Of a stretch of 57,113 bases of DNA, positions 1 through 57,113 are shown in pieces. The stretch is taken from the NCBI GenBank assembly GCA_028866835.1, contig JAGWHJ010000005.1:1-57113 (forward strand), given 5' to 3'. Each line of letters starts with the position of its first letter. Positions within the stretch are counted from its first letter, which is position 1. This DNA comes from Microcaldota archaeon. GTDB taxonomy: Archaea; Micrarchaeota; Micrarchaeia; Micrarchaeales; CABMGC01. A model generated the notes under the pieces. The model searched no databases, was not told where the DNA came from, and saw only the letters and a list, made by a program, of their open reading frames with translations. The translations under genes and the position numbers were made by a program.

Positions 1-1
1 A

Positions 2-325
2 AAAACTGAAACAGTATCTCTAATAAATAGGGACCAGTGTAAAAGGGACTTTACAATTGGTTATCTGCGTGGATTAGTAGATACTGATGGTTATTTGGAT
101 TTTAAAGATAGGGCAATAAAATATTGTACAGTATCTAAAGACTCGGCGAAGGACATAGAATCCTTGCTCTGGAGATTAGGAATAAGGAATAAAACTTATA
201 TTTATAATGATAAAAGAGGCAATAGAAAAACAACTTTTAGAGTCACGGTAACCAGAGATTTTGAAAAATTTGTCAATATTATTAAGCCTTTTCATTTCAA
301 TTATATTGATGCTCTGGTCGTCTAG
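2..325 (+). CDS. LAGLIDADG-family homing endonuclease, C-terminal fragment (runs off the left edge)
   Basis: Frame 2 is open from the window edge; translation ...FTIGYLRGLVDTDGYLDFKDRAIKYCTVSKDSAKDIESLLWRLGI... contains a LAGLIDADG-like motif (YLRGLVDTDGY). Stop at 323-325 lies inside the tRNA gene. Confidence 0.75.
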   Translation, partial: KTETVSLINRDQCKRDFTIGYLRGLVDTDGYLDFKDRAIKYCTVSKDSAKDIESLLWRLGIRNKTYIYNDKRGNRKTTFRVTVTRDFEKFVNIIKPFHFNYIDALVV

Positions 326-438
326 TGGTTAGGATGCGAGCCTGTCAACACACGTATTTGTGTGGCAGGGCGCTTGCGAGCTATTTGGAACTTGTTCTAC
401 TTAGCCAAGAAACCCGGGTCCGACTCCCGGCCAGAGCG
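311..438 (+). tRNA. tRNA-Asp(GUC) with two apparent introns (348-370 and about 379-411)
   Basis: Acceptor GCTCTGG(311-317)/CCAGAGC(431-437), discriminator G438; D arm GTCTAGTGGTTAGGAT; anticodon stem CGAGC(337-341)/GCTTG(372-376) with loop CTGTCA..C; T stem CCGGG(414-418)/CCCGG(426-430). 23 extra nt at 37/38 and 37 nt where about 5 are expected in the variable loop. Confidence 0.85.
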
Positions 439-516
439 TCATTCACTAGTTTACATCTATTACTTTCAGGGCGCCCGTACCGGCCGATAGGAAGATTGCA
501 GCTTCTCGGTACATTT

Positions 517-2349
517 TCATCTGATATAAGTGACCGGGCTTGTGAATGAAGGATTTGCTGGGCATGAGCCGCTCTGGTACTCTATCTTCAGGGTGTTGCT
601 GTTTATGAGCTGGACTACGAAGTGGCCTCCGCTGAGGGGCGATATCCCGTATGACGTGTTGGTGTTGTCTGGGTAGTAGCAGTACGCATGGCCGTCCGCG
701 GTCACCTGCGACGGCTCCCTGTTGACGTATCCGCTATTCATGGGCGTGAATGCGCTCATGCTGGCCTGGGCCACGGTGCCGCCGAACGAGATCGTGCCTA
801 TCGAAGGATTCTCGAACCAGTGCGCTATCGAGAGCTGGTCGCTCCACACGGCCTGCCCTGATGCGGAGCTCCCGTTCAGGTACCAGTTGCCTTGTATTGT
901 GCCGGCGAGGTCCTGCATGTCGGTGCCGCACCATGGGTAACCGTTGGGCCCTTTCTGGGTGTCGTTCATCTTCGGATAGAGGACGCTCTGCATCGAAGCG
1001 TTGTAGTAGTTTACGAAGCATATTGCATTTATGGGCCTGCCGAAGTCGTTGTACTGCCTGGTCGGGTCTATGAATGCAGGCGTTGGCGTGCGCAGGTCGT
1101 ATCCGCCGAAATCGAATCCGAGTATGTTTGTGTTAGGGCCTCCCGCAGCGCCTAGCACCTCCCCCGCCTTGGCCATGTAATCGAAAGTGTATGTGCATGT
1201 CTTTGACGTCCCTGCGGACTGCTGGGAGGTCTGGCAGAAGGCATTCTTGCTGGCATTGACAACCTGCTTCTGCAGGGCGCTGGACAGCGTGGCCACGTGG
1301 CCGTAGTAGAATACCAGCTGGCGGCACGGGGCGAAGTATATCGCAGAATCGGTGAATTTCTCGCCGTTGATGGTTGAGTTCTGCGTAACTATCTGGAGTA
1401 TGTGGACGTTGCCGGGGGCGTAGACCGTGGCTGCGATGGATTGGCTGTTGACGAGACCTACGCCTTCGTGGTCGGACGGTATTGGGTGGCCCCCTGCAGG
1501 GTTTAGGCTTCCCAGAGGGGTTATGTATGCCATAGAGCTTAGATTGGTGGGCAGCGCGGTCAGATACGTCTGGTTTTGGCATGCCATAAGGAGTGACGCT
1601 ATGCTGCCCTCCGAAGTCTGGTTGCCTGTAGAGTTGCCGGTCTGGTTTCCGTAGCCATGCTGATTGCCCTGCTGGTTAGATTGGTTGCCCTCCTGCGCGC
1701 TTGCGGCGCTGGAGAATCCAGAGGCTACGTAATAGGACATGTTAATCGTTGCCCAGCCCTGCGACGGGCTGCCGGAGTTGTCATGTATCTGGTAGACGAG
1801 AAGGTACGGGCCGCTGCCCTGGCCGAAGCCGGTGTACTGCTGTTCGCCCATGGCCCTCAGCGTTGAGTGGCCGGAGTTGTCTGAGACGTTTAGCAACGCG
1901 ATGGCATTGCCGGAAGTGGCGTTCACGCTTACTAAGCGTATGTTGAACTGCTGCATGAGCATTGTGGACTGGCCTACGTAGAGCTTATGGTAGACGGGTG
2001 CCTGGCTTGCAGGCACACTGGTGTTGGAGGTATGCTGGGATGATGAACCGTTGCTGCCCTGTCCCGAAAAGCCGCATGCGGACGGGTTGCTCTGGCAGTA
2101 GCTCTGGCACTGCGAAGCGGAGATCCCAGCCTTCGCGCAGTCGGCAAGGGCGGATTGGATCATAGAGCTGTTGGCACTGGAGCCGATCGCCGAACTGTTG
2201 ACATTGGAACTTATGGAACTGGTGCTGTTCAGGCTGGCCCTGCTGGTTGGCGGGATTGCAGCATTGCCCGGATTTTGGTAAAAATAGAAGCCTGCGCCGA
2301 GTACAATAACCGCCGCTAACGCGATTGCGCCGAGTACAAGCTTATTCAT
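517..2349 (-). CDS. Secreted/membrane-anchored Ser/Asn/Gln-rich surface protein, unknown function
   Basis: 610 aa; N-terminal TM (LVLGAIALAAVIVLGAGFYFY) followed by S/N-rich linker and many NxS/T sequons. Confidence 0.7.
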   Translation of the reverse strand: MNKLVLGAIALAAVIVLGAGFYFYQNPGNAAIPPTSRASLNSTSSISSNVNSSAIGSSANSSMIQSALADCAKAGISASQCQSYCQSNPSACGFSGQGSNGSSSQHTSNTSVPASQAPVYHKLYVGQSTMLMQQFNIRLVSVNATSGNAIALLNVSDNSGHSTLRAMGEQQYTGFGQGSGPYLLVYQIHDNSGSPSQGWATINMSYYVASGFSSAASAQEGNQSNQQGNQHGYGNQTGNSTGNQTSEGSIASLLMACQNQTYLTALPTNLSSMAYITPLGSLNPAGGHPIPSDHEGVGLVNSQSIAATVYAPGNVHILQIVTQNSTINGEKFTDSAIYFAPCRQLVFYYGHVATLSSALQKQVVNASKNAFCQTSQQSAGTSKTCTYTFDYMAKAGEVLGAAGGPNTNILGFDFGGYDLRTPTPAFIDPTRQYNDFGRPINAICFVNYYNASMQSVLYPKMNDTQKGPNGYPWCGTDMQDLAGTIQGNWYLNGSSASGQAVWSDQLSIAHWFENPSIGTISFGGTVAQASMSAFTPMNSGYVNREPSQVTADGHAYCYYPDNTNTSYGISPLSGGHFVVQLINSNTLKIEYQSGSCPANPSFTSPVTYIR

Positions 2350-2492
2350 GACTAATACTTAGGTATAAACATTTTAAACATTGTGTTTTGCGAAAGGCAA
2401 GGGAGGTTCCGGGCTCGTTTGCAGGAAAGGGTAGTGTTTTTAGTATTTATCTTGGTAAATAGTAGGCAGTGAGGCTATCATTCGGTGGAAAA

Positions 2493-2732
2493 ATGACCTA
2501 CAAGGCGTACCTTGACAACATAAAAGCGCAGACAGGCAAGGATGCAGAGTACTACAGGGCCGAAGCGAAGAAGAAGGGCCTGACAAAGTACAGCGAATTG
2601 CTTTCGTGGTTGAAGAATGACTGCGGGCTTGGGCACGGCCATGCTAATGCAGTCATCCTCTACATTCAAAAGCCGGAGCTGGCCAAGAAGAAGATACAGG
2701 AAGACGAAAGGAATGAGAAAGGGAGGAAGTGA
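2493..2732 (+). CDS. DUF4287-like small protein
   Basis: 79 aa from ATG 2493, MTYKAYLDNIKAQTGKDAEYYRAEAKKKGL...GLGHGHANAVILYI, resembles the DUF4287 pattern. Confidence 0.7.
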   Translation: MTYKAYLDNIKAQTGKDAEYYRAEAKKKGLTKYSELLSWLKNDCGLGHGHANAVILYIQKPELAKKKIQEDERNEKGRK

Positions 2733-2739
2733 GCTGTTC

Positions 2740-3126
2740 CTATTTCCCGAGCAGCCTGAGGTATCTTGTGTCATCGAAATACAGTGCTGCTGCTATTACC
2801 AGGACCGCGAGGTCCCTTATCACCAGGTCCGTGAATTGGAACTGCGTGACGAGATCAGCAACAATTGTCAGCATCACGATAACGCACAGCAAGGCGGCAA
2901 TCCTAAGGTAGATGCCGAACAGAACAGCAGCTCCGAGTACCACAAGGAGTATGCCGTGCAGCAGCGTGAAGGTGTTTGAATTGAGGTATGCGTTGAAGAA
3001 CGTCGGGACGTAATAGGACCAGTACGAAGGCTGAACTATCTCCCATACGCCAATGCCTATGAAGATTGTCGCAAGGCTAAGCCTTGTCAGCAGATGGCGT
3101 ATGTTTTGATTGTTGAGCCTCATCAT
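2740..3126 (-). CDS. DoxX-like small integral membrane protein
   Basis: 128 aa, about 4 TM segments, DoxX-like N-terminus (LTRLSLATIFIGIGVWEIVQPSYW). Confidence 0.55.
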   Translation of the reverse strand: MMRLNNQNIRHLLTRLSLATIFIGIGVWEIVQPSYWSYYVPTFFNAYLNSNTFTLLHGILLVVLGAAVLFGIYLRIAALLCVIVMLTIVADLVTQFQFTDLVIRDLAVLVIAAALYFDDTRYLRLLGK

Positions 3127-3169
3127 ACCATTCTTGCAGCAGAATCCTTGCCATCGGGCAGACTAGGCC

Positions 3170-3820
3170 TCAGCCCCAGCTGCTGCCGCCGACTGATGTG
3201 GTGGGGCTGCTTGAGATTGTCGTGGAATGGTTCGACATCGCGGTTGTCTGCGAAGAGTTGGCTGGAGGTGTCGTTGTCGAGATGGTGCTTGCCGCAGACG
3301 TGGTTGAGATGGTCTGGTTGGGTATGGACAGCGTCGGGAAGGTCAGGACGAACCATGTGCCGCTGGCTCCCTCTCCGCTGACCTCTCCAGGGGCCTTGTC
3401 CTTCACGTACGTGTATAGAGGCCAGCCCCGGTATGTCAGCTGCTTTGAGCCGTCGGTCCTGTTTATGGTGCCGAACAATGATGCATTGAGCCCCGAGGCT
3501 ACAGTAAGATCGGTCGCATAGAATGCAGGCCAGTACGTTGCGCAGGTGCCATAGCACGCGCTCTTCCCGCTGTTAGGCGTATCGCTTGTGTACAGGTAAA
3601 GCGTAAATCCGCTGGCGTTTGTCAGGTACTTGCCAAGCGTGGCGTTGTCGCCAAGGTTGACCGCATAGTGCACCATGGCCTCCGTAGTCTGTGGCGCGGA
3701 CGTGACTGCCGTAGTGGTCCCGTTCTGGGCGGACTTGCCTCCGTTGCTTGTCAGCACATAGGCTCCGCCTATTATCACTAATGCAACTACCACTATCCCG
3801 ATGATTATAGCCGGATTCAT
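3170..3820 (-). CDS. Membrane-anchored secreted-repeat protein (COG4315-like)
   Basis: 216 aa; N-terminal TM; GFTLYLYTSDTPNSGKSACYGTCATYWPAF ... LTYRGWPLYTYVKDKAPGEVSGEG pattern of the secreted YxFxxD/CxGxCAxxWPP repeat family; Thr/Ser-rich C-terminus. Confidence 0.75.
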   Translation of the reverse strand: MNPAIIIGIVVVALVIIGGAYVLTSNGGKSAQNGTTTAVTSAPQTTEAMVHYAVNLGDNATLGKYLTNASGFTLYLYTSDTPNSGKSACYGTCATYWPAFYATDLTVASGLNASLFGTINRTDGSKQLTYRGWPLYTYVKDKAPGEVSGEGASGTWFVLTFPTLSIPNQTISTTSAASTISTTTPPANSSQTTAMSNHSTTISSSPTTSVGGSSWG

Positions 3821-3878
3821 AATAACCAGTTATAATCTGCAATGAAAGTATATAAAGCATGCCGAAAAAGCCTGCAGC

Positions 3879-4679
3879 TCACTGCTTGCCCTCATTGCTT
3901 TTCAGCAGGCGCGCAACGGGGACATCCATGACCCTGTTCCTGATGAGTGCGTACGCTGCTGAAGTGAACACCCACATTCCTATCGCAGAACTTGCTATGA
4001 ACTCGTATTTGGCGGGTATGTCGTGCTTCTGCAGATACCCGGTGACGACTGCGCCTAGTGCGGTTGCGGCAGCGGCCAGTGTAAGCCCCCCAGAGACCCT
4101 CGATCCGTTCGCTGCCATGGCTGCCCCCATGACGCCTATGGAGCTTGGGGCGACTAGAAAATAAGCGCCTGCAGAAAGGTCGTGCACGGTGCTGGGATAA
4201 TGGGTCATGCCTGCTATGCACACCCCTGCGCTTGCCAGGCCAAGCCCAGCCACGCCTACCGTATAGACCTTGGAATTGGGAAACGATTCCCTCAACCCGT
4301 ACAGGTATGTCGAGCTGAGGCCTGCCGCGGTCAAGCCTACCCTAAGCAGCGGCGCATGCGGCCCGTTCAGGAGCGAGCTTATTGTCTGCGTGTTCCAGTT
4401 GAAACCAGCATCCGATCTTATCGCTCCGAGCGTGCCGGCGAGAGCTGCGGCAGGAGCCGCGAGGCCTCCGGCAACAAGGCTGGTCTTCTCAGCAGGGTTC
4501 AAGCCCGAATAGTATGCGCCTGTGGCCTTAGTGGTGCTCCTTCTTGCAGCCTTCAGGCCTCCTCTTGCATCACCTTCACGCTGGATCCCGTTCAGCATCC
4601 TCTTTGCGCTCCTTGCGTCCGCCTCGATCTGCGGAACGCCCCTCTTTGCCGCCCTCCGCCTATCGAAATTCATCTGCAT
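3879..4679 (-). CDS. Multi-TM protein, DUF998-like
   Basis: 266 aa; basic N-terminus, then about 6 TM with HDLSAGAYF-like motif. Confidence 0.5.
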   Translation of the reverse strand: MQMNFDRRRAAKRGVPQIEADARSAKRMLNGIQREGDARGGLKAARRSTTKATGAYYSGLNPAEKTSLVAGGLAAPAAALAGTLGAIRSDAGFNWNTQTISSLLNGPHAPLLRVGLTAAGLSSTYLYGLRESFPNSKVYTVGVAGLGLASAGVCIAGMTHYPSTVHDLSAGAYFLVAPSSIGVMGAAMAANGSRVSGGLTLAAAATALGAVVTGYLQKHDIPAKYEFIASSAIGMWVFTSAAYALIRNRVMDVPVARLLKSNEGKQ

Positions 4680-4731
4680 AGATGTTCCCCAATTACATAA
4701 TCAGCCGATTTTTGATATATAAATGGTGCTA

Positions 4732-5574
4732 TTAGGCATAGAGCAAGTCGTTGCTCTTCTTGAATACGAACGACCTTGCGAGCGCGAAGAGAAGGAACGC
4801 CTCGGCGGTGAATGAGATGTACCCAAGATATCCGGGCAGCGGCATCTCGAACAGCCTCATCCCGGACGAGAAGACGGGTATCGCATAGAGCCATTTCGGA
4901 TATGCCATGTAGTTCCAGAATTCGTAGAAGAATCCGGTCGCAAGGCCGGCTAATACCGTCTGCACGAACAGGCTCTTCCTTCCTGCGCAGATCATATTGA
5001 CGAAACTCGGCCTTCCGATAAGGTAGTTCAGCGGATCGAGGAGTAGGAAGAGGCCGAACCAGACAAACGCGTACGCAGCGGTAGGCAACAGCAACGGCAG
5101 AACCGTTGCTAACGCGCCGAACGCCACAAGCAGCTTGATGATATTGCGGTACATTCCCTCCTTTATCCTGCTCCCCTTGGCAGAAAGCCTCTTCCTGACG
5201 TCGAACCTCCTGCCTATCCCAAGCACCTTGAGGAGCGAGAGCGTCTCCATGAACGATGGCACTATGACGGCGAAGTCCACGAAGTGCACGTACCACACGT
5301 AGTTGACGTAGTGCCAGCTCATCGTGAAGACGTTGTAGACCTCGAATACCGACCAGACGGGTATCGAAAGGAGCGCCATGAACAGCATCTCCCCTGGATA
5401 CGCGGATATCAGCGACCTTCTCGCTATTGCGTAAACTAGGCTGTCGACAAAGAGGATGAACCCGGTCCATACGATAGGGATGTACCATGTGGCGAACGGC
5501 TGTATGACTGCGAAGAAGTTCACCTGCGCGAATGCCAAAAGCGCTATGCCTAGATAACCGTACCATCTGAGCAT
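4732..5574 (-). CDS. Multi-TM protein of unknown function
   Basis: 280 aa, repeated hydrophobic segments; chosen over the frame-shifted 4670-5566 ORF because of its membrane-protein composition. Confidence 0.65.
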   Translation of the reverse strand: MLRWYGYLGIALLAFAQVNFFAVIQPFATWYIPIVWTGFILFVDSLVYAIARRSLISAYPGEMLFMALLSIPVWSVFEVYNVFTMSWHYVNYVWYVHFVDFAVIVPSFMETLSLLKVLGIGRRFDVRKRLSAKGSRIKEGMYRNIIKLLVAFGALATVLPLLLPTAAYAFVWFGLFLLLDPLNYLIGRPSFVNMICAGRKSLFVQTVLAGLATGFFYEFWNYMAYPKWLYAIPVFSSGMRLFEMPLPGYLGYISFTAEAFLLFALARSFVFKKSNDLLYA

Positions 5575-5636
5575 CGATCCCCCTCGGTCAGCAATGATTA
5601 TGCTGCGCCAGAATTTTTATTACTTGCCAGGAGGAG

Positions 5637-7580
5637 TTACCTGAACCTTATTGAATCGAGGTCCATCGGCGCCCTCGTCTCTATGCGCATCTGGTTGGAT
5701 ATGGTCCTTGCGAGGTCCTCGCACTTCGATTCCTCGCCGTGCATCGTGAAGACCTTCCTCGCGTAGGGCTTGAGGTTCCTTACGAAATCCATGAGCTGCC
5801 TCCTGTCGCTGTGGCCCGAGAATCCCTCGACGGTGCGCACCTGCATGTTGATCTTTATCTGCTGGAGCTTGCCGTCCTCGCCTGGCAGGGCTATCTCGCT
5901 GAGCTTGTTCTGCACCCTCCTTCCCATCGAGCTCACGCTGTTGTATCCTACGAAGATTATCATGTTCTTGGGATCCTCTGCGAGCGCCTTGAAGTATTCC
6001 AGGCTCACTCCTCCGTTGAGCATTCCGCCGCTTGCGAGTATGACGGAAGGCCCCTTGTCGAGTATCTCGCTCCTCTCCCCCTTCGCAACCTCGAAGATCT
6101 CGCTCTCGAAAGGAGAGTTGTTGCTCAGTATCCTCTGCTGTATGCTCGACTTCAGGTACTCCGGATACGCGGTGTGTATCGCGCTCGCCTCAAGTATCAT
6201 CCCGTCAAGGTAGATCGGGACATCGAGCTTGTAAGCGGGATTGTTCGTTATGTAGCTCTCGAGCACCAGCTGCAGCTCCTGGCTCCTGCCTACCGCGAAG
6301 AGCGGTATCAGGACCTTGCCTCCGTTGGTGACCGTGCTCTTTATGCAGTCCATGAGCTCCACTTCCGACTGCTTCCTGTTCTGCGTTATGTCATTAGGAC
6401 CGCCGTACGTGCTCTCTATGAAAAGCGTGTCTATCCTCGGATACCTTGTGTCCGCCTCGTCGAGCAGCCTTGTGAAGCCGTACTTCATGTCCCCGGTGCT
6501 GACTATGTTGTAGAGTCCCTCGCCGATGTGCAGGTGCACCGTGCCGCTACCGAGGATGTGGCCTGCGTTGTGGTACGTGAGCTTTATCTCATCCGTAACG
6601 TTCGTCACCTCGCCGTAGTCCCTGGTTATCGTGTGCATGAGCATCGACTTTATGTCCTTCTCGCCGTAGAGCGGCGAGCCGCCGAGCTTGTTTACCAGCT
6701 TGACGTAATCGTATAGAAGGAGCGCTGCCAGGTCCCTTGATGGCGGCGTGCAGTAAACCGGGCCCGTGTACCCGAACTTGAAGAGGTAGGGCACGAAGCC
6801 CATGTGGTCCATGTGCGCGTGCGTGAGTATGACTGCATCGAGGTCGTTGAGCGAGATGTTCATGTTGTCAAGATACGGATAGGCCTTGTTCTCGCCTCCG
6901 GCCTGTACGGCATCAGCGCCCCTTATACCTGGCTCGGGGGCTATCCCGCAGTCGATGAGTATCTTCGAGTGGTTAGTCTCTATGAGAAGGCTGCTCCTCC
7001 CCACTTCCCTGAATCCGCCGAGGGCCGTTGCCTTTATCCACTCGCTCTTCATGAGCGGCCTGTTGATCTTCCTGCCCATCGTGCCGAGGAACTTCTTCCT
7101 GAACGTGCTCTCCTTGTACATGAGCTGCCTGACGCCCTTTATGACGTCGCTGTTCATCGTGGGTGTCCTTAGTATTATCGGGACCCAGTTGGTCTCGCTT
7201 ATTATCCTTATCAGAGTTGATCCGCCCTTGCCTATGACAAGGCCCGGCTTGAGGGCCTCTATGAAGACCTCGCAGAACTCTGGCACGAACCTTATGCCCT
7301 CGGCAGTAACGCCGGCGTCTGCTGGCGTGGCCTCCTTGATCTTCTTGACCGCCTCGTCAGGATCCATGAGCTTTGATGGGTTGCTCCTGACGATGAGCCT
7401 CTTCTTCACAGCCGCGGACGTGTTCTTTATTATGTTCTCGTCCTTGTATACGTAGGCCACATTGTCGACGTAGACCGCTATGTCGGGGCCCTCGAACTCG
7501 ACGTTTACAGAACCGGCCTCTGCCGGCATCAGGGATCTGACCTTCTCTAGTATCTCTTTGTTATACTCTTCCTCAGCCAC
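5637..7580 (-). CDS. aCPSF1/FttA: KH-domain beta-CASP ribonuclease (archaeal transcription termination factor)
   Basis: 647 aa; N-terminal KH region (GLVIGKGGSTL), MBL motif HAHMDHMGF, beta-CASP region, C-terminal GFSGHSDR...MHGE. Confidence 0.95.
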   Translation of the reverse strand: MAEEEYNKEILEKVRSLMPAEAGSVNVEFEGPDIAVYVDNVAYVYKDENIIKNTSAAVKKRLIVRSNPSKLMDPDEAVKKIKEATPADAGVTAEGIRFVPEFCEVFIEALKPGLVIGKGGSTLIRIISETNWVPIILRTPTMNSDVIKGVRQLMYKESTFRKKFLGTMGRKINRPLMKSEWIKATALGGFREVGRSSLLIETNHSKILIDCGIAPEPGIRGADAVQAGGENKAYPYLDNMNISLNDLDAVILTHAHMDHMGFVPYLFKFGYTGPVYCTPPSRDLAALLLYDYVKLVNKLGGSPLYGEKDIKSMLMHTITRDYGEVTNVTDEIKLTYHNAGHILGSGTVHLHIGEGLYNIVSTGDMKYGFTRLLDEADTRYPRIDTLFIESTYGGPNDITQNRKQSEVELMDCIKSTVTNGGKVLIPLFAVGRSQELQLVLESYITNNPAYKLDVPIYLDGMILEASAIHTAYPEYLKSSIQQRILSNNSPFESEIFEVAKGERSEILDKGPSVILASGGMLNGGVSLEYFKALAEDPKNMIIFVGYNSVSSMGRRVQNKLSEIALPGEDGKLQQIKINMQVRTVEGFSGHSDRRQLMDFVRNLKPYARKVFTMHGEESKCEDLARTISNQMRIETRAPMDLDSIRFR

Positions 7581-7636
7581 TTATATCACAGAATTACGCG
7601 ATGTTTAACTCCCGATCAGCAAAATTCACTGAAAGT

Positions 7637-8281
7637 TCACTTCAAAAGCTTATCCATCTCTTCCTTTCCATACTCTTTGAAGCCCTTCTTTGTTATCGCC
7701 ACCAATCTTGTTGCGTCGCCGGTGGCGGAATCCCTCTTCATTGCTATCTTGAGGGCCTTGAGCACGTGCTTTGCGGCTTCCTGGGTCGGCATAGACGGGT
7801 CGTATATGCCCTCTATATACCCGAGTGCTGTCAGCGAGCCGCTTCCTGTAGCAGTGAACTTGGCTTCCTTGGTGTATCCGCCAACGGGATCTATGTTGTA
7901 GATCTCCTGCGCGCCGCGGTTTATCCCACCAAGCACAAGCTGGACAAGGAATGGGAAGCCCTTGTTCTCCTGAAGTATTATTGATAGTATAGATGTTGCA
8001 GAGGTTGGCGTGAGCGTCTTGCCCTCCTCCATCCTGTAGAGCTCGTTCTGCAGTCTTATCAGCTTGACAAGGTACTCTGCGTCACCTACGCCTCCTGCGA
8101 TCGTCATGCCGAGGTTGTCGTTTATCTTGTATATCTTCACTGCCTCTGAGCTGGCTATGAACGTGTCCATGGTAGCCCTTGAATCTGAGCCCATGATAAC
8201 GCCATCGCTACAGACAAGCCCTATTGTTGTAGTTCCCTTTTTGACTGCTTCGTAGAACTCTCTATCTACCATTTTTATCAC
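7637..8281 (-). CDS. psmB: Proteasome beta subunit
   Basis: 214 aa; short propeptide then TTTIGLVCSDGVIMGSDSRAT with predicted catalytic Thr after KKG. Confidence 0.92.
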   Translation of the reverse strand: MIKMVDREFYEAVKKGTTTIGLVCSDGVIMGSDSRATMDTFIASSEAVKIYKINDNLGMTIAGGVGDAEYLVKLIRLQNELYRMEEGKTLTPTSATSILSIILQENKGFPFLVQLVLGGINRGAQEIYNIDPVGGYTKEAKFTATGSGSLTALGYIEGIYDPSMPTQEAAKHVLKALKIAMKRDSATGDATRLVAITKKGFKEYGKEEMDKLLK

Positions 8282-8310
8282 ATACGATTAGAACTAACAG
8301 GAAAAATAAA

Positions 8311-8550
8311 CTATATTATAAGAGTACCATTACCTATAAAAGGCTTGCTGTTGTCAAGCGCCTCGGCATAGGCAAAGTCCTTGTGCAACGATGTTATCTT
8401 TACCTTGTAGGTCTTCCCTATCCGCGCCCGGTTGTTTCGCAGGTACACGATCATGTTGCTGATCCTGCCCATGCCATCACCCTGTGGCGCCCTCGCCGAG
8501 ATGCGCAGGTCATATAGTCCGCCCTCTATTAGTTGTTTGTATTCTTCCAT
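8311..8550 (-). CDS. TRAM-domain small RNA-binding protein
   Basis: 79 aa; ...GGLYDLRISARAPQGDGMGRISNMIVYLRNNRARIGKTYKVKITSLHKDFAYAEAL, TRAM-like. Confidence 0.8.
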   Translation of the reverse strand: MEEYKQLIEGGLYDLRISARAPQGDGMGRISNMIVYLRNNRARIGKTYKVKITSLHKDFAYAEALDNSKPFIGNGTLII

Positions 8551-8654
8551 CTCACTTACCCTCTACCAGTTACCCAATTCTTACTATGAGCCGCGCATAT
8601 ATAAACATTACCTACGAAATCGGTTTGTAGAACCTTATTTCTCTAGGAAAAAAC

Positions 8655-10286
8655 ATGGATGGGGAAGTCGAGACCGTGGGCGTCACCGCGGCAAAGAGGC
8701 TGTATCCTTTGCTGATAGGCCAGACGCTCGCGATAGTCTTCACTGCGCTGGTGCTCATAACGGTCGCAAGGCTCCTTACCCCGGGGCCTTACGGCTTGTA
8801 TTCGTTCGCATTCGGATACCAGGCGTTCATTGACGGGGTTTCGGCGTGGGGCATCGGCATCTATCTCGCGAGGGAGCTGTCGACGCACAGCTACAAGAAG
8901 GACTTCGACAGCATAATCAGCACGATAATGTCCGGATTCGCCCTGGTTATCCCGCTCGCAATCATACTGACGGTCATAGGCGTTGCCTTGAGCGGATACG
9001 TGGCTAACGCGTGGTTTCCGGGAGTTGGCGTGAGCCAGTTCTCCCTCCAGGCGGTATCGCTGATAACGTTCTTCATAGTGCTCCAGGGGTCCACGAACCA
9101 GGCGCTCATAGGGCTGAAGAAGAGCAGCTACTACGCCTTCTCCAGCGTCCTGACGGACATAATGCAGCTTCTCTTCGTGATCATACTGCTCGAGAACGGG
9201 TACGGGGTCAACGGAGCCATAATTGGCATGCTTCTCGGGCTCGCCATAGGAACCATGATATCGGTCTACTTCCTTTACATCGCGATCTCGAAGTACGGAA
9301 AATTCAGGTTCGAGATGCCGACTAGGAAGGGGATAATGGGCGCATGGAACTTCTCCCTTCCTATCGCAGCGAACAACTTCCTGAACAACGGCATGCAGAA
9401 CTTCGGCATACTCCTGCTGGGCCTCTTCGTTGCCACATCGATGATAGGAAACTACGGTGCGGCCTTGAAAGGATTGAGCCTCCTTGCCCTTGTCTATGGA
9501 ACAGTGAGCGCCGTGCAGATACCCACCTTCAGCGATGTGACTCAGGCTACCAAGACCGAGAAGCTCAACAACACCTACAACAAGGTGATACTCTACTCTC
9601 TGCTCGTCACCGTTCCTATTCTTGTGTACATAACGGTATTCTCCGCGCCGGGGCTTTACCTCATGGTGTCCGGCGCGTACGCCACCGCGCCGCTGTTCCT
9701 CTCGCTCATAGCAATAGGGTCATTGCTCAACCTTTTCGGCGTGTATGTGGGCCAGCTGCTGATATCGAAAGGCCACACGAAGGCCGTGCTCATGTACAAC
9801 CTCTACTCGACGGTGATAGAGGCGCTGGCCCTTGTAGTTCTCGTGTACATCATGCCGGGCGACCAGCTCAAGGTCGTCGGGGCGATAATCGCGAGCTTCT
9901 TCATGGGCAACATAGCAATGACCTTCTTCTTCGTCAGGGGTGCGAAGAGGCTCTTCATGATACGCTTCGAGTACGCAAGGATGGCGAGGCTGTACACAGC
10001 GGGCATAATACTCGGGATACTGCTCCTGCTCTGGTACGTCACAAGCGGATTCCTTGCCGGTGCGATAGGCAGCATAGCGCTCGCGGTGCTGCAGCTTTTA
10101 GTAGGTGCCGTGCTCACCGCGGTCCTGTTCCCGATACTGCTAGCCCTCATGAAGGTTATAAGCAAGGAGGACGTGCAGAACATAAAGAAGATAACGAAGA
10201 ACATGTACGGCGTAGGCCGCGTATCGGAACTGATACTCGAGTATGCATCGCACTTCGTGCGGCTCGAGGACGTGCCTAGCGCTTGA
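8655..10286 (+). CDS. Polysaccharide/oligosaccharide flippase (Wzx/MATE-like)
   Basis: 543 aa, about 14 hydrophobic segments, N-terminal AKRLYPLLIGQTLAIVFTALVLITVARLLTPGPYGLYSFAFGYQ. Confidence 0.85.
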   Translation: MDGEVETVGVTAAKRLYPLLIGQTLAIVFTALVLITVARLLTPGPYGLYSFAFGYQAFIDGVSAWGIGIYLARELSTHSYKKDFDSIISTIMSGFALVIPLAIILTVIGVALSGYVANAWFPGVGVSQFSLQAVSLITFFIVLQGSTNQALIGLKKSSYYAFSSVLTDIMQLLFVIILLENGYGVNGAIIGMLLGLAIGTMISVYFLYIAISKYGKFRFEMPTRKGIMGAWNFSLPIAANNFLNNGMQNFGILLLGLFVATSMIGNYGAALKGLSLLALVYGTVSAVQIPTFSDVTQATKTEKLNNTYNKVILYSLLVTVPILVYITVFSAPGLYLMVSGAYATAPLFLSLIAIGSLLNLFGVYVGQLLISKGHTKAVLMYNLYSTVIEALALVVLVYIMPGDQLKVVGAIIASFFMGNIAMTFFFVRGAKRLFMIRFEYARMARLYTAGIILGILLLLWYVTSGFLAGAIGSIALAVLQLLVGAVLTAVLFPILLALMKVISKEDVQNIKKITKNMYGVGRVSELILEYASHFVRLEDVPSA

Positions 10287-11880
10287 ACTTCAGCGCTTCC
10301 TGCACCAGCCCAATGAACGGCGGGCTCGGGACCTCCAGCCTGGACTTCAGTTCCGGATGGGCCTGCATGCCAATGCCGAAACCAGTGGTCCACTCGATGG
10401 CCTCGACAAGCCTCCTGTCGGGGGTTACCGCCGATATCCTAAGCCCCTTGCCCTGAAGCAGCTTCCTGTAGCTGTTGTTGAACTCGTACCTGTGCCTGTG
10501 CCTCTCAGAGATGCTGCTCTTCCCGTAGAGCTTGTAAGCAATGGATTCCTTGTCGGTGATAATGCATCTCTGCGAGCCTAGCCGCATCGTGCCGCCCTTC
10601 TGCTTTATGCCCCGCTGCGATTCTATAAGGTCTATCACCTTGTGCCTGCTTCCCGGATCGAACTCCGATGAGTTCGCGTCCTTCAGGCCGCACACGTTCC
10701 TGGCGTACTCCACGGTCATCAGCTGCATGCCCAGGCATATTCCAAGGTACGGCATGCCGCTCTCGCGCGCATACCTCGCGGCGTTTATCATCCCTTCGGT
10801 TCCGCGCAGCCCGAAGCCGCCGGTCACGACCATGCCGCTTATCCCGTTGAACTCCTCCGAAAGATCATCTTTCTCGAGGCTTGACGATTCCACCCACTTT
10901 ATGTTTATCCTGGTATCAGCCGCGGAGCCGGCGTGTATCAGCGCCTCCTTCACGCTGGCGTAGGAATCCTTCAGAGTGGTGTACTTGCCGACTATGGCGA
11001 TGTTCGCCGAATGCCTCGGCTTTATTATCTTCGCAACCTTGTCCTTCCATACGGCGAGCTTCACTCTGTCGATGGGCTTTTCCCTGAGCCCGAGATCCTT
11101 TATGAGCATCCGGTCGAATCCCTGCTCCATCAGGTGGAGCGGCAGGTTGTAAAGTGTGGGCTGATCGGAATCGTCCACTATCCTGTCGATGCCGACATTC
11201 CCGAAAAGGCTCAGCTTCTCCTTGGTCTTCTCGAGGAGCTTTGTCGGCGACCTGCACAGTATGTAATTCGGGACTATTCCAGCCTGCAGAAGGAGCCTGA
11301 AGCCTATCTGCGCGGGCTTCGTCTTCTGCTCCCCTACGGCGTCTATCGTCGGTACGTACGTGAGGTTGACAAATACAGTCTTGTGCTTCAGCGAGAACTG
11401 CCGCATAGCCTCTATGAAATAGCTGTTCTCTATGTCGCCAACCGTGCCGCCGACCTCTATGACCATCACGTCCGGCTTCTTGCTCTCTGCAATGCGCTCT
11501 ATCTTGCCTATTATCTCATTGGTGAGGTGCGGTATCATCTGCACGTCCTCGCCAAGGTAGTCGCCACGACGCTCCTTCGTTGTTATTATAGAGAAGAGCT
11601 TGCCTCCGGTTATCGAGAGGTCGCCGGTCAGGTCCTTGTTCAGGAACCGCTCGTAGATGCCGAAATCCATGTCCACTTCGCTTTTGTCATCAAGGACGAA
11701 GACCTCGCCGTGCCTGTACGGGTTCATCGTGCCGCAGTCGTAGTTTAGGTAGCCGTCGAATTTTATCGGAAAGACGCGGAAACCGTAGAAATCGAGAATC
11801 CTCAGTATCGATGATGTTGCAACCCCCTTTCCCAATCCGCTCATCAGTGTGCCTAAGACAACAACGTACTTAGTAGGCAT
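10276..11880 (-). CDS. pyrG: CTP synthase
   Basis: 534 aa; MPTKYVVVLGTLMSGLGKGVATSSI, class I amidotransferase GICLGMQLM, C-terminal QAHPELKSR. Confidence 0.96.
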   Translation of the reverse strand: MPTKYVVVLGTLMSGLGKGVATSSILRILDFYGFRVFPIKFDGYLNYDCGTMNPYRHGEVFVLDDKSEVDMDFGIYERFLNKDLTGDLSITGGKLFSIITTKERRGDYLGEDVQMIPHLTNEIIGKIERIAESKKPDVMVIEVGGTVGDIENSYFIEAMRQFSLKHKTVFVNLTYVPTIDAVGEQKTKPAQIGFRLLLQAGIVPNYILCRSPTKLLEKTKEKLSLFGNVGIDRIVDDSDQPTLYNLPLHLMEQGFDRMLIKDLGLREKPIDRVKLAVWKDKVAKIIKPRHSANIAIVGKYTTLKDSYASVKEALIHAGSAADTRINIKWVESSSLEKDDLSEEFNGISGMVVTGGFGLRGTEGMINAARYARESGMPYLGICLGMQLMTVEYARNVCGLKDANSSEFDPGSRHKVIDLIESQRGIKQKGGTMRLGSQRCIITDKESIAYKLYGKSSISERHRHRYEFNNSYRKLLQGKGLRISAVTPDRRLVEAIEWTTGFGIGMQAHPELKSRLEVPSPPFIGLVQEALKFKR

Positions 11881-11946
11881 GAAGTATCTACAATTGGAAA
11901 GGCTTTAAATGTTTCTTGCGGCCGATTGGCCGGAAAGTAAAGACAT

Positions 11947-13288
11947 TGTGACATCCTCCAACGACTGAAGGCCGTTGGCTTCCAATGGTGGCTTTTTGAT
12001 TGGTCATCTTGAACCACCAAATATAGTTCCTCGTTCAGCGGCATCCGCCTTCATGTGCGAAGGTCTTACGTTGTCTCCAGAGGCGTTACTTCCCGAATGC
12101 CCTTCGGTAGCTCTTTTGAGTATATTTACACTTGCGTTCAAGTCCCTGTCCTTTGACATTCCGCAAATTTCACAGTTGAATGTCCTTTCCGACAATGGCA
12201 TATCTTGAACGTTTCCGCATTCACTGCATGTCTTTGATGTGTTCTGGGGGTTCACTCCGACTGCCACGCAACCAGCGCTTTCAGCCTTGTATTGCAGCAG
12301 CTGTGTGAAATTGCCCCATGAGGATTCGCTGATGGATTTTGCAAGATGATGATTTTTCATCATGTTTGCGACTTTGAGTTCCTCGTATGCGATGAATGAG
12401 TATGAATTGACCAGGGTGTAAGAAAGTTTATGGAGGCAATCTTCCCTGATTCTGGATATATGTTCTGCATGTCTTGAGAATCTGAGGACTGCCTTCTTCC
12501 TGTTCTGTGAACCTTTCTTCGAGCGTGATATTCCCTGTTGCAGGCGTTTCAAGGAATTGCGCTCTTTTGTGATTTTTATATTATGTAAAATGTTACCGTC
12601 CGAGAGAGTTGCATAATTGGCAATTCCTAAATCAATCCCGATAGCGGGATTTCCATTTGTGAAAGGGACTATATCCTCTTTCTCCGCTGATATTGTGATG
12701 TACCATTCCCCTGATTTGGTCTTTTTTATTGAAAGTGTCTTTGCCTTGCCTTCAATCTCCCTGTGATTTACGAAATTTACCTTTCCTATCTTTGAAAGTT
12801 CAATTCTCTTCTTTTCTATTTTAAATCCTGATTGAGGGTATGTCAATGACGATACGAAAGACCTGAAGCGGGGAAATCCTACCTTTAGCCTCTTTCCATT
12901 CCTTTTTTCTTTTGCTCTCCTGAAGAAATTCTTGTATGCCTTTGACAACCTATCTGGGACGTTCTGCAAGACTTGGGAATATACTTCATTATACTCTGGG
13001 TGTTCTTTCTTGAACTTCGTGACCCATTTTATCATGTCATACTTTGTAAAGGTCTTTCCCGTATCCCTGAAGTGTTCCTTTGCCTTTTCAAGAAGATGGT
13101 TGTAGAGTTCCCTGCATAGAAGCATCTGCCGGTTAAGAACAGACTTTTGCTCCTTTGAAGGATACGCCCTAAATTTGTATGTTTTTTTCAAGATGACCAC
13201 AGTTATTGCGCCATCAATATTTATATTTATACATGTTTTGTTGTTGCATTCGCTTTCGTCCCGCCTCTAAAGGTGGGATTTCCCCCCT
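11947..13288 (-). mobile_element. IS200/IS605-type TnpB-only element (ends approximate)
   Basis: tnpB flanked by subterminal hairpins CCAACGAC-TGAAG-GCCGTTGG (11958-11978) and TCCCGCC-TCTAAA-GGTGGGA (13259-13278); minus-strand right end reads ...GTTGGAGGATGTCAC, typical of this family. No tnpA in the window. Confidence 0.85.
12004..13200 (-). CDS. tnpB: TnpB RNA-guided nuclease (IS605 OrfB)
   Basis: 398 aa; RuvC-like motifs GIDLGIANYATL, IAYEELKV, KDRDLNASVNI; zinc finger CSECGN..C.IC. Confidence 0.95.
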   Translation of the reverse strand: MVILKKTYKFRAYPSKEQKSVLNRQMLLCRELYNHLLEKAKEHFRDTGKTFTKYDMIKWVTKFKKEHPEYNEVYSQVLQNVPDRLSKAYKNFFRRAKEKRNGKRLKVGFPRFRSFVSSLTYPQSGFKIEKKRIELSKIGKVNFVNHREIEGKAKTLSIKKTKSGEWYITISAEKEDIVPFTNGNPAIGIDLGIANYATLSDGNILHNIKITKERNSLKRLQQGISRSKKGSQNRKKAVLRFSRHAEHISRIREDCLHKLSYTLVNSYSFIAYEELKVANMMKNHHLAKSISESSWGNFTQLLQYKAESAGCVAVGVNPQNTSKTCSECGNVQDMPLSERTFNCEICGMSKDRDLNASVNILKRATEGHSGSNASGDNVRPSHMKADAAERGTIFGGSR

Positions 13289-13336
13289 ATGAATATATAA
13301 AAATCTTCTTAATAATATACTAAACCAGGTGTATCG

Positions 13337-13858
13337 ATGCTGGAGATTGATGCAGGCTCAGAGGCGCCGAAGAAGGTGAACGCGCTGATAGAGATACCGA
13401 AGGGCAGCAACATCAAGTACGAATACGACGAGAAACTGGGCGCAATAAGGGTGGACAGGATATTGCACACTGCGATGTTCTTTCCATACAATTACGGCTT
13501 TGTAGCAGGCACGCTCGGGGAGGACGGTGATCCGCTCGACATACTCGTTGTGAGCTCGGCGGCTTTCTTCCCTAACACGGTCGTCGTGGCAAGGCCAATA
13601 GGCATGGTGCGGATGAAGGACGAGGAAGGAGTGGACAACAAGATAGTGGCAGTGCCGTTGCCGAAGGTCGACCCAGAATACGCGAACGTGAATGACATAG
13701 AGGATCTGAGCCAGCATACAAGGGACATGATAGTCCATTTCCTTTCCTACTACAAGGCCCTTGAGCCGGGCAAATGGGTCAAGCTGGATGGCTGGGACGA
13801 CGTGAAGAAGGCGCAGCAGTGCATAAACGATGCAATAAGCAGGAGAAAGAAGAAGTGA
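13337..13858 (+). CDS. ppa: Inorganic pyrophosphatase
   Basis: 173 aa; EIPKGSNIKYEYDEKLGAIRVDRIL, YNYGFV, EDGDPLDILV. Confidence 0.95.
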   Translation: MLEIDAGSEAPKKVNALIEIPKGSNIKYEYDEKLGAIRVDRILHTAMFFPYNYGFVAGTLGEDGDPLDILVVSSAAFFPNTVVVARPIGMVRMKDEEGVDNKIVAVPLPKVDPEYANVNDIEDLSQHTRDMIVHFLSYYKALEPGKWVKLDGWDDVKKAQQCINDAISRRKKK

Positions 13859-14695
13859 CTATCGCACCTCCTTCGCGGAGAACGACCCCGCGGGCAGATG
13901 CTGCATAATGTAATCAAGGTCCGGATACCTGAGCGCCTTTGAGATAAGCTTCGCTGCATCGGACTTCTTTACCTTGCCGGGCCTCAGCAGCATGTAGCGG
14001 CTTATGTTGAGCTCATTGCAGGTCTTCAGCGGCGCGAAATTTATCCCTATTGCATCAGGTATGATCTTTACCTCTGGTATGAACTTGACGGGCCTTGCCT
14101 GTAGGCCTATCGTGGTTTCGTTCATGAAAACGGCGAGCTCCAGTGCCATGCCCTTGAACCATTCCCTCTCCCCTTCGAGAAGGAAGCTGCCCGTGCCGAG
14201 AGAGCCTTTCTCCTTCGACTTGCTGACCTGCGGCCTCTTCAGAGAGTAGACGTTAACCGTGGAGGCGCCGTCCTCCCATGCGCTCGAGAATATGCCGGCG
14301 AACTGCGCCGCCTCCTCCCTTACGCCCTGGGATGCCTTCACGCCGTCCTTCAGTATCACAACCGACGCGCCGAATATGTCGGCGTGGAAGAAGAGGTCGT
14401 TGTCGTCGAAGTGCTTGGAGTTAATCAGCTCATTCTGCTGTGCGCTCCTTCCGCCGATGCATAGCATGCCGTTGCTCGCGAAGAACCAGTTGAACTTCTC
14501 GTACCACTTCTTCTCCTCCACGTGCCTTATCCGCTTCTCATCGCGCTTCTTGCCCTCTATCTCCTTCCTTTTTCTCTCTAGGTCCAGTATCGCCTGCTCG
14601 GCGCCCTCTGCCTTGCGCCTCGCCCTCTTCGACCTCTCGAAATACTCCTCTGCATTCTGCTGCGCAGACTTTGTGTAATCGATTTTAAGCTCCAT
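13859..14695 (-). CDS. NFACT-R (DUF814) protein with coiled-coil, lacking NFACT-N
   Basis: 278 aa; coiled-coil then KWYEKFNWFFASNGMLCIGGRSAQQNELI...DDNDLFFHADIFGASVVILK typical of the Tae2/Rqc2 NFACT-R domain. Confidence 0.88.
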   Translation of the reverse strand: MELKIDYTKSAQQNAEEYFERSKRARRKAEGAEQAILDLERKRKEIEGKKRDEKRIRHVEEKKWYEKFNWFFASNGMLCIGGRSAQQNELINSKHFDDNDLFFHADIFGASVVILKDGVKASQGVREEAAQFAGIFSSAWEDGASTVNVYSLKRPQVSKSKEKGSLGTGSFLLEGEREWFKGMALELAVFMNETTIGLQARPVKFIPEVKIIPDAIGINFAPLKTCNELNISRYMLLRPGKVKKSDAAKLISKALRYPDLDYIMQHLPAGSFSAKEVR

Positions 14696-14705
14696 GTAGC
14701 AGAAC

Positions 14706-14885
14706 TCAGGTTATGAAAGCGACTATCTGCGAGATCACGAAGCCAAGTATCCCAAGTATCAGTATGCCGACAAGCACGATCTTGAGGGTCCTCTTGAACG
14801 TGTCCATTCCCGGCTTGTAGCTCACGGCCATTATGTGGCGCGTGCTCTCGAAGAACTCCCTTATAGCAATCATAGGATTCTGCAT
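14706..14885 (-). CDS. secE: Protein translocase subunit SecE/Sec61-gamma
   Basis: 59 aa MQNPMIAIREFFESTRHIMAVSYKPGMDTFKRTLKIVLVGILILGILGFVISQIV; immediately downstream of ftsZ, a common archaeal order. Confidence 0.85.
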   Translation of the reverse strand: MQNPMIAIREFFESTRHIMAVSYKPGMDTFKRTLKIVLVGILILGILGFVISQIVAFIT

Positions 14886-14896
14886 GGAAAGACCAG

Positions 14897-15970
14897 CTAG
14901 TGCTTCTCTTCCTCGAAGATCTCGTCGAGGTCTATGTCCTTGTTGTCCTCTATCTTCTTCTTTATGCCGTTCTCGGTATAGTCTGCAAACTCCACGCCGC
15001 TGAGCACGACCATGACCTTGAGAGAGGATTTCTGGAGCTTCGGCTCTATCCTCGCGCCCCATTTGAGCATCGAATCGGCGCTTATCCTGCTGGAGACGTT
15101 CTGGAAGATGCTCTCCGCCTCGCGCAGCGTCAGGTCGTCCCCTCCGACTATGTTCACGAGCGCCTTCTTCGCCGTGGAGATGTCAACGTCGAGAAGCGGG
15201 CTCCTCAGGGTGTTGTCTATCGCGACAGTCGCCCTGTCAGTGGTCTGTGTCGCATTGGCCTCGCCCATTCCTATGACCGCATAGCCTGAATCCTTCAGCA
15301 CGCTCCTGAGATCCGCGAAGTCCAAGTTCACCATCCCGGGCTTGGTCACCATCTCGACTATGCCCTTCGTTGCGTTGGCAAGTATCTCGTCGCTTATCTT
15401 GAATGCCATGTTTAGCGGCAGGTCAGGTGCGACAGAAAGCAGCTTGTCGTTCGGTATGATTATGGTAGTATCGGTTGAGCGCCTGAGCCTCGCAAGGCCT
15501 TCCAGCGCGTTCCTCATCCTTATCCTGCCTTCGCTTGCGAACGGGAGAGTGACAATTGCAACGGTGAGAGCGCCGAGCTCCTTCGCCTCGTGCGCTATGA
15601 TAGGCGCAGATCCCGTCCCCGTGCCTCCTCCGAGGCCGCACGTCACGAAAACTAGCTGCGCGTCTGCGAGTATGTGCCTTATGTCCTCCTTGCTCTCGAT
15701 CGCCGATTCCTCCCCGAGCTTCGGGTCACTGCCTGCGCCGAGGCCCTTGGTAAGCTTCTTTCCGAGTATGACCTTCCTGTGGGCCTTCGTCCTTGCAAGA
15801 TGAGGAGCGTCGGTGTTCATCGCAGCGACAGAGGCGCCCTCGATGTTCAGCTCGGACATCCTGGTGGCGGTGTTGGAGCCGCTGCCTCCCGCGCCCACGA
15901 TGTATATCTTGGGTTTTGCGGCCTCAATGAATTTAAGCACTTCTTCGTCGTCCTGTGAGATTTCGGGCAT
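14897..15970 (-). CDS. ftsZ: Cell division protein FtsZ
   Basis: 357 aa; GAGGSGSNTATRM, tubulin signature GGGTGTGSAP, GLGAGSDP. Confidence 0.96.
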   Translation of the reverse strand: MPEISQDDEEVLKFIEAAKPKIYIVGAGGSGSNTATRMSELNIEGASVAAMNTDAPHLARTKAHRKVILGKKLTKGLGAGSDPKLGEESAIESKEDIRHILADAQLVFVTCGLGGGTGTGSAPIIAHEAKELGALTVAIVTLPFASEGRIRMRNALEGLARLRRSTDTTIIIPNDKLLSVAPDLPLNMAFKISDEILANATKGIVEMVTKPGMVNLDFADLRSVLKDSGYAVIGMGEANATQTTDRATVAIDNTLRSPLLDVDISTAKKALVNIVGGDDLTLREAESIFQNVSSRISADSMLKWGARIEPKLQKSSLKVMVVLSGVEFADYTENGIKKKIEDNKDIDLDEIFEEEKH

Positions 15971-16030
15971 AATACCAGTCGCATTAGATATATCTTTACA
16001 AAGTAATAAAAATATTACCGATATTTGGCG

Positions 16031-16717
16031 CTAGAAGATGTCGTTCTTGCTAAGATACGCATTCGCTTCCTCAACATCCTTTATCGAATCGATGCTTTTG
16101 AAGTATGCGTCCTTGAACCTGTGCGCGCCGAGAAGCTTTTCCTTTGAGAGCTCGACGAAGGTGCTTGTCTCCAGAGATCCGCTGCCCTGCGGAAGGTAGT
16201 CGAAGATCCTGCTAGACATGACGTAAACTCCGGCATTCATCCAGTACTCGCTGAGGAGCGGCTTCTCCATGAACGAGACTATCTTGTCTCCCTCAAGCAC
16301 AGTTATCCCGTAAGTGCTCCTCAATGGCACAAGCCCTATGGATGCGACCTCGTCGTCCTTCAGACGAATCTTGCGTATGTCTATGTTCGAGATGGTGTCG
16401 CCGTTGAACATGGCGAACTGCTCTTCGCCCTTGAGCAGATCCTTGGCGCGCCTCAGCGCCCCTCCGGTGCCTAGCGGCTCGTCCTCGTGCGAATACACGA
16501 ACTCCATGTCCTCCTTCCTTCCGTCAAGATGCGTTATGAGCTTCTCCTTGAGGTACCCGCACAGTATCACGAAGGAATTTATGCCGCACTTGTGCAGCCA
16601 GCTTATCTCCCAGTCTATTATGGGCTTGCCCGCTATCTCTATGAGCGGTTTTGGTATCGTATCGGTGAGGGGCCGCAGCCTTTTTCCGTAGCCTCCAGCA
16701 AGTATGACTGCCTTCAT
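16031..16717 (-). CDS. NDP-sugar pyrophosphorylase (nucleotidyltransferase)
   Basis: 228 aa; intact AVILAGGYGKRLRPLTDTIPKPLIEIAGKP signature; FNGDTISNIDI. Confidence 0.92.
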   Translation of the reverse strand: MKAVILAGGYGKRLRPLTDTIPKPLIEIAGKPIIDWEISWLHKCGINSFVILCGYLKEKLITHLDGRKEDMEFVYSHEDEPLGTGGALRRAKDLLKGEEQFAMFNGDTISNIDIRKIRLKDDEVASIGLVPLRSTYGITVLEGDKIVSFMEKPLLSEYWMNAGVYVMSSRIFDYLPQGSGSLETSTFVELSKEKLLGAHRFKDAYFKSIDSIKDVEEANAYLSKNDIF

Positions 16718-16822
16718 CTAAAATCCCAGATTTAATTATAGGAGCATGAGCAGCTTATAAATTTACTGCTTATGCCTGCCCGCTAACAAATAAATACGTG
16801 TACCATACTTATATACGCTTGG

Positions 16823-17875
16823 ATGGATGTTGAGACCAAGCTCGAGCTGATCAGGTCTGCGCCCTTTGAGGAGGCGATGAGCGAACAGGGACTGAAGGAG
16901 CTTCTCGAGACGAAGAGCAGGCCGGTGCACTACATAGGCATGGAGATAAGCGGCATGCCACACATAGGCACAATCCTAGTGAACGGCAAGAAGGTGAACG
17001 ACTTCGACAAGGCGGGCATCGAGACGCAGATACTGCTCGCCGACTGGCACACCATGGCCAACAACAAGCTCGGCGGCGACTGGGAACGCATCATAAAGGT
17101 CGCCGGCTTCTACAAGAGGCTCTTCAACTTCGTCTGCCCCAACACCAAGGTCGTGATGGGCTCCGATCTCTACAGGCACAATGACGATTACTGGAGGCTT
17201 GTCGTCCAGCTTGCGCGGAGGACGACGATGGCCAGGGCCACGCGGACCCTTGTCATACAGGGAAGGAGCGTGAGGGACACCCTGCACGTCTCGCAATACC
17301 TCTACCCCGTGATGCAGGTAGCTGACATAAACGCGCTCGGCGTAGACATTCCCCATGCTGGGATTGACCAGCGGAAGGTCCATGCGCTCGCGAAGGAACT
17401 CTTCAAGGACATGAGGATGAATGAGATTGTCCCGGTGCACCACCATCTTCTTCCCTCTCTCGCGGAACCGCCGAAGGTGGACGACGACGCGGATAAGGAG
17501 GAGATAGTTGCGGCGATGAAGATGAGCAAATCGAAGCCCGGATCCTCTGTCCCGATACTCTCCACTGAGAAGGAAGTGAAGACGCTTCTTGGCAATGCGT
17601 GGTGCCCTGCGCACGTTGAGATGAATCCAGTACTGGAGCTTTACAAGTATCTCATATTCCCTTCGATTGGAAGCGTTGAGATAAACAGGCCTGCTCAATA
17701 TGGCGGCGATGTCGTTTATGAATCTTACAGGAAACTTGAGGAGGATTTTCTGGGGAAGAAACTGCATCCGGTAGACCTCAAGAATGGCGCGGCAAAGTCT
17801 CTTTGGAGACTCTTGGCCCCGATAAACGAAAGGTTCGGGAAGGAAAAGGAGGAACTAAACAGTCTTCTTGCATAA
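16823..17875 (+). CDS. tyrS: Tyrosyl-tRNA synthetase (archaeal type)
   Basis: 350 aa; ISGMPHIGT HIGH-like motif, KMSKSKPGS KMSKS motif, YPVMQVADI. Confidence 0.93.
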   Translation: MDVETKLELIRSAPFEEAMSEQGLKELLETKSRPVHYIGMEISGMPHIGTILVNGKKVNDFDKAGIETQILLADWHTMANNKLGGDWERIIKVAGFYKRLFNFVCPNTKVVMGSDLYRHNDDYWRLVVQLARRTTMARATRTLVIQGRSVRDTLHVSQYLYPVMQVADINALGVDIPHAGIDQRKVHALAKELFKDMRMNEIVPVHHHLLPSLAEPPKVDDDADKEEIVAAMKMSKSKPGSSVPILSTEKEVKTLLGNAWCPAHVEMNPVLELYKYLIFPSIGSVEINRPAQYGGDVVYESYRKLEEDFLGKKLHPVDLKNGAAKSLWRLLAPINERFGKEKEELNSLLA

Positions 17876-17889
17876 AAGAGCTGACCAAT

Positions 17890-18663
17890 TCATTTCTTGG
17901 CCATCCCCATCAGCTTGTCCTGAGCTTCCTTATTCTGGTAAGACTGGGGATCTTTGAGGTAGTCCACTATCGTCTCGTATTCTATCGGCGCTAGGCTGCC
18001 CTTCAGCCAATGGACGCCCTTGCTTGCGAATGGTATCAGTGCCCGTAGGTTATAGCCAAGCTCCTTTGCTCTCTGGGTGCCACCCTGTTCCCTGTCAATA
18101 AGCACAACAACATCCTTGAGCGAGATGTTGGTAATGCCCCGCTGCTTCGCCTCCTGTTCAACCTGGCCTATAGCCAATAATTTGCTACCGAATGTCGTTA
18201 CAAGATCGTCTACGATTGCAAGTTTGTCTCCCGATTTGAAATCCCCTTCAACAAGGGCCTTCTGCCCATGCGCTTTAAGATATTTTTCCACATCATCTGC
18301 AGTCTTGACCTCTTCAGGAAGTTTTCTTGTGTATAGCGATGGTATTCCTGTCATTAGCGTGGCTGCGTTTGCAAGGGCGATGCCTGCCATAGCAACACCC
18401 ACAAGGCGGTGTTTCCCATCGGACACAAAGCCTGCATCATTAAGCATCAAGGCAATCGCCTGCCCGGCCTTTTTGTAAAGATCTATGCTGCCGCTGGGAA
18501 CGCTGGAGATGAGCCTAAGGTTTATGAAGAACGGCGTGTACATGCCGCTTGCAGTGACCCAGCCCCCCGGCTTATCCCTGTACCAAGTCCTAATCATGCC
18601 TTCATCGTAAAGGCGTTGCACTATCTCCTTCCCTAGCTCTTCCAGACTTTCATTTTTCACCAT
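17890..18663 (-). CDS. pyrE: Orotate phosphoribosyltransferase
   Basis: 257 aa; YTRKLPEEVK, LAIVDDLVTTFGSKL PRPP-binding loop. Confidence 0.85.
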   Translation of the reverse strand: MVKNESLEELGKEIVQRLYDEGMIRTWYRDKPGGWVTASGMYTPFFINLRLISSVPSGSIDLYKKAGQAIALMLNDAGFVSDGKHRLVGVAMAGIALANAATLMTGIPSLYTRKLPEEVKTADDVEKYLKAHGQKALVEGDFKSGDKLAIVDDLVTTFGSKLLAIGQVEQEAKQRGITNISLKDVVVLIDREQGGTQRAKELGYNLRALIPFASKGVHWLKGSLAPIEYETIVDYLKDPQSYQNKEAQDKLMGMAKK

Positions 18664-19380
18664 CTAATCGCCCCTCAATTGGCTTGTCAGCTCCAATGCA
18701 GCCGCGTGCATGTCGGCAGCGGCGTATATCCCCCTTCCGACTATCGCATGGAAGGACTCTCCGGCCACCTTTGCCGCATCGCTTATCTTGCCCCCCTGCG
18801 CAACGAACCCAGGAGCCCATAGCGAGATCTGGCCTTTGACCTTTGGCTTAAGCACGCTCATGTAGTATTCTATCCTTTCAACCCTGTTTCCCGGAACCAC
18901 GAAGTTTGTGACGCCGAGGTTGGCGCTGAGCAGATACATCTCAGCCAATGCCTCATCCGCAATGTAGCCTCCTTCGCTTCTCTTGTATCCCTTGTGCGTC
19001 ATCTCGCCGCCGCTGATGACCCCAAGCCCGAAGTCATTTGCGGCTTTTATGTACGCCTCCTGCGTCTGCGGGCCCGACTGTGGAAATATTATTATCGCAT
19101 CGACACCGGCCTCTTTAACGACATGGAGTACTTCCAGGCCGCTGTCGGGAATATCGGTGCCCCATTTCTGGTGGTCGTATATTATCGGCTTTTCCGTGAA
19201 CTCCCGGACTATCCTCACCACCTCGGGAAGCGAATATTTCAGCGCAAGTGCAGAATCGATCTTGTATCCGCCGATGCCCTCGACATCGTGCGTCTGCCGT
19301 ATAAGGTTCCGGAATGCCTCGAGGTCAGCTACATCGCATGCGGGTATTACGCTCCTCTCAAGTTTTATTATTCGTGCCAT
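18664..19380 (-). CDS. pyrF: Orotidine 5'-phosphate decarboxylase
   Basis: 238 aa; PIIYDHQKWGTDIPD (KxxDI-type active site), GFVAQGG, VGRGIYAA; abuts pyrE. Confidence 0.82.
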   Translation of the reverse strand: MARIIKLERSVIPACDVADLEAFRNLIRQTHDVEGIGGYKIDSALALKYSLPEVVRIVREFTEKPIIYDHQKWGTDIPDSGLEVLHVVKEAGVDAIIIFPQSGPQTQEAYIKAANDFGLGVISGGEMTHKGYKRSEGGYIADEALAEMYLLSANLGVTNFVVPGNRVERIEYYMSVLKPKVKGQISLWAPGFVAQGGKISDAAKVAGESFHAIVGRGIYAAADMHAAALELTSQLRGD

Positions 19381-19442
19381 TCGCTCAAGCCCCCACCATA
19401 GTGATTATTTGCAAACCTATTAAACCTTATTTTCCTATATTA

Positions 19443-20333
19443 ATGCATATGCGTTCTATAGTTGCCGACAACGCAGTAAAGACCTTTGGCGACCTGCGCG
19501 CAGTCAATGGCATGACCTTTTCGGTATCATCTGGGATAAACATGATACTGGGCCCCAATGGCGCAGGCAAGAGCACGCTCCTCAGGTGCATAGACGGCCT
19601 TTACAGGCTCAGCTCGGGGAAGATCAGCGTCTTCGGCGAGGATCCGTTCAAAAACGAGGCCCTGAAGAGGAGGGTCTCGCTGCTCTCGGACAATTATGCA
19701 CTGTACGACTACCTTACGGTCAAGGAGAACATCAGGTTCTTCGGCAAGCTCCACGGAATGGATGACAAGGACATAGCGGGCAGGTCGGCGAGGGTACTGA
19801 GGATGCTCGACGCGTACAAATACCTTGACAAGAAGGTGTACACGCTCAGCAGGGGTACGAAGCAGAAGATAGCCTTCTGCAGGTCAGTGATAAACGACCC
19901 GGAGCTCCTGCTACTCGACGAGCCATCCGCATTTCTCGACGTCAATTCCTCCGAGGCCATCAGGATGTTCATAGAGGATTACGTGAGGGAAGGACGGACA
20001 GTGCTTTATGTTACGCAGAAGCTCGACGAGGTGACCAGGTTCAACGCGAGGATACTCATCATCAAGGGTGGCAGGCTGATAAAGGACACAAGGACCGGGG
20101 CCCTTGACCTGCTCAGGAATTCGTCAGTTGACATAAGGCTTGCGCAGGCGGTCGACGCGAAGGCGCAGAGGATGATAAGGTCCATACCAGGGACAAGGCT
20201 GAGCGGGCAGACACTAAGGATAAAGGTAAGGAGCTACAGGGATGTCAACAGAGCGCTGAGGGCCCTTATAGAGAACGGCGTGTACGTCATAGGCGTCGAT
20301 TACCTTGAGCCTTTCGCGGAGAAGGTGTCATGA
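19443..20333 (+). CDS. ABC transporter ATP-binding protein
   Basis: Start at ATG 19443; Walker A GPNGAGKST, LSRGTKQK signature, LLLLDEPSAFLD. Confidence 0.93.
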   Translation: MHMRSIVADNAVKTFGDLRAVNGMTFSVSSGINMILGPNGAGKSTLLRCIDGLYRLSSGKISVFGEDPFKNEALKRRVSLLSDNYALYDYLTVKENIRFFGKLHGMDDKDIAGRSARVLRMLDAYKYLDKKVYTLSRGTKQKIAFCRSVINDPELLLLDEPSAFLDVNSSEAIRMFIEDYVREGRTVLYVTQKLDEVTRFNARILIIKGGRLIKDTRTGALDLLRNSSVDIRLAQAVDAKAQRMIRSIPGTRLSGQTLRIKVRSYRDVNRALRALIENGVYVIGVDYLEPFAEKVS

Positions 20334-21118
20334 TGGATCTGGTAAAATCATACTACGTTGCGCTGAAGGACATGAAGGAGGTGTTCAGCAGCATCTCCAT
20401 ATACGGCCCGATGATAGGCGTCCCGCTTTTCTTCGCGATAATACTACCTGTACTAACCAATTATGTTTCCCTGTATACGGGACCCGCGCTTGCAAGCAGG
20501 ATAGAGAACATTGCTGCGCTGCCTCCCGGAGTGAACGTCAAGAGCGTGCTCTTCATGAGCTTCTTCTCCATAAACGTCCTGGGACCGGTGTTCCTTACGA
20601 TGCCCATAGTCACCGCCTCGGTCATAGCGGCCGACAGCTTTGCAGGGGAGAAGGAGAGGAAGACGTCCGAGGCGTTGCTGTCGACGCCGATAAGCGTCAA
20701 CGAGCTCCTCTTCGGGAAGATAATAGCCTCGTTCATACCAACGCTGCTGCTCACTCTTCTCGTGTTCGGCGTCTATGGCTACATAACCAATGCCCTCGCG
20801 TTCAGCACCTTCGGCGTCTACATACTCCCTACGCTGCCCTGGATAATGATGATCGTCGCGTCGCCTTTCCTTGCGATAGCCACCATAAGCGTCGTGATCC
20901 TTGTCTCATCGCACGTGAAGGGCGTAAAGGAGGCCCAGCAGATAAGCACGCTGCTCGTGCTCCCGATACTGGTGATGCCTTTCGCATCGATACTGAACGT
21001 TGCCTCCTTCACGGTAACGTTCTTTGCGTGGGTGATAGTCTTCCTCGCGCTGCTGGACTTCCTAATAATATACATAAGCGTGAGGAGCTTCAACAAGGAA
21101 TCGATACTTGGAACCTGA
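20330..21118 (+). CDS. ABC transporter permease (ABC-2 type)
   Basis: 262 aa, six-TM pattern, EKERKTSEALLSTPIS motif; 4-bp overlap with the ATPase gene. Confidence 0.88.
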   Translation: MMDLVKSYYVALKDMKEVFSSISIYGPMIGVPLFFAIILPVLTNYVSLYTGPALASRIENIAALPPGVNVKSVLFMSFFSINVLGPVFLTMPIVTASVIAADSFAGEKERKTSEALLSTPISVNELLFGKIIASFIPTLLLTLLVFGVYGYITNALAFSTFGVYILPTLPWIMMIVASPFLAIATISVVILVSSHVKGVKEAQQISTLLVLPILVMPFASILNVASFTVTFFAWVIVFLALLDFLIIYISVRSFNKESILGT

Positions 21119-21120
21119 GC

Positions 21121-22083
21121 CTATTCTGGTCTCCTAAGCTCTGAAACTGCGCGCCTTATCTCTTCCCGGCCAAGCATATCGACATGGCGCCCGTTCCTTT
21201 CGTATATGTCGGCATACATCTGGTCGTGGTTCTCCGCGTACCTGTCGCCTTCCTTTCTCGGTATCAGATTGATGTGGAACGCTTCCAGCGGTGCGTGCGA
21301 ATATCCTCCCGTCTGGAATGAGGTGATGTACGCCCTGCTGCCTTCGGAGTATTCCCTCAGGAGCCTCTTCATGACCTTTGGATATGCGAGCATGAGATCT
21401 GCAAGCTCCGCATCGTTCAATGCAAGGAAGTCCCTGACGCCGCTCTTCGGCACCAGCAGCGTCTGGCCAGGGAGAACGGCTTCAGGATGATGGAGCGCTA
21501 TGAAGTGCTGTGATTCGAAGAACACATTTGGATAGAGGAATGAAGGGATCGGCGCAGGGCGCCTGTCCGCAAAGCCGTTTAGGGCGTGCTTCCCGTCGCC
21601 GTTAAGCTCGGCTCCCCTCCTGAGGCCCTTCGTGTGGGTCCGGAGATCGCCCGCAACAACAGGTCTGTCGGGTGTATCGAGCCATGGCTCGTAGATGAGC
21701 TCATAAGGATGAGGCCCGCTGTTTGCGGCCCTGTGCCTCGGGATGACATGGACGTGGAAGTGCGATATAGTCCATCCGGAAGCGTCGCCGCTTCGTATCT
21801 TTATGTCGTAGGCGGGATCCCCGCCGTTGTACTTGTTCAATACGTAAGGCAGGACCTTCCTCAGTGTTGAAAGAAGCTCGGCAGCCTCGTGCGGGGTCAG
21901 GTCAAGAAGGCCGTTCGTGTGCCTGACCGTGGCAATCAGCGAATGCCCCGGAGCGAATGGCATCTTATTGAACACAACCGAGAATACCTCTCCGTTGTGG
22001 CCGCCATGCTCGGCCATTGTGCTAGGATCGCAGAAGATGTCCTTCCTGCCACGGACCTTCCTTTGCGCTATTGTGCCTTCCAT
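21121..22083 (-). CDS. HIT/GalT-superfamily nucleotidyltransferase-hydrolase with two HIT-like halves
   Basis: 320 aa; SHFHVHVIPRHRA (HIT triad) in the first half, EAFHINLIPRKEG degenerate copy in the second half. Confidence 0.8.
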   Translation of the reverse strand: MEGTIAQRKVRGRKDIFCDPSTMAEHGGHNGEVFSVVFNKMPFAPGHSLIATVRHTNGLLDLTPHEAAELLSTLRKVLPYVLNKYNGGDPAYDIKIRSGDASGWTISHFHVHVIPRHRAANSGPHPYELIYEPWLDTPDRPVVAGDLRTHTKGLRRGAELNGDGKHALNGFADRRPAPIPSFLYPNVFFESQHFIALHHPEAVLPGQTLLVPKSGVRDFLALNDAELADLMLAYPKVMKRLLREYSEGSRAYITSFQTGGYSHAPLEAFHINLIPRKEGDRYAENHDQMYADIYERNGRHVDMLGREEIRRAVSELRRPE

Positions 22084-22418
22084 AAAGTATCACCAAGGAA
22101 GCGATTCCACGGTCCGCAGGGTGAACGGGGATATTCTAAAGCTATACACGATGCCTACACGCTCCACGAGTTCACCAAAGGGGGATTAACGCTTCGCGGC
22201 CGGCTTGGCTTGCAGCAGGAAAACCCGGATAATGCAGATGTCCTACACCATCGCAGTCGTTCTTGGTTGTTAGACTAAGAACGTAAACCACTGACGCCAT
22301 AACGCAACCGATACTATCATTCATGCTCAGATTATAAAGCCTTTCTATACCCGCTCTTTGGGTACTGCAAGGAAACGATATCTTTTTATATTAGCATATG
22401 GCATTAATCTAGTTTAAT

Positions 22419-22470
22419 ACAACAGATGTGGCGCGTAATGCAACCAATTACGAATTCTGCCGTCTGTTGT
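22419..22470 (+). ncRNA. Candidate small structured RNA (strand uncertain)
   Basis: Outer stem ACAACAGA(22419-22426)/TCTGTTGT(22463-22470), inner stem CGTAAT/ATTACG; TATA-like CTTTTTATA at about 22382-22390 lies at a plausible upstream distance. Confidence 0.3.
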
Positions 22471-22482
22471 GGTTTTATCTGC

Positions 22483-23775
22483 TCATCGGAGATCGGCTAT
22501 CCTCGCAATTGCGAAGCTGCTCAGCATATCGTCAGGGTTGAGGCCCCCGTGAGTCCCTCTTTGCGCCAGCCTTGATTTATCGTCTTTCAGGTACCAGACC
22601 GCCCTGTTATCATGCGGGAATACCAGCACATCGCCGATCCTCTGCGTAAAATTATTGCCAGGTTTTCCTTTGCCGAATAACCCCTTGCGAAGCGCGTCAT
22701 TTGAAGTGATCACCATGGCGGTGTTCCCGAGAATCGATGATAGGTAGGTGCATATCTCGTCTGCGTATCCTTCCTTCAGATGGAGAAGCATGCCGTGCGG
22801 AGTGTTTGACGGGTATATCTTATATCCGTCGATCACCTTGAATGCGCTCTCCAGTTTCTCATCCCTCTTTAGGTATGTGATTTTATCTTTGTCCACGTTC
22901 GACTGCCCGTGATCAGAGGTGACCATGACGATTGTTTTCTTTGCCACGTCTGGGGCGATCCTTTTGATGAGTTCCCTTTGAAGCGTCTGCGAGATTTTCT
23001 TCAGCTCCGCGATGGATTCGCTCGAGTAAGGGCCGTACTTGTGCGCCGACCTGTCGAAAGTGTCGATGTAGAGGTTAATGTACGCCATCCCTTTTTCGCT
23101 GTCGAGCAGCTTGCCGGCGATCGATGCGCCTTCTGATAAGTCCCTGAACGGCTTAAGCCTGCTGCCCTTCTTAATCAGGCAGAGATACGAGCTGTCCGCT
23201 ATCTCGCTGCTCAGCACGCTGTATGATGCCACTCCCTCACCGGCAAGTTCCTCGTATATCGTGCTCCCGGAATAAAAGGCATCCTTGTAATGGCCCGTCT
23301 CTTCCGATGGCACGCTGAAGAAATTTATGCCGGGGCCCTTACCCTCCCTCCCGGGTTTCGCTCCAAGGCCCTTGAAGTAGATGGTGCCCTCTACGATGCC
23401 ATGCTGCTGCGGGGGCATGCCCGTGCTTATCGATGCAAGGCCTGCGCTCGTGTTCGAGGGGCAGACGGAGGTTATTGGAGCGGCGATGCCCTTGTCCGAG
23501 ATCGCGTTGAAGAAGCCTTTTTCTTTATGCACCGCCTGCAGGACCCTGTAGCCAAATCCATCGATGGTTATCGCTATGACCTTCTCTACATCGTCTAAAT
23601 CAACCAATCCCTTGTATAAACCTGCGTTTATCGGCATCGAGGAGGGTTTTATTCCGAGAAGGCTCGAAACCGTATGCGCGACGTTGGCTATTGAATAACC
23701 GTCGTAGAAGGGGTAGACGAAGTCGCCGTGGCCCCTCTCCTTTCTTATCATTGATTCTACTTCTGTGAGCATCAT
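22483..23775 (-). CDS. Alkaline phosphatase superfamily / type I phosphodiesterase-nucleotide pyrophosphatase-like protein
   Basis: 430 aa; IAITIDGFGYRVL, SVCPSNTSAGLASISTGM, VTSDHGQSNVDKD. Confidence 0.88.
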   Translation of the reverse strand: MMLTEVESMIRKERGHGDFVYPFYDGYSIANVAHTVSSLLGIKPSSMPINAGLYKGLVDLDDVEKVIAITIDGFGYRVLQAVHKEKGFFNAISDKGIAAPITSVCPSNTSAGLASISTGMPPQQHGIVEGTIYFKGLGAKPGREGKGPGINFFSVPSEETGHYKDAFYSGSTIYEELAGEGVASYSVLSSEIADSSYLCLIKKGSRLKPFRDLSEGASIAGKLLDSEKGMAYINLYIDTFDRSAHKYGPYSSESIAELKKISQTLQRELIKRIAPDVAKKTIVMVTSDHGQSNVDKDKITYLKRDEKLESAFKVIDGYKIYPSNTPHGMLLHLKEGYADEICTYLSSILGNTAMVITSNDALRKGLFGKGKPGNNFTQRIGDVLVFPHDNRAVWYLKDDKSRLAQRGTHGGLNPDDMLSSFAIARIADLR

Positions 23776-23794
23776 CGAGTTACCAAAAGAGAAT

Positions 23795-24364
23795 TTACTT
23801 CCTTACCTTCTTTAACTTATAGTAAGACGCTATCTTCATTGCAGCCTGCCTGGGCGTGATGGACGTGTTGTCAACGAAGAGGCTGCTCCTGAACGGTATG
23901 GTTGACATGTGGTTGTACTTGTGCAGGAGCTCGTCTAATTTCCTGGACGACCTTATCTTGTAGAATTCTGTGCGCGATTTGCCCCTCACCCGCCTGAGCA
24001 GGACGTCCTTGTCGCAGTAGAGCTGCACGAAATGCACCTTCCCCCCGTGCTTCTCGACGCTCCTGATGACGCCCTTCATGAATTCGTCATTATAGCCGCT
24101 GGCATAGGCGGACGTGAAGATGAGCGAGACCTTGTTCCTTGCGGCCTCCTCTATCATCTCCTTCCTGTAGTTTATGACAAGTCTGTTGAACGGCTCCGTG
24201 CCGAACTCGAATACGGACCTTACGAACTCTATGCTCAATTGATTATGGAAGAGCTTGTAGCCAGTCATCCTTGACAGCTCCTTGCCGACAGTGAACTTGC
24301 CGACGCCCGGAGGCCCGTATATGTAAACAAGATCCATTCTCGATCCGCCCGTTTTAGTCTTCAT
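23795..24364 (-). CDS. P-loop NTPase/kinase (small nucleotide kinase-like)
   Basis: 189 aa; Walker A YIYGPPGVGKFTVGKELS. Confidence 0.75.
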   Translation of the reverse strand: MKTKTGGSRMDLVYIYGPPGVGKFTVGKELSRMTGYKLFHNQLSIEFVRSVFEFGTEPFNRLVINYRKEMIEEAARNKVSLIFTSAYASGYNDEFMKGVIRSVEKHGGKVHFVQLYCDKDVLLRRVRGKSRTEFYKIRSSRKLDELLHKYNHMSTIPFRSSLFVDNTSITPRQAAMKIASYYKLKKVRK

Positions 24365-24395
24365 CCCTTCGAATTTTTAAATGCACATGCACGCA

Positions 24396-25289
24396 CTAGG
24401 CGAGGCCCTCCGCGTGCCTGAACCCGAACCTTATGTTCATGTTCTCCACCGCCTGCGATGCGGCGCCCTTCAATAGGTTGTCTATCGCGCTGACTATGAT
24501 GGTGTGTTCCTTTGTCCCGCTTATGCCGCCTATGATGCAGTATGGCGTGTTCTTGACGCTGTTGAAGTCCGGTATCTCCCTTGTAACCTTCACGAAATGC
24601 TTCTTTTCATAGAAGTCCGCGTACTTCTTCTCGACGTCCTCGAGCTCAGCGAAGACGTGTATCGTCGCGATGAGGCCGCGGAATGCATTGACCACATGCG
24701 GCGTGAACGAGAACGCATGCTTCAGGAACTTGGCTACCTCAGGCTTCTGGTAGTGCTCGCTCAGCGAGTATGGGATCACGTTCTCAGTATAGTCATAATT
24801 CTTGCTCCTTCCCCCTCCTGAATAGCCGCTCTTGCAGTCGAATGCAACGGCCCCGAGCTTCTCGTCCCTCAGGGGCAGGATGCCGAGTATGCAGGCGGTG
24901 GCGTAGCACCCGGGGTTTGCAATCCTGTTGGCATTCCTTATGGTCTCGAAGTTCGCCTCGGGAAGGCCATAGACGTAACCATCCGTGAAACGGTGCGCCG
25001 GGCTCAGGTCTATCAATACGGGCTTTATCTTTGGCGCGATGGCGGCGGCCTCCTCGCGCGGCAGCGCGGTGAACACCAGGTCGACGCCGTTTATCTCGTC
25101 CATGGAAGGATCGGTGTACTTTATGTCTGCTTTTGATCCAGGGTAAATGTCGCCAGTCTTCTTGCCTGCGTTGCTCCTGCTCTGCGCAAAGGCGAGCTTC
25201 ACCTTCTTGTGCTTGGAGAGCAATTCCACGAGCTCGTTGCCGCTGTATCCCGACGCCCCCAGTACTCCGGCATTCAGCATGAACATCAC
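24396..25289 (-). CDS. argC: N-acetyl-gamma-glutamyl-phosphate reductase (ArgC/LysY family)
   Basis: 297 aa; GVLGASGYSGNELVELLSKH, NPGCYATACILGILPL, SGYSGGGR. Confidence 0.92.
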   Translation of the reverse strand: MMFMLNAGVLGASGYSGNELVELLSKHKKVKLAFAQSRSNAGKKTGDIYPGSKADIKYTDPSMDEINGVDLVFTALPREEAAAIAPKIKPVLIDLSPAHRFTDGYVYGLPEANFETIRNANRIANPGCYATACILGILPLRDEKLGAVAFDCKSGYSGGGRSKNYDYTENVIPYSLSEHYQKPEVAKFLKHAFSFTPHVVNAFRGLIATIHVFAELEDVEKKYADFYEKKHFVKVTREIPDFNSVKNTPYCIIGGISGTKEHTIIVSAIDNLLKGAASQAVENMNIRFGFRHAEGLA

Positions 25290-26137
25290 TCGTTTATCAT
25301 AAGGGTGCCACTCCCTTTTATTGTGAACAGTTCCTTAAGAAGGTGCTTCGCAGAGCAGATCTCGATAGTCACGTTAGGGCATTTCTGGAGCAGCTCCTTG
25401 AGCTCGTTCACCTTCAGTAGCATGCCTCCCTGGATCACGCCGTTTTTTATCAGGCCTGGAAGGTCGTTGCGTATGTGTATGGTGGAGATGAGCGCGCCGT
25501 TCTTGTCGAGCACGCCCCCGGTCTCGGTCACAAGGATGAACTTGTTGGGCTTCAGTATGCCGACAAGTTCGCTCGCCATCGTGTCGGCGTTTATGTTGTA
25601 AGCGACGCCGCCATTGTAGCCTATCGAGGCAAGTACAGGCATCCGGCCGCTCCCGCACAGCTCCTCGAGCCTTGACCTGTCGACCTCATCGACATCGCCC
25701 ACAAGCCCGAGGTCGACGCCCTCAAGCTTCCCCGTCTTTCTTACTCTAACAACCCTGAGGCCATTCGCATTGACGGCCTTGCCGCCCTTCGAGTTTATCG
25801 ACTTTACAAGCTTCGATGTTATCGAATTCAGTACGGCGCTGACCACCTCCATGGTCTTCTCATCTGTAATGCGCATGCCGTTTACCTTGCGTATCTCGAT
25901 GCCCATCTTCTCGAGCGCTATGTCTATCTGCTTGCCTCCGCCGTGTATCACGATGGGGGCAAGGCCCACCTTCGAGAGGAATGCCAAGTCCTTCACGATC
26001 TCGGAAAACCTGTGCTCAACGGTGTTGCCGCTTATTTTTATGAGGGCGAATTTGCCCGGCTTTATCTTCTTGAACTGCTTAAGATAGAACTCGAGCTCGT
26101 CCTCGGACTTGGCGCTCAGCGGCACTCCTTTCACCAT
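25286..26137 (-). CDS. argB: Acetylglutamate kinase (ArgB/LysZ family)
   Basis: From ATG at 26137; KFALIKISGNTV, IVIHGGGKQID, NINADTMASELVG; 4-bp overlap with argC. The longer 26422 start extends over an unrelated + gene and was not used. Confidence 0.9.
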   Translation of the reverse strand: MVKGVPLSAKSEDELEFYLKQFKKIKPGKFALIKISGNTVEHRFSEIVKDLAFLSKVGLAPIVIHGGGKQIDIALEKMGIEIRKVNGMRITDEKTMEVVSAVLNSITSKLVKSINSKGGKAVNANGLRVVRVRKTGKLEGVDLGLVGDVDEVDRSRLEELCGSGRMPVLASIGYNGGVAYNINADTMASELVGILKPNKFILVTETGGVLDKNGALISTIHIRNDLPGLIKNGVIQGGMLLKVNELKELLQKCPNVTIEICSAKHLLKELFTIKGSGTLMINE

Positions 26138-26197
26138 GATAGATGTGATTTGTAGCGCATATAATAATATATTATAGTAGCCGGCATTTGTTATATC

Positions 26198-26530
26198 ATG
26201 GATCTTACAAGGGAGAGATGCGTTCCGTGCGACCGCCTTACGAAGCCCATGGACAGGAAAGAGGCCTTGAAGTACGCGAAGCTTGTCGATGGCTGGACTA
26301 TTGAAGGCAGGAGCATATACACGGACATTAAGTTCAAGGACTTCAAGAGGGCGATGGGATTCATAAATAAGGTCGCAGGCCTTGCGGAAAGGGCGGGCCA
26401 TCACCCTGACATATACCTTCATTCATGGAACAGGGTAAGGTTGACGCTTTCTACCCACGTCATAAGAGGCCTGTCCCTCAACGACTTCATCTTGGCATCT
26501 AGGATAAACAAGCTTAAGCTGCAAAAATAA
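26198..26530 (+). CDS. Pterin-4a-carbinolamine dehydratase
   Basis: 110 aa; LVDGWTIEGRSIYTDIKFKDFKRAMGFINKVAGLAERAGHHPDIYLHSWNRVRLTLSTHVIRGLSLNDF. Confidence 0.92.
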   Translation: MDLTRERCVPCDRLTKPMDRKEALKYAKLVDGWTIEGRSIYTDIKFKDFKRAMGFINKVAGLAERAGHHPDIYLHSWNRVRLTLSTHVIRGLSLNDFILASRINKLKLQK

Positions 26531-26600
26531 CAGAGAGCGATGCCGATTCTGCCCAAGCAATACAGTTAAATATCAGGTAATTTATCATCAACTTGATAAT

Positions 26601-26957
26601 ATGGACACTCCTAGATTCAGAGCTCCAAGAGTTGCAAGGGAAGACATCGAGGCCTGGAAGGGCAATATTGTCACGGATGTCGCCTACAGGATGCTTGACT
26701 CCAGGAGCTTCGATTCTGCTAGAAGGTTTGATAGGTCCGAGATAAGATGGCTTATCGAGGATTCTGCCGAAACTTTCAAGGTCCTGTGCAGGTGGGGCAG
26801 TTTCGAGAACCAGACCGCGGCCCACATCGATGCGGCGAAGAGGGAGATAACAATCGGCGAGGTATTGGAAAGGGAGACAACCATTCGCGGACTGATCAGG
26901 AGATCGATACCAAGCCCGGAAAACCCATGGGCCACGTTGGAGGAAGCGGGAAGGTAA
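26601..26957 (+). CDS. Hypothetical protein
   Basis: 118 aa ORF with ATG start, no recognised domain; fits between neighbours. Confidence 0.5.
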   Translation: MDTPRFRAPRVAREDIEAWKGNIVTDVAYRMLDSRSFDSARRFDRSEIRWLIEDSAETFKVLCRWGSFENQTAAHIDAAKREITIGEVLERETTIRGLIRRSIPSPENPWATLEEAGR

Positions 26958-26961
26958 GGCA

Positions 26962-27546
26962 TTAAGCGTTGCCCTTTGCTGCCAGTATCTCAAGCCTCCT
27001 TATGTTCTTTTCCTTTGTCGGACCGTAGATATCGGTTGCGCCGCTCGTGAAGTATTTATGGCCCTTGAGAAAACTTATCTCTCGGCTTTTCCATTCATTG
27101 CCGCTTACGCCAAGCTCCCTGCGCAGCGCTTCTGCCTGGGAGAAATACCTGCTGGAGCCCAATGTCGCCAGATCCGCATCGCAAAGTATCTGCTCGTACC
27201 TGTTCTTCGGCCTCTGAGGCATTGATGTTGCAAGTATGAGTCTTTTGGTGAACCTTATCTCCTCCGCAGTGTAGCCCATTCCGGCAAGCGCGGTTTCGCA
27301 TATCATGGCGCCGAAAGGTTCGTTCTTGTCGTACCTTACCAGGTATCCGGTATCGTGAAAGAGTGCCGCTACAAGTATCAATTCCCTTTTGCGGCCCTTG
27401 ATCCCCTCCGCTTCGCAGATTTTTTTTGCAGCATCATGGACAAAAAGGGTGTGCTTCATGTTGTGGTAGTATAACTTCGTGCCGTCGATGGCCTTCAGAA
27501 TATCAAGGACGTATCCCCTGGCGTTGAGATATCTTGAGGCGCTCAT
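26962..27546 (-). CDS. HD-domain phosphohydrolase
   Basis: 194 aa; H..KH..FV, ALFHDTGYLVRYDKNEP HD motif. Confidence 0.85.
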   Translation of the reverse strand: MSASRYLNARGYVLDILKAIDGTKLYYHNMKHTLFVHDAAKKICEAEGIKGRKRELILVAALFHDTGYLVRYDKNEPFGAMICETALAGMGYTAEEIRFTKRLILATSMPQRPKNRYEQILCDADLATLGSSRYFSQAEALRRELGVSGNEWKSREISFLKGHKYFTSGATDIYGPTKEKNIRRLEILAAKGNA

Positions 27547-28580
27547 TTAGTTACCGCGGCCCTTGTATAATGCACTACCTCGGCAGCGTGCATGTATATT
27601 TCAAGGAGGTCATCCACACTTGGAAGCTGGTCTCGCGACGCCCTCAGCCTCTGGATGCTTTCGACAAACGGCATCGCATCCTTGGGCACAACCCCGTTGG
27701 TGGATCCATTGCCCAATGAACTGCTGAAATGGCCGTTTCTTGAAAGATTCGCCGCATTGACCAGGAGGTTCGCTATTACCTTTATCTTTACAAGGCCCTC
27801 CTTGCTCAACAGCCTGTCGCTCAGGTGTATATTCCCATTAAGAAGCATGTACGTCTCGGCTATCATCACCTCTGCGGTGGCGACTATTATCGACGGCGAC
27901 CCGGTCTTTGGCCTCTCGGCCCGCCACAGCGCGGCTATGCTTTTATCTACCCTGCCCTGGCTTCCAAGCAGTGTCGAGCTGTCCATCAGCCTTTCGATGA
28001 AATACCTAGAACCCTCCAGATCCAACATCGCCCATCCCTTAAGGGCCTTCCTCCCGGTGAACATGGACAGGTCGAGCCTGGTGACATTTACCGACCCTTC
28101 AGAAACCCCTTGCGAGGCCGCTGCTATGTGATACATCGCGCTTTCTTCCAGAACAACCTCCGAGGTGAAGACCGGCGACACTATGGCGTGTATCCCTTCA
28201 TCCGAAAGCTGCCTGAATGCTCCTTTGAGGGCCTCGGACATGGTGGCCACCTTTGAGATGTCCAGGACCTGTTTCCCACCCTTGGTCACTGCTATAACGT
28301 CTATGTCGCTAAGCGCGCTTTTCGAGTTGGCTCCGCCGTTCGTGCCGTTGCTGCCCGATACGACAACCAGTATGCCCTTCCCGAATGCATCGCGCAGCTG
28401 GTCCCTCACAACGTCTATTATTCTGCCATGCCTTGTGGCGTAGTCGTCATTGGAGATATGGACAGAGCCGTTTGACGGCCTCGAAAGCCTTTCAGGATCA
28501 GCGTGGCCGTTGGGGAGGGAATGGTGTCCATTTGATGCAGCAGCTTGCCTCGCATTATGCCTTATCATGCCGGCCACCAT
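27543..28580 (-). CDS. Pol-beta-type nucleotidyltransferase-fold protein with C-terminal helical domain
   Basis: 345 aa; VVVSGSNGTNGGANSKSALSDIDVIAV = GS-x(13)-DxD pattern; 4-bp overlap with the HD gene. Confidence 0.65.
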   Translation of the reverse strand: MVAGMIRHNARQAAASNGHHSLPNGHADPERLSRPSNGSVHISNDDYATRHGRIIDVVRDQLRDAFGKGILVVVSGSNGTNGGANSKSALSDIDVIAVTKGGKQVLDISKVATMSEALKGAFRQLSDEGIHAIVSPVFTSEVVLEESAMYHIAAASQGVSEGSVNVTRLDLSMFTGRKALKGWAMLDLEGSRYFIERLMDSSTLLGSQGRVDKSIAALWRAERPKTGSPSIIVATAEVMIAETYMLLNGNIHLSDRLLSKEGLVKIKVIANLLVNAANLSRNGHFSSSLGNGSTNGVVPKDAMPFVESIQRLRASRDQLPSVDDLLEIYMHAAEVVHYTRAAVTK

Positions 28581-28764
28581 TGGATTTATAGCATTACGAA
28601 TGAGGTACTCCCAAATTCGATGCTGTATGATATCGAAATAGTCACTGGACCAAGCCAGGTGCTATTTGACACCAAACCATCCGTAATGGTCATTGAATTG
28701 ATTGGTATTTAAGCTTTTCTGAATCACAAGACAGTTCAGGTATAACAATAGATATCCAATGCCA

Positions 28765-29634
28765 TTAGGCATCGACGGTCTTCTTGAAGCCGTTCGCTAT
28801 AGCCTCGAGGGCCTTTATGCTCTTGTTTATGCTGCTGGTGCTGTCTATCGAGTACCATGGCCCAGAGAAGACGTAGCCGAAGAGCTTGCCCTTCTCGACG
28901 AGCTTGGGAAAGAGGCTCTCCTCGAGCATGACCTTGTTTCCGGCACCCTTTATCATGCCGAAGATCTCCGGGCTGAAGAGGTATATGCCGGCGTTTACCA
29001 GTGATGCCTCGTCCTCGTGCTCGTGCTTCTGCATGAACCTGGTTATCCTGTTGCCTTCCAGCCTTGTCACGCCGAAACTCGACCTAGAATATGCGGGCGT
29101 TATCGCCACTGTTGCGATTGCCTTGTTGGCCGTGTGCTGCCTGTACATGCCCTCCATGTCTATCTTGAAGATATGGTCGCCATTGACTGCGAAGAAAGGC
29201 TCGCTGCCCATGAAGCTCTCGGCGAGGGCCAGCGCGCCCTCGGTGCCCCTCGGCATGTCCTCCTTCACGTAATTTATATGCATGCCGAACTTCGAGCCGT
29301 TGCCCAGGTATGCGGGTATCTCATCGGAATTCCTTCCTATGGATACAATGACGTCGTGCACATGGTTGGCCTTCAGCTCCTCCAGGATGTAGCTTATTAT
29401 GGGCCTGCCGCGTATGCTGACCATCGATACGTTGACGCCCCTCCCGTTTATCGTCACCTTGGAACCGCCGGCGAATATAAGGACCTTCCTGTAGTTGCTC
29501 CTGTGTATGGAGGAGTTCAACAGCTGCTCTATCGCATGCGACCTGTTCCTTATCTTCACGCCGTCTATCATCGAGTCTATTGCCGACAGCAGGTTCTTGT
29601 CAAGCGTTATTGTGAGCCTCTCTTTCATTTGCAA
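28765..29634 (-). CDS. Ribbon-helix-helix domain fused to a sugar-nucleotidyltransferase-like domain
   Basis: 289 aa; RHH KERLTITLDKNLLSAIDSMIDGVKIRNRSHAIEQLL followed by NTP-transferase fold (RPIISYILEEL, RGTEGALALA, VNGDHIFKIDM, NAGIYLFSPEIF, WYSIDSTSS) with degenerate N-terminal signature FAGGSKVTINGRG. Confidence 0.85.
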   Translation of the reverse strand: MQMKERLTITLDKNLLSAIDSMIDGVKIRNRSHAIEQLLNSSIHRSNYRKVLIFAGGSKVTINGRGVNVSMVSIRGRPIISYILEELKANHVHDVIVSIGRNSDEIPAYLGNGSKFGMHINYVKEDMPRGTEGALALAESFMGSEPFFAVNGDHIFKIDMEGMYRQHTANKAIATVAITPAYSRSSFGVTRLEGNRITRFMQKHEHEDEASLVNAGIYLFSPEIFGMIKGAGNKVMLEESLFPKLVEKGKLFGYVFSGPWYSIDSTSSINKSIKALEAIANGFKKTVDA

Positions 29635-29660
29635 CTCCTTCCGTTATTCTATTAAACCGA

Positions 29661-29680
29661 ATAAATACAAATGTATTTAT
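29661..29680. promoter_or_regulatory. 20-bp palindromic operator candidate
   Basis: ATAAATACAAATGTATTTAT: 9-bp inverted arms, 2-nt spacer, between divergent starts 29634(-) and 29731(+), overlapping TATA-like sequence. Confidence 0.55.
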
Positions 29681-29701
29681 ATATATGAGCTTACATTATA
29701 T

Positions 29702-29720
29702 AGTATGATAAAGTATGATA
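29702..29720. repeat. Tandem direct repeat AGTATGATA x2 with 10-bp period
   Basis: AGTATGATA at 29702-29710 and 29712-29720, in the leader/promoter of the cupin gene. Confidence 0.6.
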
Positions 29721-29730
29721 GTTGGTTGAG

Positions 29731-30579
29731 ATGGTAGCTGTTTTAGGCAGGCAGATTAGAGGCAGGAATGAGCTTGACAGGGTTATTGCGCAGGAGAAGC
29801 GGCCGATCATAATAGACAGGGAGGATGAGGGGCGGCACAGCCACGACGCCATGAGGCTGCGCATTCTGCGCAGGGATGGGATAGGGGCGGTAGAAGAGGC
29901 AACCGGGGAGGGATTTACATTCGCCTTCTCGGCAGGCAGTTTCAACATGGGATTTGGATCCAATGGCAACTCAGGGGAGATCGGCAATGTGCATGCGGCG
30001 GCGCTGCCGGGAGGTACAAGATTCCGAATTGAACACAGCGAGCTTCTTTACATCGGGTCGGTATCGACAGGGGCGCAGAGGGGCGGGGAACTGCGTTCAC
30101 CGATAGGCTTCACTATGCCGTACATAATGAAGCACCTCGAAAACGGAAAGGCAAACAAGATGGTCGTGCCGGAGCAGATGAATGGCGATGTAAAGGCAGC
30201 CGGCGGGGAACGGGTGCACAGGCAAAGCAGGAAGCACGTGGTTGTAGGCCCGGAAAACCAGGAGTTCTCTGCGGGAAATGCCAGGTCGCCGCAGCAGTTT
30301 CACGTGCACATGTCCCTTGTAGAGGCGTACATACCGATGGGCGGAATGGACCTTTACTACGTATCGCAGGGGCGCGTGGAGAGGGTCAGGATGGAGCCTG
30401 GCGACATAGCAGTGCTCCCGAGCGGCGTGCCGCACTTTGTGGAGATGTTCGGTGACAAGCCAACATTTGTCCTGATGGCCAGCGCAAGGCCGATCAAGGG
30501 CGACAAGTTCCTGCTGCCGTTCGGGCTCGACACCGAACGCATGGCACTTACCGATTCCCTGATAGGCGCGGTGAGATAA
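29731..30579 (+). CDS. Cupin-domain protein
   Basis: ATG 29731; QFHVHMSLVEAYIPMGGMDLYYVSQGRVERVRMEPGDIAVLPSGVPHFVEMFG. Confidence 0.8.
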   Translation: MVAVLGRQIRGRNELDRVIAQEKRPIIIDREDEGRHSHDAMRLRILRRDGIGAVEEATGEGFTFAFSAGSFNMGFGSNGNSGEIGNVHAAALPGGTRFRIEHSELLYIGSVSTGAQRGGELRSPIGFTMPYIMKHLENGKANKMVVPEQMNGDVKAAGGERVHRQSRKHVVVGPENQEFSAGNARSPQQFHVHMSLVEAYIPMGGMDLYYVSQGRVERVRMEPGDIAVLPSGVPHFVEMFGDKPTFVLMASARPIKGDKFLLPFGLDTERMALTDSLIGAVR

Positions 30580-30595
30580 GCAGAGACGATCGCAT

Positions 30596-31135
30596 ATGGG
30601 GGCAACATGGAGTAGCACGTATTCGATCTGGCTAATGCCGGACGCGGAGGCCAATGCCAGGGCAATGGGCGAGATACGCAGGCTTGCATCCGCTTACGGC
30701 ACAGTGCCTTTTGAACCGCATGTCACAATAGTAGATTCGGCAAGAGGGGAGGAGACATACCTCATCAATAAGACAATTGAATTTGCCAGGCGCATAAGGC
30801 CCTTGAGGCTTGATTTCAGCGGTCTGGACCAGACGGACCAGTACTTCAGGTGCGTGTTCGCAAGGATAAGGGAGACGAGGGAGCTCATTGATTGCCATAG
30901 TCTTGGCGCGGACATATTCAAGGTACAGAAGAACGGGTTCATGCCCCACATGAGCCTTATGTACGGAAACATGCCGGCAGGGAAAAGGGCGGAGATAATA
31001 AGCGGCATAGAGAAGGATGGTCTGCTCGACAAACTTCGTGGTTCCGGATTTGGTGTGGACAGGCTCAGCCTCAACATTGTAGGCGCAGATATGGGCAGAT
31101 GGAAAACATTAAAGGTATTAAATTTGCAGGGTTAA
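30596..31135 (+). CDS. 2H phosphoesterase (2'-5' RNA ligase/cyclic phosphodiesterase-like)
   Basis: 179 aa; paired motifs EPHVTIVDS and MPHMSLMYG (HxT/HxS). Confidence 0.85.
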   Translation: MGATWSSTYSIWLMPDAEANARAMGEIRRLASAYGTVPFEPHVTIVDSARGEETYLINKTIEFARRIRPLRLDFSGLDQTDQYFRCVFARIRETRELIDCHSLGADIFKVQKNGFMPHMSLMYGNMPAGKRAEIISGIEKDGLLDKLRGSGFGVDRLSLNIVGADMGRWKTLKVLNLQG

Positions 31136-31176
31136 TCATATGGCAATAGGGGCTTATCATAAACGAGTGTTGACGC

Positions 31177-32100
31177 ATGAGACATGCAATAGGCTTGGAC
31201 ATAGGCGCCACACACATCAGGGCGACCCTTGGGAATGAGAAGGGCGAGCTGAAGGGCTTCATCTCCGAGAAGACAGACAACAAAGGGATAGAGCAGCAGA
31301 TATACCGGCTTCTCGACAGCTACTCTGACTATGAATGCATAGGCATCGGGTCGATGGGCCCGCTCGATTCCTTTAAAGGGATAATAACAAACCCCCCGAA
31401 CATAAACATAAGGAACCTGAGGATAGTGGAGCTGCTCGAGAAGAAGTATGGCGTTGCTTCGAGGCTGCTCAATGACTGCGCTGCAGGCGTATACGGGGAG
31501 AGGGCCTTCGGGGCCGGCAAGAACCTTGAGAACCTTTCGTATGTTACGATGAGCACGGGCATAGGCGCAGGGGTGATACAGGACGGCAGGCTCCTTTTCG
31601 GCAAGGACGGCAACGGCCACGAGATAGGTCACTGCGAGGTGGATGCGGACATAAGGCTGAAATGCAGGTGCAACTGCCTTGCAAGGCACTGGGAGGCGTA
31701 CGGCGCAGGCATAAACATACCCAACTTCGTGGAGCAGATGCTCCTCATGAAGTACAAGGGCAAGAACTCCAGGCTTAGGCAGATCAGGAACATGACCGCC
31801 AAGGACCTTTTTGATGCTGCGGAAGATGACAAGGTCGCGGCACAGCTGCTTGATGACCTGGGCAGGATAAATGCCAGCGGCATAGCGAACGTGGTCAACG
31901 CCTACGACCCCGAGCTCATAACTATAGGCGGCTCCGTTGCGCTTAACAACCAGAGGCAGATCCTGGACCCGATAAAGAGGTACATCTCCGAGTACACGAT
32001 AAACAGGCTGCCAAAGGTAATGATCACGCCGTTGGGAAAGGACGTCATACTCGCAGGCGCTGTCGCCTACATACTCGATGCCACAAAGGATGCGGAATAA
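31177..32100 (+). CDS. ROK-family sugar kinase
   Basis: 307 aa; AIGLDIGATHIRATLG, LNDCAAGVYGE, MSTGIGAGVI, GHEIGHCEVD, CRCNCLARHWEAYG. Confidence 0.9.
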   Translation: MRHAIGLDIGATHIRATLGNEKGELKGFISEKTDNKGIEQQIYRLLDSYSDYECIGIGSMGPLDSFKGIITNPPNINIRNLRIVELLEKKYGVASRLLNDCAAGVYGERAFGAGKNLENLSYVTMSTGIGAGVIQDGRLLFGKDGNGHEIGHCEVDADIRLKCRCNCLARHWEAYGAGINIPNFVEQMLLMKYKGKNSRLRQIRNMTAKDLFDAAEDDKVAAQLLDDLGRINASGIANVVNAYDPELITIGGSVALNNQRQILDPIKRYISEYTINRLPKVMITPLGKDVILAGAVAYILDATKDAE

Positions 32101-32103
32101 CGA

Positions 32104-32174
32104 TGGGCCCGCTGAGAATCGAACTCAGATCCCTACCGTGTGAGGGTAGTGTCTTACCACTGGACTACGAGCCC
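32104..32174 (-). tRNA. tRNA-Val(CAC)
   Basis: Minus strand GGGCTCG...CTACC-CTCACAC-GGTAG...GAGTTCGATTCTC-AGCGGGCCCA; anticodon CAC, 71 nt, no intron. Confidence 0.93.
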
Positions 32175-32211
32175 TTGCAGGAATGAATTAAGTATATAAG
32201 CTTAAGAATAA

Positions 32212-32772
32212 ATGGATTGTTGTGGTCTCGTGACGTTGTATTATACGGGGAAAGGCGACAAGGGGGACACCGGCGTGCTCGCGAACTGCAGGGTCACGAA
32301 GGACAACGAGCTCGTTGAGGCGATAGGGGCCGTTGACGAGCTAAACAGCCATGTGGGAACCGCCATCCTCTATATACATGACGAGAACGTCAGGATGAAC
32401 CTTAAGCTCATACAGAACGACCTATTCATAATCGGCGCCGGGCTTGCTTCCGCGGAAGGTGCAAAGATAAAGAAGGCAGAGCTCGGCAGGGAGCATCTCG
32501 AGAGGCTTGAGCGCGAGATCAATGCTATGGGCAGGGAGCTCCCGGAGCTGAGGAAGTTCGTCCTTCCGGGAGGCGGCGAGGGCGCGGTGCATCTCCATAT
32601 GGCAAGAGCCGTTGCAAGGAGGGCGGAGAGGCGCATAGTATCCGCTTCGAAGAGATACAAGATAGAAGAGAACGTGCTCGCATACGCAAACAGGCTCTCA
32701 TCATTCTTTTTCGTTGCAGCGCTTTACCTTAACTACAAGGAGGGGGTGGAGGAGGCGCATCCAACGTACTGA
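32212..32772 (+). CDS. ATP:cob(I)alamin adenosyltransferase (PduO type)
   Basis: 186 aa; YYTGKGDKGDTGVLANCRVTKDNELVEAIGAVDELNSHVG; ARAVARRAERRI. Confidence 0.92.
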   Translation: MDCCGLVTLYYTGKGDKGDTGVLANCRVTKDNELVEAIGAVDELNSHVGTAILYIHDENVRMNLKLIQNDLFIIGAGLASAEGAKIKKAELGREHLERLEREINAMGRELPELRKFVLPGGGEGAVHLHMARAVARRAERRIVSASKRYKIEENVLAYANRLSSFFFVAALYLNYKEGVEEAHPTY

Positions 32773-32840
32773 CCTGCCAAAACCGCACGTCAGGGAAACA
32801 TTTATATAGAAATCTAAGGTAGTACTCTTGGGGTAAAGAT

Positions 32841-33533
32841 ATGAACAAAATGATGGTCGGAGTAGGAGTCATAGTAGTACTAATAGTGATCGTATTGGCA
32901 GTATACCTAGTTGGTTCGATAGGTTCTGGCGCAGCCACAACCTCCTCGCCCAGCTCAACGCTGAATCCTTCAGCGCCTACTACAATTCCAAACGCGGTGA
33001 ACACCACTCCGCCGACGTCCATAGCAAACCAGAGCGGCAACCAAAGCACGCAGACGGTACCGCCGACGTCGATATCAAACCAGGGCGGCGGCGCGGGAAC
33101 GACGCCTGGAGGAACGAAGCCAGGATGCTCGGCAACTAGCGGCTATGTCTGCACGAACGCCTCATATTCAATATCTAACAGCGTGGCAACGATCTGGGCA
33201 ACTGTCGGCCAGAACACAGGTGAGGAGTGGAGCAGCTTCGCGGTAGGCTACGCGCCTGCTGGGACGAAGACGGTGGGAGGCATACCGCAGAACATAACGT
33301 TCTACATAGTCAACGGGAGCTCGACAACGTCCAACGTGGGAACAAGCCTGCAGAGCGGCTCTGTGGTGAAGATAGAGGCCTACAACGGTGTGGGCCTTGG
33401 AAGCGCCACCAGCGGAGTGCTGTGGGCATGCTACGTAAACTCAGGGCTTCTCTATGCAGGGCACACGTGTTTTGCGCAGGGCGGAGGGGCTCCGTTCTAT
33501 GTGCAGCTTGGCGCCCTCAACCTGACATCATAA
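32841..33533 (+). CDS. Membrane-anchored secreted protein, Thr/Ser/Asn-rich
   Basis: 230 aa; N-terminal TM, imperfect repeat PPTSI(A/S)NQ, NxS/T sequons. Confidence 0.7.
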   Translation: MNKMMVGVGVIVVLIVIVLAVYLVGSIGSGAATTSSPSSTLNPSAPTTIPNAVNTTPPTSIANQSGNQSTQTVPPTSISNQGGGAGTTPGGTKPGCSATSGYVCTNASYSISNSVATIWATVGQNTGEEWSSFAVGYAPAGTKTVGGIPQNITFYIVNGSSTTSNVGTSLQSGSVVKIEAYNGVGLGSATSGVLWACYVNSGLLYAGHTCFAQGGGAPFYVQLGALNLTS

Positions 33534-33551
33534 TAAATAGGCTGCATAGAG

Positions 33552-34019
33552 CTACTGCGAGACGCTGAAGTACTCGTCGAACTTAGGGGAGGTAGTTATC
33601 TTTTTACTCCTCTTGTACTTCGCCGCCTCGATGAACTCCTTCTCGCTAAGCTCCTTGATGTATTCATAAGTAGAGGACCCGAAATACTTCACCAGATCGC
33701 TCTGGAGCACGTTCTTGTTCTTGCTTATGTAGGCAAGCACCTTGAGGGCACCCCTGCTTATGTCAGGGCCCTTTGCCAGGCTGCTGACCCTGCCTGCGTA
33801 AGGGTCCTTGAGGCTGAACATGTACTTGTTGTTAAGGCTGAGTATCTCCAATGCCGTGTCCCTGCCCTTGTAATCGTTCGCGAGCTCCGCCACTATGCGC
33901 TCTACGATGCCAGGCGACCCTATGCCAGTGGCAGCCGCTATGTCATTTATGCTGAGCGCGCTCTGGGACATGAACAGCGCTGCCTCGACCAACTTCTTGT
34001 ACTCAGTTTCCCCCTCCAT
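33552..34019 (-). CDS. scpB: Segregation and condensation protein B (ScpB)
   Basis: 155 aa; EYKKLVEAALFMSQSALSINDIAAATG, SRGALKVLAYISKNKNVLQSDLVKYFGSSTYEYIKEL. Confidence 0.88.
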   Translation of the reverse strand: MEGETEYKKLVEAALFMSQSALSINDIAAATGIGSPGIVERIVAELANDYKGRDTALEILSLNNKYMFSLKDPYAGRVSSLAKGPDISRGALKVLAYISKNKNVLQSDLVKYFGSSTYEYIKELSEKEFIEAAKYKRSKKITTSPKFDEYFSVSQ

Positions 34020-34020
34020 G

Positions 34021-34728
34021 CTAAGATGCCTTGTTCAAGGATATAAGTATCTCGTCGAAGAACTTCTCCTGCAGCAGCAATATCTTCCCGTCATGGGCCA
34101 GGAAGAGCAGCGGTATGAAGAGCTCAAGCAGTATGTCGTTGAATTCATTGAGCCTCGAAAGGTTGCTGAACGTTACCATGTTGCTGCGGTCCATATTCCT
34201 CTGTATTATTCCGTAGACGCGGTCGGCCTCTAGCTCTATGTCGAAGTTGTCTATGCTTATCGGTATCTGGATCTGCGCACCGGTGCTTGTCATCCGGTTC
34301 TCCTTCACCTTTATGGCCTCCTCAAGGGCATCGATGAGCTCCTTAAGGGAGATGCGCCTCTTTGGCGGCAGCCTGAGCCTGAAGTTGAGGCCCTCTACGG
34401 TTATCACGGGCCTTTCGAAAGGAGCCTCGTCAGGAGGCATCTCCGCCTCTTCCTCCTCAAGCGAGAGTATGCTGCTCTTCAGTCGCAGAAGAATGGCAGC
34501 GGCGAGTATGATGTTAGCAGGAACGCGCAGGTCTATGACCTTCATCCTCTTCACAGTGTCGACGTAACGATCGATTATGTAGACGAGATCTATCTCCCAG
34601 GGATTGAGCTGGTTCTTGTCGACCAGCTCTATGAGGATCTCCTTCCATGTAGCCTCGCGGTTTACCAATCCGACAAGGTCAAGCTCCGCAGCGTGCGTAT
34701 TCTCTACCGTTGTCTGCACGGTCGCCAT
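34021..34728 (-). CDS. scpA: Segregation and condensation protein A (ScpA)
   Basis: 235 aa; ELVDKNQLNPWEIDLVYIIDRYVDTVKRMKVIDLRVPANIILAAAILLRLKSSIL. Confidence 0.9.
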   Translation of the reverse strand: MATVQTTVENTHAAELDLVGLVNREATWKEILIELVDKNQLNPWEIDLVYIIDRYVDTVKRMKVIDLRVPANIILAAAILLRLKSSILSLEEEEAEMPPDEAPFERPVITVEGLNFRLRLPPKRRISLKELIDALEEAIKVKENRMTSTGAQIQIPISIDNFDIELEADRVYGIIQRNMDRSNMVTFSNLSRLNEFNDILLELFIPLLFLAHDGKILLLQEKFFDEILISLNKAS

Positions 34729-34795
34729 GAGATTCTCTCGTTGTTAATGAATAAATATCTTGCTATATTATTCGTTTAAGTCGAGGGTTTCCGGA

Positions 34796-34978
34796 TCAGC
34801 CCTCGTCGCTGGTGTCCGCATCGTCAGTGTCCCCCTCGTTCTCGCGCTCCTCGTTGCGCCTGTTGCCGCACTGGCACTTGCACCTGCATCCGGACGGGCA
34901 CGTGCAGTCGCCTGCGCACAGCCCGCACGAGCACTTCCCGTCGCATTCGCACTCCGCATTTGCCTCGTCTTCCACCAT
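34796..34978 (-). CDS. Cysteine-rich metallothionein-like mini-protein
   Basis: 60 aa from ATG at 34978: MVEDEANAECECDGKCSCGLCAGDCTCPSGCRCKCQCGNRRNEERENEGDTDDADTSDEG; 11 Cys within 28 residues, acidic tail. Confidence 0.65.
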   Translation of the reverse strand: MVEDEANAECECDGKCSCGLCAGDCTCPSGCRCKCQCGNRRNEERENEGDTDDADTSDEG

Positions 34979-35030
34979 GATGTGGTATTTGCGAATAAAC
35001 CTTTTTAACTTGAATTGGTATGTAACATTC

Positions 35031-36647
35031 ATGCCGGGTTTTGTCAACGAGTACACTTACAGGAACTACATGGAGAGCGGCAAGGAGGGAGAGTTCGACA
35101 AGGCATTTGACGACGCCGTTGATATGGTCGGGAGGGAGCTGTTCGGCAAGGAGCATCCGCTGCACATAGGAGACAACAACGTGATGACGCAGGAGAAGCT
35201 TATCGAGTATTCGCCGATAGATGGCACGCTGCTAGGCAATTTCCAGAAAGCAGGGAGGAACGAGGCAAGGCAAGCGATAGACGCAGCGGCAGATGCCTTC
35301 GCCTCGTGGAGCGCGATGGATTACAGGGACCGTGCAGCCATTTTCCAGAAGGCGGCGGACCTGTTCTCGAGGAGCAAGTTCGAGCTCGCCGCGATACTGA
35401 GCATGGAGAACGGCAAGACAAGATACGAATCCATAGGCGAGGTGGACGAGGCCATCGACTTCATGCGGTACTACGCGACGGAGGTCATGTCAAGCCGCAA
35501 TTTTGCAAGGAAGGCGGTGATCAGGGCAAGCGCCGCCAAGGTCGCCGAGGGATTCCAGGGCGCCCCTGGACGGGAGGAGAAGGTGTCGATACTGATGAAA
35601 CCTTACGGCGTGTTCGGCATAATAGGGCCATTCAACTTCCCCCTGTCCATATCTGTGGGGATGAGCACCGGCGCGCTGATAACCGGCAATACCGTAGTAT
35701 TCAAGCCGTCAACGGACAACATGACGATGCTTACAGGGATGCGCATATACGAGCTGTTCCGCGAGGCGGGCATTCCTGCCGGCGTCTTCAACTACGTGAG
35801 CGGCCCGGGCTCGGAGGTGGGCGATGAGATAGTCATAAGCCCGAAGGTCGAGGGCATCGCATTCACGGGCTCGAGGAAGACTGGCTTGGCAATGATGAAG
35901 AGGACAATCGATGCGGGCCTGCAGAAAACGTACATAGTGGAGATGAGCGGAAAGAATCCGGTAATAGTCTCGAAGATTTCCGACATCGATGCAGCTGCGG
36001 AAGGAGTAGCTGCCGCATCGTTCGGCTACTCGGGGCAGAAGTGCAGCTCGTGCTCGCGCGTGTACGTGCACGAATCCGTGAAGGACCAGTTCGTCGGCAA
36101 GCTGCTTGAGAGGACAAGGACGCTCAGGATAGGAAACCCGCTCATGAAGGAGAGCTACATCGGGCCCATAATAAGCAAGGCTGCCCTTGACCGCTACACC
36201 GCAGCGGTGAAGGAGGCAGGCAGTTCCGGCAAGATAATATTCGGCGGGAAGGTCGTTGATACAGGCCTGAAAGGCATCTATGTCGAACCGGTAGTGGCGC
36301 TCCTGGACCACGGCAACAGGCTGTTCCACGATGAGCTCTTCCTGCCTTTCGTTGTCATCGACACCTACAAGGAGTTCGACGAGGCGCTGAGCAAGGCGAA
36401 CGACAGCGAGTTCGGGCTGACCGCTGGCCTGTACAGCAACAAGAGCCGCGAGATAAGGGACTTCCTTGACGGGATACGGAGCGGCGTGGTCTACGTCAAC
36501 AGGGAGACGAGCGCGACCACAGGCGCGATAGTGGGCATGCACTCTTTCGTCGGATGGAAGGGCAGCGGGCTTACAGGCAAGGGGACGGGCAGCAGGCTGT
36601 ATCTCCATCAGTTCATGCACGAGCAGAGCCAGTCAATTGTAAGGTAA
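35031..36647 (+). CDS. Aldehyde dehydrogenase superfamily (P5C dehydrogenase-like C-terminus)
   Basis: GIIGPFNFPLSIS, FTGSRKTGLAMMKR, VEMSGKNPVIV, GQKCSSCSRVYV; C-terminal GAIVGMHSFVGWKGSGLTGKGTGSRLYLHQFMHEQS. Longer 34812 start rejected. Confidence 0.9.
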   Translation: MPGFVNEYTYRNYMESGKEGEFDKAFDDAVDMVGRELFGKEHPLHIGDNNVMTQEKLIEYSPIDGTLLGNFQKAGRNEARQAIDAAADAFASWSAMDYRDRAAIFQKAADLFSRSKFELAAILSMENGKTRYESIGEVDEAIDFMRYYATEVMSSRNFARKAVIRASAAKVAEGFQGAPGREEKVSILMKPYGVFGIIGPFNFPLSISVGMSTGALITGNTVVFKPSTDNMTMLTGMRIYELFREAGIPAGVFNYVSGPGSEVGDEIVISPKVEGIAFTGSRKTGLAMMKRTIDAGLQKTYIVEMSGKNPVIVSKISDIDAAAEGVAAASFGYSGQKCSSCSRVYVHESVKDQFVGKLLERTRTLRIGNPLMKESYIGPIISKAALDRYTAAVKEAGSSGKIIFGGKVVDTGLKGIYVEPVVALLDHGNRLFHDELFLPFVVIDTYKEFDEALSKANDSEFGLTAGLYSNKSREIRDFLDGIRSGVVYVNRETSATTGAIVGMHSFVGWKGSGLTGKGTGSRLYLHQFMHEQSQSIVR

Positions 36648-36649
36648 AT

Positions 36650-38179
36650 TCAATCGTATCCTACCTTCGCCTTTGGCTCGACAAGCTTTGCCTCCTCGAG
36701 CCTTGCGTACTGCTTTGAGTACATGTCGTCGAAGATCCTGTAGCAGAGGCTGCCGATTATGGTGTCGGTGACTACGAGCGTGCTGGCCTTTATCCCCTTG
36801 AGGTTGGTGCTTATGTGGTCCATCGTGTCGTCCAGATCTGTCTCGCCCAATATCGGCATCACGAGAAGCCCGCCGTTGGGCGTACCGAAGTCGCCTATCA
36901 GGCAGTACTTGTTTATCACTCCCCTGTTCTGTATCAGCTCGGTCAGCAGGCCGCGCCTGGTGCTGGCATACTCCGCGACGTTAGTGAAATCGATCAGTAT
37001 TATGCTTATGTACCTTATGGGAAGGTGCTTCATCGTGATGGTGCAGCGCTGTATTATGCCGCGCTCCTGCAGTCTGTAGTACGTGTACTGCGATGCTCCC
37101 CTGCCGTATCCGGTCTTCTTGTCTATCGAGCTGAACTCCTCCTTGCTGTTGCTGTTCAGCGCCGCAAGCACGGCGATCTCCCTGGACAGGAGAAGGCCCG
37201 GCCTCTCCTGCTTCGATGCCTCGACGCCCCTCTTCTTCTCCTTCAGCTTGAGCAGCTTCTCGAAGAACTCCTGGCGCAGCGGGATGAGCCCGTACGTCTG
37301 GTCGAACGGGGAGATGTACCATACCGCGTCGTAGCTCCGCAGCTGGCTGGACGACCGTATCCTCCAGACGGTGTCGCCCACGTTCTCCGAGCTGTCCTCG
37401 ACAAGGTATATGATGAGGTCGTAGTCGCCCTTCACCGTCGCCGCAAACTGTATCTTGGGCTCGTTCTGCAGGGCCTCGCTTATGACGGTGGAGCTTGGCA
37501 CGTTTCCGGTGAACTTTATAAGCACGAAGAACGGCGCGTACCCCAGCTTGAGGACGTCGAGCTCGAGTATGTATTCCATGCCAAACCTCTTCTCCAGGGA
37601 CTTTGCCCTTGAGTATGCGAGGTGCTCTGTTATTCCGGCAAGCCTGCCAAGCCGCGAGAATGGCATCCTCGCGTTCATGCTCAGGCCGCGCAGGACCATC
37701 TGCTCCTCGCCCGTCACGTGCATGGCGTTCGAGAGCATCGCCTCGCCCTCGTAGCCCGCTGGCACGTTTATGGAGCCGTTCTCCTGTATTATCCCTACCG
37801 GCCTGTCCTGGGGCGCATTGCCCTGCCTGCTGTAGACGTAGAAGCGGTTTTTCTCGACCTTCGCGACGTACGCATCGGGATACCTCTCCCTGAGCCTCTC
37901 GAACTCGCGCAGCGCCGGCCTAGGCATGAAGTTGACAAGGTACTGCATGAAATCGGTGGCGTGGTGCCTTGCGGCGATGAACCTGCCGTCATTGTCCATG
38001 CGGCCTATGTACCTGGTTATCTTGCGCCGCTTCTTCGTCTCCTTCTCGAACCTGCTCGTAGCCGAGAAGAGGTAGTAGAACGACTTCTTCCTGTATTTTG
38101 CCTCGATATAGATGCCCTGCTCCTCCCTGAGGCGCTCTATAGCGCTTTTTACCCTCGGTGGAAGCTCTCCGATCTTCAT
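36650..38179 (-). CDS. Multi-domain Lrp/AsnC-like transcriptional regulator
   Basis: 509 aa; two HTH-like segments (EEQMVLRGLSMNARMPFSRLGRLAGITEHLAYSRAKSLEKR; REIAVLAALNSNSKEEFSSIDKKTGYGRGASQYTYYRLQERGII), each followed by a RAM-like alpha/beta region; distinct basic N-terminal module. Confidence 0.6.
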   Translation of the reverse strand: MKIGELPPRVKSAIERLREEQGIYIEAKYRKKSFYYLFSATSRFEKETKKRRKITRYIGRMDNDGRFIAARHHATDFMQYLVNFMPRPALREFERLRERYPDAYVAKVEKNRFYVYSRQGNAPQDRPVGIIQENGSINVPAGYEGEAMLSNAMHVTGEEQMVLRGLSMNARMPFSRLGRLAGITEHLAYSRAKSLEKRFGMEYILELDVLKLGYAPFFVLIKFTGNVPSSTVISEALQNEPKIQFAATVKGDYDLIIYLVEDSSENVGDTVWRIRSSSQLRSYDAVWYISPFDQTYGLIPLRQEFFEKLLKLKEKKRGVEASKQERPGLLLSREIAVLAALNSNSKEEFSSIDKKTGYGRGASQYTYYRLQERGIIQRCTITMKHLPIRYISIILIDFTNVAEYASTRRGLLTELIQNRGVINKYCLIGDFGTPNGGLLVMPILGETDLDDTMDHISTNLKGIKASTLVVTDTIIGSLCYRIFDDMYSKQYARLEEAKLVEPKAKVGYD

Positions 38180-38191
38180 GATTATTATTAG

Positions 38192-38276
38192 TATGGGTAT
38201 CTATTTATACTTTTCTGTATCCCATTGATTAAAACGAAGGAATTATTTCGACTGCATTTTACTTATTATGGGTATC
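38192..38276. repeat. Direct repeat TATGGGTATC (38192-38201 and 38267-38276), period 75 bp
   Basis: Two exact 10-mers just upstream of the regulator start (38179); inverted core ATACCCA also at 38430-38436. Confidence 0.5.
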
Positions 38277-38443
38277 CAGATAGCTATTTTGGTAATATTG
38301 CATTAATTTTTAGGTAAAAATATGTAATTTTTCTGGGTTTTTGGGGCTGGTACGAGTGCATTCTTATATAAAAGGTATTCCACTATATTGTTGTAAACCC
38401 TTTATACTCGTTTTCTGACAGACCCTCACATACCCAATCCCAA

Positions 38444-38468
38444 GGGCGCATGGTAACCCCATGTGCCC
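38444..38468. other. Perfect stem-loop in intergenic region
   Basis: GGGCGCATGG-TAACC-CCATGTGCCC: 10-bp stem with one G.T pair, 5-nt loop; TATA-like CTTTATAC at about 38399-38406 upstream on +. Confidence 0.6.
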
Positions 38469-38536
38469 ACCAATAATTACTTGCTTATTCTAAATCAGAT
38501 GTCCTGTAATTTATACCTATTGCTAGCCATCTCTTT

Positions 38537-38977
38537 TTGATATTAATGGCATGGCTATCCGGAAAGCTGGGCGGGCTTCTCCACAGGGACAAGGTCAAGG
38601 GCTGGGGCAACTACGGCAAGGCGAAGGTCAGCTACAGGGATAACACCTTCACTGCATATGTCGCGGACAGCCGCGGCAAGGTCATGAAGGGGCTCATGGG
38701 TAGGGAGGCATTGGGGAAGGACGAGGCGATGCTCTTCATATTCGAGAGGGAGGGCAGGCAGGGCTTCTGGATGCTGAACATGAAGTTCAGCATAGACATC
38801 GTATGGCTTGACAAGAGCAAGAGGATAACATACATCGCCGAGAATGCCAAGCCCTGCGGCTCGATATTCAACTGCCCGGTGTACAGGCCGAAGGAGAGTT
38901 CCCTGTACGTGCTTGAACTTAAGGCGGGAATCGCGCATGAGTTGGGCATGAAGACCGGCGACGCGCTGAGATGGTAG
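38537..38977 (+). CDS. DUF192-family protein
   Basis: 146 aa; KGLMGREALGKDEAMLFIFEREGRQGFWMLNMKFSIDIVWLDKSKRITYIAENAKPCG...VLELKAGIAHELGMKTGD. Confidence 0.92.
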   Translation: MILMAWLSGKLGGLLHRDKVKGWGNYGKAKVSYRDNTFTAYVADSRGKVMKGLMGREALGKDEAMLFIFEREGRQGFWMLNMKFSIDIVWLDKSKRITYIAENAKPCGSIFNCPVYRPKESSLYVLELKAGIAHELGMKTGDALRW

Positions 38978-39035
38978 GCCAATAGCCCTGGCAAACGCCA
39001 TTTAAATCCTTTTAAACCTATTCTACGGATTAATA

Positions 39036-39935
39036 GTGCCCGGGGATATATTGCAACTAAGAATTTCACAGCCGAAAAAGCTCCCTCAGAATGTCAATGC
39101 GGCGTTACGCAAGACAGGCGCGGTGCTGAAGTCATTCAGGTCAGCCGATTTCTCCGGTGCGACCCTGTTCGCCCCGTCGACGCACCTGCTGAAGCACGAG
39201 GGAAAGATGGTAAGGCCGGCATTGGTTCTTGTAGGCGCGGACGTACTGGGGGAGCCGCTTCCGGAATTCACGGACCTCGCCGCAGCCGCGGAGCTGCTGC
39301 ACACATCATCGCTGATACACGATGACATAATAGACGGCGACATGATGCGCAGGGGCACGAAGGCGGTCCACGCGAAGTACGGACAGGCGGCGGCGATACT
39401 GGCGGGCGATGCCCTCATATCCAAGGCGGTGGAACTCTCGTCGGCGTACGGGCGCGAGGTTATGCTCTCGATAAGCAAGACAGCGATGCTGATGTGCGCT
39501 GGCGAGCTGCTTGACTATGAGTACCAGAGGGGCGGGCGGGTCCCGAGCCTTTCCGACTACATACGCATTGCGCGGCTCAAGAGCGCAAGCATAACGGGCA
39601 TGTGCTCCAGCATAGCCGCGCAGTACAAGCGCCATCCCTCAAGGAACAGGCTAGAGACCTTCGGCGTGGACTTCGGGATAGCACTACAGATACGTGACGA
39701 TGTGATAGACTTCATGAGGCTTGACCGTGGCAACGGCTCGATATCAGGTAATGGCGGCCCGAACATCGTAACGACGCTGATCAAGCGTGCAAGGATGGAC
39801 CGCGACAGGGCGGTGCGAAAGGCAGTATCTATGAACAACAGCTACCTCGACCATGCCGCAGAGATGCTTGCCGGCTCAAGGAACCTCTCGAGATTCGCGG
39901 CTTATTCGGAGTTCATAAGGCTTGAGCTTGAATGA
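39036..39935 (+). CDS. Polyprenyl diphosphate synthase (GGPP synthase-like)
   Basis: 299 aa; first motif LIHDDIIDGDMMRRG; second Asp motif as QIRDDVIDF; starts with a non-ATG codon. Confidence 0.9.
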   Translation: MPGDILQLRISQPKKLPQNVNAALRKTGAVLKSFRSADFSGATLFAPSTHLLKHEGKMVRPALVLVGADVLGEPLPEFTDLAAAAELLHTSSLIHDDIIDGDMMRRGTKAVHAKYGQAAAILAGDALISKAVELSSAYGREVMLSISKTAMLMCAGELLDYEYQRGGRVPSLSDYIRIARLKSASITGMCSSIAAQYKRHPSRNRLETFGVDFGIALQIRDDVIDFMRLDRGNGSISGNGGPNIVTTLIKRARMDRDRAVRKAVSMNNSYLDHAAEMLAGSRNLSRFAAYSEFIRLELE

Positions 39936-40631
39936 TCACGGCTTTGTGCCAGTAACTATGAAACCCACCCCGGTGAAGAGCTGGCGCGCGGACACGTCCC
40001 TGAAGCCTTCCTCCCTCAGGAGGCGGATAAGGTTGCGCTTGTCGAAGCGGCTGATGCTGTAGTTGAGCCAGTTGTACGCATCCCTGTCTATCAGGTACCC
40101 TATAGGCCTCATTATCATCCTGAAATAAAGCTTGAAAAGCAGCCTCTGCGGCAGGTCGTCGGGCAATGCCATCTCCAGTATGACGAACCTCCCTCCCTTC
40201 CTCAGCACGCGGCGCAGCTGCTTTGCAAATGCATCGAGATTGTCGAGGTTCCTGAGCACAAATGCTGACGTGGCAACGTCGAACGAGGCGGCGTCGAAGT
40301 GCAGTGAGAGCGCATCGCCATTCTCCAGCCTTATGTTGCGGAGGCCAAGCCCCTTGACCTTCCTCCTTGCGATGCCCAGCATATCTCCGTTGAAATCAAT
40401 CCCGGTGATACGCACGTCCTTTTTCTTCCTGACGGCTTCCCTGTTTATCGCGAGCGCGAGGTCCCCTGTGCCGGTGCCTATGTCGATTATCCTGAACGAG
40501 CGCTCAGGCAGCATGGCGGCCATCGCGGCCTCCTTCCGCCAGCCTATGTCAACGCCCATGCTGAAGATGTGGTTCATGGCCTCGTACTTGCCGTGGACCT
40601 CGGAAAAAAGGTTCATTATGCGCTCGCTCAT
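39936..40631 (-). CDS. UbiE/MenG-family demethylmenaquinone/ubiquinone methyltransferase
   Basis: 231 aa; YEAMNHIFSMGVDIGWRKEA, IIDIGTGTGDLALAI, GIDFNGDMLGIARRK. Confidence 0.9.
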   Translation of the reverse strand: MSERIMNLFSEVHGKYEAMNHIFSMGVDIGWRKEAAMAAMLPERSFRIIDIGTGTGDLALAINREAVRKKKDVRITGIDFNGDMLGIARRKVKGLGLRNIRLENGDALSLHFDAASFDVATSAFVLRNLDNLDAFAKQLRRVLRKGGRFVILEMALPDDLPQRLLFKLYFRMIMRPIGYLIDRDAYNWLNYSISRFDKRNLIRLLREEGFRDVSARQLFTGVGFIVTGTKP

Positions 40632-40752
40632 GGAATCATTGGTTTGATGCTGTAGCTCACTACTATAATGTTACCGATACTTTATTATTCAATGCAAAAC
40701 TTCTCAAAGCGCTAGAAAATTATATTAAGCCTTTTCAAGCAAAACCATTTGT

Positions 40753-41940
40753 ATGGCGTCTGAGTTCCTCGCACTTGCGGTGACCGCTTTCTCCCTGGGC
40801 CTTGCAAGCATAATCGCATTGAAGTTCAGGATCCCTCCGCTGATAGTCTTCCTCCTCATGGGGATGATCGCGGGCACGTACGGCTTCCTTCAGTCGAACA
40901 CGATAATAACCTTCATAGGCAATCTCGGCAGCGTGCTCCTGCTCTTCGCCATCGGGACAGAGTTCTCCATATACAAGCTCTTCAAATCGGGGTTCTTCAA
41001 GGAGGCCAAGACCGCCCTAGTGGAGGTGGGCGTGACCTTCTTCCTCCTGTACCTGTTCTTCTCGCTCTGGCTCAGCATAAGCGTCGCGCTGATACTCGCG
41101 CTTGCATTCTCAATAACCAGCACGGGCATATCCCTCAAGCTGCTGCAGGAGCTCAACATGAGCAAGAAGTTCGACATACCCCTCATAATAAAGATAAGCG
41201 TGATAGAGGACCTGCTCGCTGTGCTCATGTTCACATTCATAAGCTCCTACTCTCTCTCCCAGGGGCAACCGTTCAACCAGGTAGTCGAATCGTTCATACT
41301 GTCGATAATACTGTTCGTCATGGCGTACTACGCGTTCTACGTCTTCCTCAACAAGTTCCTCTTCAGGTACGAGATAAAGGAGGAAGATCTACTGATGCTG
41401 GCGCTCGGAGTGCTCCTGCTGCTCGTGTCTATAGCCGGGGCCCTGAACCTATCCACGTCGTTCGGCGCATACATCTCGGGGAGCATAGTGAGCATATGGA
41501 AGGACAGGTGGAAGAGCATAGATGCGGACCTGAAGAAATTCTCCTACATATTCATCTCCATATTCTTCCTCTCCATAGGGCTGCAGGTGAGCCTTCTTAA
41601 CGTAGATTTCCTCATGCTGTTGATAATACTGCCGGTGGTGCTAGTTGTCAAGTTCGCAGGCGTCTTCGCCGGCACGCAGGTCTCATACTGGAGCTCTAGG
41701 CTCTCGTTCTTCAACTCCATAGGCATGCTGTCAAGGGGAGAGCTGACGCTGGTTCTGGTCAGCGCCGCGGTCACATCAGGGCTGCTGCCGCAGGGCTATC
41801 TCGGCCTCGCGGCGCTCGTAGTGTTCCTCACCGTGGTTGCTACGTTCATAATGCTGACAAGGTCTGTCGACATGTACACGGCGATACGCATACGCTTCCC
41901 TAAAGTCAGGATAGGACACCAAGCAAGGAGATGGCATTAG
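40753..41940 (+). CDS. CPA2-type cation/proton antiporter (Kef-like)
   Basis: 395 aa, about 12 TM; FRIPPLIVFLLMGMIAG, ISVIEDLLAVLMF. Confidence 0.88.
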   Translation: MASEFLALAVTAFSLGLASIIALKFRIPPLIVFLLMGMIAGTYGFLQSNTIITFIGNLGSVLLLFAIGTEFSIYKLFKSGFFKEAKTALVEVGVTFFLLYLFFSLWLSISVALILALAFSITSTGISLKLLQELNMSKKFDIPLIIKISVIEDLLAVLMFTFISSYSLSQGQPFNQVVESFILSIILFVMAYYAFYVFLNKFLFRYEIKEEDLLMLALGVLLLLVSIAGALNLSTSFGAYISGSIVSIWKDRWKSIDADLKKFSYIFISIFFLSIGLQVSLLNVDFLMLLIILPVVLVVKFAGVFAGTQVSYWSSRLSFFNSIGMLSRGELTLVLVSAAVTSGLLPQGYLGLAALVVFLTVVATFIMLTRSVDMYTAIRIRFPKVRIGHQARRWH

Positions 41941-41956
41941 CACACGCACGAATGCG

Positions 41957-42841
41957 TTAAGGCTGCGTATATCCGTTATACCAGTAGCCTATGTAATTGA
42001 TAGGGCCGTTCGTCTGGTCGTTGTCGCTGTTCCCGGAATAGTCGTTGGCGTCACCGTTGAGCGGCCACCACCCGAGTATGTACTGCGCGCTTATCGGCAC
42101 GCCGCCTATGCCTTCCATATAAAGGGTATGCACCTGGCCCGCTGTCATGGAGATGTTGTAGAACTGGAAGTTTGAGAGCATGCCGTTATACTTCGCTCCG
42201 GAGCCGCAGTTCGTAGAGTCGGAGGCTCCAAGCGAATAAAACATCTGATTCGCACCGCCAGGGACCGAGCGCGTGCCGCTTCTGCTGCCTCCCTGCACAC
42301 CGTCAACATATCCGGTGTACGTGCTCCCATCATACGTCATTATTATATTGCTCCATTGGTCTGTAGGAACCTGCCCTACGGAGATGCACGGCAGGCTCCA
42401 CATCCTTATGTAGGCGTTCCCGTTCACGAGCTCTATCCAGCTGTCGTGCCAGGCTCCGCCCCTTGAAAGCTCATCCACAACTATGCCGCTTGAAGAAGTC
42501 GGATCAACCCATATGGATATCGTGAACGGCTGGGCCCTGTTGTTCAATGTGCCAAAGCCATTGCCCTGGACCGCGCTGCTGGACCCGGCCAGGCCCAGCA
42601 CATATTTTGGTATTGCACTGAGACATTGGCCCACAAAGTTGGCTCCCTGCGAATTCCTCACCGCCTGGCATGAGCCTGGCGAAGCCTTAAGCGTAAAATA
42701 ATAGGGGTTGAATATCCCTATCTCGTACAGAGCAACGAGAACTATTGCTATTACGAGTATCGCCCATCCGTATGTCATCAGATACTCCATTGCGGACTGG
42801 GACTTGAACCCTGCATACTCTGATTTTCTCATGCGATTCAT
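41957..42841 (-). CDS. Class III signal peptide (archaeal pilin-type) protein with LamG/concanavalin-like domain
   Basis: MNRMRKSEYAGFKSQSAMEYLMTYGWAILVIAIVLVALYEIG (K/Q-S-x-x-EY type III signal); LamG-like ISIWVDPTSSSGIVV...WSNIIMTYDGSTYTGYVDG. Confidence 0.75.
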   Translation of the reverse strand: MNRMRKSEYAGFKSQSAMEYLMTYGWAILVIAIVLVALYEIGIFNPYYFTLKASPGSCQAVRNSQGANFVGQCLSAIPKYVLGLAGSSSAVQGNGFGTLNNRAQPFTISIWVDPTSSSGIVVDELSRGGAWHDSWIELVNGNAYIRMWSLPCISVGQVPTDQWSNIIMTYDGSTYTGYVDGVQGGSRSGTRSVPGGANQMFYSLGASDSTNCGSGAKYNGMLSNFQFYNISMTAGQVHTLYMEGIGGVPISAQYILGWWPLNGDANDYSGNSDNDQTNGPINYIGYWYNGYTQP

Positions 42842-42942
42842 ATTAACACCAAGGAAAGAATAAAAAATGGTAGCACCATCCAAAGGGCTGCGCATAAGCT
42901 ATTTAAGCGTTCCAAGAAGAGTTAAAGAGAAGGCGACTTGGG

Positions 42943-43923
42943 ATGGCTCTTGAGGCATGCGGCTACTCTATAGCTCTAGACACCCATGACTCTAAGGCTG
43001 ATGTCAATTTCGTCTCCCATGCGCACTCCGACCATACGTCCGGGCTCAGGAAGAGCAAGAAGGTCATAGCGAGCGCGGCGACGATGGACCTTATAGAGGT
43101 GAGGAAGAGGTCGAGGTTCGATGCCCTCGAGATACCGCAGGGCATCAGGATGCTGAACTCGGGCCACATGCTCGGCTCGAAGCAGCTTTATGTAGAGAAC
43201 GGGGAAACAGGCATCTCCTTCCTCTACAGCGGCGACTTCCAGATGCAGGAATCGCAGGTCGCGGACAGGATAGAGACCACCGAGGCGGATGTGCTTGTGA
43301 TAGATTCGACGTACCCCTACCCTGACGTGCAGTTCGACGACAGATCAGAGACGATAACTGCCATACAGCACTACGCGACGGCCAAACTCGACTATGGTGT
43401 AACCCTCTTCGGTGCGTACACGATGGGGAAGGCCCAGGAGATGATACGGATACTCAACGAGGCCGGCATAGCCCCTTTCGTGAGCTGGAAGATAGCCGAG
43501 ATCTGCGAGGCCTATGGAAGGCACAACGTGAGGCTGGACTACCTGCCTTACAAGGACGACAATGAGCTCAGCGCTCTCGCCAAAAGGGTCTCTGTGGGAG
43601 TGGTCGACGTGGGCCGCGTTGAAGAGGTCAGGAGGACGGTCTCGGAGAACGCTAACAGGAGGGTGTTCACCGCCGTAGCCACAGGATTTGCGAAGATGTT
43701 CAAGTTCAATACTGATGTACAGTTCACGCTTTCGGACCACGCGGACTTTGCGCAGTCGGTAGAGTACATAGGCCTGTGCAATCCGAAGGTCATCTACACG
43801 TGCGGAGGCAACTCGCAGGTATTCGCCAAGAACCTGAGCGCGAAGGGCTACAATGCGCATCCCGTGTGGGACATGTCCGAGATATGCAACGTCGCCTCGC
43901 TGCTCACTTCCAAGATAAGATGA
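42943..43923 (+). CDS. MBL-fold exonuclease-like protein (mRNA 3'-end-processing-factor related)
   Basis: 326 aa; FVSHAHSDHTSGL, LYSGDFQMQ, LSDHADF. Confidence 0.85.
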   Translation: MALEACGYSIALDTHDSKADVNFVSHAHSDHTSGLRKSKKVIASAATMDLIEVRKRSRFDALEIPQGIRMLNSGHMLGSKQLYVENGETGISFLYSGDFQMQESQVADRIETTEADVLVIDSTYPYPDVQFDDRSETITAIQHYATAKLDYGVTLFGAYTMGKAQEMIRILNEAGIAPFVSWKIAEICEAYGRHNVRLDYLPYKDDNELSALAKRVSVGVVDVGRVEEVRRTVSENANRRVFTAVATGFAKMFKFNTDVQFTLSDHADFAQSVEYIGLCNPKVIYTCGGNSQVFAKNLSAKGYNAHPVWDMSEICNVASLLTSKIR

Positions 43924-43930
43924 TGTGGTA

Positions 43931-43950
43931 GGCGGGCCTGCAGTCCCGCC
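43931..43950 (+). terminator. GC-rich stem-loop after the MBL gene
   Basis: GGCGGG-CCTGCAGT-CCCGCC 8 nt after the stop codon, followed by CCTGTTTCT; second hairpin GCCAAG-CCTC-CTTGGC at 43967-43982. Confidence 0.45.
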
Positions 43951-44149
43951 CCTGTTTCTAGGTGACGCCAAGCCTCCTTGGCATTCGGTATTATGCATGA
44001 AAACAAATATAAGCTTTACCATAGATAAAAGATTTTATAGCAACATATAAATATTTTACTTGTGTAAATGACATTGCAAAGAGCGTAGCCATACGCTATA
44101 AAAGCTGGCACTATTTCTAGGTGTGGCATTCCTGATTTTGGGTGACTAT

Positions 44150-44782
44150 ATGGGTAGTGTAAACTATGGGCATAGGAATGAGAAGCAGCTCAGGAAGACC
44201 ATCGCGAAGATGCTCGAAGAGGCATGTTTCGCCGCTCAGGACCCGCGCATAACTGAGGACCTCTGCAAGGCGGTGCACCTCCTCGTGGAGGGGTATGCAA
44301 ACTGCAGGGAGTTCGGGCGCACGGGGCTGAAGCGCAGATGGTACGAGGCAACGGCATACATATCGCAGGAAAGGATCGAGTGCGAACTCGTACAGGGTGT
44401 GGCGGGCTCTTCGCCGCCATGCCGCACGGCCCAGCCAGCCTCCTGGCGCTCAGCCAGGGCTCTCCTGCACGACGCACCGGCCGTTCTGGAGCGCGCAGCC
44501 CAACTTCCCGGCAAGCATATAGTCCGGGCATATCTCCGCCTTTGGATAAGTCAGCGAATACTGCTGGGACAGCTCGACCTTGTAAGCCATGTTCGGGCAT
44601 ATGAACTGGTTCGGGACGTTGTTGTCGCAGCCGCTTATCAGCTGCAGGTAGCACTGCGAGGCAGAAGTGGCGTTGAACACGGACTGGTTTACCGTGAACC
44701 CGTTCTTCTCGGCGTTCTGCACCTCCTGCTGCGCGCTGACGGCAACTATGGTCTGGTTCACGGTGGTCGAGCTGCTGGATGA
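44150..44782 (+). CDS. Hypothetical protein; C-terminal half questionable because of antisense overlap
   Basis: In-frame ATG at 44150 with MGSVNYGHRNEKQLRKTIAKMLEEACFAAQDPRITEDLCKAVHLLVEGYANCREFG; after about residue 85 the composition looks antisense. Confidence 0.4.
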   Translation: MGSVNYGHRNEKQLRKTIAKMLEEACFAAQDPRITEDLCKAVHLLVEGYANCREFGRTGLKRRWYEATAYISQERIECELVQGVAGSSPPCRTAQPASWRSARALLHDAPAVLERAAQLPGKHIVRAYLRLWISQRILLGQLDLVSHVRAYELVRDVVVAAAYQLQVALRGRSGVEHGLVYREPVLLGVLHLLLRADGNYGLVHGGRAAG

Positions 44783-44908
44783 GGCATTGGAAGTGGTCGT
44801 GCTCGTGCTCTGCTGCGCGGAGCCCACAAGGTAGAAGATTATGAATATCGTGATTATCCCTATGGCTAGAATCGACAGTATCACTGTGAGCGGGTCCCTG
44901 CCATCCAT
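44450..44908 (-). CDS. Membrane-anchored secreted protein (small, Ser/Thr-rich)
   Basis: 152 aa; MDGRDPLTVILSILAIGIITIFIIFYLVGSAQQSTSTTTSNASSSSSTTVNQT. Confidence 0.7.
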   Translation of the reverse strand: MDGRDPLTVILSILAIGIITIFIIFYLVGSAQQSTSTTTSNASSSSSTTVNQTIVAVSAQQEVQNAEKNGFTVNQSVFNATSASQCYLQLISGCDNNVPNQFICPNMAYKVELSQQYSLTYPKAEICPDYMLAGKLGCALQNGRCVVQESPG

Positions 44909-44962
44909 AATACAATGTCTACAAGAAACAATATAAATAAGGCGTTACCAGCTATCTAAACT

Positions 44963-45535
44963 ATGAACAAGAGGGGCGAAGGCGGTGCGATCACTGGCGA
45001 GGCACCGGCATGGCTTCTGTGCTACGACATGCTGATAAAGGTAAAGGACGAGCTCACGCTCGAGGCCATAGACATACTCCACGACGAGATAAAGGCCAAG
45101 CACATCGACATCACAGGTTATGTCTCCCTGCTGCCCGACAAGTCCGATGAGCTGCAGCGTGACATGTACATAATAAACAACCTCCTGATCAGGGAGAACG
45201 AGATAAGGGAGCAATACGCAGCGTACCTCGAAGACAGCTCAGGTACTACTGACGGGAAGGAACTCGCAAGGGCCGAGGAGCTGAAGAGGTTCCTTCTCGC
45301 GCTCGATGCCATCTCGATGCTCATGGGCTACAGCAGGCTCGTGGCGAAATGGGCCGAGGACACAGGTGAGTTCTACGATTCTTCGGATCCTGCCGAGATA
45401 GTCAGGAGGACGATGGAGCCGGAGGGGCAGAGGCGCCAGCTGGCCGAGTACATACTCTCCAGCGCAAAGTTCAGGAAGAGCGATGCGCTCAGCGAGGATG
45501 AATTCGAGATAATAAGGAGGTCATTGAGGTCATAG
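44963..45535 (+). CDS. Hypothetical protein
   Basis: 190 aa, charged/helical, ATG start. Confidence 0.65.
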   Translation: MNKRGEGGAITGEAPAWLLCYDMLIKVKDELTLEAIDILHDEIKAKHIDITGYVSLLPDKSDELQRDMYIINNLLIRENEIREQYAAYLEDSSGTTDGKELARAEELKRFLLALDAISMLMGYSRLVAKWAEDTGEFYDSSDPAEIVRRTMEPEGQRRQLAEYILSSAKFRKSDALSEDEFEIIRRSLRS

Positions 45536-45582
45536 CAACGTTTAAATACCCAGCCCCATAGTATTAGTAATGGGTATGTTTC

Positions 45583-46308
45583 ATGGGAGAAAAACCGAAA
45601 CTTGTATTCGTATTGGTATTTCTAGGCGCGCTCGCGATTCTATACGGCTCAGTGAATCTTATATACCAGGCGAACGGCATGGTAGGCGGCATCATAGGCA
45701 TATTCGGCGGACTCCTTTCGCTGCTCTCGTCCATAATGCTTTACAGCAGCAAGGAGGCGACGGTCAAGCAGTGGTCGAGCATCGCGCTGCTTGCAGCATT
45801 CCTGAGCACTGCGGCATTCTATAACATCTATCTCGGCTTTTCGTTCGTCATAATAGGCAGCATCCTCGGCCTGACGCACCAGGATGTGATAGTAGGAAAG
45901 GAGATATTCATAGTTACACTGCTCGGAGGAATAGCGCTCTTCATAGGCTCCATATTCCTGATAAGCACCAGCGGCTCCCTGCTCATAATAGAGACCGGGC
46001 TCATAGGCGCGCTTCTCGGCATCTTCGTGATAATGAACGCCACCAAGCTCTACGGCAGCACGCCAGAATTCATACAGAGGATCTCGCTCTCGATACTCAT
46101 CATCGGCGTGATAAGCCTCTCCGTAGACCTTCTCTCAATATCGCTTGCGATACGCGCCGTCCTGCCCATAGGCATAGCCGTCGGCACAATACTCACCATA
46201 ACGGGCAGCTACTCCGGCTCGATCCTGCCGAACATCTATGAGCACAACAGGAAGAGGGAGGCTGCAGCCAGCAAGAAGGGCGCAAGAAGGACGGGCAGAA
46301 GGCGCTGA
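45583..46308 (+). CDS. Multi-TM protein of unknown function
   Basis: 241 aa, about 7 hydrophobic segments, basic C-terminal tail KKGARRTGRRR. Confidence 0.7.
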   Translation: MGEKPKLVFVLVFLGALAILYGSVNLIYQANGMVGGIIGIFGGLLSLLSSIMLYSSKEATVKQWSSIALLAAFLSTAAFYNIYLGFSFVIIGSILGLTHQDVIVGKEIFIVTLLGGIALFIGSIFLISTSGSLLIIETGLIGALLGIFVIMNATKLYGSTPEFIQRISLSILIIGVISLSVDLLSISLAIRAVLPIGIAVGTILTITGSYSGSILPNIYEHNRKREAAASKKGARRTGRRR

Positions 46309-46311
46309 CTG

Positions 46312-47139
46312 ATGCTTAGGATAGGATACCATGTCTCCATAGCGAAGGGCCTGGACCTCGCATTCGACAGGGCGAAGGCGGTCGGCTGCACAGCGATGCA
46401 GTTGTTTGTATCCAACCCCAGAGGATGGAGCGTTGACAGGCCCGGAGCGGCCGTTGAGAAAGCATTCTCAGCGAAGAGGCGGGAATTCGACATCGTTCCT
46501 GTAGCACATATGCCATACCTGCCGAATCTCGCATCCTCGAATCCCATGATATCCTCAAGATCAATCCTTTCGCTTAGGTCAAACCTATCGTCATGCAACT
46601 CGCTTGGCATAGGATATCTAGTGGCGCATCTCGGGAGCCACATGGGCAACGGGAAGGAGAAGGGCATCTCTAACATAATCGATGCGCTTGACAGGGTAGC
46701 CGACGATGTAGGCAGCGTGAGGATACTGCTCGAGAACCAGGCGGGGCACAGGAACAGCATAGGCGCGGACCTCAACGACCTCTCGGAGATACACGACAGG
46801 GCCTCGATTGCGAGGGCTGGGAAGCTGGGCTTCTGCCTCGACACATGCCACCTCTTCGCGGCCGGATACGACATAAGGAAGGCCGATGCGATCGATGTCA
46901 TAAAGAAGGACATCGGCCTGAATCTGGTCCATGTGCTTCACATGAACGACGCAAAATTCGAGCTCGGCTCAGGAAAGGACAGGCACGAGAACATAGGCTT
47001 CGGCCTCATAGGGAGGGAGGGCTTCCGCGTCTTTCTCGCTAATGGCGAGATACGGAAGAAGGTGCTGATACTCGAAACTCCGGCGAACGCGGAGCTGAAG
47101 CCAGGATACGAGCTCCGGATCCTCAAGGGCATGGCGTAA
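46312..47139 (+). CDS. nfo: Endonuclease IV (AP endonuclease)
   Basis: 275 aa; LRIGYHVSIAKGLDLAFDRAKAVGCTAMQLFVSNPRGW; LLENQAGHRNSIGADL; CLDTCHLFAAGYD; VLHMNDAK...DRHENIGFGLIG. Confidence 0.95.
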   Translation: MLRIGYHVSIAKGLDLAFDRAKAVGCTAMQLFVSNPRGWSVDRPGAAVEKAFSAKRREFDIVPVAHMPYLPNLASSNPMISSRSILSLRSNLSSCNSLGIGYLVAHLGSHMGNGKEKGISNIIDALDRVADDVGSVRILLENQAGHRNSIGADLNDLSEIHDRASIARAGKLGFCLDTCHLFAAGYDIRKADAIDVIKKDIGLNLVHVLHMNDAKFELGSGKDRHENIGFGLIGREGFRVFLANGEIRKKVLILETPANAELKPGYELRILKGMA

Positions 47140-47161
47140 AGATTTCAGCATCTGCAGACTG

Positions 47162-48802
47162 GTGATTCTTATGCTGTGGTTCAAAAAGGACGAGAATACG
47201 GTAGGCGAGATAAGGAGCAGGCTTTCTTTGGGCAGATTTTTTGCCGGCATGCCTGCTTGGCGCTGGAAAAGGGTGCGCTTCAGAAGGCTCTCCATAGATC
47301 CAGGCAGGGGCATAAACCCGCACATCGTCATAGTTGGCGAGAGCGGCAGCGGGAAGTCGAGCCTCTGCAGGCTCATCGCAAGCAGCATCGCAAGGAGCGG
47401 CGCGCACGTTGCGATACTGGATCCGCACAACGAGTACCTAGGCCTTGCGGAGCGTATAGGCGCGCGCGTGTACGACGCGTCGTACAACGCGATAAACCTC
47501 TTCGATCTAGATGGCATGGAGGAGAAGGAGAGGGCGAGCGAGATCATGGGCCTCTGCAAGAGGATCTTCAGGCTCGGCGAGGTCCAGGGCTACACGCTCT
47601 ACAGGTGCATAATGTACACGTACATGGTGGCCGGCAGCAGGGGCAGGGTGCCGAACATGAACGACCTGCTCTTCACGATAAAGGCATTCAGGAGGAATGC
47701 GAAGGCAGGAGAAGCGGCAGTGCTTGAGGGCCTTGAGCGTAGGATCTCGCTCATAGCCGGCGGCACAAGCGCAAGGCCCGCGAGCATGGACAAGGTCATA
47801 GGAGGAAACAGCGTCTTCCTGCTCTCCAAACTCCACACTGGCGAGGCGCAGACGGTGTACATGGAAGGCTTCCTGAGGAAGGTCTATGCTAGGATGCTCT
47901 CCCTGGAGAAGAGCGGGCATGCGAGGCTCTATATAGTCATAGACGAGGCTGGAAAGCTTGGAGACAACCCGGTACTGGGCAAGCTCGCTGCCGAAGGGAG
48001 GAAGTACGGCATAGGGGTTGTTGCGATAGCGCAGCGCGCGAAGAGCATAGACGCCAACATGCGCAACAACGCATCGCTCTTCATCTCCTTCTATCAGCGC
48101 GAACCGGAGGAGCTGAACTACGTAGCGAACTTCGTGTCGGGAGGCAACGAGCTGGGCAGGTTCATCGAGGTCAAGAGGGCGATAAGGAACCTAGGGAGGG
48201 GAAGCGCGGTCGTGCTGAGCCAGAGCTTCAGGGAGCCCCTTGTCGTGGACTTTGACAGCATAGAGGTGCCTGCAACGAACCTTGAGTTCAGCATAGTTGA
48301 CGCATCGACAAAGGCGATAAGCGAGGGCGAGCTGTTGAGAAGGCTCCGCGCTGAAGGCAGGAAGAGTGGCGAGATAGACGAGGTGATAAGCAGGCTGATC
48401 CTTGAAGGGACGTTGCAGCGGCACGCGGTAAAGTCTGGAACGGAATACGATGGCAACTGGTACATCTCGATGCAGAGGAACAGCGCGGAGCATGACGTAT
48501 GCGTCGCCATAATAAGCAGGCATCTCTCGTCGCTCAAGATTCCGAACAGGATATACAACAGCTCCTACGGGCCTGACGTGATAGCCTATTCCAACGGGCG
48601 GAAGATAGCGATAGAGTACGAGACAGGGACGAAAAGCCCGGAGCAGACGGGGAGGATGGTAAACTTCAGGAGGGGCGCATACGCCTCGGTAACGATAGTT
48701 GCCAACGACCGATTCTACGCCAAATACCTGGGCATCGATGGCGCCCGCATCGTAAGGCTATCGGACATCCTGAATGCCAGGTCCATTGACATCCTGGGGT
48801 AA
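47162..48802 (+). CDS. HerA/VirB4-like ATPase with C-terminal PD-(D/E)xK-like region
   Basis: 546 aa; Walker A GESGSGKSSL, LDPHNEYLGL, Walker B LYIVIDEAGKL; C-terminal GPDVIAYSNGRKIAIEYETG. Confidence 0.8.
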   Translation: MILMLWFKKDENTVGEIRSRLSLGRFFAGMPAWRWKRVRFRRLSIDPGRGINPHIVIVGESGSGKSSLCRLIASSIARSGAHVAILDPHNEYLGLAERIGARVYDASYNAINLFDLDGMEEKERASEIMGLCKRIFRLGEVQGYTLYRCIMYTYMVAGSRGRVPNMNDLLFTIKAFRRNAKAGEAAVLEGLERRISLIAGGTSARPASMDKVIGGNSVFLLSKLHTGEAQTVYMEGFLRKVYARMLSLEKSGHARLYIVIDEAGKLGDNPVLGKLAAEGRKYGIGVVAIAQRAKSIDANMRNNASLFISFYQREPEELNYVANFVSGGNELGRFIEVKRAIRNLGRGSAVVLSQSFREPLVVDFDSIEVPATNLEFSIVDASTKAISEGELLRRLRAEGRKSGEIDEVISRLILEGTLQRHAVKSGTEYDGNWYISMQRNSAEHDVCVAIISRHLSSLKIPNRIYNSSYGPDVIAYSNGRKIAIEYETGTKSPEQTGRMVNFRRGAYASVTIVANDRFYAKYLGIDGARIVRLSDILNARSIDILG

Positions 48803-48832
48803 AATTTTATATAATCAATGGTATAATTAATT

Positions 48833-50032
48833 ATGGAGGGATTGAGAACCGTCACCCGTGGCAGGAAGCTTGATCCAACATCGGAAAGGCTGATTCCTGA
48901 ACTAACTCCTGCTGTAACTCCCGTCAATAAGGTCATGACTTTAGAGGAGGCTCTGGACCGGACCGCAGAGCTTGCGGAGAAGGCATTAAGCCGCGGGACT
49001 TTCGGCGTCGCTGGGCTTCTGACAGGGCCCGGCGGAATGGTCTATGCAGAGGCGATGAACATGACGCAGAGGAAAGGAAAGCCCTACGATCCGACAGGGC
49101 ACGTGGAGAGGCAGCTCATAGACTGGTACTTCGAAGCCGCGAGAGCAGGGGCGAAGCTGCCTCCGCCCGGGCATATGCTCATACTCTCGTCCCTGGACCC
49201 CTGTGCGATGTGCTCGGGTTCCACCATAAAGGCGGGATTCAAGACAGTTGCGATAGACTTAGACGGCGGCGAGGCGGGCATACACGACGTCCATGGACTG
49301 CCGCACAGGATGCCCAGGGAGCTCTGGGCGGTTGCGGAATCGAGCATACATCTCATAACCTCCAGGTCTGGCCGCGCCCTTCTTTCACGGCAGTTCCCTG
49401 AATCGGAGGCGCCTGGCCCAAAAAGGCTGAGCGGCATCATAGAGAGATGCAGGAATGCGTTCGAGCATTCGTACCTGCAGATGCTTTATGGCCTCGAGAA
49501 GAACCGCAACGGCGCAGCAGGGGACCTCAGGACGCTGCTGCGCGACCTTCACTCGGAATTGCCCGACACGCTGGAGATCCCGCCAGCCGAGATACATACG
49601 GTTGCTGGAGGCAACCGGAGAGTCATTGAGGGCCTCCTTGGCGATGAAAGGGTGTGCCTCATAGACCCTCACGGCAGGCCGCTTCTGATTGCGAGGGGCA
49701 GGGAAGAGCTGTCACCGATAAGGATAGCCGTCATAGAGCTTGTGAGGAGCTACTCTCAGTTCCGAAGCCATGTGCACGACAGCCATGGCATAGACATGCC
49801 AGGCATGAAGAGCCTATCGGTGCTCATGAGAGATGCGCCAGCCACCCCAATCGATGCTTTCCACCAGCTCGGTTCGATGGGCACATTCGTTCTTGAGAAA
49901 GGGCATGAGGGAGGCATGCCGCTGTTAGCATACCTGAACGGCGATGACGGCAGGATCAGGAGATACGCAGGCGCATTGCCTCCGCACTACACCAGGCACG
50001 AGGGCTTCTTTGCGGGGACGTTGCCTTTCTAG
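48833..50032 (+). CDS. Zinc-dependent nucleoside/nucleotide deaminase-like protein with long C-terminal extension
   Basis: 399 aa; HVERQLIDWYF and SSLDPCAMCSGSTIKAG Zn-deaminase motifs; about 230 aa C-terminal region not recognised. Confidence 0.75.
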   Translation: MEGLRTVTRGRKLDPTSERLIPELTPAVTPVNKVMTLEEALDRTAELAEKALSRGTFGVAGLLTGPGGMVYAEAMNMTQRKGKPYDPTGHVERQLIDWYFEAARAGAKLPPPGHMLILSSLDPCAMCSGSTIKAGFKTVAIDLDGGEAGIHDVHGLPHRMPRELWAVAESSIHLITSRSGRALLSRQFPESEAPGPKRLSGIIERCRNAFEHSYLQMLYGLEKNRNGAAGDLRTLLRDLHSELPDTLEIPPAEIHTVAGGNRRVIEGLLGDERVCLIDPHGRPLLIARGREELSPIRIAVIELVRSYSQFRSHVHDSHGIDMPGMKSLSVLMRDAPATPIDAFHQLGSMGTFVLEKGHEGGMPLLAYLNGDDGRIRRYAGALPPHYTRHEGFFAGTLPF

Positions 50033-50095
50033 AACGCGGCTTTCGTAGATAACTTTTAAGAACGTATCTTGGCTAATTCTCGCTGTGGTGATGTG

Positions 50096-51517
50096 ATGGA
50101 CAAAGACGATAGGATAGGATACGCCATAGACGTGATAAAGAGCAACGGCATAAAGTGGGTTGACCTGCAATTCACGGACCTCCTTGGGAGGCTGCAGCAC
50201 GTGACCGTGCCTGCAGACCAGTTCGACAGGGAGGCGTTCAGCGAGGGATTCGGCAAGCTCGACGGCAGCAGCATAAAGGGCTTCACCGAGATATACGAGA
50301 GCGACATGGTCCTTATGCCGATACCGGAAAGCGTCAGGCCCATACCTTGGGCACCTGGGGTTGCAAGGATAACGGTTGAGATACACAGGGGCGCGAAGTC
50401 CGGCAGGTTCGAGAGGGATCCGAGGGGCATAGCGGAGAAGGCCGAGACGCATCAGAAGGAGCTCGGCTACACAAGCTACTTCGGTCCGGAGCCTGAGTTC
50501 TTCATCTTCGATTCCGTTAACCTCGACATCGCGCAGCCGAGCTCGGGCACGGGATACAAGATACACTCGAACGAGGCGCCGTGGGAGAACGCGGGCGGAT
50601 ACATAATAAGGCACAAGGAGGGATATTACCCTGCTGAGCCCATAGACAGGATGAGCGCCATAAGGATGGAGATAATAACACTTCTTAAGGAGAACTTCGG
50701 CTTCCAGATAGAGGCCGCGCACCACGAGGTTGCCACCGCAGGGCAGTGCGAGATAAACTTCAGGTACTCAACGCTTGTTGACACGGCAGACAAGCTCCAG
50801 ATGCTCAAATACGTGGTGAGGAACATCGCGCACAGCCACGGCATGATCGCTACGTTCATGCCGAAGCCGATGTTCGGCGACAACGGCAACGGGATGCACA
50901 CCCATTTCAGCATATGGACGCTCAACCAGAAGAACATGATGTACGACAAGGACGACCATTACGCGGAGCTGAGCAGGGAGGGAAGGCACGTGATTGGTGG
51001 CATCCTCAAGCATGCGCCGGCGCTCTCGGCGATAATATCGCCGACTGTCAACAGCTACCACCGCCTGATACCGGGCTTCGAGGCCCCCGTGTACCTCGCG
51101 TGGAGCAGGTCGAACAGGAGCGCAGTGATAAGGGTGCCTACATATTACAAAGGAATTGAAAAGGCGAAGAGGATAGAGTACAGGGCTCCGGATCCGACCT
51201 GCAACCCGTACCTGGCCTTCTCGGCGATCCTCATGGCAGGGCTCGATGGATTGAAGAACAAGGTCGAACCAGGTGACCCGGTGATCGATGAGAGCATATA
51301 CGAGATGACAGTGGCGAAGAGGAAGGAGCTCGGCATAAGGGAGATACCGAAGAGCCTTGACCAGGCCCTCGATGCACTTGAAGCTGACCACGAATTCCTA
51401 AAGCCCGTCTTCAGCAGCGCTCTTCTCGATACATACATAGATCTCAAGAGGGACGAGTGCAGGATGATAGCGTCCTACCCGCATCCGATGGAGCTCTACC
51501 AGTACCTTGACGGCTAG
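50096..51517 (+). CDS. glnA: Glutamine synthetase
   Basis: [69 protein letters not shown]. Confidence 0.96.
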
Positions 51518-51565
51518 GTAAAATTAAATAGTTTGGTCTTGTAATAAGTTCTTGCGTGATTAGAG

Positions 51566-52435
51566 ATGAGCAAAGACACGGTTACGATTGGCCTCATACA
51601 GATGAGCGTAGGTACCGATACGAGCGCAAACCTTGAAAAGGCAGTAAAGAGGATACGCGAAGCTGCGAAGAAAGGAGCGGAGATAGTCTGCCTGCCTGAG
51701 CTCTTCAGATCAGAGTACTTCTGCAAGGAGGAAGAGACCGAGAAGTTCAAGCTTGCCGAAACCATACCAGGCGAGACCACAGAGGCGCTTTCGAAGATCG
51801 CGAAGGAACTCGGCGTTGTCGTAATAGCGGGCATATTCGAGAAGCGGGCGCGAGGCTTATACCACAACTCAGCGGTGATAATAGATGCGGACGGCTCTAT
51901 CGCTGGAAAGTACAGGAAGATGCACATACCCGACGACCCGCACTTCTACGAGAAGTTCTATTTCTCGCCGGGCGACCTCGGCTTCAAGGCGTGCCAGACT
52001 AGATACGGGAAGGTTGGTATACTCATCTGCTGGGACCAATGGTATCCGGAAGCGGCAAGGCTTACCGCGCTTCTCGGCGCGCAGATCATATTCTACCCGA
52101 CCGCGATAGGCTGGCTGTCAGGTGAGGAGACCAGCTCCAAGGACATGGAGTACGCATGGGAGACGATACAAAGAAGCCATGGGATTGCAAACGGCGTGTT
52201 CATTGCCTCCGTGAACAGGGTGGGAATGGAAGGCAACATGAGATTCTGGGGCTCATCGTTCGTGTCAGGCCCTTTCGGAGAGACGCTGGCCAAGGCGGGC
52301 AAGGACGAGGAGATTCTCATAGCAAAATGCGACATGGACAGAATTGACGACACGAGGCATAACTGGCCTTTCCTTAGGGACAGGAGGATAGATGCGTACA
52401 AAGGGATTGCATCAAGGTTCCTCGAAGATGAATAA
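51566..52435 (+). CDS. aguB: Carbon-nitrogen hydrolase, N-carbamoylputrescine amidase
   Basis: 289 aa; nitrilase triad regions LPELFRSEYFC, KYRKMHIPDDPHFYEKFYFSPGD, GILICWDQWYPEAAR. Confidence 0.9.
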   Translation: MSKDTVTIGLIQMSVGTDTSANLEKAVKRIREAAKKGAEIVCLPELFRSEYFCKEEETEKFKLAETIPGETTEALSKIAKELGVVVIAGIFEKRARGLYHNSAVIIDADGSIAGKYRKMHIPDDPHFYEKFYFSPGDLGFKACQTRYGKVGILICWDQWYPEAARLTALLGAQIIFYPTAIGWLSGEETSSKDMEYAWETIQRSHGIANGVFIASVNRVGMEGNMRFWGSSFVSGPFGETLAKAGKDEEILIAKCDMDRIDDTRHNWPFLRDRRIDAYKGIASRFLEDE

Positions 52436-52448
52436 CCAAGTGACATAA

Positions 52449-53513
52449 ATGACTGAGACGCCTTTTTCACTCGGCTACAAAATGCCTGCGGAGTGGGAGG
52501 AGCATGATGCAACCTGGCTTTCATGGCCAAAGGACCCCGAGAGCTTTCCTGAGGAGATCCTGCCAAGGGTCGAGGATTCCTACATCAGGATGATAGACGC
52601 TTTGCACAGGAACGAGAGGGTATGCCTTCTGGTTGATGATGAAAAATCCGAAAGGCGCGTGGCCCAGTTGCTCAAATCAAACGGCATAGACAGCACCAAT
52701 ATTGCCATGCACAGAATTCCTACAAGCGACGTGTGGTTCAGGGACTACGGCCCCATATTCGTGACAAAGAAGGGCGGGGTGGCGTTTACACGCTGGAGAT
52801 TCAATGCGTGGGGCGGCAAGTACGAGGAGCTGAAGCGCGACGCGCAGATTCCTGACAAGATTCCGTTGGGAGGCATACGCGGCTTCAACGTGCAGATGGT
52901 CCTTGAGGGCGGCTCGATAGACATGAACGGGCTCGGGACGTGCCTGACTACGGAGCAGTGCCTGCTCAATAGTAACAGGAATCCGAGCATGGGCAAGTCG
53001 CAGATAGAGAAGAACCTCGCAGATTACCTTGGTGCAACTAACATAATCTGGCTGAAGAGTGGCATAGAAGGAGACGACACCGATGGCCATGTGGACGATC
53101 TGGCGAGATTCGTGAACAGGGACACGGTGGTTTGCGCCGTAGAGTCGAACCATCGAGATGACAATTACAATGCACTGAAGGACAACTATGCGATACTTGA
53201 GCAGGCAAAAGACCAGGACGGGAAGAAGCTGAAGGTGGTACAGATCCCGATGCCAGGAAAGGTGCTGTACAATGGCCAAAGGCTTCCCGCAAGCTACGCC
53301 AACTTCTACATCGCAAACAAGACAGTGCTCGTGCCCATATTCGACGATCCGAACGACCAAAAGGCGCTTGGAATACTGGGAAAGCTCTTCCCTGAAAGGA
53401 AGGTTGTAGGAATCAACTGCAGGGACCTTGTTTACGGCTTCGGCTCGATACACTGCGTCACGCAGCAGCAGCCCAAGACCCCCCGAGTGGATTCAGATCT
53501 TGGTGTTGGATAG
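52449..53513 (+). CDS. aguA: Agmatine deiminase
   Basis: 354 aa; PAEWEEHDATWLSWP, WFRDYGPIFV, DDTDGHVDDLARFV, GSIHCVTQQQP. Confidence 0.94.
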   Translation: MTETPFSLGYKMPAEWEEHDATWLSWPKDPESFPEEILPRVEDSYIRMIDALHRNERVCLLVDDEKSERRVAQLLKSNGIDSTNIAMHRIPTSDVWFRDYGPIFVTKKGGVAFTRWRFNAWGGKYEELKRDAQIPDKIPLGGIRGFNVQMVLEGGSIDMNGLGTCLTTEQCLLNSNRNPSMGKSQIEKNLADYLGATNIIWLKSGIEGDDTDGHVDDLARFVNRDTVVCAVESNHRDDNYNALKDNYAILEQAKDQDGKKLKVVQIPMPGKVLYNGQRLPASYANFYIANKTVLVPIFDDPNDQKALGILGKLFPERKVVGINCRDLVYGFGSIHCVTQQQPKTPRVDSDLGVG

Positions 53514-54983
53514 GTCCTGCGCAACGTACAGGTCTATGGGATTCTTGTCATCAGTAAGTATCGGGTAGCCGGTTGTGTTTATCTGCTGCGGATAGTATTT
53601 GGACATCAGCAATGCAGTCTGATTTGCACCCAGAGTGCTGTTGAAGATCTCGGCAAAATACTGCGCAGAGTAGCGCTGCTTGTCCGTGCTCGCTATGATT
53701 ATAACATTCTGCAGCTGCGTTTGGTTCTCCGGATTTAGCGCAAACACGTAAAGGTTAGGGAATACCGATCCATAGGTCTTGTACAGCGCCCTGAAGGCTC
53801 CTGAGCCGTTGCCCGCAAGCGGCGATAGGACATTGATGAACAAGGACCCGTTCTCATCCAGATGCGCCTTTATCTCGTTCGCCGCCTCGACTGTTGTAAG
53901 CTGGTATGGTATAGAGAATGCCGATCCGTAGGTGTCCAGCACGATCATATCGTACTTCTTGGTGGTGTTGCCAAGGTAAAAGCGCGCGTCCTGGTTGTAC
54001 AGATGGACCCTGCCGCTGCTTCCGTTAAGCCCGAAGTACCTTTCCGCCACCTGTATCACAACTGGATCTATCTCCACGATATCCATGTTTGCGGTAGAAT
54101 TACGGTACAGGTCCTCCGCCATCGCGCCACCGCCAAGACCCAGATAAAGGGCGCTTGAGACATCTGGCTTCCCATCGTAAAGCAGGCGCTGGTACTCGTA
54201 GTAGCTGCTGGCATTGGTATAATTCTGGTACTGTATTGTCTGGAGGCTGAGATCCGTTACCAGAAGAAGCCTTCCTGATGAGTTAAGCACCTGAAGATGA
54301 TAGTATGGCGTGTCCGTCTGATAGATGACACTGCCTTGATAGAGATTAGGCGCAGGTATGGCGGGGAACAGGGAGATGGCTATCATCAAAGCCAATATCG
54401 GAATACCGCGCTTCCCGAATGCAATTAAGCCCGCGATAACGAGCGCGATCGCGGTGAAGATGAATGTGTCCCTCAGCCCGATGCCTGGAACAAGGACATA
54501 CCCGGTAAGCAGGGCACCCACAATGCCTCCGAATGTTGCAATCGCATAAAGATTTCCTGCGCCCTCGCCTACCATCTTAACTCCCTTGACCTTGAGCCTG
54601 ACAGAGAATGGGGATACCATCCCCAGAAGGACGTTCGGCACAGCAAAGAGGATAATGGCTGCCGCCAATGGGCCGTACTCGAAGCCCAGAAAGACGCTTA
54701 TCGCCACAAGCACATTCGATGAGAATATCGGGGTGACGGCTATGAAGAGTGCCGATGCGAAGATGAATATTGACATGATTCTTATGTCAGGGCGCCGGTC
54801 GGCGATTCTTCCGCCGAGGTAGTATCCAACGGCAAGCGCGCCGAGCACAACGGAGATTATGCTGGTCCACGTGAAGATTGTATTGCCGAGATACGGGGCG
54901 ACCAGCCTTGCGCCGGCTATCTCGACTATGAGAATCGCCATGCCGACTATGAAGACGATCAGTTCGAGCCTTCCGAATTTCAT
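53493..54983 (-). CDS. Membrane-fused spermidine synthase-like protein
   Basis: 496 aa; N-terminal TM half (VEIAGARLVAPYLGNTIFTWTSIISVVLGALAVGYYLGGRIADR), C-terminal LYLGLGGGAMAEDLYRN...VEIDPVVIQVAERYF...DTYGSAFSIPYQLTT. Confidence 0.88.
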   Translation of the reverse strand: MKFGRLELIVFIVGMAILIVEIAGARLVAPYLGNTIFTWTSIISVVLGALAVGYYLGGRIADRRPDIRIMSIFIFASALFIAVTPIFSSNVLVAISVFLGFEYGPLAAAIILFAVPNVLLGMVSPFSVRLKVKGVKMVGEGAGNLYAIATFGGIVGALLTGYVLVPGIGLRDTFIFTAIALVIAGLIAFGKRGIPILALMIAISLFPAIPAPNLYQGSVIYQTDTPYYHLQVLNSSGRLLLVTDLSLQTIQYQNYTNASSYYEYQRLLYDGKPDVSSALYLGLGGGAMAEDLYRNSTANMDIVEIDPVVIQVAERYFGLNGSSGRVHLYNQDARFYLGNTTKKYDMIVLDTYGSAFSIPYQLTTVEAANEIKAHLDENGSLFINVLSPLAGNGSGAFRALYKTYGSVFPNLYVFALNPENQTQLQNVIIIASTDKQRYSAQYFAEIFNSTLGANQTALLMSKYYPQQINTTGYPILTDDKNPIDLYVAQDLSNTKI

Positions 54984-55011
54984 CCATAGCCACCGCGATA
55001 ATCAATGTTAC

Positions 55012-55512
55012 CTACTTGTTTAGATAAATCTTTATGGTGTCGCCAACCCTTACCCCGGTCCTGTTAAAAAATCCCGCCTTTGTCTCTATCATGTAATTTG
55101 CGGTCGAATTTGGCGCGTAGACAACGCAGCTCGTCTGATCAGGGTCATAAGAGACGCAGGTAGCGGTCGTGATCATGTACACCACCGTAGAGTTACGCAC
55201 CCACATCACATCGGTGGGCGAGTAGGTGTTCTTCATCCATTCGTCCCAGTAACCGCTGCTCGGGAAGATTAGCAGCGCGAAGGTGCTATCGGTTATGTTG
55301 GTGTCGTTCATGAGCCCTTGCCGGAGCTGCTGCGGCGTTACGTCAATCTGTGTGAAGTTGTATCTGGTACCGTTGAAGACAAAATAGCCCGATTTTGGCC
55401 CGTAGCTCTGCTCCGAATAGTATATGAGGGCCGCAAAGATCACTATGACGATCACAATTGCAGCGGCCATTCCCCGAAGGTTTTGATATTGCGACATGGA
55501 TGGCTTTGCCAT
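55012..55512 (-). CDS. Membrane-anchored DUF192-family protein
   Basis: 166 aa; N-terminal TM, QLRQGLMNDTNITDSTFALLIFPSSGYWDEWMKNTYSPTDVMWV...YMIETKAGFFNRTGVRVGDTIKI. Confidence 0.82.
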   Translation of the reverse strand: MAKPSMSQYQNLRGMAAAIVIVIVIFAALIYYSEQSYGPKSGYFVFNGTRYNFTQIDVTPQQLRQGLMNDTNITDSTFALLIFPSSGYWDEWMKNTYSPTDVMWVRNSTVVYMITTATCVSYDPDQTSCVVYAPNSTANYMIETKAGFFNRTGVRVGDTIKIYLNK

Positions 55513-55603
55513 GTATCTTATTCAATACCGACATTATAAAAGATTTCCACCGGTAACCGAAGCCTGGGCAAGCTATAATTAGGTTTGCTCATACAATTAC
55601 ATT

Positions 55604-56614
55604 ATGCCGCGGAATTACCCGCCGAACAGATACGCGAACATGGCGATACTGCTGAGTTTTGCATCGCTAGTTCTGCTGCTAATCATAGTGTTTAACATTC
55701 AGTACCTGGCCATAGCTTATGGGATAGGCTCGGGGGCGGCCATACAGAGCACCGCAGACCATGCAAACGTCACATCCATACTAAGCGCAACTGCTGCTGG
55801 CGTAAACGCACTGTACAACTCGATACTGGCTGATTACGTTGTGCTTATCGTCTCTCTCGGGATGCTCATCTCGTCCGTCTTGCTCTACCGCTACAGGGCG
55901 AACATATTCGGCGCGGAGGCGAAGGGCTACGTCACACTTCATGGCATGCTTACAATAATCTACTTCCTGCTCTTCACGATAAACAACGCCAATTCGCTGA
56001 TCTCGCTGGGCACATACTACATTGTAGTAGTGTATGCGGCGCTGCTTCTATCGGCATCGATAGACATATATGTGGTATTCGCGCGTTACGTGTTCCCTGC
56101 AAGGGCCCTGACCGTGAGGACGGACTTCGCCCTTGACCCGTCAAGGCCGTACACCAACCTGATAAGAATCAAGGACAACATCTTCTCGCAGCTCTCCGGC
56201 AAGGTGTGCGTGGTCGACAAGCACATGAACTCCGTAGGCATCGAGAATTTCTATAGGCTGATACAGGACAACCTCAAAGGGGTGACGGAAATAAACATAC
56301 TTACCTCAGGTGACATGCTTGACATGGAATTCTCGCGCAACTACCTTGACTGCAAGAACGATATCGAGAACGCCGGTGCGAAAATTGAGGTAAGAGTGAT
56401 GCGTGACGAGGATTCTGCTGTGCAGCACGAGAGGTTCGTCTTCGACGACAAGAGCGCCTACAAGGTGCCTCCCTTCAACATAATACACAAAAAAAGCGAG
56501 CACATAACAAGGATAAAGCTCTCCGATGCAAAAAAACGCTTCGGGGAGCTGTATGAGAAAGCTACAAAGTATGAGAACTTCGTATCAAAGAATGGGAAGA
56601 CAAAGAAAGGATGA
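55604..56614 (+). CDS. Membrane protein with cytoplasmic PLD-like domain
   Basis: 336 aa; about 4 TM, then EINILTSGDMLD...VQHERFVFDDKSAYKV resembling HxKx4D PLD motif (HxRx4D). Confidence 0.6.
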   Translation: MPRNYPPNRYANMAILLSFASLVLLLIIVFNIQYLAIAYGIGSGAAIQSTADHANVTSILSATAAGVNALYNSILADYVVLIVSLGMLISSVLLYRYRANIFGAEAKGYVTLHGMLTIIYFLLFTINNANSLISLGTYYIVVVYAALLLSASIDIYVVFARYVFPARALTVRTDFALDPSRPYTNLIRIKDNIFSQLSGKVCVVDKHMNSVGIENFYRLIQDNLKGVTEINILTSGDMLDMEFSRNYLDCKNDIENAGAKIEVRVMRDEDSAVQHERFVFDDKSAYKVPPFNIIHKKSEHITRIKLSDAKKRFGELYEKATKYENFVSKNGKTKKG

Positions 56615-56637
56615 GACTGTAGCTTGAACGCCTTTTG

Positions 56638-57087
56638 TCATAAATACCTCTCAAGCGAGGCTGCAATTTCTATCAATTCCTCGCGTATCCCGGGCTTAAG
56701 ATCCGAGGTTTCGATCAAGGCTCGTGCATCGCCAGGCCTGTCCTCTTTTAAGAGTTTGCTGAATGCGTCTATGGTAAGCGGGTCAAGATCAGCAATCTCT
56801 TCAGGATCGGCTTTCCGGCCAGCTACACTAGCCGCAAAGAGATTCCTATCCGTACGCAGCATTTTGGTGTATGCAGTCGCTATTGCCTTGATGACGGGCC
56901 TTGGCAATCCCTGGCGTTCAGCAATCTTGATAGGATTGTAAAGGATTCCAGTACCCATGCGCGCCATATCCCCAGTACCTCCCAGGAAGAGCTCGGTAAC
57001 CTCCTCTTCGGTAATGTTAAGATGCCTATAGTGCAGAAGCTCTTTTGCAATTTCAGGCCTCTGCTTTGCCAATGCCTTTTTTGCCAA
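56638..57087 (-). CDS. Hypothetical helical protein, possibly truncated at the window edge
   Basis: 149 aa from a TTG; frame stays open (KIKAVIID-) to the right edge, so the true start may lie outside. Confidence 0.6.
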   Translation of the reverse strand: MAKKALAKQRPEIAKELLHYRHLNITEEEVTELFLGGTGDMARMGTGILYNPIKIAERQGLPRPVIKAIATAYTKMLRTDRNLFAASVAGRKADPEEIADLDPLTIDAFSKLLKEDRPGDARALIETSDLKPGIREELIEIAASLERYL

Positions 57088-57113
57088 GTCGATGATTACC
57101 GCCTTTATTTTAT

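Follow-up and report, generated by a model that had tools for sequence, protein, structure and literature searches.

A two-intron tRNA-Asp gene at a locus probably invaded by a tRNA-targeting LAGLIDADG homing endonuclease element in a Micrarchaeota archaeon

The window analyzed here is a 57,113-nt stretch of a Micrarchaeota archaeon (GCA_028866835.1) and constitutes contig C36 of an assembly of 1.09 Mb that is 88% complete. On the forward strand, an open reading frame (positions 2–325) that is open at the contig start and encodes the C-terminal 107 aa of a LAGLIDADG homing endonuclease (HE) runs into a tRNA-Asp(GUC) gene (positions 311–438). A sequence-only reading of this DNA had placed the tRNA gene correctly and proposed two introns, but overlooked the HE gene that runs into it and a partial second copy of the tRNA.

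By comparison with an intronless orthologue in genome G023, exon 1 (311–347; nt 1–37 of the tRNA) holds the anticodon GTC (344–346), exon 2 (CGCTTGCG; 371–378) supplies nt 38–45, and exon 3 (412–438) comprises the end of the variable loop, the T arm, the acceptor strand and the discriminator base G438. Between them lie intron 1 (348–370; 23 nt) at position 37/38, which is delimited by folding and is found in several relatives, and intron 2 (379–411; 33 nt) in the variable loop at position 45/46. When 348–370 and 379–411 were removed, ARAGORN returned a complete 72-nt cloverleaf, tRNA-Asp(gtc). The spliced sequence is identical to the G023 orthologue (L033, 1501–1572) at 70 of 72 positions, with 2 differences, and the variable loop of that orthologue, CGAC, is exactly the loop that remains once 379–411 is removed. 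The T loop reads TCCGACT (419–425), with C at position 55, which is normally U (pseudouridine) in tRNAs; TCCGAAT is common to several relatives.

Intron 1 has a canonical bulge-helix-bulge (BHB) motif. Its inner helix, CACAC/GTGTG, was found as first described, whereas the framing around it had to be shifted: the strict motif has the central helix CUGU (342–345)/GCAG (365–368) and the bulges CAA (346–348) and GGC (369–371), in place of the 3' bulge GCG given earlier. For intron 2, the helices and bulges stand as originally drawn, with CUUG (373–376)/CAAG (406–409) as the central helix, CGA and AAA as bulges, and GCTA/TAGC as the inner helix; further pairing, GGAA/TTCT, lies deeper inside the intron. 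This motif has a 4-bp helix flanked by two bulges of 3 nt each but lacks a stable outer helix, and we refer to it as BHB-like. The extent of intron 2 was fixed at 33 nt, a one-base ambiguity (A379/A412) being settled by the BHB cutting rule.

Both introns are present at the same sites in the tRNA-Asp genes of four relatives (G024, G063, clean1294 and G069). The intron 2 stem covaries and is not due to chance: in each of the five two-intron genes, 8–10 of the first 10 pairs of the inner stem were kept while the letters varied among genes, as many as three kinds of pair occurring at a position, and shuffling gave p ≤ 0.011 for the stem in every case. Among the relatives' tRNA-Asp genes compared, most are intronless, some have intron 1 only, and none has intron 2 without intron 1. 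The genome encodes an EndA that matches the epsilon2 enzyme of ARMAN-2 (4fz2) over nearly its whole length (E 4e-149), as well as RtcB, and EndA of the epsilon2 type tolerates relaxed motifs (PMC12397907; PMC4033280). Taken together, the orthologue without introns, the compensatory changes in the helices of four relatives and the presence of an epsilon2 endonuclease indicate that both insertions are archaeal BHB introns. On this comparative evidence, the earlier proposal of two introns is borne out and the gene is really interrupted by two small BHB introns, both of which the epsilon2 endonuclease would cut, with RtcB joining the exons.

Two other readings of the tRNA gene are hard to reconcile with these data. 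ARAGORN called no tRNA from the unspliced gene, nor after removal of intron 1 alone, and the unspliced gene fell below the Rfam threshold; such an escape from detection would suit a decayed copy with insertions in a cell served by another tRNA-Asp, and the 88% completeness of the assembly points the same way. However, all stems of the spliced tRNA pair, the exons match those of intronless orthologues, compensatory changes preserve the intron helices in relatives, and a search of the assembly for a second tRNA-Asp, named earlier as the check for a pseudogene, found none. We regard a decayed copy as very improbable. Even less credible is a mature tRNA that retains the variable-region sequence to form a long variable arm. 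This sequence does fold as a hairpin, but tRNA-Asp is a class I tRNA, the variable loop of the intronless orthologues has 4 nt, and the helix reaches into the anticodon stem and would therefore disrupt the mature fold.

The same overlap sets the two introns against each other, as the sequence-only reading had anticipated. Nucleotides 40–43 are shared between the central helix of intron 2 (CUUG/CAAG), which takes the 3' strand of the anticodon stem, and the anticodon stem, on which the framing of intron 1 depends. When folding was constrained to either alternative, the energies came out near-equal, at −48.7 versus −48.3/−49.8 kcal/mol (within about 1 kcal/mol), and the intron 2 motif is present in the free-energy minimum of all four two-intron genes folded. 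Because this motif and the anticodon stem are mutually exclusive, the introns are probably removed in order or through exchange between two folds. If intron 2 left first, the anticodon stem would become free to form the canonical motif of intron 1. The tRNAscan-SE 2.0 paper (PMC8450103) describes dependent introns, of which one has to be removed for the motif of the second to form, and tRNAs with multiple BHB introns are known from Thermoproteales and from ARMAN-1 and -2 (PMC4033280, PMC8450103). The tRNA-Asp gene resembles these in having two short BHB introns, one at 37/38 and one at a non-canonical position, and resembles the ARMAN system in its epsilon2 EndA, a type known for accepting relaxed motifs. 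It differs in its specific pair of sites, 37/38 and 45/46 in tRNA-Asp, and in the mutual exclusivity of the motifs, but is the same in kind. Since two-intron tRNAs were already known in ARMAN archaea, the introns alone are of modest interest; they give a clear comparative example of one tRNA whose two splicing motifs exclude each other and are served by the best-studied broad-specificity splicing endonuclease. Two tRNA-Asp genes with differing exons (L085, 1338–1462, and L214, 2259–2386) share an intron 2 that starts with AGTTTATTAGG, and the sisters of G069 are mostly intronless, which suggests horizontal movement.

The open reading frame at 2–325 belongs to the LAGLIDADG_3 family (PF14528, E 1e-11), and its stop codon, TAG (323–325), falls in the D loop of the tRNA. 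A TATA-like element, TTATTAAGCC (279–288), is a putative promoter recognized by comparing the upstream regions of other tRNA-Asp genes; it lies 23–32 nt before the tRNA and inside the HE coding sequence, where it is supplied by the C-terminal codons (..IIKP). The N-terminal half of the HE was found on the minus strand of another contig of the same genome (G000), C39 (3–227), where it runs off the contig. The LAGLIDADG motifs are FIGIFAEDG on C39 and YLRGLVDTDG in the window. On its reverse strand, C39 carries in order tRNA-Tyr, a HIT-family gene, a 27-nt sequence, GCCTTGGTCGTCTAGTGGTTAGGATGC, that equals nt 1–27 of tRNA-Asp except at nt 3–4, and the HE N-terminal half. The corresponding order in G063 is the HIT gene, a complete 246-aa HE and, adjoining it, tRNA-Asp with both introns, and in G024 it is tRNA-Tyr, the HIT gene and the two-intron tRNA-Asp, with no HE at the site. 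The two HE halves align to residues 49–120 and 145–244 of the G063 HE. From this synteny and the complementary halves of the HE, which is split over the two contigs, C36 very probably continues C39 after a missing stretch estimated at about 75 nt. A structure model of the G063 HE predicts a two-domain LAGLIDADG endonuclease with an N-terminal helical domain, and its best matches among solved structures are the TliVMA intein endonuclease and I-DmoI.

A profile built from five such HEs was searched against 301 Micrarchaeota genomes, and the surroundings of 62 high-ranking non-intein hits, which were limited to open reading frames shorter than 400 aa to exclude inteins and picked regardless of their neighbours, were searched for RNA genes. 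Nine of the 62 loci lay in rRNA genes. At 27 of the 53 others, a tRNA on the same strand started within −45 to +50 nt of the HE end, whereas a simple, rough estimate from tRNA density (about 46 tRNAs per Mb) predicts such abutment for about 0.2% of genes (binomial p about 2e-57). An opposite-strand tRNA lay at the HE end in six further hits; in L142, L157, L167, L172 and L184, the 3' end of the HE gene meets or nears the 3' end of the tRNA on the other strand. HE lineages track tRNA isotype, with 10 label changes on the HE tree as compared with a shuffled mean of 21.2 and a minimum of 17, in a quick tree search that left many branches with modest support and with the isotypes of some intron-bearing tRNAs (e.g. 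L138, L145, L174 and L187) assigned by eye. Groups are visible for the HEs linked to Phe, Ala-CGC, Gly-CCC, Gln, Asn and Asp tRNAs.

Partial tRNA copies at HE loci were detected in only five of the 32 same-strand loci, including the present one, which weighs against end replacement as a general rule. Just before the HE gene in G226, G220, G120 and G103 there is a partial 5' copy of tRNA-Gly that ends near nt 25–31; the tRNA-Asp copy in our genome ends at nt 27. At L184, where the HE lies on the strand opposite the tRNA, a partial 3' piece of tRNA-Val lies upstream of the HE gene. The partial tRNA-Gly copy of G226 and G220 comes after a methionine adenosyltransferase gene, and the corresponding site in G221 and G225 has a complete tRNA-Gly without an HE. 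In G220, the stranded copy shares 23 matches with the HE-less relative and the downstream tRNA only 19, which supports a native stranded end and a foreign incoming one there; in G226 the stranded copy is not nearer, and the comparison does not discriminate, nor does it favour either tRNA-Asp 5' end in our genome. Upstream tRNA similarities at L167 and L200 were dropped as candidate displaced ends on account of complete neighbouring tRNAs.

These displaced ends are consistent with an element that disrupts the tRNA gene close to where the D arm ends and carries a whole tRNA along, in the manner of the mORFs of fungal mitochondria. HEs of this kind appear, from their genomic positions, to land repeatedly in tRNA genes and to replace one tRNA end so that the host survives. 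For the locus in the window, we consider it likely that a working two-intron tRNA-Asp gene stands where a LAGLIDADG HE element has invaded and replaced the tRNA end; the HE halves, their abutment on the tRNA, the partial 5' copy, the HE-less site in a relative, the parallel cases and the isotype-specific HE lineages all argue for this. In tRNA-Asp alleles that lack the HE gene, the enzyme would cut close to where the D arm ends or the anticodon arm begins, and repair from the HE-bearing copy would insert the HE gene together with a complete tRNA, leaving the resident 5' end stranded upstream of the HE gene. On this model, the 27-nt copy may be the older of the two tRNA-Asp 5' ends in this genome, and the complete gene would be the one expressed.

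The mORFs, known from atp6 of Allomyces and Glomus, are likewise HE genes that bring along a substitute for one end of the gene they target, the native end being displaced (PMC3630166). Unlike those elements, which target protein genes, the one proposed here would target an archaeal tRNA gene and replace its 5' end, or perhaps the tRNA 3' end where the HE is on the other strand. As with the HEs of archaeal rRNA introns, a LAGLIDADG enzyme is found in archaeal RNA genes; one of those, the HE of the rRNA intron Pog.S1213, co-converts the neighbouring short BHB intron Pog.S1205 (PMC4496867). By contrast, the HE described here adjoins the tRNA rather than lying inside an intron, and co-conversion of tRNA introns is only hypothetical in this case. 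In the literature searched, we found no description for archaea of tRNA-specific HEs with end replacement.

The tRNA part of this reading could be correct and its neighbourhood still have a different origin. At the tRNA-Thr(GGU) locus of Caldiarchaeum, a 5' tRNA fragment, an 813-bp open reading frame and a complete intron-bearing tRNA lie on the same strand; the authors of that study took the frame for a putative recombinase and proposed that a pNOB8-type integrase had inserted it (PMC3293823). The tRNA-Asp locus, where the frame is a LAGLIDADG HE gene, is like it in layout and in an insertion reaching nt 27, as judged from the published description. On this precedent, the HE could be a passenger at a site of integrase-type, pNOB8-like site-specific recombination, with the 27-nt copy serving as its att repeat. 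Integration characteristically leaves a tRNA end directly repeated on one side and the tRNA intact on the other, and that very similar locus has been so explained. We find this rather unlikely. In pNOB8/SSV-type elements an integrase gene lies between the repeated tRNA parts, whereas in the cases read in which a repeat exists, that interval holds the HE gene only and no integrase; moreover, HE lineage follows tRNA isotype, as expected if the enzyme chooses the target. The 27-nt copy has also to be considered as a split-tRNA half that is joined in trans to a 3' half, given that split tRNAs exist in archaea and that a promoter-like stretch lies upstream of the copy. To this we give almost no credence: the copy stops at nt 27 and continues directly into the HE gene, and a search of the same genome gave no matching 3' half. 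A viral vehicle for the HE element was rejected, as three distant HE relatives in viral contigs had no tRNA detected near any of them, and matches to the tRNA 5' pattern in viral contigs were unrelated tRNAs.

The two introns and the HE might in addition form a cooperating unit, a tentative idea that we think unlikely on present evidence. The introns would split the HE target and so make the incoming tRNA uncuttable, while the HE would spread the introns into intronless tRNA-Asp genes by co-conversion; such a unit would explain how archaeal tRNAs can gain introns. Two facts favour it: both introns are present at each of the two tRNA-Asp loci with an Asp-type HE (our genome and G063), and the intron pair is sporadic, as in G069 among its mostly intronless sisters. 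Against it, both introns also occur in G024, clean1294 and G069, where no HE was found next to the tRNA. No HE remnants were found upstream of HE-less two-intron tRNA-Asp genes. A general link between HEs and introns was not supported: 11 of 31 HE-linked tRNAs bear introns, as compared with 8 of 32 tRNAs in our genome (p 0.42). Directly upstream of an intron-1-only tRNA-Asp gene, on the minus strand of L083 (REEA73; 1533–1595), there is a similarity of 21 aa (KPFHINY; E 9.2) that may be a decayed HE C-terminus and was not counted.

The tRNA-specific HEs, more than the introns, carry most of the interest of this locus. If the proposed invasion and end replacement are correct, a whole phylum would have freestanding elements specialised for individual tRNA genes, and these would persist in an essential gene by supplying a replacement tRNA end. 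They would provide a testable origin for tRNA fragments, for tRNA replacement by horizontal transfer and possibly for archaeal intron gain, and the tRNA-Thr locus of Caldiarchaeum would receive a new reading.

Several further observations were made in the course of the survey. In G007, G099 and G095, two tRNA-Asp genes lie about 1.1 kb from each other; these pairs were rejected as HE cassettes, the gene between the complete tRNA-Asp and a copy without its 5' end being Fic-like (L115/L215 in G007, L209 in G099 and L210 in G095), and the interval in these three genomes is another cassette at the same tRNA. Near an HE gene in L094 (G283), on the reverse strand (2221–2333), there is a tRNA-Ala(GGC) with an apparent T-arm intron, and a tRNA-Pro with an apparent T-loop intron lies upstream of the HE in L200. 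At L143, the archaeal RNase P RNA gene is followed, after about 100 nt, by a LAGLIDADG gene that clusters with the tRNA-Phe-linked enzymes.

Follow-up and report, generated by a model that had tools for sequence, protein, structure and literature searches.

A conserved ribbon-helix-helix/pseudo-nucleotidyltransferase fusion in Micrarchaeales archaea, predicted to repress sugar genes through a GTATGA-repeat operator

The window analyzed here is the whole stretch of 57,113 nucleotides of contig JAGWHJ010000005.1 from a Microcaldota archaeon with a 1.09-Mb genome. On its minus strand, it contains an intact open reading frame of 289 codons that runs from TTG 29634 and ends at 28765, in the frame and at the coordinates given by the first-pass annotation. 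Because close relatives all begin with MKERLTIT, we placed the start of the gene at the conserved ATG 29628, upstream of which lies an SD-like AAGGAG. The gene and its two domains are:

28765–29628, minus strand: fusion gene of a ribbon-helix-helix (RHH) domain and a pseudo-sugar-nucleotidyltransferase, 287 amino acids from ATG 29628; TTG 29634 remains a possible start
29494–29628, minus strand: RHH DNA-binding head, residues 1–45, with strand RLTITLD and helix 2 NRSHAIEQLL
28819–29481, minus strand: NDP-sugar pyrophosphorylase-like domain, approximately residues 50–270 (Pfam NTP_transferase, 5e-27; Foldseek matches to GMPPB and RmlA)

Just downstream of the fusion (27546–28580, minus strand), a GS-x9-SDID-like nucleotidyltransferase motif can be recognized by eye in a gene without a Pfam match. 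Also by eye, a TnpB-like transposase reading frame was found at 12007–13200 (minus strand) in a GC-poor patch (45.5% versus about 53%), and glutamine-synthetase-like, amidohydrolase, and agmatine-deiminase-like genes, a possible polyamine pathway, lie in a row at 50069–53510 (plus strand).

The head of the window copy scores 19.4 bits against Pfam RHH_1, just under the cut-off of 20.5 bits, and matches NikR models at 4.5e-6; heads of relatives exceed the Pfam cut-off with 27.0 and 20.9 bits. A monomeric AlphaFold model, built at low depth from four sequences only, displays residues 1–9, then two helices (11–23 and 29–39), followed by the nucleotidyltransferase (NTase) fold. The strand of an RHH domain would form only in a dimer. 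The protein thus has the N-terminal strand-helix-helix matching an RHH profile that defines the family. The pLDDT of the model is 67 overall and 70–89 over much of the NTase domain, with low confidence at residues 55–65, the former place of the NTP loop. Its best Foldseek matches are GMPPB in the GMPPA/GMPPB complex and RmlA, which, together with the Pfam match to NTP_transferase, places the remainder of the chain in the NDP-sugar pyrophosphorylase fold. Both halves of the architecture proposed by the first-pass annotation are therefore borne out. No Pfam match to a Hexapep domain was found in the fusion, which ends at residue 287.

The complete fusion is present in 25 genomes of the order (165 genomes searched) and in about 47 of the 302 genomes of the class, where carriers include families f14, f18, f19, f21–f24, f26, and f27 in addition to a few more divergent fusions. 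The recurrence of full-length copies in so many independent genomes rules out a sequencing artefact joining two genes, which had been named as a possible refutation, and provides the phylogenetic spread that had been asked for. The other copies in the order are 38–67% identical to the window copy, the RHH part being the best conserved, and residues R27, N28, R29, S30, H31, A32, and E34 are invariant in the 25 orthologues. A search at the phylum level covered the same 302 genomes as that of the class. In a wider contig search, only two unrelated NTases without an RHH domain were found; this search excluded near genomes and could detect close relatives only, and does not show absence outside the class. 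The tree allows for the fusion having arisen once, with weak support (58/77). Two divergent RHH-NTase fusions (L075:1719–2513, minus strand, and L077:2104–2925, plus strand) form a clade of their own, the latter being located near an RmlA-like gene.

A regular-expression search for the signature GG-x-[GAFY]-[TS]-[RK]-[LM] retrieved none of 30 fusions, as opposed to 23 of 24 non-fused paralogues; the 24th of these is the intact NTase of the window itself (16034–16717, correctly identified in the first-pass annotation at 16031–16717), which reads GGYGKRLRPLT. This agrees with the earlier observation that the signature is degenerate in the fusion and present in that second protein. By this test, the NTP-binding and catalytic loop of the active enzymes, GxGTRLRPLT, is missing in all 30 fusions, and in several families it has been shortened or removed outright by deletion. 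Active enzymes also possess a PKP lysine and two metal-binding aspartates. This set is incomplete in the fusions: the Asp at W258+2 is missing from all 25 fusions of the order and the lysine has been lost in the clade of the window, while D151 is retained. The window copy further retains G128-T129, FGV, K201, and NAG-Y; constant among the fusions are D151, G128, H165, G192, G214, and, nearly, K201, residues that by homology are parts of the sugar/nucleotide cleft. The C-terminal domain thus appears to descend from a sugar-1-phosphate nucleotidyltransferase that lost its NTP-triphosphate loop and catalytic residues. An active pyrophosphorylase is disfavored, and even residual enzyme activity is unlikely because the signature is lost, although sequence alone does not exclude it.

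Upstream of the fusion lies a divergent set of genes, and between the two we find a repeat that we propose to be an operator:

29675–29690, minus strand: TATA-like element catatatataaatac of the fusion gene, with the operator upstream of it; inferred from reading the sequence
29692–29703, plus strand: TATA-like element (ttatatag) belonging to the divergent cupin gene and immediately preceding the operator; inferred from reading the sequence
29703–29718, no strand assigned: predicted operator GTATGATAAAGTATGA, two GTATGA half-sites with a 10-bp period; no binding data
29731–30579, plus strand: cupin-domain gene, first of the putative target operon (Pfam Cupin_1, 4.9e-5; start codon inferred)
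30596–31135, plus strand: cyclic phosphodiesterase-like (2H) gene, putative target operon (Pfam CPDase, 5e-11)
31177–32100, plus strand: ROK-family sugar kinase gene, putative target operon (Pfam ROK, 2.9e-47)

The repeated GTATGA, or TCATAC, was first noticed by reading the promoters of the fusions. Perfect GTATGA-N4-GTATGA pairs occur upstream of 14 of 34 fusions, where Markov resampling predicts 0.005, and pairs with at most one mismatch upstream of 20 of 34, where 0.06 are expected. Spacings between GTATGA on the same strand are 10 (21 loci), 20 (9), or 30 (6), with hardly any others. Arrays on this 10-bp lattice correspond to what is expected for an RHH regulator, namely a specific repeated operator near its own gene (binding not measured). 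The motif remains unchanged even though the base-reading residues of the RHH vary, with K-x-A-x-S in some families versus R-x-T-x-T. About 14 of the 34 fusions examined show no recognizable pair in the 200 bp before the gene; in some of these, a site is located at other genes instead or overlaps the start codon. Upstream of one fusion (L088), six successive decamers of TCATAC-like half-sites can be seen by eye within 110 bp, which suggests a variable operator length. Genome scans allowing two mismatches were too noisy to use, and the pattern read backwards was rejected as a null for site counts because it overlaps shifted copies of the true repeat. In the genome of the window, the pair at 29703–29718, between the fusion and the divergent cupin set, is the only perfect one. 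With zero perfect sites in trans, the regulon of this species may consist of one divergent promoter.

Relatives show a wider distribution. The 302 genomes together contain 66 perfect sites, and in 18 genomes such a site lies shortly upstream of the genome's own fusion gene. We named regulon genes by Pfam where a match existed and by eye otherwise, using simple ORF calling. Perfect sites in trans precede genes for a bifunctional PGI/PMI (G028, G029), FBPase (G296), GAPDH (G298), a GAPDH-like protein (G264; by eye, no Pfam match), a RuBisCO-like protein (G263), and a glycosyltransferase set (G299), and are found between a sugar NTase and PMM/PGM (G299, G300). These sugar-gene targets make up most of the remaining perfect sites in fusion-bearing genomes. 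Sites with at most one mismatch occur before intact NTase genes in G028, G029, G030, G031, and G033, before a ROK kinase in G103, and before the cupin in G029. In contrast, 24 of 27 sites fetched as a control from fusion-less genomes lie inside genes, mostly unrelated ones; by a conservative count, 11 of 18 sites are intergenic versus 4 of 30 in fusion-less genomes (Fisher p about 0.0009). These statistics strongly support the DNA target and the regulon, DNA binding itself being inferred.

The genomic surroundings of the fusion are also rich in such genes. It neighbors a cupin gene in 10 genomes, with a phosphodiesterase nearby in 8; elsewhere, it adjoins a UDP-GlcNAc 2-epimerase-like gene (6; identified by eye), in most cases together with an intact NTase, or has PGM/PMM (5) or FBPase (4) as a neighbor. 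In one genome (G265; L067:4882–5982, minus strand), a cupin-like domain recognized by eye is itself fused to an intact sugar nucleotidyltransferase, which echoes the cupin neighbor of the RHH fusion.

We consider it likely, with no experiment available and no ligand identified, that the fusion represses sugar-phosphate and NDP-sugar genes, in many cases also its own gene, and senses a ligand through its pseudo-pyrophosphorylase domain. Sequence and statistics establish the fusion and its conservation, the missing signature, the operator pattern, and the co-location with sugar genes; DNA binding, repression, the ligand, and the ligand's effect are inferences drawn from them. The protein would act as a one-component transcription factor whose RHH dimers bind tandem GTATGA half-sites; as these are exactly 10 bp apart, neighboring dimers would sit on one face of the DNA. 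At most targets, a bound protein would block initiation, as the repeats either come right after a TATA-like box or extend over the start codon. In the window, where they are located downstream of the cupin gene's TATA-like box and upstream of the fusion's, the simplest reading is repression of the cupin, phosphodiesterase, and ROK kinase set, whose transcription should be blocked by binding. In relatives, the protein may control further sugar-phosphate and NDP-sugar genes, often along with its own. With the loop and catalytic residues lost and much of the sugar/nucleotide cleft kept, the C-terminal domain most likely binds an NDP-sugar or a hexose phosphate without turnover, and ligand binding would alter the affinity of the RHH for DNA. 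Such sensing is most likely by analogy with NrtR/BtAraR and GMPPA (see below). The suggestion of a DNA-binding regulator with an enzyme-derived sensor thus gains support, as the operator falls inside the fragment that the first-pass annotation had put forward for EMSA and the same motif precedes sugar and NDP-sugar genes of relatives.

Could the protein still be an enzyme? A PutA-like bifunctional enzyme-regulator, i.e. a protein that is still active as a sugar nucleotidyltransferase and in addition binds DNA to repress its own pathway, is conceivable in view of what is retained, namely the fold, D151, and a large part of the sugar cleft, and an RHH fused to a working enzyme does exist in PutA (PMC5293562). 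We nevertheless regard it as very improbable: the loop is gone from every fusion compared, in several by deletion, the second aspartate and, in the window clade, the PKP lysine are lost as described above, and the fusion is often accompanied by an intact NTase gene, either adjacent to it or at another place in the genome. Such an intact enzyme might instead be a partner, so that the regulator senses by pairing with it, as GMPPA does with GMPPB, and reads the state of the enzyme rather than a small molecule alone. The GMPPA/GMPPB complex is among the nearest folds, GMPPA, a paralogue without catalytic activity, binds both GDP-mannose and GMPPB (PMC11228364), and intact NTases are close to the fusion in six or more genomes. 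However, the candidate partner in the window is about 12 kb away, there is no evidence of direct contact, and the fusion lacks the hexapeptide domain of GMPPA and GMPPB, making this an unlikely arrangement, if one less easily dismissed than retained catalysis.

Two other readings concern the operator. The GTATGA repeats could be owned by another RHH protein, a true NikR, the fusion not being the binder, since GTATGA is the half-site of Escherichia coli NikR (PMC7055735) and NikR-like RHH proteins occur in genomes G000, G011, G012, G037, G041, G077, G103, and G264. This we hold to be the least plausible of the alternatives, because most of the fusion genomes searched (about 15 of 23) contain no full-length NikR-like protein, only the fusion head or a short RHH, and none has one that passes the NikR cut-off. 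The sites are moreover 10-bp direct repeats rather than an inverted repeat with an N16 spacer, and they track the fusion gene and sugar genes. The window's own genome encodes, outside the window, a NikR-like protein of RHH plus ACT length that stays below the family cut-off (G000:C18:8324–8671, locus L251). Alternatively, the fusion may activate rather than repress transcription, at the very least that of its own gene, whose TATA-like box has the site on its upstream side both in the window and in several relatives. Most targets, including the divergent cupin gene, have their sites in a blocking position, just downstream of the TATA box or on the start codon, which leaves activation a minority possibility, albeit the one to be taken most seriously among these rivals.

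To our knowledge, little is known about the control of sugar metabolism in small-genome archaea, for which the fusion offers a specific, conserved candidate regulator whose operator and regulon can be predicted. If the repressor reading is correct, the nucleotidyltransferase joins the enzyme folds that have been turned into transcriptional sensors, as the Nudix fold has in NrtR, and the fusions represent a lineage of pseudoenzymes in which catalysis was lost along with the gain of a DNA-binding head. A further-reaching idea, which we put forward as speculation, is that a class-wide family gauges the supply of sugar nucleotides with its dead pyrophosphorylase and adjusts not only NDP-sugar synthesis but also the flux through central carbon metabolism (FBPase, GAPDH, PGI/PMI), perhaps in a complex with the living paralogue; such a complex would make the enzyme part of a transcription switch.

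Comparison with known systems places the predicted repressor among several of them without a full match to any. NikR has the closest RHH profile, shares the GTATGA half-site, and carries a ligand-binding C-terminal domain, and E. coli NikR binds GTATGA-N16-TCATAC (PMC7055735); head and half-site therefore agree, whereas the arrangement, a direct repeat with a 10-bp period, differs, as does the regulon, which comprises sugar genes instead of nickel uptake. The fusions have no ACT or nickel domain, match only positions ~1–46 of the full-length RHH plus ACT model, and none exceeds its cut-off. PutA, which is trifunctional, resembles the fusion in that a metabolic protein bears an RHH head and represses its own regulon (PMC5293562), but this trigger enzyme retains full catalysis in an intact domain of unrelated fold, whereas the fusion has lost its signature. 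RmlA and mannose-1-phosphate guanylyltransferase share the fold and ancestry of residues 50–270; relative to them, the fusion has lost the NTP-binding loop and catalytic residues and added the RHH. GMPPA is a pyrophosphorylase-fold pseudoenzyme that binds an NDP-sugar (PMC11228364), and its complex with GMPPB is the top structural match, but it regulates an enzyme, has no DNA-binding domain, and ends in a C-terminal hexapeptide (left-handed beta-helix) domain that the fusion does not have. NrtR and BtAraR operate in a similar manner: they regulate the pathway that matches their enzyme fold, a Nudix domain whose catalytic signature is impaired and which, on binding an effector, rotates the DNA-binding domain attached to it (PMC4666351). 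These proteins are bacterial and combine Nudix with a winged HTH, in contrast to the archaeal combination of nucleotidyltransferase and RHH, so the likeness is one of working principle, not of folds. Our text searches, restricted to open-licence literature, found no paper on an RHH joined to a sugar nucleotidyltransferase; an enzyme fold turned transcriptional sensor is thus a known kind, of which the RHH-nucleotidyltransferase version is without earlier description in the literature searched.
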